Origin: Synergistes jonesii
Lineage (GTDB): Bacteria > Synergistota > Synergistia > Synergistales > Synergistaceae
Assembly (NCBI RefSeq): GCF_000712295.1
Contig: NZ_JMKI01000010.1
Span: 1 to 38,891, forward strand
Direction of reading: 5' to 3'
DNA: 38,891 bases
Of this stretch, positions 1 through 38,891 are shown one piece after another (the stretch's first letter is position 1; each line of letters starts with the position of its first letter). The translations under genes and the position numbers were made by a program. The notes below the pieces were generated by a model, which had not been told where the DNA came from, searched no databases, and saw only the letters and a program-made list of their open reading frames with translations.

Positions 1-763
1 GATATACGGCGCTTATCGCATCTGCAAAGCCTGTCAGGCCGTCGACGGAGATAATGAAAATATCTTCGGTGCCGCGATTACGGATCTCGTTAAGGACACC
101 GACCCAGTACTTGGCGCTCTCATTTCCGCCGACCCACAGGCCAAGGACTTCACGATGCCCGTCCAGTCTTGTCCCAATAGCAACATAAACGGCTTTCTTG
201 ACGGTTCGGCCGTCCTGCCTCACATTGAAATGCACGGCGTCCATAAAGACGACTGCATACTTTTTGGCCAGCGGCCGGTTCTGCCATTCTTTGGCAATCG
301 GCAGAATTCGATCCGTCATTCGCGAAATCATTTCAGCAGAGGCATCCACACCGTAGATAGACTGCAGGTGAGCCGAGATATCCCGGGTCGTCATGCCTTT
401 TGCATACATGGACAGGACCTGATCCTCTATATTTGAGATATCGGTCTGGTTCTTTTTGACTGACTGCGGTTCGAAGTCACCCTTGCGGTCTCTGGGGACG
501 TCGATCGGGATATCTCCGGCCGAAGAGGTGACTGTTTTAGGGCTGTAGCCGTTGCGGCTGTCATCTGTATGCTTGTTCTTGTAGTCATATTTGCTGTAAC
601 CGAGATGGTCATCCATCTCGGCTTCCAGCATCTGCTGGATCGTATCTCCGAGAAGATCCCTCAGCATAGCCTGTACGTCCTGGGCGTCTTCCGGTTTGTA
701 GTGGGAAAGGAGACTCTGAATAAGCGCTTTTCTTTCCGGTGTCAGTTTTCTCTGTCTTGCCAT
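1..763 (-). CDS. IS256-family (mutator type) transposase, 3' end outside window
   Basis: Reading leftward from the ATG at 763, the frame is open to the window edge, giving the first 254 residues of a protein that in this family is usually about 400 residues. The translation begins MARQRKLTPERKALIQSLL and contains the family's conserved block around the first catalytic Asp (residues near VVFMDAVHFNVR) and the KAVYVAIG strand that follows. A strong ribosome binding site (AGGAGG, complement of 772-777) lies nine to ten bases upstream, which fixes the start. DDE-type transposases of this family move the element by a copy-out mechanism through a circular intermediate. Nothing in the visible part is broken, so the copy may be active; the C-terminal catalytic Glu lies outside the window. 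Confidence 0.93.
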   Translation of the reverse strand, partial: MARQRKLTPERKALIQSLLSHYKPEDAQDVQAMLRDLLGDTIQQMLEAEMDDHLGYSKYDYKNKHTDDSRNGYSPKTVTSSAGDIPIDVPRDRKGDFEPQSVKKNQTDISNIEDQVLSMYAKGMTTRDISAHLQSIYGVDASAEMISRMTDRILPIAKEWQNRPLAKKYAVVFMDAVHFNVRQDGRTVKKAVYVAIGTRLDGHREVLGLWVGGNESAKYWVGVLNEIRNRGTEDIFIISVDGLTGFADAISAVY

Positions 764-862
764 AAAAATATCCTCCTGGATTGAATTTATCTTAACACCA
801 ATCCAGGAGGCTTGCTTTCTTCTCTATGGAGTTTACACAGAATTTGTTATACTCTCTTTCCG
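1..862 (-). mobile_element. IS256-family insertion sequence, one end visible
   Basis: The element covers the transposase and about 100 bases upstream of it. Its outer end lies between about 840 and 866: beyond that point the sequence returns to IS5 transposase codons (residues RLKRFRK), and the bases next to the junction on the minus strand (AATTCTGTGTAAACTCC) resemble the terminal repeats of IS256 elements. The exact end and target duplication cannot be fixed because the other end is outside the window. Confidence 0.75.
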
Positions 863-1524
863 AAACCGCTTAAGACGCAAGAAATATCGCTCTATCTCAT
901 TGCGTTGCTCCTTATCATACTCCCATGGATCTTTGCGGTTCGATTTTGGGGGAACAACCGGAGAATACCCCTTCTCCATCGCTTTGCTCCGCATATTCTC
1001 TCCCTCATAAGCTCTGTCCATCAGGATGTATTTTTGCTCTGGAACTCTTATGATCTTGTCAAGCAGAACTGTGCCTTCCGGCGAGTCATGGGCTTCTCCT
1101 CCGGATAGCACGAAGCCGACAGCCGATCTGTCAGTTGCGGTGACCATATGAATCTTCGTTGTGAGCCCGCCTCTCGATCTTCCAATGGACTGTTTTCCTC
1201 TTTTTTTAAAGCTCCCGTTCCGTCGGGATGAACCTTTACCGATGTGCTGTCCAGGCAGACCGCCTCGACCTTTATGCGAATAATGTTCTCCACTTGCAAC
1301 ACTTCAAACACGCGCTGTAAAACGCCATTTTTGCTCCACCTGTTCATGCGTACATAAATCGTATGCCAGTTCCCACAGGATTTCGGCAACGCCCTCCACT
1401 TGCAGCCGTTTTCCGTGACATACAGTATCGCATTGATCAGTTGGAGATTACTCATACTCACATTCCCGCGCTGACGGGGCAAGTATTTTTCGATACGATC
1501 ATATTGTTCTTGAGTGATTTCCAT
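845..1524 (-). pseudogene. IS5-family transposase, frameshifted ORF pair, truncated by the IS256 element
   Basis: The first part starts near 1524 (MEITQEQYDRIEKYLP) and carries the N-terminal DUF4096-like region; the second part (residues from TKIHMVTATDR onward) continues in the -1 frame with the DDE domain including YILMDRAYEGENM. The two frames meet at a run of seven A (complement of 1201-1207), a classic slippery site, so the frame change is probably the programmed -1 shift of the IS427-type IS5 elements and not damage. The true defect is at the C-terminus: after RLKRFRK the frame runs into the IS256 end and stops, so the last residues are missing and should lie on the far side of that element. 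Confidence 0.85.
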
Positions 1525-1576
1525 ATGCACATCATCGCATATCATTGGAATATTTGTCTATTAGTGTGAACACGCT
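862..1576 (-). mobile_element. IS5-family element (IS427-like), interrupted
   Basis: The left side is cut by the IS256 insertion. The intact end lies at about 1576, where the minus-strand sequence changes from the toxin stop codon to GAGCGTGTTCACACTAA, a typical IS5-group terminus. The bases CTAG at the junction (1577-1580) fit the CTAG or TNA target preference of this group, but the second copy of the duplication is not visible. Confidence 0.7.
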
Positions 1577-1837
1577 CTAGTTTTCGTAGTGCCCTTTGCA
1601 GGAGATTATGTATTATCGTTCCGTCCTGTTCGTAGTAGACTATGCGGTTTGCTCCGTCTATGCGTCTGCTCCACAGACCCTCAGGCTGCCCTTGAGTGGT
1701 TCGGGTTTTCCCATGTCGGCATAGGGGCTTTTCTGGATGTCTTTTATAAGTGCGTTTATTTTTTTGAGCGTTTTGTTGTCCTGCCCCTGCCACCAGAGGT
1801 AGTCGTCCCATGCCCTGTCTTACCACAATAGGCGCAT
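1577..1837 (-). pseudogene. yoeB: YoeB/Txe-family toxin, inactivated
   Basis: The reading frame starts with ATG at 1837, overlapping the RelB stop by one base (TAATG), the normal arrangement of such pairs. Translated across frames, the YoeB family sequence is unmistakable: RAWDDYLWWQGQDNKTLKK, then GLWSRRIDGANRIVYYEQ, and the C-terminal CKGHYEN. Three lesions are visible: an in-frame TAA at codon 6, a one-base loss in the stretch encoding GSLEGLWS (near 1678), and a compensating one-base shift just after the GTII codons. Overall length (87 codons) is that of a full YoeB. YoeB is a ribosome-dependent mRNA endonuclease; this copy cannot make it. The IS5 element begins immediately after the TAG stop. 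Confidence 0.85.
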
Positions 1838-2094
1838 TAATCAGCCTCGATCAGTTCGTGCTCCGCAAAGCGCGCCTTGCCTGTTTTTATGTCGCGCATA
1901 ATGTTTTCCAAATGGCGGATGTTGCCTGCCGCGTAAAATGGATCAGCGGAGAGCTCAAATGGGATGCGCTTTTCCCTGGCCACCGTCTTCAGGAAGATGT
2001 TTATCGCCGCAGACATGCTCAAACCGATGTCGTCAAGGGTTTTTTCCGCGTCGCGTTTGACTTCGTCGTCTACACGAAGGCTGATCTGTGCCAT
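1837..2094 (-). CDS. relB: RelB/DinJ-family antitoxin
   Basis: An 85-residue protein starting MAQISLRVDDEVKRDAE, the ribbon-helix-helix N-terminus of RelB/DinJ antitoxins, followed by the helix DIGLSMSAAINIFLK and the basic-to-acidic tail that normally wraps the toxin. The start at 2094 is chosen over the upstream ATG at 2139 because a GGGAGTGG binding site sits about eight bases before it and the family begins here. It shares a TAATG overlap with the downstream toxin pseudogene. With the toxin broken, the antitoxin may survive as a DNA-binding repressor of its own promoter or act on toxins encoded elsewhere; both are inference. Confidence 0.88.
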   Translation of the reverse strand: MAQISLRVDDEVKRDAEKTLDDIGLSMSAAINIFLKTVAREKRIPFELSADPFYAAGNIRHLENIMRDIKTGKARFAEHELIEAD

Positions 2095-2118
2095 TGTTAA
2101 TCCACTCCCTTTTTTGTT

Positions 2119-2158
2119 ATTATAGCATACATACAGCATAACGCAATTATTATACTGT
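2119..2158 (-). promoter_or_regulatory. Promoter and candidate operator of the relB-yoeB pair
   Basis: On the minus strand there is a -35 TTGCGT (complement of 2141-2146), 16 bases, then a perfect -10 TATAAT (complement of 2119-2124). An inverted repeat with 9-base arms (ACAGCATAA at 2133-2141 and TTATACTGT at 2150-2158, one mismatch) overlaps the -35 box, where an autoregulating RelB would be expected to bind. Confidence 0.65.
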
Positions 2159-2231
2159 GTATTTGCTTTTTGAAGTTGACGGAAATGTGTATCTTCAGCA
2201 GGCGATTATAGCAAGGATTTGGAGGGCTTGG

Positions 2232-2309
2232 TTGCTAAATATTTACATTCATAGTATACTTCTTTTATTTGTAAATGTAATCGCCGTGGCAAATGAGAAC
2301 TCGGCGATT
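2232..2309 (+). promoter_or_regulatory. Promoter and leader hairpin of the FNT channel gene
   Basis: TTGCTA (2232-2237), 17 bases and TATACT (2255-2260) form a good sigma-70 promoter facing the channel gene, giving an untranslated leader of about 150 bases. The leader contains a hairpin with an 8-bp perfect stem (AATCGCCG 2279-2286 with CGGCGATT 2302-2309). There is also an imperfect dyad TTACATT (2243-2249) and AATGTAA (2274-2280) around the start region. Function unknown. Confidence 0.55.
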
Positions 2310-2418
2310 GCACGGTGAAAAAACGGCGTATGCCAAAACGCGCGTCATCGGATGTGATTCGGCTGTTTCACGCGTATTTGCCGCGCATCGCGCATAATAA
2401 ACACTCGGAGGTTTTTCG

Positions 2419-3243
2419 ATGAATTACAAAACGCCAGCTGAAATAGCGGCCGCGGCGGTGAATGCGGCGGTAACGAAAACATCTCTTTCGATCACTCAGA
2501 TGGTCGTTATGGGCTTTCTCGCGGGAGCGTATATCGCGATGGGAGGATACTTCATGACGGTCGTCACGCAGGATTCGGCTGCGGTCGTGGGAATCGGCAT
2601 TTCAAAGTTGCTCGGAGGCGTCGTCTTCTCGCTGGGGCTGATGCTTGTGGTCTCCGCGGGCGGCGAGCTGTTCACCGGCAACTGCATCATGCCGATAGCG
2701 ATACTCTCGGGCAGGGTGACGCTCGCCGGCGCGCTCCGCAACCTTATCGTCGTTTATTTTGCGAATCTCGTCGGCGGCTCCTTCTTCGCGCTGCTCCTCT
2801 ACCTAAGCGGCTCGATATCGCCCGCCTGCGCGCAGAACGCTCTTGCGATAGCCGTCGCTAAGGTCAACATACCCGTCGCCGAGATGATATTCCGCGGCAT
2901 TCTCTGCAACTGGTTCGTCGCTCTCGCGGTGTGGATGGCCTTCGGCGCTCTCGACATGACTGGCAAATATATCGTCTGCCTCGGCCCGATCTCGGCGTTC
3001 GTCGCGATGGGCTTTGAACACTGTGTAGCCAACATGTATTTCATAGCGATAGGGCTGCTGCTCAAGGGCCGTCCCGAAGTGCTGGCGCAGTGCCGGCTGC
3101 CGGCCGAAAAGCTCGCAAGGCTCACGCTCTCCGGCTACGCAGGCAACCTCATACCGGTGACGATAGGGAACATCATGGGCGCCGCGATTCTCGTCGGCGC
3201 GCTCTACTTCGTAGTATTCAAAAAGCAGCTGGCGGAAAAATAA
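2419..3243 (+). CDS. Formate/nitrite transporter family (FNT) channel protein
   Basis: A 274-residue integral membrane protein of normal FNT length with six predicted membrane spans. Family signatures include the N-terminal TPAEIAAAAVNAAVTK helix, the LAGAYIAMGGYF first span, the GGELFTGNC block after the second span, the NLVGGSFFA half-helix, and GILCNWFVALAVW with the GFEHCVANMYF segment. FNT pentamers carry formate, nitrite or hydrosulfide across the cytoplasmic membrane. A CGGAGG binding site precedes the ATG. It is a single-gene unit with its own promoter and a hairpin behind it. Substrate cannot be decided: formate export would suit a fermenter, and hydrosulfide export is an alternative because a sulfide-producing cysteine desulfidase lies 2 kb away. 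Confidence 0.9.
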   Translation: MNYKTPAEIAAAAVNAAVTKTSLSITQMVVMGFLAGAYIAMGGYFMTVVTQDSAAVVGIGISKLLGGVVFSLGLMLVVSAGGELFTGNCIMPIAILSGRVTLAGALRNLIVVYFANLVGGSFFALLLYLSGSISPACAQNALAIAVAKVNIPVAEMIFRGILCNWFVALAVWMAFGALDMTGKYIVCLGPISAFVAMGFEHCVANMYFIAIGLLLKGRPEVLAQCRLPAEKLARLTLSGYAGNLIPVTIGNIMGAAILVGALYFVVFKKQLAEK

Positions 3244-3260
3244 AAAAATCCCGCGCTTAA

Positions 3261-3292
3261 GAAAAAAACAACGGGCGGCCGCGGCCGCCCGT
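3261..3292 (-). terminator. Terminator between convergent genes
   Basis: A perfect palindrome with 11-base arms (ACGGGCGGCCG, 3271-3292). On the minus strand it is followed by a run of seven T (complement of 3262-3268), so it is a strong intrinsic terminator for the phosphoribosyltransferase operon; for the plus strand only GTTTCG follows, so termination of the FNT gene there is less certain. Confidence 0.8.
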
Positions 3293-3316
3293 TTCGTCGT
3301 ATCCCATCGTTTAGCG

Positions 3317-3862
3317 TCAGTCTTTGAACACCGGCAGCCTTTCGAGGTAAGTCAGGTCCTCGCCCGAATAGCCGCCCTCTTCGAGCAGCACGGCCACCTT
3401 GCCTATGACTGTGCAGCCTGTCTTTTTGAGCACGGCTTCGAGCGACGCGAGTGAGCCGCCGGTCGACACGACGTCGTCGACGATGCAGACTTTTTTGCCT
3501 TTGAGCTTTTCGGCGTCGAATTCGTCGACGACGATTATCTGCTTTTCCGTCGTAGTTATCGACTTGACCTCGGCGACGATCGGCCTTTCCATGTAGCCCT
3601 TGACCGATTTGCGCGCGACGACGTAGTCGACGCCCAGGCGCACCGCGAGTGCGTGCGTAAGGGGGATGCCCTTGGCCTCGGGGCATACGAGTATCTCCGC
3701 CCCGCCGTCCTTTATTTTTTCGTAGAGGGCGTCGGCGCATCTTTCGATGAGCCTGGTGTCGCCGAGCATCACGAAGGACGCGATGCGCAGCGAAGGGGCT
3801 ACGCGCACCTTTTTAAGCTCGCGCGTGAGCCCGGCCACGTGAAGAGTGTATGTCTCGTACAT
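3317..3862 (-). CDS. Purine phosphoribosyltransferase (adenine/xanthine type)
   Basis: A 181-residue type I phosphoribosyltransferase. The PRPP-binding signature VCIVDDVVSTGGS is at about residues 125-137, preceded by the conserved CPEAKGIPL block (about 60-68) that contacts the base and a flexible loop near 87-110. It transfers ribose phosphate from PRPP to a purine base, making the nucleotide and trapping the base in the cytoplasm. The gene follows the purine permease gene by 12 bases, so both are one uptake-and-salvage operon. The sequence is closest in feel to adenine phosphoribosyltransferase, but the apt/xpt/hpt specificity cannot be settled by eye; Apt-like proteins in this size range often act on adenine. 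Confidence 0.85.
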   Translation of the reverse strand: MYETYTLHVAGLTRELKKVRVAPSLRIASFVMLGDTRLIERCADALYEKIKDGGAEILVCPEAKGIPLTHALAVRLGVDYVVARKSVKGYMERPIVAEVKSITTTEKQIIVVDEFDAEKLKGKKVCIVDDVVSTGGSLASLEAVLKKTGCTVIGKVAVLLEEGGYSGEDLTYLERLPVFKD

Positions 3863-3874
3863 TTCCTTTTCCTC

Positions 3875-4987
3875 CTACAGCCCGAATATCAATTTGACCG
3901 CGAAGCCGGTGAGAAGCCCGTAGAAGGGATTCCAGCGCGCCGACGCGATGACCGTGATGCCTATCACCATTCCCCACGGAGAGAAGCCAAAGGGGCCCTG
4001 CGCCGCCGGCGCAAGAGCGATGGCGGCCTGGACGTTGGAGATGAAGGTCACGAATACGCCGAGCACGAAGAGGAAGCCGGCGATAGCCGAGCTGTGGACG
4101 TAGCGTCCCACGACCGGCAGCAGCTTGAGCAGCAGGATCGCGGCCATTATGAGCATCATCAAAACGGAGCTCGCGATAGGATGCGGAGCGGACGCCGTGC
4201 CGGAGATTATCGCCTCTACGGGGCCGCCGCCTAAGAACGAGGAGCCCATGTCGGCGAGCGAAGAGTAGATCGCGAGGTGGTCGATGTTGGCGTCAGCGTT
4301 GGCGATGCTGCCGGTTATTTTCCCGAAGCTGATGTTGGCTCCGATGTTGAGGCAGGAGAGCGCGAGGGCGCTGGCGAGCATCTTGTGGTTCCGCCATATC
4401 TTCCATTCGATGTTGCCGAAGGTGAACCTTTCGCGGCGCTCGTCGACTATCAGGTTCTGCGCTGCGACCTTGCCGGATTTTTTCAAAATGTTGTAGACGA
4501 CGGTGGCGGCCGCGACCGAGATGATTATCGTCTTAGCGAGGTCGAAGGTCGCGAACCATGCCGCAAGGGCGACGACCATGGAGACGCCGCCGGAAAATTT
4601 TTCAGATTCCATCATATCTATCGAGACGAGCGCGAGCATGATGCCGACGCCGGCCATCATCGAGGTGACGATGACGGGCCCGATTATCTCGACTATTTTT
4701 TCGTTAAGGCCGAGTATCGACGGAACCAGCAGGAAGAGCGCGCCCCAGAAGACTATTGACAGGCGTTCGCGGACGTTTCTGCCGAGCTTTCCCGCCACCG
4801 CTATCGTTTCCGCCTGAAACGATATAGTCGCCACCGAGCTGAAGGCGAGGGAACCCGCCGCGCCTATCAGAAACGCTACCGCGGTCGGGAAGGCGGCGAA
4901 GCCCAGAGATAGCGCGAGGAGCCCCTGCGGCGCTCCGTTCAGCACGACGGCGAGCGCCGTCAGCAAGTCAGTTAAATACGCTTCCAT
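3875..4987 (-). CDS. NCS2/AzgA-like purine permease
   Basis: A 370-residue, highly hydrophobic protein with about 11-12 membrane spans. The block ADMGSSFLGGGPVEAIISGT and the preceding hydrophobic spans with small-residue half-helices resemble the nucleobase-cation symporter-2 fold of guanine/hypoxanthine permeases. It is somewhat shorter than typical members (about 430 residues). Its position directly upstream of a purine phosphoribosyltransferase (12-base gap) supports purine base import. The ATG at 4987 has a weak upstream GGGGGC motif as ribosome binding site. Alternative: another membrane family of unknown substrate whose only link to purines is the neighbour. Confidence 0.7.
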   Translation of the reverse strand: MEAYLTDLLTALAVVLNGAPQGLLALSLGFAAFPTAVAFLIGAAGSLAFSSVATISFQAETIAVAGKLGRNVRERLSIVFWGALFLLVPSILGLNEKIVEIIGPVIVTSMMAGVGIMLALVSIDMMESEKFSGGVSMVVALAAWFATFDLAKTIIISVAAATVVYNILKKSGKVAAQNLIVDERRERFTFGNIEWKIWRNHKMLASALALSCLNIGANISFGKITGSIANADANIDHLAIYSSLADMGSSFLGGGPVEAIISGTASAPHPIASSVLMMLIMAAILLLKLLPVVGRYVHSSAIAGFLFVLGVFVTFISNVQAAIALAPAAQGPFGFSPWGMVIGITVIASARWNPFYGLLTGFAVKLIFGL

Positions 4988-5039
4988 TAAAAAGCCCCCT
5001 AAAGCTTTATGATAGTGATTTGTTACAAAACAGTTATAA

Positions 5040-5068
5040 ATTCTACATTAACCACGCTGTTTTATCAA
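5040..5068 (-). promoter_or_regulatory. Promoter of the purine permease-phosphoribosyltransferase operon
   Basis: On the minus strand TTGATA (complement of 5063-5068), 17 bases, TAGAAT (complement of 5040-5045), about 50 bases before the permease ATG. I looked for a purine riboswitch in the short leader and saw none. Confidence 0.65.
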
Positions 5069-5147
5069 CCACGCGGCTGAAATATATATATTTTTGCGGT
5101 ATATGTTAACATTTTTGGAAATATGTGAACCATTTCCGGCGAAAATC

Positions 5148-5209
5148 CCGACGGCTTCGCGTCGGAGATGCGGAAATTAGAAATGCAGTATACGTATATG
5201 AGATATAAT
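5148..5209 (+). promoter_or_regulatory. Possible promoter of the cysteine desulfidase operon
   Basis: A perfect -10 TATAAT lies at 5204-5209, but no good -35 box is at the right distance. A small hairpin (CCGACG 5148-5153 with CGTCGG 5160-5165) lies just upstream and could be an activator or repressor site. Confidence 0.35.
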
Positions 5210-5274
5210 ATGCTGTGGACGTGTCACTAACCGCCGCTGTGCCAGCGCGGCGGATATGGCAGGGGGAAAGTTTG

Positions 5275-6594
5275 ATGCTTACTTTGAAGGAGTTCCTCCG
5301 CAGCGAGGTGAGGCCCGCCCTCGGCTGCACGGAGCCCGGTTCGGTCGCGTTGGCCGTCGCTCGGGCCTGCGCGGAGCTGACGGACAGGGACGAGATCGCG
5401 GCGGTGCGCGTGACCGTGAGCGCGAGCATTTACAAAAACGGTATGGCGGTGGGCGTCCCTGGGACAAAGGGGGGCCGCGGCAACGCGATAGCGGCGGCTA
5501 TGGGCGCGATATGCGGGGAGCCGTCGCTGGGGCTTGAGGTCCTTGCGAAGAGCACGGCGGCCGACCTTGCAAAGGCGGAGGAGTGGGTGCGCGACGAGCG
5601 CGTGACGATTTACTGCGACCCCGACAGAAGCGGAGTATATATTCTCGCGTCGGTCTTCACGCCGGGGCACAAAGCGGTATGTCTGCTGGAAAACAGCCAC
5701 ACGCATATTTCCAGGGTGTACCTCGACAACGAGCTGCGCTACAAGGCTGATAAAAATAAGGCGTCGGCGGCCGGCTTCTTCGACGATTTCCCCGCGAAAC
5801 TGAAGGACGCGCTGAAAATGGCGGAGGAAATAGACGAAGAGGACGTCGAATTCATTTGGGAAGGCATAGAGATGAACTACAAAGTCGCGAAAAGCGGCCT
5901 CGGCGCGGCGGACCCTTGCGCCGACCGCGGCTGCATGACGGGGACGACCTTCGGCGCAGCGCTGCGCGATTTCGGCGGGGCCCAGCTCTCTGCGGCCGCG
6001 GAGATACGAAGCCTTGCGTCGGCGGCTGCGGAGGCGAGGATGTCAGGCATAAGGCTCCCGGTAATGAGCAGCGCCGGCAGCGGCAACCACGGCATCACCG
6101 CGATACTGCCGGTAGCGGCGCTCGGCAGGCTCGAGGGGAAGGGCGAGTTCGAAACGGCGAAGGCCGTCGCGGTCAGCCACATCGCTACGAGCTTCGTCAA
6201 GCACAACCTGGGCAGGCTTTCGCCCCTCTGCGGCTGCGCAGTTGCGGCGGGAGCCGGGGCGGCGGCCGGCATGACCTATCTGCTCGGCGGGGATTTCCAG
6301 CAGATATGCACGGCGATGAGCCTGCTGCTTGCAAACATCGCCGGCATGTTCTGCGACGGAGCGAAGGAAAGCTGTGCGCTCAAGGTAGGCTCGGCAGCGG
6401 CGGAAGCGTATCACGCCGCGAAATGGGCCCTGCGCGGCCAGAAGCTCGCCGTTCCTCAGGGGATTTTCGGCGCGACGATAGAGGAGACCGTAACGAACGT
6501 CTCCCGCCTCTCGCTCGAAGGGATGAGGACGGCGGACCGCGTTATGATCGAGATCCTGGACAAGCGGCACAGGCCCGCCTCTGTGGCGTATTGA
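5275..6594 (+). CDS. cyuA: L-cysteine desulfidase, CyuA/YhaM (UPF0597) family
   Basis: A 439-residue protein starting MLTLKEFLRSEVRPALGCTEP. The N-terminal LGCTEPGSVALAVARA motif, the central GTTFGAALRDFG and MSSAGSGNHGITAILPV blocks and the C-terminal cysteine-bearing segments (SPLCGCAVAAG and MFCDGAKESCALKVG) are diagnostic for this family of oxygen-sensitive Fe-S enzymes. They convert cysteine to pyruvate, ammonia and sulfide. The start at 5275 is preferred to the upstream ATG at 5215 because AGGGGGAAAG lies at the right distance and the family begins here. It heads a probable operon with a secreted protein (40-base gap) and threonine deaminase (14-base gap), suggesting coordinated amino acid deamination. 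Function from family knowledge; related serine dehydratase activity cannot be excluded. Confidence 0.88.
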   Translation: MLTLKEFLRSEVRPALGCTEPGSVALAVARACAELTDRDEIAAVRVTVSASIYKNGMAVGVPGTKGGRGNAIAAAMGAICGEPSLGLEVLAKSTAADLAKAEEWVRDERVTIYCDPDRSGVYILASVFTPGHKAVCLLENSHTHISRVYLDNELRYKADKNKASAAGFFDDFPAKLKDALKMAEEIDEEDVEFIWEGIEMNYKVAKSGLGAADPCADRGCMTGTTFGAALRDFGGAQLSAAAEIRSLASAAAEARMSGIRLPVMSSAGSGNHGITAILPVAALGRLEGKGEFETAKAVAVSHIATSFVKHNLGRLSPLCGCAVAAGAGAAAGMTYLLGGDFQQICTAMSLLLANIAGMFCDGAKESCALKVGSAAAEAYHAAKWALRGQKLAVPQGIFGATIEETVTNVSRLSLEGMRTADRVMIEILDKRHRPASVAY

Positions 6595-6634
6595 ACGACA
6601 AAAACAAACGAAAAGGAAGGTATGTAAAACGGCA

Positions 6635-7084
6635 ATGAAAAAGAAACTCAACGGTAAAACGGCAACGGCGCTGATCTGCGCGTTCGCGTTATCTGTCACT
6701 TCCGCGGCTATGGCCCTCGACCTCGGCGACATTCTGAAGAAGGGCGCGATCGGCATAGCGGGCGGCTGGCTCGTGACGGCCATCTCGCCTCAGATGAACG
6801 ATTTCATCAACACGATAACCTTCAACAAAGGCGTCGCCTACGACGGCTACACGAAGGTCGTGCCGATCGTATCGATAGGCGACGGCACGCGCATCGGCGC
6901 TGCGCAGGTCGGGGCGACCACGCAGAGCGCGATCGACCGCACGAAGGCGGTCGCGCAGCTTGAGGGAGAGTTCAGCAGCCTGCGCGCCACGGCGCTCATC
7001 CCCATCGATTCGACGAACCCGATACAGCGTTTCCGCCGCGTCAAGGGCGTCGGCGTTACCGCGATAATAAACGTAAAATTGTAA
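6635..7084 (+). CDS. Small secreted protein of unknown function
   Basis: A 149-residue protein with a clear signal peptide: basic start MKKKLNGK, hydrophobic core ALICAFALSV and cleavage motif AMA at about residue 27. The mature part of about 120 residues is rich in Ile, Gly, Thr and Val, starts with a possible amphipathic/hydrophobic stretch (KKGAIGIAGGWLVTAI), has no Cys, and ends in a strand-like KGVGVTAIINVKL. I do not recognise a domain. It sits between cyuA and ilvA with short gaps and the same strand, so it is probably co-transcribed, yet an export-directed protein between two cytoplasmic deaminating enzymes is unexpected. The GGAAGG binding site is rather far (about 14 bases) from the ATG. 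Confidence 0.75.
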   Translation: MKKKLNGKTATALICAFALSVTSAAMALDLGDILKKGAIGIAGGWLVTAISPQMNDFINTITFNKGVAYDGYTKVVPIVSIGDGTRIGAAQVGATTQSAIDRTKAVAQLEGEFSSLRATALIPIDSTNPIQRFRRVKGVGVTAIINVKL

Positions 7085-7098
7085 GGTGATAATTTAAC

Positions 7099-8352
7099 AT
7101 GTCCGACTACCGTCCGCAGCTTTCAGATATACAAAAGGCGAAGCAGCGCATAAGCGGCGTGGTGGTAAACACGCCCCTTATGCTGAACATCCAGCTCTCC
7201 GAGCGCTACGGGGCCAACGTCTGGCTCAAGCGGGAAGATATGCAGATAGTACGTTCCTACAAGATACGCGGCGCGTACAATAAGATTTCGAGCTTGGCGC
7301 CGGAAGAGCTGGAGAGAGGAGTCGTCTGCGCCTCCGCCGGGAATCACGCCCAGGGCGTCGCCCTTACCTGCAACAAAATGGGAATCAAGGGCACGATATT
7401 CATGCCCAAGCCGACGCCGAAGCAAAAAATCAACCAGGTGAAGATGTTCGGCAAAGACGACATCGAGATAGCGCTCTGCGGCGACACCTACGACGACTGC
7501 TGCGCCGAGGCGCTTTCCTGCTGCGAGAAGAGCGGCGGCGCCTTCATACATCCCTTCGACGACCCGCAGATCATCGAAGGGCAGGCGACGCTGGGGCTCG
7601 ACATATTGAACGAAGCTTTCGGGGATTTCCACTACATACTGCTGCCGATCGGCGGCGGCGGGCTCATGGCCGGCGTGGGGAGCGTATTTAAAAGCCTGAG
7701 CCCGGACACCTGCGTAGTGGGGGTCGAATCTTCCGGCGCTGCGTCGATGAAGGCGGCCTTCGACGCGGGGCATCCCGTCGATCTGGCTGAGATCGACACC
7801 TTTGCCGACGGCATCGCGGTGCGCCGCGCAGGCGACCTGACGTTCGGCATCTGCCGCAATGTGGTGGACCGTCTCGTACAGGTCCCCGAGGGACAGATCT
7901 GCACCACGATACTCGCGCTCTACAACGAAAGCGCGATAGTCGTGGAGCCAGCCGGAGCAGTGTCCGTGGCGGCGCTCGAATATCTTAAGGACGATATACG
8001 CGGTAAAAACGTCGTCTGTGTGATAAGCGGAAGCAATAACGACATCACGCGCATGGAGGAGATAAAAGAGCGCTCCCTGCTGCACGAGGGGCTGAAGCAT
8101 TATTTCATACTGCGCTTCCCGCAGCGGGCCGGCGCGCTGCGCGAGTTCCTCGAAAAGGTGCTCGGCCCGAACGACGATATAACGCACTTCCAGTATTCTA
8201 AGAAAAATTCCCGCGAGCGCGGCCCGGCGGTCGTCGGCATAGAACTTCACCGCGCCGAGGATTTCGCGCCGCTCGTCGAAAGGATGAAGGAACAGAACAT
8301 AGTCTACGAATACCTGAACGACAAGCCGGATCTCTTCCAGTTTTTGATTTAG
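7099..8352 (+). CDS. ilvA: Threonine ammonia-lyase (threonine deaminase), short-regulatory-domain type
   Basis: A 417-residue PLP enzyme. The PLP lysine is K55 in VRSYKIRGAYN, the phosphate-binding glycine loop is GGGGLMAGVG (about residues 188-197), and the C-terminal 90 residues (from FPQRAGALREFL) form a single ACT-like regulatory domain, as in the Bacillus type of IlvA and shorter than the E. coli enzyme. It makes 2-oxobutyrate and ammonia from threonine. It lies 18 kb from the ilvNCBD operon, at the end of the cyuA unit, which leaves open whether it serves isoleucine synthesis, threonine catabolism or both. The regulatory domain favours a biosynthetic, feedback-controlled enzyme. The ATG follows an AAGGTGAT site by several bases, and a terminator follows the gene. 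Confidence 0.95.
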   Translation: MSDYRPQLSDIQKAKQRISGVVVNTPLMLNIQLSERYGANVWLKREDMQIVRSYKIRGAYNKISSLAPEELERGVVCASAGNHAQGVALTCNKMGIKGTIFMPKPTPKQKINQVKMFGKDDIEIALCGDTYDDCCAEALSCCEKSGGAFIHPFDDPQIIEGQATLGLDILNEAFGDFHYILLPIGGGGLMAGVGSVFKSLSPDTCVVGVESSGAASMKAAFDAGHPVDLAEIDTFADGIAVRRAGDLTFGICRNVVDRLVQVPEGQICTTILALYNESAIVVEPAGAVSVAALEYLKDDIRGKNVVCVISGSNNDITRMEEIKERSLLHEGLKHYFILRFPQRAGALREFLEKVLGPNDDITHFQYSKKNSRERGPAVVGIELHRAEDFAPLVERMKEQNIVYEYLNDKPDLFQFLI

Positions 8353-8409
8353 CCTGGAAAATCTGATAGAGCGCTCTTGTGCGCCGCACAGCGCGGCGGT
8401 AACTTCTTT

Positions 8410-8432
8410 CGCCGCGCAAGCGGCGTTTTTTA
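8410..8432 (+). terminator. Intrinsic terminator after ilvA
   Basis: Stem CGCCGC (8410-8415) and GCGGCG (8420-8425) with a four-base GCAA loop, followed by six T. A second GC-rich hairpin precedes it at about 8382-8398. Confidence 0.9.
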
Positions 8433-8455
8433 TTCTATTGCACAACAATTAAAAT

Positions 8456-8484
8456 TTGCACAAAACGTCTTTCAGGCGTATAAT
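8456..8484 (+). promoter_or_regulatory. Promoter of the yedE operon
   Basis: TTGCAC (8456-8461), 17 bases, TATAAT (8479-8484). Transcription would start at about 8491, leaving a leader of about 245 bases before yedE. Confidence 0.8.
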
Positions 8485-8490
8485 TAGTTT

Positions 8491-8736
8491 TATCTTTTCA
8501 AATATTTCCTCAACGGGGGGATGACGGCAGCCATGACGTGATACGTTGCTATGACTCGTGTACCGAGTCCGTCAGCTTTCGCCGTCCCCCCGCGCTCCCT
8601 CTCCTGACAGGGGATTTTTGCTCTTCTTTTTTTCGTGCTGCGCGCGCAGGGCGGCGCTTTACACTGCTGCACACTTGGTTTGTACGCTGAAAATGTGATG
8701 CTGATTCGATACGGAACAACAGGAGGTAAAAATATC
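8491..8736 (+). promoter_or_regulatory. Long structured 5' leader of yedE, candidate cis-regulatory RNA
   Basis: This gene-free stretch folds on paper into a compact multi-branched domain. GGGGG (8515-8519) plus GACGGC (8523-8528) pairs with GCCGTC (8581-8586) plus following C residues, closing two hairpins: ACGT-GAT-ACGT (8536-8546) and GACTCG-TGTAC-CGAGTC (8553-8569). An alternative helix TGACGG (8522-8527) with CCGTCA (8569-8574) excludes the closing stem. Behind the domain a weak hairpin (8596-8613) is followed by five T, and further on there is a T-rich stretch and a CTGCGC/GCGCAG palindrome (8638-8649). I do not recognise a known riboswitch class. The yedE start at 8737 has an AGGAGG site. 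Confidence 0.5.
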
Positions 8737-9819
8737 ATGGACAAAATGCTTATGTCAAAAAACGGCCCCGCGATCGCCGGGGCCGTGCTCGGCGTCATTG
8801 GGGCGCTTCTCGTGAAATTCGGCAACCCGGGCAATATGGGCTTCTGCGTCGCCTGCTTCACGCGCGACATCGCAGGCGCCTTCGGCCTGCACCGCGCCTC
8901 CGTCGTGCAGTATCTGCGCCCGGAGATAGCGGGCTTCATCCTTGGCGCGTTCGCCTCCGCGCTCGCTTTCTCGGAATATAAGCCGCGCGGCGGTTCGTCC
9001 CCGATGATTCGCTTCGCGCTCGGCTTCTTCGCGATGACCGGCGCCCTCGTATTCCTCGGCTGCCCGTGGCGCGCCTACCTTCGCCTCGCCGGCGGCGACC
9101 TCAACGCGGTCGCCGGCATAGCGGGGCTCGTCTGCGGGATAGCCGTCGGGGTGTGGTTCCTCTATGGGGGCTTCAGCCTCGGAGCCTCGCGCCCGACGCC
9201 GAAAGCGGCCGGCTTCGTGATGCCGCTCTTCGCGGCCGCTATCTTGGCTTTCCTTTTTGCGAAGCCTCTGCTCGGCCCTGAAGGCACGGGGCCGATATTC
9301 TTCTCGGAAAAGGGCCCCGGCGCGGCGCACGCGCCGGCGCTCATCTCTCTTTTCGCCGGCCTCGTCGTCGGATGGCTGGCCCAGCGCACGCGCTTCTGCA
9401 CGATCGGCGCCCTGCGCGATCTCATCATGGTAAGGGACACTCATCTCTTCAAGGGCATCGCGGCCTTCATGATTGCCGCCTTCGCGGCGAACCTCGCGCT
9501 CGGGCAGTTCAAGCCGGGGTTTGAGAATCAGCCCGTCGCCCACACGATGCAGCTTTGGAACTTCCTCGGAATGGCGCTTTCCGGCCTCGCCTTCACACTC
9601 GCCGGAGGCTGCCCCGGAAGAATGCTCATAATGTCGGGTGAAGGCGACTCCGACGCCGGCTCCTTCGTGCTCGGCATGCTCGTCGGCGCCGCGTTCGCCC
9701 ACAACTTCTCGTTTGCAAGCTCCGGCGCCGGCATAGGCGCGCACGGAGCGGCGGCCTCGATAATCGGGATCGTTTTCTGCCTGATCGTCGGCTTCGCCTT
9801 CAAAAATAAAATGGCATAG
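8737..9819 (+). CDS. yedE: YedE/YeeE-family membrane transporter (putative selenium or sulfur species)
   Basis: A 360-residue membrane protein with two homologous YeeE/YedE halves, each with the family cysteine motif: GNMGFCVACFTRDIAGAF near residue 28-45 and QRTRFCTIGALRDLIM near 223-238, plus GCPWRAYLRLAGGD and the matching GCPGRMLIMSGEGD. The duplicated GCP-R motif and CxxG-containing half-helices are typical of the YedE subfamily linked to selenium metabolism and of thiosulfate-importing YeeE. The start at 8737 has an AGGAGG site seven to eight bases upstream; a longer open frame reaches into the leader but lacks family sequence. The next gene, 12 bases on, is a TusA-like carrier, the usual partner. 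Transported species (selenium versus thiosulfate) is inferred from family only. Confidence 0.85.
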   Translation: MDKMLMSKNGPAIAGAVLGVIGALLVKFGNPGNMGFCVACFTRDIAGAFGLHRASVVQYLRPEIAGFILGAFASALAFSEYKPRGGSSPMIRFALGFFAMTGALVFLGCPWRAYLRLAGGDLNAVAGIAGLVCGIAVGVWFLYGGFSLGASRPTPKAAGFVMPLFAAAILAFLFAKPLLGPEGTGPIFFSEKGPGAAHAPALISLFAGLVVGWLAQRTRFCTIGALRDLIMVRDTHLFKGIAAFMIAAFAANLALGQFKPGFENQPVAHTMQLWNFLGMALSGLAFTLAGGCPGRMLIMSGEGDSDAGSFVLGMLVGAAFAHNFSFASSGAGIGAHGAAASIIGIVFCLIVGFAFKNKMA

Positions 9820-9831
9820 GGGGCGCTGATC

Positions 9832-10047
9832 ATGGAAAAAAAGAGTGTAGACGCGCGCGGGCTCTCCTGCCCGCAGCCGGTGATAGAGACGAAACGTGCG
9901 CTCGACAGGATGAGCTCCGGCACGGTCGAAATCCTCGTAGACACCGTGACGTCGCGCGAAAACGTGATTCGCTTCGCGTCGAACGCCGGCTGGAAGACAT
10001 CGTGGAAGGAAACGGAAACTGGCTTCGCTGTGACGGCGGAAAAATAA
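9832..10047 (+). CDS. TusA/SirA/YedF-like small sulfur (or selenium) carrier protein
   Basis: A 71-residue protein with the family's DARGLSCPQPV motif, in which Cys13 carries the persulfide (or selenide), and the two-layer alpha-beta pattern that follows. TusA-family proteins pass activated sulfur between cytoplasmic partners; those next to YedE are thought to take the chalcogen from the transporter. The gene lies 12 bases behind yedE with a GGGGGCG site and ends just before a terminator, so the two form a two-gene operon. It lacks the second (DsrE-like) domain of the longer YedF selenium proteins. Confidence 0.88.
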   Translation: MEKKSVDARGLSCPQPVIETKRALDRMSSGTVEILVDTVTSRENVIRFASNAGWKTSWKETETGFAVTAEK

Positions 10048-10054
10048 GGGAAAT

Positions 10055-10093
10055 TAAAAAAACAGCGCTCCGCGAAAGGGGCGCTGTTTTTTT
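10055..10093. terminator. Bidirectional intrinsic terminator
   Basis: Stem AACAGCGC (10061-10068) with GCGCTGTT (10081-10088), flanked by A residues on the left and T residues on the right, so it can stop both the yedE operon and the convergent xdhC operon. Confidence 0.88.
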
Positions 10094-10116
10094 ATCGCTT
10101 CGCTTGAGGAAAATTT

Positions 10117-10920
10117 TTATCTCACTTCCGTTTCTCCGCGCAGCCTGCCGACGTCTGCGCCGTACTTCACGGCGAGTATCTCGGCCATCACGGAGACCGC
10201 TATTTCATTCGGCGTCTCGGCCTTTATCGGCAGCCCTATCGGCTTGAATATCCTGTCTATATGCTCGGCGCTCACGCCGCGTTCGAGCAGCGTCTTGCGC
10301 ACCGTTGCTATCTTCGAGCGCGAGCCTATCATCCCGTAGTACGCGCCGGGCTGCTTATCGGTCGCCGCTACGGCCTCCGCGTCGAGCGTATGTCCGCGCG
10401 TCATGATGACGACGTAGCTGCGCTCGTGGAAGGAGACTCCGTTTTCGTATATCTTGTCTATCGGGCAGACGACGTTGCGCGCCCAGGGAATGTTTTCGTC
10501 GTTCGCGAACTCTTCGCGCTCGTCCCAAACGGTGACGCGGAAGCCTGTGAAGGCGCCGAGCTGAGAGACGGCCTTCCCGACGTGCCCCGCCCCGAAGACC
10601 ACCAGCTCGTCGCAGCGCCCTATCACCTCCATATAGACATCGGCCTCTCCGCCGCAGGCCATGCCGTCCTTTTCGTTAAGGCTCTTGCGCCACATTTGGG
10701 AGATTTGCCCGCCCTTCATCATGCGCAGGGATTCCTGTATCGCCTGATGCTCCAGCAGGCCGCCGCCGATCGTCCCGGCGATAGTGCCGTCGGGGCGCAC
10801 CCACATCGACGCGCCGCGGCTGCGCGGCGTCGAGCCGCTCTCGCTCGTCACCGTGCAGAGAACGCCGTAGCCTCCTGCCTGCACTTCTTCGTTTACCTTG
10901 CTCAAAAGTTCTGCGTCCAT
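10117..10920 (-). CDS. xdhC: XdhC/CoxI-family molybdenum hydroxylase maturation protein
   Basis: A 267-residue protein with the XdhC N-terminal block (ESGSTPRSRGASMWVR near residue 27 and GTIGGGLLEHQAI), the conserved CGG in GMACGGEADVYME, and the Rossmann domain VVFGAGHVGKAV with MTRGHTLDAEA and GMIGSRSKI. XdhC binds molybdenum cofactor, supports its sulfuration and hands it to xanthine-dehydrogenase-type enzymes; a matching three-subunit enzyme lies at 18.3-22 kb. It is the last gene of a minus-strand group behind a Fur-family regulator and a molybdopterin-binding protein (65-base gap). Confidence 0.92.
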   Translation of the reverse strand: MDAELLSKVNEEVQAGGYGVLCTVTSESGSTPRSRGASMWVRPDGTIAGTIGGGLLEHQAIQESLRMMKGGQISQMWRKSLNEKDGMACGGEADVYMEVIGRCDELVVFGAGHVGKAVSQLGAFTGFRVTVWDEREEFANDENIPWARNVVCPIDKIYENGVSFHERSYVVIMTRGHTLDAEAVAATDKQPGAYYGMIGSRSKIATVRKTLLERGVSAEHIDRIFKPIGLPIKAETPNEIAVSVMAEILAVKYGADVGRLRGETEVR

Positions 10921-10985
10921 TCAGTCACTTCCTCATAAATATCAAGAAATTTTTATCGATCCGCGCGCCTCGGATTTGGGGCGGT

Positions 10986-12032
10986 TTAAGAGCCCGCCGC
11001 GAAAGCGCACGCCGGATAATGGCATACGCTGCAGTGCTCGCAGAGGCCGCCGACTCCCCAGCGACGCACGAGGTCGCCGGGCTCGACTCCGGCGAAAATG
11101 AACGGCAGCAGCTTGTCGAGCGCCGTGCGGTCGTCGAAGGCGACGCAGGCCGGCGCGCCTATCACTGCGACATCGCGGCCGTCCAGCGGCGATTTCGCCC
11201 AGCCGAGCATCAGCATCGCGCCCGGCAGCGCCGGCGTCCCCTGGAAGGGTATGCGATAGCAGCGGCTGCGGATCGCTCCCGGCGTTCTGTCGTCCGCGTC
11301 GACGCTCATGCCGCCGGTGCATATCACCGCGTCGGCCCCCTCTTCGAGGAAGGCGGCTATCGCTTCACTTATACGCTCAAGCGAATCCGTGCAGAATCTC
11401 TGACCGAACAGAGAGCCCCCGAGCCGCGCGAGCTTGTCGAGCAGCTTGGGACGGAAGGCGTCTTCGACCTTGTTGTCGACGATCTCCTTGCCTGTCGTGA
11501 CGAGCCCGACCTTCAGCGGCCTGAACGGCAGAATCGCAAAAGGCCTGCTGCCGCGCACGGCGGCGACGGCGCGCTCGACGCGATAGTCCTCCATCACGAG
11601 CGGACGTATCCTGAAACCTGCGACGACCTGCCCTTCGAGCACCGGCCTGTGCGGCGCGAGGGCCGACAGCACCCAGTCGGGGTCCTGATTGACGCGGTTG
11701 ACAGTCTCGGCGAGATACCAGAGCAGGCCGCTCTTCTCGGCGACGAGATTGCAACGTCCCTCGGAAGGCGCGGTAACGCGCAAATTTTCGCCGCAGAGCG
11801 CTTCGCCGAGCGCGCGCGCCGCGTCGTCCTCGTGGACGTCCCCCGGCGACATCTCCATTATCGAAAGATTTTCGCGCCCCATGCCGCGCAGAGTTTCGAG
11901 ATCCGCCTCTGTGACTATCTGCCCTTTTTTGAAGCGCGCCGACTTTTTGTGATTCTTCGCGTCTATCTGCGTTAGGTCGTGCGCGAGAGGCAGCCCTACC
12001 GCTTTCTCAAGCGGGATTGTCGTTATCTTCAC
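10986..12032 (-). CDS. Molybdopterin-binding (MoCF-domain) protein with a C-terminal cysteine tail
   Basis: A 348-residue protein whose second half is a MoeA/MogA-type molybdopterin-binding fold: VGLVTTGKEIVDNKVEDAF, then VICTGGMSVDADDRTPGAIR with the family's GG-D-TP signature, and a GTPALPGAML block. The N-terminal 160 residues resemble a trimmed MoeA lead-in (VGLPLAHDLT, SARFKKGQIVTEADLE). The end carries CEHCSVCHYPAC, four closely spaced Cys that suit a zinc or iron-sulfur site and are not part of MoeA or MogA. The start is GTG at 12032, overlapping the upstream Fur-family stop by four bases (GTGA), so the two are translationally coupled. Likely a specialised molybdenum cofactor step for the XdhC-dependent enzymes; the exact reaction is not known to me. 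Confidence 0.8.
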   Translation of the reverse strand: MKITTIPLEKAVGLPLAHDLTQIDAKNHKKSARFKKGQIVTEADLETLRGMGRENLSIMEMSPGDVHEDDAARALGEALCGENLRVTAPSEGRCNLVAEKSGLLWYLAETVNRVNQDPDWVLSALAPHRPVLEGQVVAGFRIRPLVMEDYRVERAVAAVRGSRPFAILPFRPLKVGLVTTGKEIVDNKVEDAFRPKLLDKLARLGGSLFGQRFCTDSLERISEAIAAFLEEGADAVICTGGMSVDADDRTPGAIRSRCYRIPFQGTPALPGAMLMLGWAKSPLDGRDVAVIGAPACVAFDDRTALDKLLPFIFAGVEPGDLVRRWGVGGLCEHCSVCHYPACAFAAGS

Positions 12033-12478
12033 TTAACTTCCTCGCTTTCGTCGTCTGTCCGGGCGCCCTTAGCGGCGCACTCCGGGCACTGCCCGTAGAC
12101 CACGAACTGCTTGCCCTCGACCTTCATGCCCTCCGGCACGTCGACGCGCGGCATCTTCTGCCCCGTCAGGCAGAACATCCTGCCGCAGGAAAGACATAAA
12201 AAATGCGGATGGTCGCCAGGGCAGCCTTCGGCGTCCTGCTCGTGCGCGCAGAAGCGCCACACTCCGTCGACCCCCTGCACCTGGTGGACGATGCCGGATT
12301 TCTTCAGCGTTTCCAGAGTGCGGTAGAGTGTAACGCGGTCGAGGTGGTCGTCGATCATCGAAAGAATTTCGCTGTGAGAGAGCGGCACGCCCCTTTTGAA
12401 GAGCAGTTCGAGTATGACCCTCCGCTGACGCGTCGTACGAAGCCCGGAGCCGCCCAAAATCTTCTCAACGTTGTTCAA
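12029..12478 (-). CDS. Fur-family metal-dependent regulator
   Basis: About 149 residues beginning LNNVEKILGGSGLRTTRQRR, with the winged helix (TLYRTLETLKKSGIVHQV, recognition helix) and the metal part DHPHFLCLSCGRMFCL with a second CPEC pair near the end; the two CxxC pairs form the structural zinc site. I place the start at TTG 12478, which has GGGGGGAA seven bases before it; a TTG 15 bases upstream is the alternative. Fur, Zur and PerR cannot be told apart here. Unusually, it heads an operon of molybdenum enzyme helpers, which suggests control of that pathway or a broader metal response. Confidence 0.87.
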   Translation of the reverse strand: MNNVEKILGGSGLRTTRQRRVILELLFKRGVPLSHSEILSMIDDHLDRVTLYRTLETLKKSGIVHQVQGVDGVWRFCAHEQDAEGCPGDHPHFLCLSCGRMFCLTGQKMPRVDVPEGMKVEGKQFVVYGQCPECAAKGARTDDESEEVK

Positions 12479-12517
12479 GCAGATTCCCCCCAAATCTATA
12501 TATGAGCCCTCACAGCT

Positions 12518-12557
12518 ATTATATTTTTTAAATGGGAATAACGCAATTGCATTGCAA
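12518..12557 (-). promoter_or_regulatory. Promoter and candidate operator of the fur-like operon
   Basis: Minus-strand TTGCGT (complement of 12541-12546), 17 bases, TATAAT (complement of 12518-12523). Immediately upstream of the -35 box is a perfect 11-base palindrome TTGCATTGCAA (12547-12557), a plausible autoregulatory site; it does not look like a classical Fur box. Confidence 0.6.
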
Positions 12558-12613
12558 ACAAAATTCTGTTACGCTCAGCAGTTATTCATTTATTATCCCG
12601 CTTATAACTCATT

Positions 12614-13351
12614 TTATTTTATCTTTTTGACCGCTTCAAAAAGAAGAGCCTTCCACAGCATATTTTCTTTTTCGAACGCGAAGCGCGTCCCGATGATAGT
12701 CAGAACGCCGAGAAGGTTGCTGCTTTCGTCGAGTATCGCGCAGGAGACGGAACCTGCGCCGGGGTCCATTTCTTCCGTGCTGCAGCAGTAGCCGGTCCTG
12801 CGAATCTCAAACAGGGAATCTGAAAGCTTTTCGGGGTCTGTGATGGTAAAGGGTGTGTATTTTTTCAGGCGCGAGGATAGTACGCCGGCGCGCACAGCCT
12901 CCGGCGCGTAAGCAAGAAGTACGCGCGAGCTGCTCCCAGCATGCAGCGGATAATCTTTGCCGACCCTCGCCGCGATGTATATCGAATTTTTCGGCATTAC
13001 TTTCTGCACGCATATCGACTTCATACCTTCAAGGTAATTGAGCATCACGCACTGGCCGGAATCCTGCGACAGCTGCTTCATCACAGGCGTGACCTGACGC
13101 ACGAGTTCTTCCTTGAGCCGTTCCTCTCTGGTAAAGGGCAGAAGCTTCATGCCGTAACTGTATGTCATTTTGTTCTTTGAAAACGTAAGCCAACCCCTTT
13201 CGGATAATTTTTCAAGCATCGGCTTTATCTGCTCCTCGGTCGTCTTGCAGCGTGCAGCAGCCTCTGTCAGAGTAAGCTCAAGCCTGTACCGGAAAAAGAG
13301 CTCGAACACGGATGACATATAATTAATTTTTGTAGGCAATGATTTATTCAA
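12614..13351 (-). CDS. IclR-family transcription regulator (first of two)
   Basis: A 245-residue protein with an N-terminal winged helix (LTLTEAAARCKTTEEQIKPM) and the IclR ligand domain: LNYLEGMKSICVQKV, LHAGSSSRVLLAYAP and the end block GYCCSTEEMDPGAGSVSCAI. These correspond to the effector pocket of the family, which binds small carboxylates or ring-opening products. It is transcribed away from the aldehyde oxidoreductase genes, whose promoter carries a palindrome it might bind. It resembles the second IclR gene at 22 kb in layout and in the ligand domain, so both may watch related metabolites. Confidence 0.9.
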   Translation of the reverse strand: MNKSLPTKINYMSSVFELFFRYRLELTLTEAAARCKTTEEQIKPMLEKLSERGWLTFSKNKMTYSYGMKLLPFTREERLKEELVRQVTPVMKQLSQDSGQCVMLNYLEGMKSICVQKVMPKNSIYIAARVGKDYPLHAGSSSRVLLAYAPEAVRAGVLSSRLKKYTPFTITDPEKLSDSLFEIRRTGYCCSTEEMDPGAGSVSCAILDESSNLLGVLTIIGTRFAFEKENMLWKALLFEAVKKIK

Positions 13352-13439
13352 ATCCTTTTCCCCTCGCTGATTTCTATCAATATATCATTATAACGTAGCT
13401 TTGTATTTCATGGAGATGTGTGTTTGATCGATATGAAAA

Positions 13440-13630
13440 TCAGCAACCAAAGCTCAGTGTAATATCAGGTGCGCCACCGGCTGCCACGATAGCCCCGTCT
13501 GTTATTGTAAAGTAAAGCCCGCATACATCTCCCAGATCGTTGACATCGCCGATCTTAAACCCATTATAATGCCGGTAATTCTGGCAGCAATGCGGCAACG
13601 TGCTTCTCAATGTTAACTGTGATTTAACGA
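13440..13630 (-). pseudogene. Possible gene remnant, unidentified
   Basis: On the minus strand a start-less open stretch of about 60 codons ends at TGA 13442-13440. Its residues (for example KIGDVNDLGDVCGLYFTITD and AAGGAPDITLSFGC) look protein-like and use GC-richer codons than the AT-rich surroundings. There is no start codon with a binding site and I recognise no family. A chance open frame remains possible. Confidence 0.3.
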
Positions 13631-14130
13631 TTTAAAAAATGGAGGAACAGCAGAAAATATGGCAGACTAGCATGCCTTGGATAATAGGCTCTGCTGTCGC
13701 ACTTGCTGAAATCGTGGACGCGCCGGACAGACACTGGCTTTTTCCTGTATAAATCCAGAGCGCAGGACGTTGCACGTTCCCAAAGAGACATTTATTCAGA
13801 CCTTGCAACTTATCTGTCTCCGCCGCATACAATCGCAGGTTTTCTGCCTGTCATACCCAGTTCGATGCTTAAATTTTATTTTGAATTATATTTGCTAAAA
13901 TATATAGAGACATGTGTCCGAGTTTATATTATCAGTATATTATGCTGATCACTGATATCTATTAAGTAATTTACATGTATATTGATACCTATATCGTTGT
14001 ATTTAGAAAATATTTCTCTAATTTTATATTAAAATATAAATTTTAGCTACTTTTAATGATAATATTATTGTGATTTATTACTGATTACGACGATATCCCC
14101 GCTCGGTTATGTTCGTCAAGAAAATTTTAT

Positions 14131-14191
14131 TTGACAAAATATGGAATATGGGCTATCTTTGTGTTAGGACATTTGTCCCATAATATAACAC
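14131..14191 (+). promoter_or_regulatory. Promoter with downstream palindrome for the AOR operon
   Basis: TTGACA (14131-14136), 17 bases, TATCTT (14154-14159), a strong promoter. Right behind it lies a perfect 12-base palindrome GGACATTTGTCC (14167-14178) nested inside a GTGTTA/TAACAC pair (14161-14166 and 14186-14191). It covers the transcription start, the position of a repressor site, and the IclR gene upstream is an obvious candidate ligand-responsive regulator. Confidence 0.7.
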
Positions 14192-14207
14192 TGAGGGGGC
14201 GGTTGAC

Positions 14208-14477
14208 ATGAGAATTGTTCGAAACAACCGGATGTGTTATGGCTGCAGAGCTTGCCAGCTTATATGTAGTTTTCATCACGTGGGTAAATTTCAGCCGAGC
14301 AAAAGTAGTATTAGGGTTTATCGAGATTATATTGATGGTAATATCACGTGGTCTATTGATTCCACCTGTGATGGTTGTAAAAACGAAAAGGAGCCGCTTT
14401 GTGTGAAATATTGTGTTTATAAGGCCATAGAGCTTCCAGAAGATTATACCCACTCTGTTCAGGAGGCTACAAAATGA
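14208..14477 (+). CDS. Small 2[4Fe-4S] ferredoxin-type subunit of the aldehyde oxidoreductase
   Basis: An 89-residue protein with two four-cysteine clusters: Cys10, 13, 16 and 20 (CYGCRACQLIC) and Cys54, 57, 65 and 69 (CDGCKNEKEPLCVKYC). Such proteins carry electrons between tungsten aldehyde oxidoreductases and ferredoxin or NADH-linked partners. The stop overlaps the start of the AOR gene by four bases (ATGA at 14474-14477), which argues for tight coupling and a two-subunit complex. A GGGGGCGG site precedes the ATG. Confidence 0.88.
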   Translation: MRIVRNNRMCYGCRACQLICSFHHVGKFQPSKSSIRVYRDYIDGNITWSIDSTCDGCKNEKEPLCVKYCVYKAIELPEDYTHSVQEATK

Positions 14478-16420
14478 GGCAGGCACATCTTGCGTGTAAC
14501 AACTGTCTTGCAGGTAAAATATTAAGGGTAAATCTGTCTACTAAAAAAATATGGACTGAGCCGACGGAACCTTATGCAATGCTTGCGCTTGGTGGCCGTG
14601 GAATCAATAGCCTAATTATGTTGCGAGATATCCCAGTAGGCACAAAATGGTATGACCGTGAAAACCTTCTTTGCTTTGGTGTAGGCAGTCTTGTTGGGAC
14701 GATGGTTCCCGGTGCTGCGCGGGTTGATGTTTCCTCAATAAATGTATTCAGTGGCGGGAAAGGGTCTGCAAACGTCGGTGGTTTTTGGGGAGCAGAACTC
14801 AAGTTTGCTGGATTCGATAATATCATTGTGTCTGGAATCTCCGACAAGCCTGTTTATCTCTGGGTGCATGACGGAGAGGCTGAACTAATGGATGCATCTT
14901 TTGTATGGGGAAAGAGCATTAACGAATCGGAAAGAGTCATTCGTGCAGCACATGGGAACGATCCTTGCATAGAGATTGCTCAAATTGGCCCCAGTGGAGA
15001 AAATCAGGTAAGAGGTTCTGCTGTCATAGTAGACACAGCAAAAGCTGCCGGCGGTTCAGGTGTAGGCTGTGTAATGGGGGTCAAAAAACTTAAAGCTATA
15101 GTTGTCAGGGGTACTGGGTCTGTTACAGTGTGCAACCCCCACTATTTTATGGCCGAAGTTGAAAAAGCCTTTGAACAGTGTGCAGCAGAGCCAACCGCAC
15201 CGATTATGAGAAAATCTCTGACTAATTATTATGCAGATCCCAAATTTGAAGGTTGGGATCAGATAATGGTAGTGCGCAACGGCCAAGACGAATGGTGGCC
15301 CGACTCAAAGAAATTACAGCTGATGAATCCGGAGACCGGTGCACCCAGCCATAGGGCAGGAATGCGTGCGTGCTTCAACTGTCCGACCGGATGCATGTCA
15401 TTTATGAAGATGAAGAAAGGACCTCATACCGGCTACACTGGCGAAGGGTTTTGGGTCAATACTCTCATGGGGCATGCGTGCAGAATGGATAACAGTGAAC
15501 CTGATTCTGTGGTTTACTCATGGCTGAAAAATAATGACCTGGGCATGGATTCAGATTATGCCGCATCTACATGTGCTTGGGTATTTGAGCTTTATGAAAA
15601 AGGAATTATCACAAAAGAGGACACGGACGGCTTAGAACTTGAGTTTGGCAATGGCGAAGTTTTCATTGAGCTAATGACGCGCATTGCATACCGGAGGGGC
15701 GCTTTCGCAAATATGCTTGCCGATGGAGCGGTACAAGCCGCAGAAAAAATAGGCAGGAATGCAATTTATTATCTTGCCAATATGAAGGGACAGCCATCAA
15801 TCGAACCATTTCGCGCATGCAGGGGGTGGGGGCTTGCAGTGGCAACTTCCCCAGTCGCAGGGCGACATCTTAGGGGATCTTCTATCGGGACAAACCGTTT
15901 TGGGCCTAGGCCCCGTCCCTCGAGTATGCCAGTAAACCCAAAAGTCTTCGAGGATCAGCCTAAAATCTGTTACTGGCAGGGACGTAGCAAGGAATTAGAA
16001 GATAGTTTCGGAATCTGTAATTATGCGGGAACGTGGTCAGGTGCAAATTATCAGACTATAGAGAATTTTGCCTCTTACGCAAAAAATGCAATGGGTTTAG
16101 ATACAACACCGGAAGAGCTAATGGAATATTATGCTCCGATCGGGCGCAACTTGGAGAAAGCTTTTAATACACTCCACACAAAATTGGATCGCAAAGATGA
16201 TATGCCCCCGTTACGCTTTCAGAGAGAACCTATCAAGTCTGGGCCAAATGCCGGAATGAGGGCTGAACCGGAAGGATACAACAAAATGCTAGACATGTTC
16301 TATGAGCTCTGGGGTTGGGATGTTACCACCGGGCTTCAGACCCGATCCACGCTCGAGCGGCTCGGTCTTCGGGAGGTGGCCGAAAAATTAGCCTCAGTCG
16401 GTAAGTTAATCGAAAAATGA
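14474..16420 (+). CDS. aor: Tungsten-dependent aldehyde ferredoxin oxidoreductase
   Basis: A 648-residue protein of the AOR family, of usual length. The [4Fe-4S] ligands are Cys300, 303 and 307 (CFNCPTGC) and Cys515 (DSFGIC), matching the family spacing. Conserved pterin-contact regions are seen at GGRGINSLIMLRDIP and VGCVMGVKKLKAIVVRG. AORs interconvert aldehydes and carboxylates with ferredoxin, using a bis-tungstopterin cofactor in the cytoplasm. The N-terminus carries an extra CNNC before AGKILRVNLSTKKIW, where most members start; this might be part of electron transfer to the small subunit. Codon use is AT-richer than that of the flanking operons. The aldehyde substrate is not readable; a symporter gene 95 bases downstream may bring in the precursor. 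Confidence 0.93.
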   Translation: MRQAHLACNNCLAGKILRVNLSTKKIWTEPTEPYAMLALGGRGINSLIMLRDIPVGTKWYDRENLLCFGVGSLVGTMVPGAARVDVSSINVFSGGKGSANVGGFWGAELKFAGFDNIIVSGISDKPVYLWVHDGEAELMDASFVWGKSINESERVIRAAHGNDPCIEIAQIGPSGENQVRGSAVIVDTAKAAGGSGVGCVMGVKKLKAIVVRGTGSVTVCNPHYFMAEVEKAFEQCAAEPTAPIMRKSLTNYYADPKFEGWDQIMVVRNGQDEWWPDSKKLQLMNPETGAPSHRAGMRACFNCPTGCMSFMKMKKGPHTGYTGEGFWVNTLMGHACRMDNSEPDSVVYSWLKNNDLGMDSDYAASTCAWVFELYEKGIITKEDTDGLELEFGNGEVFIELMTRIAYRRGAFANMLADGAVQAAEKIGRNAIYYLANMKGQPSIEPFRACRGWGLAVATSPVAGRHLRGSSIGTNRFGPRPRPSSMPVNPKVFEDQPKICYWQGRSKELEDSFGICNYAGTWSGANYQTIENFASYAKNAMGLDTTPEELMEYYAPIGRNLEKAFNTLHTKLDRKDDMPPLRFQREPIKSGPNAGMRAEPEGYNKMLDMFYELWGWDVTTGLQTRSTLERLGLREVAEKLASVGKLIEK

Positions 16421-16514
16421 TAAATGCATAGTATAGGGTTGTATATACCGTCTTTTAAGGCTGCGCTAGTAATAATTTAAATCAGCAAAAATATTAACAT
16501 TTGGAGGGCTTAAA

Positions 16515-17975
16515 GTGGATATATATGCAATAATTTCTGTGTTTTTCCTCTGCGCATATCTTTTTATCGGCCTATATGCAGGTAGACAGACAAAAAGCGT
16601 TGAAGACCACTATGTCATGAGCCGCAGCGCAACTGCGATATTTATCACAGGGACGCTCATTGCGTCAAACCTCAGTAGCGTGACGTTTACCGGCTTTACT
16701 GCGACTGTTGCCACGTCAGGTCCGCTGGGGTTGATTAGCCAATTTGGGGCATCCGTAACAGGTAGCCTGTTTCTTGGGCTATTTGCAGGCCGCTATCTTT
16801 ACAGGATGAGGCTCCTAACAGTACCGGATTATTTTGCAAAACGTTATCCTGGCAAAGGACCCCAGTTAGCTGCGTCAATTATAGTTCTAGTTTCAATGAC
16901 AGCTTACATGATTACTGTAACGCTTGGTGCAGTAGTCGTCATTAACAACATTTTCGGATGGTCCAACATTATGTCGCTTATTGCAATAATGGTAATAATT
17001 ACGTTGTTTACGATGGTTGGCGGTATGAGGTCAGTTGTGGTAACTGATACTGTTATGTTTTTAGTGTTTCTCTTGGCTGCACTTGTTATTGGACCTTCCG
17101 TGATAATTAAAGCAGGAGGGTTTGCGGCAGCGATTTCAAAGGCAGCGGAATCTTTCCCATATCTTTTTGCGTGGAACGGCAATGCCCCGAAACTCAATGG
17201 GTTTATGAGTATACTAGAAATGAATTTGCTCTCTTTCCTCATGGTTCTTGGTGCCCCGCACCTGATTAGCCGTGTAAGCATAGCTAAGAGCGAGCGTGAG
17301 CTTGGAAAATCGATGATTTATCTCTCCGTTCTGTTGCCATTGCTTATTATCTCGCTTCTGTATCCATTCAGTTTCTTCCCACTTCTCAATACCGGAGTGA
17401 AACCGGTTGCGTCTTATGTTTGGGTTTGCAAGAATCTGGTTCCGAGCCTTATCGGTAGTATCGGTCTGGCCGGTGTCGTTGCAGCTGCAATCTCGACCGC
17501 CACATCGCTTTTTCAACAGGCGTCAGCTACGCTTAGTTCGTGCATCATCAAAGATTTTCTCTTTCCTAACATGAACGAAAAGCAGCTCCTGTTTGTGTCC
17601 AGACTTTCGGTTGTGGTAATCGGTGTCATAGTATTTTTTGGTTCACTTAACCCGTCGATAAGCGGAGCAACGATAATGTACTCGTTCCTCTTTGCAACAG
17701 CCGCTTTTGGAGCGTGGATCCCTGCAATTTATCTGGGGTTATTGTGGAAAAAAGCGACGACCACCGGAGCCACGTGGTCAATGTTATTGACAATGCCGCT
17801 GATTATAGTAGTGGCTCTTGCAAGGCAGAAAGGAATAATACCAATTTGGGTGCCTACTAATCTCGTCGGGCTTGTTTTTTCTATGACCACTATGGTTATT
17901 ATATCACTTTCTACAAAGCAAGAAGACGCCGAATCAATCTATAACGAAATACACAATAAAGTAGAAATAGCATAA
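16515..17975 (+). CDS. Sodium:solute symporter (SSS family)
   Basis: A 486-residue transporter with 12-13 spans. SSS signatures: YAGRQTKSVEDHYVMSRS after the first span, TGTLIASNLSSVTFTGF in the second (Na+ site), the DYFAKRYPGKGPQL loop, and VGGMRSVVVTDTVMFLVF, with the AAAISTATSLFQQASATLSS region in the eighth span giving Ser/Thr ligands for Na+. It starts at GTG 16515, six bases after a GGAGGG site. Members import monocarboxylates, amino acids, pantothenate or nucleobases with sodium. Its place between AOR and the hydroxylase suggests import of the cluster's organic substrate. Confidence 0.9.
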   Translation: MDIYAIISVFFLCAYLFIGLYAGRQTKSVEDHYVMSRSATAIFITGTLIASNLSSVTFTGFTATVATSGPLGLISQFGASVTGSLFLGLFAGRYLYRMRLLTVPDYFAKRYPGKGPQLAASIIVLVSMTAYMITVTLGAVVVINNIFGWSNIMSLIAIMVIITLFTMVGGMRSVVVTDTVMFLVFLLAALVIGPSVIIKAGGFAAAISKAAESFPYLFAWNGNAPKLNGFMSILEMNLLSFLMVLGAPHLISRVSIAKSERELGKSMIYLSVLLPLLIISLLYPFSFFPLLNTGVKPVASYVWVCKNLVPSLIGSIGLAGVVAAAISTATSLFQQASATLSSCIIKDFLFPNMNEKQLLFVSRLSVVVIGVIVFFGSLNPSISGATIMYSFLFATAAFGAWIPAIYLGLLWKKATTTGATWSMLLTMPLIIVVALARQKGIIPIWVPTNLVGLVFSMTTMVIISLSTKQEDAESIYNEIHNKVEIA

Positions 17976-18000
17976 TAAAATCTTAAAGGCGGTGTTTGAT

Positions 18001-18201
18001 ATGACCAAAATCAATGCGAATAAAAAAATTGGGCTCTACTGTATGGCTGCCTCTATATTAGTCGAGATGTTTGTTGTTATGAAAATAGTAATAAATATTC
18101 CTGTTAAGTTGGATACGCTATTGCTTTTAAGCTGGCCGATCTTGCCTGGCGTAGCAGGAGGGTATCTGTTTTATTTAATGGATAGAGATAATAAGTGGTA
18201 G
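18001..18201 (+). CDS. Small two-span membrane protein next to the symporter
   Basis: A 66-residue protein with two hydrophobic helices (about residues 11-30 and 40-57) separated by a short loop and a charged end (MDRDNKW). It starts 25 bases behind the symporter gene; I use ATG 18001 because AAAGGCGGTG lies at proper distance, although GTG 17992 is in frame. I know no family for it. Small two-span proteins encoded next to SSS transporters (for example YhdT beside PanF) act as partners, so an accessory role is plausible but only inferred. Confidence 0.65.
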   Translation: MTKINANKKIGLYCMAASILVEMFVVMKIVINIPVKLDTLLLLSWPILPGVAGGYLFYLMDRDNKW

Positions 18202-18257
18202 TTGTAGCTAAAAAGATTAAATTCTTAATTTGCTAAGCGCTGTTGAGGTGAATTTAC

Positions 18258-20588
18258 GTGAGACAATTCCAGATAGTAGGCAGACGACAGGAAAAACAGG
18301 AAGCCGCGCTCAAAGCTATGGGCAAGCTCAAGTATACGGGCGACCTTTATGTGCCGGATATGCTTCACTGCAAGATACTCCGCAGCCCCTACGCAAATGC
18401 CATCGTCAAGAACGTCGACAAAGACGAAGCCTTGAAGATTCCCGGAGTAGTCGACATCATAACCTACGATGACGTGCCGAAGATACTGAGCATGCATCAG
18501 TATCTCCATGTCCCGGAGATCATGTATAAGGATAGTTATCTGCTGGAGCGTCACGTGCGCCACGTCGGGGACCGTGTGGCGGCTGTGGCGGCGGAGACGG
18601 TCGAGGCGGCGGAAGCGGCCCTCGAAAAGATAAAGGTTGAATACGAGGTGCTGCCGTCAGCTCTGGATTTTGAATCGACGCTTGCGCCGGAGGCGCCCGT
18701 GATACACGAAGAGGCGCTCAAGGGCGACAATCCGGTCAATATAAGAGGCAATGTCTTCGACACGGTCGACATCACTATCGGAGACGTGGAAAAGGCCTTT
18801 GACGAGGCGGATTTAGTATTGACGAAGCATTTCCGTACTTCGAAGCCGAACCCCGCTCCGCTTGAGAGGACAGCCGTACTCTGCGTGCCTGACGGTAATG
18901 GACATGTGGATATTTGGGCCACATCCCAAGGAATACACGCAATGAGGATGAACATCGCCTGCTCGCTCGGACTGCCCATTTCGAGACTGACCTGTCATAG
19001 AGTCTTCCTCGGGGGCGCCTTCGGGGCTCATATCCAGACGGGCTTCATCGAAAATATCTGCACGCTCCTCGCACTGAGGACTGGGCGCCCGATAAAGGGA
19101 GAGAAAACACGCGAAGAGATGTTCCTTTCGTGCGGCAGACATCCAATGCTGCTGAAATTGAAAGTCGGATTCAAAAAGAACGGCAAGATAACGGCGTTGC
19201 ACGCCGACGTAACCGACGACACGGGCGCTTACGCGTTCAGCGGCTCCTCGAAGATGATGCTGGCGGCCGGATTTACCCTTTCGATGTATAAATGCCCTAA
19301 CCTGCGCATGTCGGGACGTGCGGTCTATACGAACACGCCTCCGCTCACCGCTATGCGCGGCGCGGGAAACCCACAGGCGACGTGGGCCGTAGAGTCGGTG
19401 ATGGATGAGGCGGCAGAAACTCTGAACATCGACCCGATCGAACTTAGAAAGATGAACATGCTGTCAGTCGGAGATACCTTCTACGGGCAAGGCCCGGCGG
19501 TCATAAGCACGATACGTTCGAACGGAACGCTGGCGCTGCTCGACAAATGTGCGGCAGCCGTCGGTTGGGAGAAACGCGGGCACGGCAGGGGAACTACCCC
19601 CTACCCCGACAAGCCGTGGATCAGGCGCGGCATCGGCCTTGCGAGAGGCTTCCATACGTCGGGCTGCGGATCCGAGAAACCGAACAAATTCATCATCGAC
19701 GTCAGCGGGGCGATCGTAAAAATGAACGAGGACGGCACGGCGACGATCCTAAATTCGGCGGCGGACTGCGGCGGCGGGAACATGAGCGTTTACTGCTCGC
19801 TCGTAGCCGAGATCGTTGGGCTGCGCTATGAGGATGTCCACATCAAGACGGGCGACACGGACTGTACGATATTCGACGGGGCGACACACGCGAGCCGCGG
19901 CGTCTACGGCGCGGGTCAACCTATCGTAAAATGCGCCGAAGATGTACGTCGCCAGATAATCGAGTGGGGTGCAAGGATATTTGGCTGTGGCGTTGAGGAC
20001 ATAGACATCAAGGACAGCAGGATGTTCCTCGTCGCCGACCCTAAGATCGGCAAACCGGTCGGCGACATAATCCTCAAGGGAATTTCGAGCGGCTGGGGAA
20101 ACGTCTGTTCCAACCATACGGTAAGGCCAAAGGCTTGCCCGCCTCATTTCACGGTAATATTCGCCGTGGTCGATGTTAACACCCACACTGGAAAGGTCGA
20201 CATAGTAAGGGTCGTCGCCGGGGCCGACGCCGGAACTATACTCAACCGCAACAATGTCGAGGGGCAAATCGTCGGAGGCGTGCACATGGGCGCCGGCTAC
20301 GCGCTGATGGAGGACACGATTTTCAGTAAAGAAGGGCGTCCACTCAACGCACAGTTCGGCGACTACAAGATCCTCACTTCTCTTGACATGCCTCCGGTAG
20401 AAATCATAACCGAAGAGACATGGGAGCCGACAGGGCCGCTCGGAGCAAAGGGCATAGGCGAAGGAGTCACAAACCCTGTAGCACCGGCGATCGCAAATGC
20501 TATTCACGACGCGTGTGGGATAAGGATACCGGACCTTCCGTGCACACCGGAAAAAATTCTAGACGCGCTTGGCGCAAAGGAGGCTTAA
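18258..20588 (+). CDS. Molybdenum hydroxylase large subunit (xanthine dehydrogenase/CoxL type)
   Basis: A 776-residue Mo-cofactor subunit starting at GTG 18258 with a GAGGTGA site. It has the N-terminal fold (KYTGDLYVPDMLHCKILRS), the FLGGAFGAHIQTGF loop where most relatives have GGGFGGK, the RGAGNPQ loop, a DCGGGNM segment where GQG is usual, and the C-terminal active-site Glu735 in AKGIGEG. Members hydroxylate N-heterocycles with water as oxygen donor. The departures from the common loops suggest a substrate other than xanthine. With the two following genes it makes the standard large/FAD/2Fe-2S trio (gap of three bases to the next gene). Confidence 0.92.
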   Translation: MRQFQIVGRRQEKQEAALKAMGKLKYTGDLYVPDMLHCKILRSPYANAIVKNVDKDEALKIPGVVDIITYDDVPKILSMHQYLHVPEIMYKDSYLLERHVRHVGDRVAAVAAETVEAAEAALEKIKVEYEVLPSALDFESTLAPEAPVIHEEALKGDNPVNIRGNVFDTVDITIGDVEKAFDEADLVLTKHFRTSKPNPAPLERTAVLCVPDGNGHVDIWATSQGIHAMRMNIACSLGLPISRLTCHRVFLGGAFGAHIQTGFIENICTLLALRTGRPIKGEKTREEMFLSCGRHPMLLKLKVGFKKNGKITALHADVTDDTGAYAFSGSSKMMLAAGFTLSMYKCPNLRMSGRAVYTNTPPLTAMRGAGNPQATWAVESVMDEAAETLNIDPIELRKMNMLSVGDTFYGQGPAVISTIRSNGTLALLDKCAAAVGWEKRGHGRGTTPYPDKPWIRRGIGLARGFHTSGCGSEKPNKFIIDVSGAIVKMNEDGTATILNSAADCGGGNMSVYCSLVAEIVGLRYEDVHIKTGDTDCTIFDGATHASRGVYGAGQPIVKCAEDVRRQIIEWGARIFGCGVEDIDIKDSRMFLVADPKIGKPVGDIILKGISSGWGNVCSNHTVRPKACPPHFTVIFAVVDVNTHTGKVDIVRVVAGADAGTILNRNNVEGQIVGGVHMGAGYALMEDTIFSKEGRPLNAQFGDYKILTSLDMPPVEIITEETWEPTGPLGAKGIGEGVTNPVAPAIANAIHDACGIRIPDLPCTPEKILDALGAKEA

Positions 20589-20591
20589 ACC

Positions 20592-21461
20592 ATGCGTGAA
20601 TTCAACTACTACGAGCCAAAGGCAATATCGGAAGCGTGCGGCCTTCTCAGGGCCGAGGGCGCTAAAGTGATAGCCGGAGGGACCGACCTCATCGTTCAGA
20701 TCAAGCGCGGCGTGTTGAAACCGGCTTCTGTCATAAACATCAAGAGTGTAGAAGAGTTAAGCGGCATAACGGCCTCCGACGAGGGGCTCACGATAGGAGC
20801 TCTGACTAAGATATCAAAAATCGCAGCGTCATCTGATATTCTGGGGCACAACCGCGCAATCTGCGTCGGAGCGGATAATATCGGGACACCGCAGGTGCGC
20901 AGTCTCGCAACGATCGGAGGCAATATCTGCAACTCTTCTCCGTGCGCCGACACCGTTCCGGGGCTGCTGGTTGCGGACGCCGTGGCCATTATAGCCGACG
21001 GCACGGGTGAACGCAGAATGCCGCTCGCCGATTTCTTCAGAGGGCCTGGCAAAAACGCACTCGATAAAGAGAAGGGGGAGCTTCTAAAAGCTATCTTCCT
21101 GCCGAAACTGCCGGAAAATACGACACAGGGTTTCTATAAGGCGGGACCAAGGAAAGCCGCCGACATAGCCGTTATCAACATGGCGATATCGCTCTCTTTC
21201 AAAAACGGCATCTGTACAAGGGCGCGCATCGCGATGGGCTCAGTCGCGCCGGTGCCGAAGAGGGCGTACGACGCGGAAAATGCGATAGAAAGCAGTGGGA
21301 CGATCAGGGACTTCGATGAGATAGCTGAGTTGATCACGCGTGCGGCGTCTCCGATAGACGATGTGCGCGGCTCGGCGAAATATAGGCTGCATATGCTGCG
21401 CGTAGCCGCAGCCGAATTGCTGGAGGAACTCTGCAACAGGGGAGAAGGTAAAAATGATTAA
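20592..21461 (+). CDS. Molybdenum hydroxylase FAD-binding subunit
   Basis: A 289-residue CoxM/XdhB-type protein. FAD-binding signatures are KVIAGGTDLIVQIKRG (about residues 25-40) and SLATIGGNICNSSPCADTVP (about 104-123), followed by the CO-dehydrogenase flavoprotein C-terminal domain. It takes electrons from the iron-sulfur subunit. Its end overlaps the next gene by eight bases, so the subunits are coupled in translation. Confidence 0.94.
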   Translation: MREFNYYEPKAISEACGLLRAEGAKVIAGGTDLIVQIKRGVLKPASVINIKSVEELSGITASDEGLTIGALTKISKIAASSDILGHNRAICVGADNIGTPQVRSLATIGGNICNSSPCADTVPGLLVADAVAIIADGTGERRMPLADFFRGPGKNALDKEKGELLKAIFLPKLPENTTQGFYKAGPRKAADIAVINMAISLSFKNGICTRARIAMGSVAPVPKRAYDAENAIESSGTIRDFDEIAELITRAASPIDDVRGSAKYRLHMLRVAAAELLEELCNRGEGKND

Positions 21462-21996
21462 GAAAACTGTGACCCTTACTCTTAACGGAAGCACAATAAT
21501 GAGAGAAGTACCCGTTAATCGTACTATGCTCGATTTTCTACGCGACGACCTGAAACTGACCGGCACTAAATGCGGCTGCGGGGCAGGTGAATGCGGAAGC
21601 TGTACGATTCTCGTGAACGGAGAGCCTGTGAACTCCTGTCTGATGCTCGCAACCGACGCCGACGGCAAGGAGGTCACGACGATAGAGGGGCTTAGCAGGG
21701 ACGGCGGTCTGCATCCGCTGCAAAAGGCTTTCTTGGCTTACGGCGCGATACAGTGCGGTTACTGCACGCCGGGCATGATACTTTCTTCGAAGGCGCTGCT
21801 TGACCGCAATCCACATCCAACAATAGACGAAATCAAAAAAGCTTTATCCGGAAATATCTGCCGCTGCACAGGTTATGATAAGATATTCAAGGCTGTCATG
21901 AGCGTGGCGAACGGTGAAATCCTCGACGATCCGGTAGACGGCGTCTGGCTTCAGGATGACCTGCCGCCGCGCAGATGCGAAGAACATAAACAGTAG
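21454..21996 (+). CDS. Molybdenum hydroxylase 2[2Fe-2S] subunit
   Basis: A 180-residue CoxS/XdhC-type ferredoxin subunit. The plant-type cluster uses Cys42, 47, 50 and 62 (GCGAGECGSC and later NSC); the second cluster uses QCGYCTPGM and NICRCTGYDKI. An additional Cys40 precedes the first ligand. The protein relays electrons from molybdenum to FAD. It is somewhat longer than the usual 150-165 residues, with an acidic tail rich in Asp and Arg. Confidence 0.95.
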   Translation: MIKKTVTLTLNGSTIMREVPVNRTMLDFLRDDLKLTGTKCGCGAGECGSCTILVNGEPVNSCLMLATDADGKEVTTIEGLSRDGGLHPLQKAFLAYGAIQCGYCTPGMILSSKALLDRNPHPTIDEIKKALSGNICRCTGYDKIFKAVMSVANGEILDDPVDGVWLQDDLPPRRCEEHKQ

Positions 21997-22009
21997 TCCG
22001 CCGCCTTTT

Positions 22010-22049
22010 CCCCGTCCCCTGCGGGAAGCGGACGGACGGGGAGAAGGAA
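22010..22049 (+). promoter_or_regulatory. Hairpin abutting the ribosome binding site of the second IclR gene
   Basis: CCCCGTCC (22010-22017) pairs with GGACGGGG (22034-22041). The right arm touches the binding site GGGGAGAAGGAA, so the hairpin could limit translation of the regulator or mark a processing point between structural genes and regulator. Confidence 0.45.
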
Positions 22050-22051
22050 CG

Positions 22052-22792
22052 ATGCGGAAGTTTATTGACTCAATCGATACTATTCTGACCATCTTAGAAG
22101 CGCTCGAAAGCTCCGAAGGGGCGTGCAGTGTAAGAAGGATAGAAGATCTGACCGGAGTCCCGAAGAGCACCGCCCACAGGATTCTGCAGGAGCTTACTTC
22201 CATCGGTTGGACGTATCAGGATGAGGATGACAAAAATTACTATATAGGGCTGAAGTTCCTCTCGCTGGCAAACGAATGGAGGGCAAACCTCGACATAGTC
22301 AGGAGAATAGACCCGATGCTCAGGAACGTTTCTAAGCGATGCGGGCAGTCGGCGTTTCTCAATATCATTGATGGGGAAAGGGCCGTCTGCCTGCATAAGG
22401 TCGAGTCAGAGAACATCGTCCGCGTCTCGTCGATAATCGGCGAAGGGTACGCGTTCCACGCCGGCGCAAGCGGCAAAACGCTTCTCGCATACGCTCCGCA
22501 GCAGCTGGTGGAGAAGGTTCTTTCTCAGAAGCTCGAAGCTTTCACTCCGTTCACCGTAACCGACCCCGAGGTCCTGAAAGAAGAGCTGAAAACAATACGT
22601 GAAAAGGGGCGCTGCGAAACGGTTGAGGAAAGGGATCCTGGCGTTGCAGCGATCTCGTTCCATGTTGAGCTGCCCGGCATAAGCACAATAATGGCACTTA
22701 CCGTGGCGGGAACAAGGTTCGATTACGAAAGAGACAGAGAGATGTGGCTCTCCGCTCTGAACGAAGAAATTGGGAAACCGGTGTCAGGATAA
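22052..22792 (+). CDS. IclR-family transcription regulator (second of two)
   Basis: A 246-residue regulator. The winged helix is TGVPKSTAHRILQELTSIGW, the standard IclR recognition region; the effector domain includes AVCLHKVESENIVRV, FHAGASGKTLLAYAP and the end motif VEERDPGVAAISF. I start it at ATG 22052, with GGAGAAGGAA upstream; a longer frame beginning at 21956 overlaps the 2Fe-2S gene and lacks family sequence. It is cotranscribed with the hydroxylase and amidohydrolase genes and is the likely local sensor of the pathway. Confidence 0.92.
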   Translation: MRKFIDSIDTILTILEALESSEGACSVRRIEDLTGVPKSTAHRILQELTSIGWTYQDEDDKNYYIGLKFLSLANEWRANLDIVRRIDPMLRNVSKRCGQSAFLNIIDGERAVCLHKVESENIVRVSSIIGEGYAFHAGASGKTLLAYAPQQLVEKVLSQKLEAFTPFTVTDPEVLKEELKTIREKGRCETVEERDPGVAAISFHVELPGISTIMALTVAGTRFDYERDREMWLSALNEEIGKPVSG

Positions 22793-22847
22793 GATAAATC
22801 TCTTTCATCTGTATCTTATTCCGGCGCCGCGACCGAAGGAGATATAG

Positions 22848-24233
22848 ATGAACAGTTTAGTTGTCAAAAACGCGCAGATTCTTTCCGAATGTGATTATTT
22901 CAAAGGCTGGGTCTATGTGGAAAACGGGAAAATTATAGCTATGGGAAGCGCCTGCGACATCCCCGCAGCTGACGCCGTTATAGACGCGCATGGGCTGGCT
23001 CTGCTTCCCGGCGGCGTCGACCCGCACGTGCATATCCGTTTCCCCGGCGGCTCGCACCGCGAGACTTTCGTGACGGGTACTAAGGCCGCTGCAGCCGGCG
23101 GCGTCACGACGATAGTCGAGCATCCGATCTCGACGCCGCCGCAGTACAGCCCCGAGACGCTGGCGCCGCGCGTTGAAGCTGTAAAGGAGCAGTCTGTGGT
23201 CGACGTAGCGTTCCTAGGGGCGGCCGGCGGCAAAAAGATAAACGAGATACCGCGCATAGCGGAGGCCGGCGTATGGGGCTACAAGACATTCCTGCACGCC
23301 GCGCCCGAAGGACGCGAAAAAGAATTCGTCGGGCTTACGAGTGAAACGAATTACGAACTTTACAACGTTATGAGGGCCGTCAGAGAAACGGGGCTGCCGA
23401 TGGCGGCGCACGGCGAAGACAACGACCTTGTCGCCGGAGGCATAGCGGAGCTCCGCAGAACGGGGCATACGGCCCCGATAGATCACGCAAAATCGCGCAC
23501 GGCGCTTGCCGAGGCGCTGGCGGTCGACCGCCTTATAAGGATAGCGGAGGAGGTAGGCTGCAAGCTCTACTTAGTGCACATTTCGACGCCTGAAGCGATC
23601 GAAGCCGCGAAGGCTGCGCGCGCGAGGGGCATGGACGTCACGATAGAGACATGCCCGCAGTACCTTTATCTGACCGAACGCGCTCTCAACGAATTCGGCG
23701 CTTACGCAAAGTGCAACCCCGCGTTGCGCGACGAGGCGCGCGTCGAAAAGATGTGGGACTACATAAAGGACGGAACCGTCGACACCGTAGGCAGCGACCA
23801 CGCTCCTTACACGGTCGAGGAAAAGGAGCGCAACTCCCAGGACATCTTCGTCGCGCCGGCGGGTTTCCCGGGCCTTGAGACGCGTTTCGGGCTGATGATG
23901 AAGGCCGTCGCAGACGGCAAAATCTCTCTCCGACGCGCGGTCGAGCTCATATCGACGAACCCCGCGAAGGCTTACGGCCTCTACCCAGAAAAGGGCGCGA
24001 TAAGAATCGGCGCGGATGCGGACTTTGTGCTCTGCGACCCCATGGCCGGATTTACCGTTAAAAAAGACGAGATGCAGACGATGGCGAAGAATATCGCTAA
24101 GGTTTTCGACGGCTGGAAGCTGAACGGCGTCATCGACAAGGTCATACTTCGCGGGCGCGTGATCTACGAGGACAAAAAGGTCATAGGCGAGTCCGGCTAC
24201 GGCAGATGCCTGCTTAAAGGAAAACGCCGGTGA
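22848..24233 (+). CDS. Cyclic amidohydrolase (dihydropyrimidinase/hydantoinase/allantoinase family)
   Basis: A 461-residue binuclear metal hydrolase. Metal ligands are visible in order: His60 and His62 (DPHVHIRFPG), carbamylated Lys146 (WGYKTFLH), His188 (AAHGED), His244 (LVHIST) and Asp317 (GSDHAP). The enzyme opens a cyclic imide or ureide ring. Length and motifs fit allantoinase or hydantoinase about equally; dihydroorotase is unlikely in this context. It overlaps the M20 amidohydrolase gene by four bases (GTGA), so ring opening and N-carbamoyl hydrolysis are coupled, the same pairing as in hydantoin and allantoin pathways. Confidence 0.9.
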   Translation: MNSLVVKNAQILSECDYFKGWVYVENGKIIAMGSACDIPAADAVIDAHGLALLPGGVDPHVHIRFPGGSHRETFVTGTKAAAAGGVTTIVEHPISTPPQYSPETLAPRVEAVKEQSVVDVAFLGAAGGKKINEIPRIAEAGVWGYKTFLHAAPEGREKEFVGLTSETNYELYNVMRAVRETGLPMAAHGEDNDLVAGGIAELRRTGHTAPIDHAKSRTALAEALAVDRLIRIAEEVGCKLYLVHISTPEAIEAAKAARARGMDVTIETCPQYLYLTERALNEFGAYAKCNPALRDEARVEKMWDYIKDGTVDTVGSDHAPYTVEEKERNSQDIFVAPAGFPGLETRFGLMMKAVADGKISLRRAVELISTNPAKAYGLYPEKGAIRIGADADFVLCDPMAGFTVKKDEMQTMAKNIAKVFDGWKLNGVIDKVILRGRVIYEDKKVIGESGYGRCLLKGKRR

Positions 24234-25423
24234 CTGCGACAATAAATAAAGAGAGATTACTCTCCGACCTCTTCGGACAGGGCAAAATAGGCTGGCACGC
24301 CGGCAGAGGTATGCAGCGCGCCGCCTACAGCGAGGCTTACGCCGAAGCGCGCGAATGGTTCGAAGGTAAAATGAGGGCCGCGGGTCTCAAAACACGCGTC
24401 GACGGCGTCGGGAACCTATTCGGGCGATTAGAGGGCAGAAGCCGCCGCACTATTATGATGGGATCGCATCTCGACTCCGTGGACAACGGCGGGATTTACG
24501 ACGGTCCGCTCGGAGTGGCTGCGGCGCTTGAAGTCATAAGGTCAATCGAGGAAAGCGGCGCTGCGCCTGAGCACAGCCTTGAGGTCGGCGCGTTCATCGG
24601 CGAGGAGGGGGAGCCGCTCGGCGGCACCTTTGGGAGCCGCGCGTTCGCGGGATTGCTGCCCTCCGGCTACAGGCGCGAGACGCTCGACGGCTTCGGCGTC
24701 AGCGAAGAGGCGGTCACGGCAAGCAAAGGGAATCTCGCAAATTACGCAGCGTTTTTCGAGCTTCACATAGAGCAGGGCCCCTTCCTCGAACGCAGAGGGC
24801 TCCAAATCGGCGTACCCTTCGGCATAGTGGGCGTCACGAGGCTCAATATCACCGTGAAGGGCGAGGCAAATCACGCCGGGACGACTCCGATGGCGGAAAG
24901 AAAGGACGCGATGCGCGCCGCCGCCGGTTTCATCCACAGCTGGTTCGAATGGATGGACGGACAGAAAAACATGGTCTGCAACGTCGGCGTTCTTGAAGCG
25001 CTTCCCGGGCATGTCAGCGTCGTCCCCGGCGAGGTACGTTTCGTGCTTGAACTCCGCTCGGTCGACGACTCGCTCGTAAAGGCTGCCGGCGTTAAGGCGC
25101 TGGAAATGTCGAAGATGCTTTCGCCTTGCAGCGCGCTGGTGGAGACGCTTGGAGCGAAGCCTGCGGTTATGCTTGACGAGAGGCTCGTCAAAATGATAAA
25201 GGAGAGCGCCGATAAAGCCGGATTTTCCGCGGCGTTGATGCCGAGCGGCGCGTCCCACGACGCTTCGCCGATAGCGCACGTCATCCCGACTGGGATGATA
25301 TTCGTCCCGAGCCATAACGGCGTCAGCCATTCGAAAGACGAGTTCACGAGCGAGGAGGACGTTCTCCGCGGCGTCGAGCTTTTGAAGTATGTCGTATGCG
25401 AGGCCGACCGCCGGCTCGGGTAG
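24230..25423 (+). CDS. M20-family amidohydrolase (allantoate or N-carbamoyl-amino-acid type)
   Basis: A 397-residue zinc enzyme starting at GTG 24230. Metal ligands and conserved blocks: His80 and Asp82 (GSHLDSV), Asp91 (DGPLG), Glu125-Glu126 (GEEGEPLGGTFGS), His179 (ELHIEQGP), the His215 loop GEANHAGTTPM in the dimerisation part, and the C-terminal SGASHDA with a late His in PSHNGVSHS. These separate it from peptidases of the same clan and put it with AllC and HyuC, which hydrolyse ureido groups. It is the last gene of the catabolic operon. Confidence 0.92.
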   Translation: MTATINKERLLSDLFGQGKIGWHAGRGMQRAAYSEAYAEAREWFEGKMRAAGLKTRVDGVGNLFGRLEGRSRRTIMMGSHLDSVDNGGIYDGPLGVAAALEVIRSIEESGAAPEHSLEVGAFIGEEGEPLGGTFGSRAFAGLLPSGYRRETLDGFGVSEEAVTASKGNLANYAAFFELHIEQGPFLERRGLQIGVPFGIVGVTRLNITVKGEANHAGTTPMAERKDAMRAAAGFIHSWFEWMDGQKNMVCNVGVLEALPGHVSVVPGEVRFVLELRSVDDSLVKAAGVKALEMSKMLSPCSALVETLGAKPAVMLDERLVKMIKESADKAGFSAALMPSGASHDASPIAHVIPTGMIFVPSHNGVSHSKDEFTSEEDVLRGVELLKYVVCEADRRLG

Positions 25424-25581
25424 GCATAAAACGGGATTTTGTTACAAAAATGCATGCGGCTCAGTTTGTTTTTCTGAGATTAAGGAAATTTAGCGCAATT
25501 AAATTAGGTGTATAGGCAGAACGACCTGGAAAAACAAAAATTTGTATTGACGCAAAATAACGCAAAAGGCAAAAATAATAG
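25424..25581. other. Intergenic stretch after the M20 amidohydrolase gene
   Basis: AT-rich spacer. A weak hairpin (CTCAG around 25456, CTGAG around 25470) could end the catabolic operon, but it lacks a proper T run. No gene seen. Confidence 0.4.
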
Positions 25582-25610
25582 TTGACATTTTAGCGCACAG
25601 ATTTTATTAT
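25582..25610 (+). promoter_or_regulatory. Promoter of the ilv operon
   Basis: Consensus -35 TTGACA (25582-25587), 17 bases, TATTAT (25605-25610). Transcription would begin near 25617, about 60 bases before the leader peptide. A short hairpin GGAC-TTT-GTCC occurs at about 25634-25644. Confidence 0.88.
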
Positions 25611-25677
25611 GTCCGGTAATATGCGGGAGGGGCGGACTTTGTCCTTCCCAGTCCGGCATCGGAAGGAAGTGCTGTTT

Positions 25678-25770
25678 ATGCGGAGAAACGATTTCATATC
25701 AAATGCAGCGAAGATAGTCGTCGTAGTACGCATTATTAGCAGCGGGCTCCCCGAGGTGGCCGGCGCCTAA
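25678..25770 (+). CDS. ilv leader peptide (30 residues, branched-chain rich)
   Basis: An ATG with a GGAAGGAAG site eight bases upstream opens a 30-codon frame. Codons 13-20 read IVVVVRII: six of the eight are Val or Ile, and Leu24 and Val27 follow. The frame lies between a consensus promoter and an intrinsic terminator ahead of ilvN, exactly where a control peptide is expected, and resembles the E. coli ilvB leader in its run of four Val and an Arg. Ribosome stalling at these codons when charged tRNA is scarce would set the fold of the attenuator. Confidence 0.88.
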   Translation: MRRNDFISNAAKIVVVVRIISSGLPEVAGA

Positions 25771-25820
25771 TAGCCGCGTTACTTTCGGACCGGAGCCCGC
25801 AGCGGTTCCGGTCTTTTTTT
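25742..25820 (+). terminator. ilv attenuator (terminator plus antiterminator)
   Basis: Terminator: GACCGGAGCC (25788-25797) with GGTTCCGGTC (25804-25813), ten pairs including one G-U, then seven T (25814-25820). Antiterminator: GCGGGCTCC (25742-25750), inside codons 22-25 of the leader peptide, is perfectly complementary to GGAGCCCGC (25792-25800), the left arm and loop of the terminator. The two folds exclude each other. A ribosome held at the Val/Ile codons leaves the left strand free; one that reaches the stop covers it. Confidence 0.9.
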
Positions 25821-25853
25821 ATGCGTGAGATTTTTGGAAAGGGCGTTATAAAA

Positions 25854-26342
25854 TTGAAGAGTACATTCAGCATAGTTTCAGAAGACAGTCCTGGCGTGCT
25901 TATGCGAATCTCGAGCCTCATCTACAGGCGTGGCTACAATATAGAAAGCCTAAGCGTAGGGCGCACAGACGTGCCGGGGCTTTCCCGTTTCACGATAATA
26001 ATCGAAGGAGAAGAAGGCGTTTACGAGCAGATACGCAAGCAGCTTTCAAAGCTGATAGAGGTCATCGAGGTGCGCAACCTCACGGCCGAGGGGCCTTTCG
26101 TCGAGCGCTGGCTCTCTTTAGTAAAGGTCATGGCCCCGGTAGAGCGCAGGCCGCATATCCTCCAGACCGCCGAGATTTTCCGCTGCCGCGTCGTCGACCT
26201 CGGCTCCGACGCTATAACGCTCGAAGTAACGGGAGACCGCGGCAAGGTCGAAGCCTGCATGGCGGCGCTCAAACCCTACGGAATACTCGAAACTGCCGGC
26301 TCGGGGCAAGTCGCCCTTTCGCGGACCGGCTTCGAAGGTTAG
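25854..26342 (+). CDS. ilvN: Acetolactate synthase small (regulatory) subunit
   Basis: A 162-residue protein with the N-terminal ACT domain (FSIVSEDSPGVLMRISSLIYR, RRGYNIESLSVG) and the C-terminal IlvH-type domain (AEIFRCRVVDLG). It binds valine and controls the large subunit. I choose TTG 25854, which has GGAAAGGG about 11 bases upstream and matches the family start; the ATG at 25821 directly follows the attenuator T run and has no binding site. The large subunit gene is not adjacent: ilvC lies between. Confidence 0.93.
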   Translation: MKSTFSIVSEDSPGVLMRISSLIYRRGYNIESLSVGRTDVPGLSRFTIIIEGEEGVYEQIRKQLSKLIEVIEVRNLTAEGPFVERWLSLVKVMAPVERRPHILQTAEIFRCRVVDLGSDAITLEVTGDRGKVEACMAALKPYGILETAGSGQVALSRTGFEG

Positions 26343-26428
26343 AGGTAAAAAGCTGAAACTATCAAGCGCGGCGCGCTCATGCGCTTATAGCGAATATAAA
26401 AAACCAATTTCTAAGGAGTGTTTTAATT

Positions 26429-27439
26429 ATGGCAAAGATTTATTACGACCGCGACGCTGATTTAGATTTCCTGAAGGGAAAGACGGTCGCGGTAATAGGA
26501 TACGGCAGCCAGGGACACGCGCACGCGCAGAACCTCCGCGACAGCGGGGTGAAGGCCGTAGTGGCCCTTCACGGGGGAAGCAAGTCGCAAGCCAGGGCTC
26601 AGGCCGACGGCTTTGAGGTCTACACAGTCGCCGAGGCGTCGAAGATAGCCGATTTCATCATGTTCCTGACGCCCGACCATTTACAGGCCGATATATATAA
26701 GACGCAGGTGTTGCCGAACATGAAGCCCGATGCGGGGCTCCTCTTCGCGCACGGATTTGCGGTACATTTCGGGCAGATCGTGCCGCCGGCGTCGCACGAC
26801 GTCCTCATGATCGCGCCGAAGGGCCCCGGGCACATGGTGCGAGCCATGTACAAGGAGGGCAAGGGCGTCCCCTGCCTCATCGCGGTCTTCCAGGACGCCA
26901 GCGGCAAGGGCAAGGAATACGCGCTCGCCTACGCCTCCGCCATCGGCGGGGGGCGCGCCGGCATCATCGAAACGACCTTCCGCGAAGAGACCGAAACCGA
27001 CCTCTTCGGCGAACAGGCCGTCTTATGCGGCGGCGTGTGCGAGCTTATGCAGCAGGGCTTCAAGACGCTGGTCGACGCCGGCTACCAGCCCGAGATGGCC
27101 TACTTCGAATGCATCAACGAAATGAAGCTCATCGTCGACATGATCTTCGAGGGCGGCATGAGCTGGATGCGCTACAGCATCAGCGACACCGCGAAGTACG
27201 GAGACATGACCGCCGGGCCGCGCGTCGTCGGCGAAGAGTCGCGCAAAGCCATGAAGCAGCTCCTCAAAGAGATACAGGACGGCACCTTCGCGCGCGACTG
27301 GATACTCGAGAACCAGACCGGACGCCCGCGCATGAAGAAGTGGGCGAAGGCCGCGCAGGAAGCCCCGCACGAAGCGGTGGGCAGGGAGCTCCGCAAGATG
27401 ATGCCGTGGATGGAGCAGAAGGAAGTACCCAAGTTCTAA
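26429..27439 (+). CDS. ilvC: Ketol-acid reductoisomerase, class I
   Basis: A 336-residue enzyme of the short class. The NAD(P)H-binding turn is [15 protein letters not shown] (about residues 21-35), and the loop GGSKSQ decides cofactor phosphate binding. The knotted C-terminal domain has [14 protein letters not shown] and [13 protein letters not shown] with the metal-binding acids. It converts acetolactate or acetohydroxybutyrate to the dihydroxy acid. An AAGGAGT site precedes the ATG. Confidence 0.97.
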
Positions 27440-27440
27440 G

Positions 27441-27517
27441 CCGTCTTCCGCGGGATAAAAAGTTGAATTCCATGCCGCGCCGCGCGCCAAGCAGCGCGCC
27501 GCACGGCGATAAGACGG
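27441..27517 (+). promoter_or_regulatory. Intercistronic stem-loop between ilvC and ilvB
   Basis: CCGTCTT (27441-27447) can pair with AAGACGG (27511-27517), enclosing a GC-rich inner hairpin GCGCGC (27482-27487) with GCGCGC (27494-27499). There is no T run, so RNA processing or stability, setting enzyme ratios, is more likely than termination. Confidence 0.45.
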
Positions 27518-27536
27518 GCAAAAAAGGAGCATTCAA

Positions 27537-29219
27537 ATGGCGAAAATGAACGGGGCTCAGATGGTCGTCAAGGCCCTGGAGGACGAAGGGGTCAGCACGA
27601 TCTTCGGTCTGCCGGGCGGAACGGTCATCCATCTATACGACGCTCTTTACGATTCGAAAATGAAACATATACTGATGCGTCACGAACAGGCCGCCTCGCA
27701 CGCCGCGGACGGATACGCGCGCGCCGGCGGGAAAACGGGCGTATGCATCGCGACGTCGGGCCCCGGCGCCACAAACCTTGTGACCGGCATCGCGACGGCA
27801 AACTTAGACTCGTCGCCGATGGTGGCGATAACCGGTCAGGTAGCGACTACCCTTATAGGCACAGACGCCTTTCAGGAGGCCGATATAGTCGGCGCGAGCC
27901 TGCCACTCGTAAAGCACAGCTTCCAGGTACACACGCCGGAGCAGGTGCAGCAGACGATCCACAAAGCCTTTTATATCGCCTCGACGGGGCGTCCCGGGCC
28001 CGTCCTCGTCGACGTTCCGGCGGACGTGCAGAAGGGGATTGGCGATTACTCCTTTTCTCCGCAGCTCGACTTCATGGGCTATCATCCCGAAAACATCTAC
28101 AACATATCTCAGCTCGGCGACGCCGTCTCTCTCATCGAGCGCGCCGAGAAGCCCGTGATATTTGCGGGCGGCGGCGTGATACGCTCCGGCGCTTCTGAGA
28201 AACTTGCCGAGTTCGCGCTCAAATATCAGATCCCGGTGACGACGTCGCTCTTAGGCAAGGGCGCATTCCCCGAATCGCACGGAAGCGGCCTCGCGCTCGG
28301 CATGGCGGGGATGCACGGGCACCCCGTCGCAAACAGGGCGCTGATGAACGCCGACGTCATAATCGCGATAGGCACGCGCTTCAGCGACCGGACGACCGGC
28401 AAGCGCGAATTCTTTGCCAAAAATGCGAAAATAATCCACATAGACATGGACGAGGCAGAGATAGACAAGGCGATAGAGAGCGACGTTTGGCTCCTCGGCG
28501 ACGCCTGCCGCGTCCTCGACGCGCTCGCTTCGTCGATAAACGGAAAAACAGCGGATCACGAAGAGTGGAACAAGGCCCTTGCGGAGATCCGCGTAAAGGA
28601 GCCGATGCCGCGCAGCGAATACGGCGGCGAAATAGCGCCGTGGCAGGTGCTCGAAACGCTGCGCGAAATAACCGGAGGCAAAGCCGTCGTCACGACGGAA
28701 GTCGGCCAGAATCAGATGTGGGCGGCTCAGCACTTCCGTGTAGAGGCGCCGCGGCGCTTCCTCAGCTCAGGCGGGCTCGGCACGATGGGCTTCGGCTTCC
28801 CCGCCGCTATCGGCGCCGCCTTCGCCTGCGCCGATCAGCCGGTCTGCTGCATTGCCGGAGACGGCAGCCTTATGATGAACATTCAGGAGCTTGACACCTG
28901 TGCGCGCTACAACGTGCCGGTGAAGGTCATCCTCCTCAACAACGCCTGTCTCGGCAACGTGCGCCAGTGGCAGCAGTTCTTCTACAACCACAGGTATTCG
29001 AACACCATATACAGCCGTTCGCCCGACTTCGTGAGGCTCGCGGAGTCGATGGGCGTGCCCGGCTATTCCGCGTCAAGCCACGAAAGCCTGCGCCCGACGC
29101 TCGAAAAAGTTTTGGAAGAGCCCGGCCCGGCGCTCGTAGACATAAGAATCCCGCAGGGCGCGCTCGTGGTGCCGATGGTGTATCCCGGCAATTCTCTGGA
29201 TGAAATGGTAACGGCGTGA
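27537..29219 (+). CDS. ilvB: Acetolactate synthase large (catalytic) subunit
   Basis: A 560-residue ThDP enzyme. Motifs: the [16 protein letters not shown]-terminus, catalytic Glu in [16 protein letters not shown], the FAD-binding middle domain ([14 protein letters not shown]), and the ThDP motif [14 protein letters not shown] ending LLNN. It condenses pyruvate with pyruvate or 2-oxobutyrate. A GGAGC site precedes the ATG. It is followed by ilvD after 11 bases. Confidence 0.97.
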
Positions 29220-29230
29220 GGAGTGAAACT

Positions 29231-30895
29231 ATGAACAGCGACAAAGCGAAAAAAGGATACCTTCGCAGTCCGCACCGCTCTCTTATGAAGGCGGCCGGCT
29301 ACACCGACTGGGAGATAGAACGCCCGTGGATCGGCATCGCGAACGCCTATAACGCGATAATCCCCGGGCACGTGCACCTGCGCACGATAACCGAGGCGGT
29401 CAAGGCCGGCGTATACGCGGCCGGCGGCCTTCCGATAGAATTCCCCGTCATCGGTGTATGCGACGGCATAGCGATGAACCACGAAGGAATGAAATTCTCT
29501 CTGCCGAGCCGCGAGCTGATAATGGATTCCGTCGAAATAATGACGCGGGCGCACGCGCTCGACGGGCTCGTACTCGTGCCCAACTGCGACAAGATCGTGC
29601 CCGGCATGGCGATGGCCGCCGCGGAGCTCAACCTGCCCGCCGTAGTCGTCTCGGGCGGCCCGATGCTCGCGGGACGGCACAGGGAGCGCACGCTCGACTT
29701 GAACAGCGTATTCGAAGGCGTGGGGATGCGCAGCGCCGGAAAAATCGACGACGCAGGGCTTGCCGAAATAGAAGACAACGCCTGCCCGGGCTGCGGCTCC
29801 TGCTCCGGAATGTTCACCGCCAACACGATGAACTGCATGATGGAGGCCCTCGGCCTCGCGCTCCCGGGCAACGGCACGATACCGGCGGTGCACGCCGGCA
29901 GAGTCCGCCTTGCGAAAGACGCCGGCCGTGCGGTGATGAAACTCGTGGAGAAAAACATCCGCCCGCGCGACATACTGACGGCGGACGCCTTCCGCAACGC
30001 CGTCGCAGTCGACTTGGCGCTCGGCGGCTCGACCAACACCTCGCTGCACCTCCCAGCTATAGCCTGGGCGGCTGGGCTCGAACTGGCGCTCGACGTATTC
30101 AACGAGATGGGCGCCTACATACCGCACCTCTGCTCGATGAGCCCGGGCGGCGCGCACCACATCGAGGACCTGTGGCGCGCAGGCGGCGTCCAGGCCCTGA
30201 TGGCACAGCTTCTCAAAGCCGGAATGATAAAGGGCGAAACTATCACCGCGACGGGCCGAACGACCGCGGAAAATCTCGCCGGCGCGGAAGCCGCCGACGC
30301 GGAAGTGATACGTCCGATGGACAGCCCCTACCACAAAGAGGGCGGCCTCGCCTTCGTCAAGGGCACGCTCGCGCCGCTCGGCGGCGTCGTCAAGCAGTCC
30401 GCCGTAGCGCCGGAGATGCTCGTCCACAAGGGGCCGGCGCGCGTCTTCGACGGCGAAGAGGCCGCAAGCGCCGCGATCATGGCCAACAAAATAAACGATG
30501 GCGACGTCGTCGTGATACGCTACGAGGGGCCGAAGGGCGGCCCGGGGATGCGCGAGATGCTCACGCCTACTTCCGCGATAATGGGGCAGGGCAAAGGCGG
30601 AACTGTGGCGCTCGTTACCGACGGGAGATTCTCCGGCGCGACGCGCGGCGCGGCCATCGGGCACGTATCGCCCGAAGCCGCGGTAGGCGGCCCGATAGGG
30701 CTCGTCGAAGAGGGAGACGTCGTTTCGATAAACATACCCGAAAGGCGCCTCGACCTGCTCGTCTCGGAAGAAGAGCTCGCGGCGCGCCGCAAAAAATTCA
30801 AGCCGGCCGAACAGCCGACCGACAGCCCTTTCTTGAGCCGCTACAGGGCCTTCGCGACCTCCGGCGTAGAGGGCGGCGTGCTGAAAAAACAATAA
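29231..30895 (+). CDS. ilvD: Dihydroxy-acid dehydratase
   Basis: A 554-residue Fe-S enzyme. The cluster and metal residues are seen at [11 protein letters not shown] (about residues 120-130) and [19 protein letters not shown] (about 187-205), with the C-terminal [19 protein letters not shown] block. It makes the 2-oxoacid precursors of valine and isoleucine. ATG 29231 is chosen because GAGGAG precedes it closely and the frame-extending GTG lies inside the ilvB stop region. Last gene of the operon. Confidence 0.97.
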
Positions 30896-30926
30896 ACCCG
30901 AACGGCGGAAACGAGTCCTTTAACAC

Positions 30927-30962
30927 AAGCGGAGGCATCCGATCTGGGTGCCCCCGCTTTTG
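30927..30962 (+). terminator. Intrinsic terminator of the ilv operon
   Basis: AGCGGAGGCA (30928-30937) pairs with TGCCCCCGCT (30949-30958) with one mismatch; four T follow the right arm. Confidence 0.85.
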
Positions 30963-31027
30963 TGGGACATGGCGCCATTTAAACTCCACAGCTTGGGAAA
31001 GAACGATCGTTACTTCCGCCCTGGCTG

Positions 31028-31507
31028 CTACAGGCCGTCCATACGCGCCGGCGGATAAAGCTGCGCGTTGAAGATCGGCTTGTCTATTACGATCGATGAA
31101 AAGGTCCGCCCGTGCTTTCCCAGCATCACGAGGAAATCGTTCATGCCCTCCATGGCGGGAAAGACTGTTTCCATTATAAAATCGCTCTCGCCCGTTGTGA
31201 CCCATAGCTGCCTGACATAAGCGTTTGACTTGAGCTTCTCTAAAAGTATTTCCTCGTCGTTCAGAGAATAAAATTTAATCTTTATTATCGCCTGTATCGT
31301 GTATCCTATCTTTAGAGCGTCTAAGACGACCTGATAATTTTGTATGATTCCCTCTTCTTCCATGCGCCTGATTCTTTCTAAAACGGAGGAGCAGGATAAG
31401 TTCACCCTTCTGCCGATTTCCCGGTAGGGGATTCTGGGATTTTGCTGCAGTTCGCTTAAAATTTTCCACCCAGTGTCGTCCAGATTGATAACTCTGTTGC
31501 GTCCCAA
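31028..31507 (-). CDS. Lrp/AsnC-family transcription regulator
   Basis: A 159-residue protein with an N-terminal helix-turn-helix (LDDTGWKILSELQQNPRIPY, then REIGRRVNLSCSSVLERI) and a C-terminal RAM/ACT-like amino-acid sensing domain (AIIKIKFYSLNDEEIL, GESDFIMETVF). These octameric regulators respond to amino acids. The start is TTG 31507 with GAGGTGAGG close by. It is divergent from the antiporter and lysine-dehydrogenase-like genes, which suggests it senses their substrate amino acid. Confidence 0.93.
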   Translation of the reverse strand: MGRNRVINLDDTGWKILSELQQNPRIPYREIGRRVNLSCSSVLERIRRMEEEGIIQNYQVVLDALKIGYTIQAIIKIKFYSLNDEEILLEKLKSNAYVRQLWVTTGESDFIMETVFPAMEGMNDFLVMLGKHGRTFSSIVIDKPIFNAQLYPPARMDGL

Positions 31508-31579
31508 GACCTCACCTCATCGTAGTTTTGCTTTTCATATCTTCGGCTATATTCTGCGTCGTCTGATGTATGCAAAGAC

Positions 31580-31608
31580 ATTATATCGTATTATCGAGAG
31601 CCGCAAAA
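31580..31608 (-). promoter_or_regulatory. Promoter of the lrp-like gene
   Basis: Minus strand TTTTGC (complement of 31603-31608), 17 bases, TATAAT (complement of 31580-31585). Confidence 0.6.
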
Positions 31609-31620
31609 ATTTGGATGCCT

Positions 31621-31643
31621 TATACAGAACAATGTTCTGTATA
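31621..31643. promoter_or_regulatory. Perfect 23-base palindrome, candidate Lrp operator
   Basis: Eleven-base arms (TATACAGAACA on the left, its exact complement on the right) around a single A. It lies between the divergent promoters, upstream of the lrp-like -35 box and about 80 bases ahead of a TATAAT (31724-31729) facing the antiporter gene. Confidence 0.75.
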
Positions 31644-31805
31644 TAAAACTATAACAGGCAATATATTTTTTTTAATGCCACTCTTAAGGTTTAAACAAGG
31701 TGTAAATTATTTCTGTCAAATTATATAATTCATACTGCAAGGTAAATAAATTTCATTTTTTCTCCATCACCAAAATATCTATTATTTCAACGGAGGTGCG
31801 TGTCA

Positions 31806-33242
31806 TTGAGTTCCAACATTGAAAAAGCCGATCCCCGGGGAAGAGAGCCCAGTCTCTGCGAATCGGTTGCGGTAATAGCCGCCGTTGCGGCTATTGTGAT
31901 GTTTTGCGTCGTGAAATTGGAGTTGGATGCCCATATCCCCCTGTTCATATGCATTCTTTTGGTGATCCTCTTAGGATTGCGCCTGGGGAATAAATGGCAG
32001 GTACTGGAAGACGGATACGTCTCCGCGGTAAACGCGGCCACCTCGGCATTTTTTATCCTCATGATGGTCGGTATCATGATAGGCGTCTGGATGACTTCCG
32101 GCGTAATCTCTACAATGATCGACTACGGGCTTGCCATTTTGACTCCTAAAACATTTTTGATAATCTCTCTGCTGATCTGCAGCATAGTCTCGCTGGCGAC
32201 GGGCTCCTCCTGGGGCACCGCGGCCAGCATCGGCGTAGCTTTAATGGGAGTGGGGGCCGGCTTAGGGATATCTCCCGGCATGACGGCCGGCGCGATAGTC
32301 TCCGGCTCATACTTCGGAGATAAAATGAGCCCCCTTTCGGATACGACCAACCTGGCTCCCGCCGTCTCCGGCGCCAAATTATACGATCATATCAAGTCGA
32401 TGTTCTATACGACGGGCACCAGCTACGTCATAGCGTTGATACTCTTCACCGTTATCACCTTCTCCATCAACGTTTCTGGTGATTACGACCCGGCGAGGAT
32501 CGTTGAGATAAGGAAGGCGCTGGCCTCCATCCAGGACATCAACCCCTTGCTGCTGCTGCCGCCGATCGTGGTAATCGCCTCTACCCTCGTAAAGGTTCCC
32601 GCCATTCCTGGGATGATGCTGGGGATCGTCTCCGGCGCGCTGTGCGGGATGTTTATTCAGGGAGAAAGCTTTGCCGGCATCATAGAGGCGGCTCAGTACG
32701 GGTACACCGGAAGCGTATCGGCTGACGTTTTCGGCAAAGAGATCGCGGAGATGGTCAACGGCCTGCTGACGCGGGGCGGACTGCAGGGAATGATGTGGAC
32801 GATTTCGCTGAGCTGGATAGCCATAGGCTTCGGGGGGATCCTTGAGGCAGTGGGCTACCTGAACGTCATTCTGAACGCCTCCGTCAGGGTACTTTCGAAG
32901 CCCGGCAATCTCATTGCGGCGACGGTGCTGTCGTGCATCGGTGTAAACCTCTTCGTAGGAGATCAGTATATAGCCATCGTGCTGCCCGGCCGCCTCATGA
33001 AGCCGGCGTATGAGAGGGCCGGCATGGCTCCCTATATGCTTTCAAGGACGCTTGAAGACGCCGGTACGCTCTCATCTTCGCTCATACCCTGGACGACCTG
33101 CGGAGCTTACATGTCGGGTACCCTGGGGGTGGCCACGCTGTCATACGCCCCATATGCGATCTTGAACTGGGTAAATCCGCTGGTAGCGATAGTATTCGGA
33201 TATCTGGGACTCTTCGTATTCTATTCCAAGAAGGAAAGTTAA
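31806..33242 (+). CDS. NhaC-family antiporter
   Basis: About 478 residues, 11-12 spans. The motif GDKMSPLSDTTNLAP (about residues 172-186) is the NhaC hallmark; GILEAVG and the DQYIAIVLPGRLMKPAY segment also fit. Family members exchange Na+ for H+, or organic acids and amino acids (MleN-like). With amino-acid dehydrogenase genes behind it, amino acid exchange is possible. GTG 31800 is only three bases from the GGAGG, so TTG 31806 is the better start. Confidence 0.88.
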   Translation: MSSNIEKADPRGREPSLCESVAVIAAVAAIVMFCVVKLELDAHIPLFICILLVILLGLRLGNKWQVLEDGYVSAVNAATSAFFILMMVGIMIGVWMTSGVISTMIDYGLAILTPKTFLIISLLICSIVSLATGSSWGTAASIGVALMGVGAGLGISPGMTAGAIVSGSYFGDKMSPLSDTTNLAPAVSGAKLYDHIKSMFYTTGTSYVIALILFTVITFSINVSGDYDPARIVEIRKALASIQDINPLLLLPPIVVIASTLVKVPAIPGMMLGIVSGALCGMFIQGESFAGIIEAAQYGYTGSVSADVFGKEIAEMVNGLLTRGGLQGMMWTISLSWIAIGFGGILEAVGYLNVILNASVRVLSKPGNLIAATVLSCIGVNLFVGDQYIAIVLPGRLMKPAYERAGMAPYMLSRTLEDAGTLSSSLIPWTTCGAYMSGTLGVATLSYAPYAILNWVNPLVAIVFGYLGLFVFYSKKES

Positions 33243-33284
33243 AAACGATTTTTCAATAACAACAAAATAAGGAGGAAATACACG

Positions 33285-34448
33285 ATGAAGAAAAAGGTTA
33301 CCGTGCTCGGCAACGGCCTCGTGGGTTCCGTAATGGCGCTGGACCTTGCCGCGGACGAAGGATATGAGGTCACGGTCTGCGATGCCAGAAAGGACAAGCT
33401 TGAGGAGACGGTTTTAAAGTCGAAGGGGAAAATCAAGGGAAGAAGCGACGTAGACTTCGCCTCGCCGGCCTCCATAAGCGCGGCCGTAAAGGGGCAGGAC
33501 CTCGTGATCGGGGCTGTTCCCGGATCCCTCGGCTACCAGATGCTGGGCGCCGTGATCAGGGCGGGCGTCAACATGTCGGACATCTCCTTCATGGGGGAGG
33601 ACTACCGCGACTGGGACGCGGAAGCAAAAAAATATGGGGTCACCACCTTCGAAGACGTCGGCGTGGCGCCCGGCTCCTCCAGCGTCCTGATAGGATACGC
33701 CTGTAGCCGGCTGGACGAAGTGGAGGATGTGACATACTATGTCACCGGCCTGCCGACCTCTCCGCAGGAGCCTTATAACTACAAACTCGTCTTCTCGCCC
33801 GACGACCTTGTGGAGGAGTATGTCAGGCCGGCGCGGACGAAGAAAGACGGAAAAATAGTCAGCGTTCCGGCGCTTTCCGGCTGTAAGATCGTAGACTTCA
33901 AAATTCCCGGGCTGAAACTCCCGAAAATGGAAGGCTTCTTTACGGACGGCTCGCGGACGCTCCTCGACACTATCCCCAGCCCCAACGTTACGGAGTACAC
34001 CCTGAGATATCCGGGGACTGCGGCGAGGATGGAGTTCCTCCGCGAAATAGGCCTCTTCAGCTTAGAGCCCGTAAAGATAAACGGGGCGAACATCCGTCCG
34101 AGAGACGTATTCGCCAAGCTCGCTTATCCGAAGATGGAGCTGGGAAAAGAAGAGAACGAGTTTACCTTCTACTATGTCGAAGTGACCGGCAAAAAAGACG
34201 GTAAACGCCTGCAATATCAGTTCAGCCTGTACGACGAGAAAGACAAGGAGACGCTCTATCCGTCGATGTCGAGGACTACCGGCTTCCCCTGCGTCATCGT
34301 AGGGAAGCTGATCGCCGAAGGCGTACTCAACAATCCCGGCGTCAACCCGCCGGAGGAGGTCGGGAAAAACGCCAAAGCAGTCGAGATATTCATAGACGAG
34401 CTTAAAAAGAGAAACGTTAAAATCCATCAGAACGTTGTAGAATTGTAA
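33285..34448 (+). CDS. Saccharopine dehydrogenase-like / L-lysine 6-dehydrogenase-like enzyme A
   Basis: A 387-residue NAD(P)-dependent protein. The N-terminal Rossmann fold has VLGNGLVGSVMALDLA; the central block DVGVAPGSSSVLIGYACSRL and the following TYYVTGLPTSP match the lysine-6-dehydrogenase branch of the saccharopine dehydrogenase family, as does the GTAARMEFLREIGLF helix. These enzymes oxidise an amino group of a basic amino acid. An AAGGAGG site precedes the ATG. It lies 42 bases behind the antiporter gene and 35 before a clear paralogue. Substrate (lysine, ornithine or another diamine acid) is not decided. Confidence 0.85.
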   Translation: MKKKVTVLGNGLVGSVMALDLAADEGYEVTVCDARKDKLEETVLKSKGKIKGRSDVDFASPASISAAVKGQDLVIGAVPGSLGYQMLGAVIRAGVNMSDISFMGEDYRDWDAEAKKYGVTTFEDVGVAPGSSSVLIGYACSRLDEVEDVTYYVTGLPTSPQEPYNYKLVFSPDDLVEEYVRPARTKKDGKIVSVPALSGCKIVDFKIPGLKLPKMEGFFTDGSRTLLDTIPSPNVTEYTLRYPGTAARMEFLREIGLFSLEPVKINGANIRPRDVFAKLAYPKMELGKEENEFTFYYVEVTGKKDGKRLQYQFSLYDEKDKETLYPSMSRTTGFPCVIVGKLIAEGVLNNPGVNPPEEVGKNAKAVEIFIDELKKRNVKIHQNVVEL

Positions 34449-34483
34449 CTCGGCGAAAAGCGCTTCGAAAGGAGGACATTTTC

Positions 34484-35635
34484 ATGAAATCTGTACAAAT
34501 CGGCGGAGGCCTGGTAGGAAATATCATCGCGGAAGACATGAGCAGAGACTTTGACGTCACCGTCGTTGATTTAGACGAAAAAACGTTGGAGAAAATAAAG
34601 GCGAAGAACGGCGCGGTGAAGACGGCCGTCTGCTCTTGCACCGACGCCGAAAAGCTCGCCGGCATTCTCAAAGAAGCGGACATCGTCACCGCCGGCGTCC
34701 CCGGACGTTTGGGACGCCAGATGATGGAAGCCGTTATAAAGGCGGGAAAGAGTCTCTGCGACATCTCCTTCATGCCAGAGGACTTTGAAGAGCTCGACGG
34801 ACTGGCCAAAAAGCATAATGTGACGGTAGTGCCCGACATCGGCGTCGCACCAGGCATGTCCAATTTCCTCGTAGGCCGCGGCGCCGCGCTGCTCGACGAA
34901 GTAGAGAAGGCGGTCATATACGTGGGCGGCATTCCTGAAAAGAAAATCCCTCCCTTCAACTACCAGATCACTTGGTCCGCCTCCGACGTGATCGAGGAAT
35001 ATACCAGGCCCGCCCGCTATATCAAGGACTTTGAGCCGGTCGTCATAGAGGCCATGGGGGATTTGAATCTCGAGGAATTCCCCAAGGTCGGGACGCTTGA
35101 GACCTTCATCACCGACGGACTGCGCTCTCTCGTGAAAAACGTCAGGGCCAGAAATATGCAGGAGCGCACCATGAGGTGGCCGGGGCATGTGGAACAGATG
35201 CGTCTGCTGCGCGCTATGGGGCTCTTTGACGAGGAGAAGAGAGTGCTCGGAGGAAACGCGGTATCTCCGCGGGACGTCGCCTGCGACCTCCTCTTCCCCA
35301 TGTGGAAGATGGACCCGAAGGCCGGCGACCGCGATCTGACGATCATGCGCGTCGTCGTCGAAGGCTACAAGGGGCGCGACTACGTTAAGTTCACGTGGGA
35401 TCTATACGACAGATTCGACGAGAAAACGTGGAACAATTCAATGGGGCGCTGCACCGGGCTCACCTGCTCGATATTCGCGCACGCCGTCGCCTCCGGCCTG
35501 ATAAAGGAAAAGGGCGTGATCGCGCCTGAAAAGCTGGCGGCCTCGGACGAACTCTATGACTTTGTGATCTCCGAACAGAAAAAGCGCGGCATAGATTATA
35601 TCGAAAGCGTAAGCGCTGTGAAAAACGTGCGGTAG
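34484..35635 (+). CDS. Saccharopine dehydrogenase-like / L-lysine 6-dehydrogenase-like enzyme B
   Basis: A 383-residue paralogue of the preceding gene product with the same order of blocks: SVQIGGGLVGNIIAEDMS (nucleotide binding), VPDIGVAPGMSNFLVGRG, VIYVGGIPEKKIPPFNYQI, GHVEQMRLLRAMGLF and the tail. The PDIGVAPGM and YVGGIP wording is closer to the known lysine 6-dehydrogenase than copy A. The pair probably arose by tandem duplication and has diverged well, which suggests two substrates or a hetero-oligomer. An AGGAGG site lies before the ATG; the operon ends here. Confidence 0.86.
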   Translation: MKSVQIGGGLVGNIIAEDMSRDFDVTVVDLDEKTLEKIKAKNGAVKTAVCSCTDAEKLAGILKEADIVTAGVPGRLGRQMMEAVIKAGKSLCDISFMPEDFEELDGLAKKHNVTVVPDIGVAPGMSNFLVGRGAALLDEVEKAVIYVGGIPEKKIPPFNYQITWSASDVIEEYTRPARYIKDFEPVVIEAMGDLNLEEFPKVGTLETFITDGLRSLVKNVRARNMQERTMRWPGHVEQMRLLRAMGLFDEEKRVLGGNAVSPRDVACDLLFPMWKMDPKAGDRDLTIMRVVVEGYKGRDYVKFTWDLYDRFDEKTWNNSMGRCTGLTCSIFAHAVASGLIKEKGVIAPEKLAASDELYDFVISEQKKRGIDYIESVSAVKNVR

Positions 35636-35697
35636 CGCCGCCCGTCCATACGAAAAAACCGCCGCGTGCGGCTCGCGTAGAAAACCCCTAAAGCTGG

Positions 35698-35784
35698 GCC
35701 CGGAGCTGCAAAGGTCCGGGCTCTGCTTTATCAGGAACTTTTTTTGAGGCTGTCGACATTTGCTCAGTGCGACAGCCTTTTTTG
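35698..35784 (+). terminator. Terminator region after the lysine-dehydrogenase-like genes
   Basis: Two hairpins. The first (GCCCGGA 35698-35704 with TCCGGGC 35715-35721) lacks a T run. The second, GGCTGTCG (35748-35755) with CGACAGCC (35770-35777), is followed by six T and is a proper intrinsic terminator. Confidence 0.85.
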
Positions 35785-35895
35785 CGCGTGATAAATTTAG
35801 CCCCCGCCTTTGAGGAAGGCAAAGGGTTGTTTTGTTGTTGAATGACTAGTACCGCCGCGTAGCTTCCGTGAGTTTTTGCTGCACAATTTCATGCT
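35785..35895. other. Gene-free spacer
   Basis: No frame supported. A small hairpin CCTTTG (35807-35812) with CAAAGG (35820-35825) is present. Confidence 0.5.
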
Positions 35896-35956
35896 TTTCA
35901 AAATTATTTCATATGATATATAATATTGTCCCATAATCGCTCGGCTTATGAAGCCG
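35896..35956 (+). promoter_or_regulatory. Promoter and leader hairpin of the CAGT-repeat micro-ORF transcript
   Basis: TTTCAA (35896-35901), 17 bases, TATAAT (35919-35924). A six-pair hairpin CGGCTT-ATG-AAGCCG (35942-35956) follows near the start of the RNA. Confidence 0.5.
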
Positions 35957-35978
35957 GTCTGAGAAGAGGAGCAGGAAA

Positions 35979-36050
35979 ATGTTTAAAAAGCCCTTGACAA
36001 GAAGACAGGAATGCCCGACGCTCAGTCAGTCAGTCAGTCGTAGCTTGTAA
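35979..36050 (+). CDS. Micro-ORF (23 codons) carrying a CAGT tandem repeat
   Basis: ATG 35979 follows AGGAGCAGGAAA and opens MFKKPLTRRQECPTLSQSVS, stopping at TAA 36048-36050. The codons from Leu15 to Ser20 are the tetranucleotide repeat. The stop lies 17 bases before a very strong terminator hairpin. Removing one repeat unit would bring the ribosome into a frame that is open through that hairpin to TAA at 36139-36141; adding one unit gives an immediate TAG. I know no such peptide; that it is translated at all rests on the binding site and the position. Confidence 0.5.
   Translation: MFKKPLTRRQECPTLSQSVSRSL
36022..36039 (+). repeat. Tetranucleotide tandem repeat (CAGT)4
   Basis: Four exact CAGT units (36023-36038) plus partial units at both sides. 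Such repeats change copy number by slippage; four units is short, so the rate would be modest. Confidence 0.9.
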
Positions 36051-36067
36051 GTCCTCATTGCTAATCG

Positions 36068-36111
36068 AGCGGCCACCTGTGTGCGCAGTGTACACAGATG
36101 GCCGCTTTTTT
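36068..36111 (+). terminator. Strong intrinsic terminator behind the micro-ORF
   Basis: AGCGGCCA (36068-36075) with TGGCCGCT (36099-36106), one mismatch, then CTGTGT (36077-36082) with ACACAG (36092-36097); six T end the structure. Confidence 0.88.
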
Positions 36112-36422
36112 GTTGGAGCCAATGTGGAGATGCCTCCGTAAGGCCTCGCGCATATTTTTCGCATATGCGACCGTACGGCGGCCGCACGCCTGCTGGCTGC
36201 AGAAGGCGCGAAGCGTAAAGCGGCGACATATGAAGAACAAAAGCTTAGGTGAATATACCGACGCCCTACTGGTGTTAAAAAATCTTTGCGCGCACGGGCG
36301 TTAAATTGAAGCGGGCGTTTGCCTGCGCTGCAACGAGGGAGCGGCGGCCGATCGCTTCCCTCTGACCAAAGTATTTTAGATAGAAAATTTATGTACGTTA
36401 ATTTTGTAGGAAGGTGATACCG
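36112..36422. other. Gene-free stretch before the adhesin gene
   Basis: No convincing gene. A hairpin GAGGGAGCG (36335-36343) with CGCTTCCCTC (36353-36362, one bulged T) sits about 60 bases before the adhesin start. I see no clear sigma-70 promoter for the adhesin in this stretch. Confidence 0.5.

Positions 36423-38891
<2,469 letters not shown>

Follow-up and report, generated by a model that had tools for sequence, protein, structure and literature searches.

A CAGT-repeat leader resembling a phase-variable transcription attenuator precedes an adhesin gene in Synergistes jonesii

The sequence in front of a YadA-type trimeric autotransporter adhesin gene in Synergistes jonesii probably serves as a phase-variable transcription attenuator driven by a leader reading frame, to judge from its layout and from comparison with related loci. 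It lies in the 38,891-nucleotide stretch analysed here (contig NZ_JMKI01000010.1, positions 1 to 38,891; the window). A first-pass annotation had proposed a device of this type, and the comparative evidence supports it: the element occurs in five copies in this genome with varied repeat numbers and frames, it recurs in other phyla, and a proven counterpart exists in Streptococcus gallolyticus. The adhesin gene (36423-38891, + strand) carries PF05658, PF05662 and PF01391 domains with collagen-like repeats and is cut by the contig end. Within it, the collagen-like GXX repeats at 37523-38050 form tandem arrays of 9, 54 and 99 nt that likely vary in length themselves.

We infer that RNA would begin at a predicted promoter near 35895-35924 and that ribosomes would initiate at the ATG at 35979 and translate through a CAGT repeat. 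With four units, they would halt at 36048, before a hairpin, so that the terminator could form and little RNA would reach the adhesin gene (OFF). Slippage to three units, or to any multiple of three in this leader, would set the only frame that is open into the hairpin. Ribosomes moving into the hairpin would keep it open and RNA polymerase could continue into the adhesin gene (ON), the remaining two of the three frames being OFF.

The leader, its terminator and its promoters

The leader micro-ORF (35979-36050, + strand) has 23 codons, begins at the ATG at 35979 and encodes MFKKPLTRRQECPTLSQSVSRSL followed by a stop. It is preceded by a Shine-Dalgarno (SD) sequence, AGGAG (35967-35971, + strand), 7 nt 5' of the ATG, and contains a (CAGT)4 tandem repeat (36023-36038, + strand) for which shuffling predicts 0.00 occurrences in the window. 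The repeat has no stop in any of the three frames, and its unit length of 4 is not divisible by 3, as in a pil1-type leader. The present four units lead to TAA at 36048-36050 (+ strand, OFF), 17 nt before the terminator, and five units lead to TAG at 36041-36043 (+ strand, OFF). With three units the frame stays open through the hairpin to TAA at 36139-36141 (+ strand, ON), beyond the terminator. Repeat number can thus place the leader stop on either side of the hairpin. All coordinates that the first-pass annotation gave for the micro-ORF, its repeat and its stop hold, and recomputing the frames with one unit removed or added returned exactly the stops it had described. The window copy is currently in the OFF frame and, having four units, probably slips or switches rarely.

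The leader peptide itself is unlikely to matter, because the substitutions between the window copy and one of its paralogs (C35, below) have no third-position bias by eye. Codon-level conservation is absent, which counts against the attenuator, and selection on the peptide sequence was rejected.

A predicted intrinsic terminator (36067-36111, + strand) separates the leader ORF from its target gene, again as in pil1. It consists of a 17-bp hairpin with one mismatch (36067-36107) that runs into T6 (36106-36111), and its folding energy of -30.2 kcal/mol (z = -5.8 against dinucleotide shuffles) agrees with the strong terminator originally claimed. The helix is present in all five genome copies, with 96.7% of cells paired. 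Only three pairs are changed on both sides among the five copies, so covariation is weak and was set aside as support. Pairing of CGCTCG in the 5' leader with CGAGCG at the hairpin base occurs in the window copy and in C48, is lost in the other copies and was dropped.

The arrangement of stops is not used as proof because the stop distribution alone is close to chance, a further point against the attenuator. Between 38 and 61% of linker shuffles give the same layout of two OFF frames and one ON frame, and 4-8% do so with both OFF stops at least 14 nt clear of the hairpin. Conservation of the layout across the five copies has a P of about 0.4, and at least one ON and at least one OFF frame are found in 14/15 loci where 11.4 +/- 1.6 are expected. 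Recurrence of the whole element in the genome is a different matter: chance does not give it.

Two candidate start sites compete. The predicted outer sigma70-type promoter (35895-35924, + strand) upstream of the leader ORF reads TTTTCA-N18-TATAAT, or TTCAAA as the -35 element, with TATAAT at 35919-35924. It has a p_shuffle of 0.02 and is also found in copies C48 and C35. The second candidate is a conserved promoter-like motif, TTGACA-N17-GACGCT (35994-36022, + strand), which lies within the micro-ORF and ends at the repeat. According to the first-pass annotation, a promoter downstream of 36112 that supplies all adhesin transcripts would speak against an attenuator; at the sensitivity used, no sigma70-like site was found on the + strand from 36112 to 36423, the interval that separates terminator and adhesin gene. 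The upstream gene ends at 35635. Behind it, by eye, stand two hairpins in tandem that resemble terminators (about 35690-35735 and 35752-35786); a promoter belonging to the leader itself would thus be required. The first of these hairpins gives a weak Thr_leader match and looks like only a terminator. Cis-regulatory RNAs of Rfam (riboswitches, amino-acid leaders) have no match at gathering score in the window, with sub-threshold matches near the leader, and such an identity was rejected.

Five copies in one genome

A search of the same genome with the leader identified five copies, with 4 (C10, the window copy), 15 (C48), 18 (C35), 7 (C5) and 2 (C31) CAGT units. They share a tail, CAGTC(A/G)TA(A/G)CT...AAGC.GCGGC-hairpin-TTTTTT. 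In every copy one frame meets its stop directly behind the repeat. A second frame closes four codons later in 4/5, and the third opens into the hairpin. Both closed frames are clear of the hairpin in 4/5 copies, and in the window leader the gap from the OFF stops to the hairpin is 17-24 nt. Starting at the SD-ATG, both C48 and C35 read in the ON frame: C48 has a 92-codon product with its stop 99 nt past the T run, and C35 a 74-codon product with its stop 33 nt past it. These two copies are the better places to look for switching.

The other two copies are less regular. C5 meets an early TGA from the SD-ATG that breaks the frame before the repeat, and an ATG just 5' of the repeat would be needed; C31 has two units, an altered linker and has lost one closed frame. 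Both may be altered or decayed, and this share of two in five counts against the attenuator.

C10 and C48 are 97.6% identical over the 164 nt up to the repeat, yet have 4 and 15 units. Alignment of C48 (G000:C48:9381-9643) with window positions 35878-36118 gives the same identity before the repeat and 82% after it, which suggests that halves of the two leaders recombined at the CAGT repeat. A search for orthologous leaders in two close relatives (G001, G002) gave no DNA match.

The targets differ. C48 precedes a YadA-type adhesin gene like that of the window. C31 precedes a sugar transferase (PF02397). The gene behind C5 has no Pfam match and codes for a putative lipoprotein, judged from its N-terminus; C35 lies ahead of a molybdoenzyme operon, at the gene for its FAD subunit.

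CAGT leaders in other genomes and competing readings

A scan of 84,980 species, each represented by one genome, for TTGACA with CAGT repeats behind it recovered 37 stretches, mostly from metagenome-assembled genomes of Oscillospiraceae/Ruminococcaceae, Erysipelotrichaceae and Lachnospiraceae. Several genomes carry two to four loci each. The device is nevertheless sparse, since 2/250 genomes of one family (searched with one repeat phase) and 2/188 genomes of the window's phylum are positive. The typical layout elsewhere is GAAAGG(A/G)G, ATG, (CAGT)n, 35-60 nt and a strong terminator, followed by a gene. In 19/23 loci, against 3.3 +/- 1.6 in shuffles, an SD-ATG begins a frame that remains open into the repeat; the comparison overstates independence because the loci are partly homologous.

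Repeat number varies between copies and between genomes, with one genome sampled per species. Locus L036 (10 units, OFF) and locus L071 (14 units, ON) have flanks that are 100% and 94% identical, and further near-identical pairs differ in the same way (L052 with 12 units and L067 with 6; L039 with 15 and L050 with 10).

The strongest competitor, in our judgement an unlikely one, is that the inner motif is itself the promoter. RNA would then start within the CAGT units, the ATG would be untranscribed, and the number of units would tune how strongly the promoter fires, or where a short terminated RNA begins, and not a reading frame. In several families nearly every leader does have the motif TTGACA-N17/18-nAnnAT 25-30 nt ahead of the repeat, whether that position is within the coding sequence or 5' of the ATG, and a conserved element of this kind adjoining the repeat weighs against the attenuator. 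TTGACA was a condition of the scan; the -10-like part recurs although the scan did not ask for it. A locus recovered without the TTGACA condition (L083) keeps TTGACG..GATAAT, and the motif survives in C5 despite the broken SD-ATG frame. Against this, the -10 element is poor in the S. jonesii genome (GACGCT or GATGCT), and loci with an SD-ATG open into the repeat are far more frequent than in shuffles. Locus L063 keeps the SD-ATG at a different position relative to the motif. Many loci have a good outer promoter some 45-95 nt 5' of the repeat, and a promoter role leaves the near-constant terminator after the repeat unexplained. The motif may act as a second promoter, or it may take part in an RNA pairing, with TGTCAA downstream in some loci as the partner.

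A frame-independent role of the transcribed repeat as a 5'-UTR length or RNA-structure element, acting on mRNA stability or spacing, is improbable. The wide range of repeat numbers (2-18 in this genome and up to 23 elsewhere) would fit it, but the conserved SD-ATG, the stop-free repeat strand and the adjoining terminator would have no role. That the leader is a stand-alone short RNA gene, or an inert repeat with a constitutive terminator, unconnected to the adhesin, is the least probable reading: the copies do precede unlike genes, one of them the molybdoenzyme operon, but 17 of the 19 downstream genes read elsewhere encode, in sense orientation, proteins with a signal-peptide-like N-terminus, as expected of exported proteins, and in a genome of the same family a coding gene begins with a matching leader and repeat.

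That genome is Synergistales bacterium PG1894_167 (G023, locus L069). A similar leader with ten units (L069 positions 4513-4620; G023:C22:20491-20564) opens a gene whose product is, by eye, a membrane or secreted AlgX-like protein, and the locus looks like a coding version of the switch with the same repeat.

Several loci have features of their own. In L041, L044, L053, L058 and L070 the bases that follow the repeat (e.g. CTGTCAAGTCCTTTC) complement the SD and the TTGACAG before the ATG, and could hide the leader's ribosome site. L070 (240-1400) has its CAGT leader ahead of what appears by eye to be a dTDP-rhamnose-type operon, and surface glycans may therefore be switched as well as exported proteins. 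Viral contigs carry no copy of the leader, and their CAGT repeats are mostly in other contexts; in two of them (L106, L107), with no terminator seen, a coding frame starts with an SD-TTGACATG and a CAGT repeat, possibly a phase-variable phage gene. Long CAGT repeats also occur within what is by eye a reverse-transcriptase-like coding frame of a Candidatus Saccharibacteria genome (L038, L055).

Relation to known switches and significance

The kind of mechanism that we favour, attenuation set by the frame of the leader, is already known from S. gallolyticus pil1 and pil3. The number of GCAGA repeats in the pil1 leader ORF sets whether translation ends ahead of a terminator hairpin or else within or after it; the data for pil3 match (Danne et al. 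2014, PMC3894217). The authors concluded that ribosomes occupying the hairpin increase transcription, and mutation of the leader ATG or ribosome-binding site lowers expression (PMC3894217). Both systems have a leader ORF with its own SD that holds a tandem repeat with a unit that is not a multiple of 3, an intrinsic terminator between leader and surface-protein gene, and a repeat number that places the leader stop. We claim this likeness for the mechanism only, which in S. jonesii is predicted from sequence.

The two differ in their details. The unit is CAGT (4 nt) in S. jonesii and GCAGA (5 nt) in S. gallolyticus, the target is a YadA-type adhesin in Synergistota rather than a sortase pilus, and one frame in three is ON instead of two. 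The OFF stops lie 17-24 nt from the hairpin, compared with 39-49 bp in the S. gallolyticus reference strain, and the shorter distance, 17 nt in the window copy, is a point against the attenuator. Five loci in one genome and the promoter-like motif before the repeat likewise set S. jonesii apart from pil1/pil3.

Slippage of a tetranucleotide also shifts the frame in classical coding repeats, for example in Haemophilus type III methyltransferase genes. Here the shifted frame would be that of an upstream micro-ORF, the target frame is untouched and the output would be transcriptional readthrough. Neisseria nadA offers another parallel: this gene for a trimeric autotransporter adhesin has an upstream repeat tract that affects its expression, as we propose for the adhesin gene of the window. 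In nadA the repeat alters how far apart the repressor-binding sites near the promoter lie (PMC2791445), whereas here it sits in a leader ORF before a terminator.

In the open-licence literature searched, frame-switching leader attenuators are described for only two pilus loci of one streptococcal species. No report was found there of membership in Synergistota, a tetranucleotide unit, one-in-three ON logic or multi-locus use, which is weak evidence of absence, and a 2025 review of phase variation does not mention S. gallolyticus or leader peptides. Because the switch leaves protein-coding frames intact, scans for simple sequence repeats limited to coding genes would miss such leaders; the SD-ATG-repeat-terminator layout can be screened for in genomes. 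As a tentative extension, CAGT leaders could be widespread multi-locus phase-variable attenuators of gut and rumen bacteria in at least two phyla (Synergistota and Bacillota), several per genome, which independently randomise exported proteins and in which the repeat-abutting promoter-like element is functionally involved. The five loci in a Synergistales genome, together with the repeated cases in rumen Oscillospiraceae, suggest a general route by which commensals may randomise their surface proteins through readthrough.
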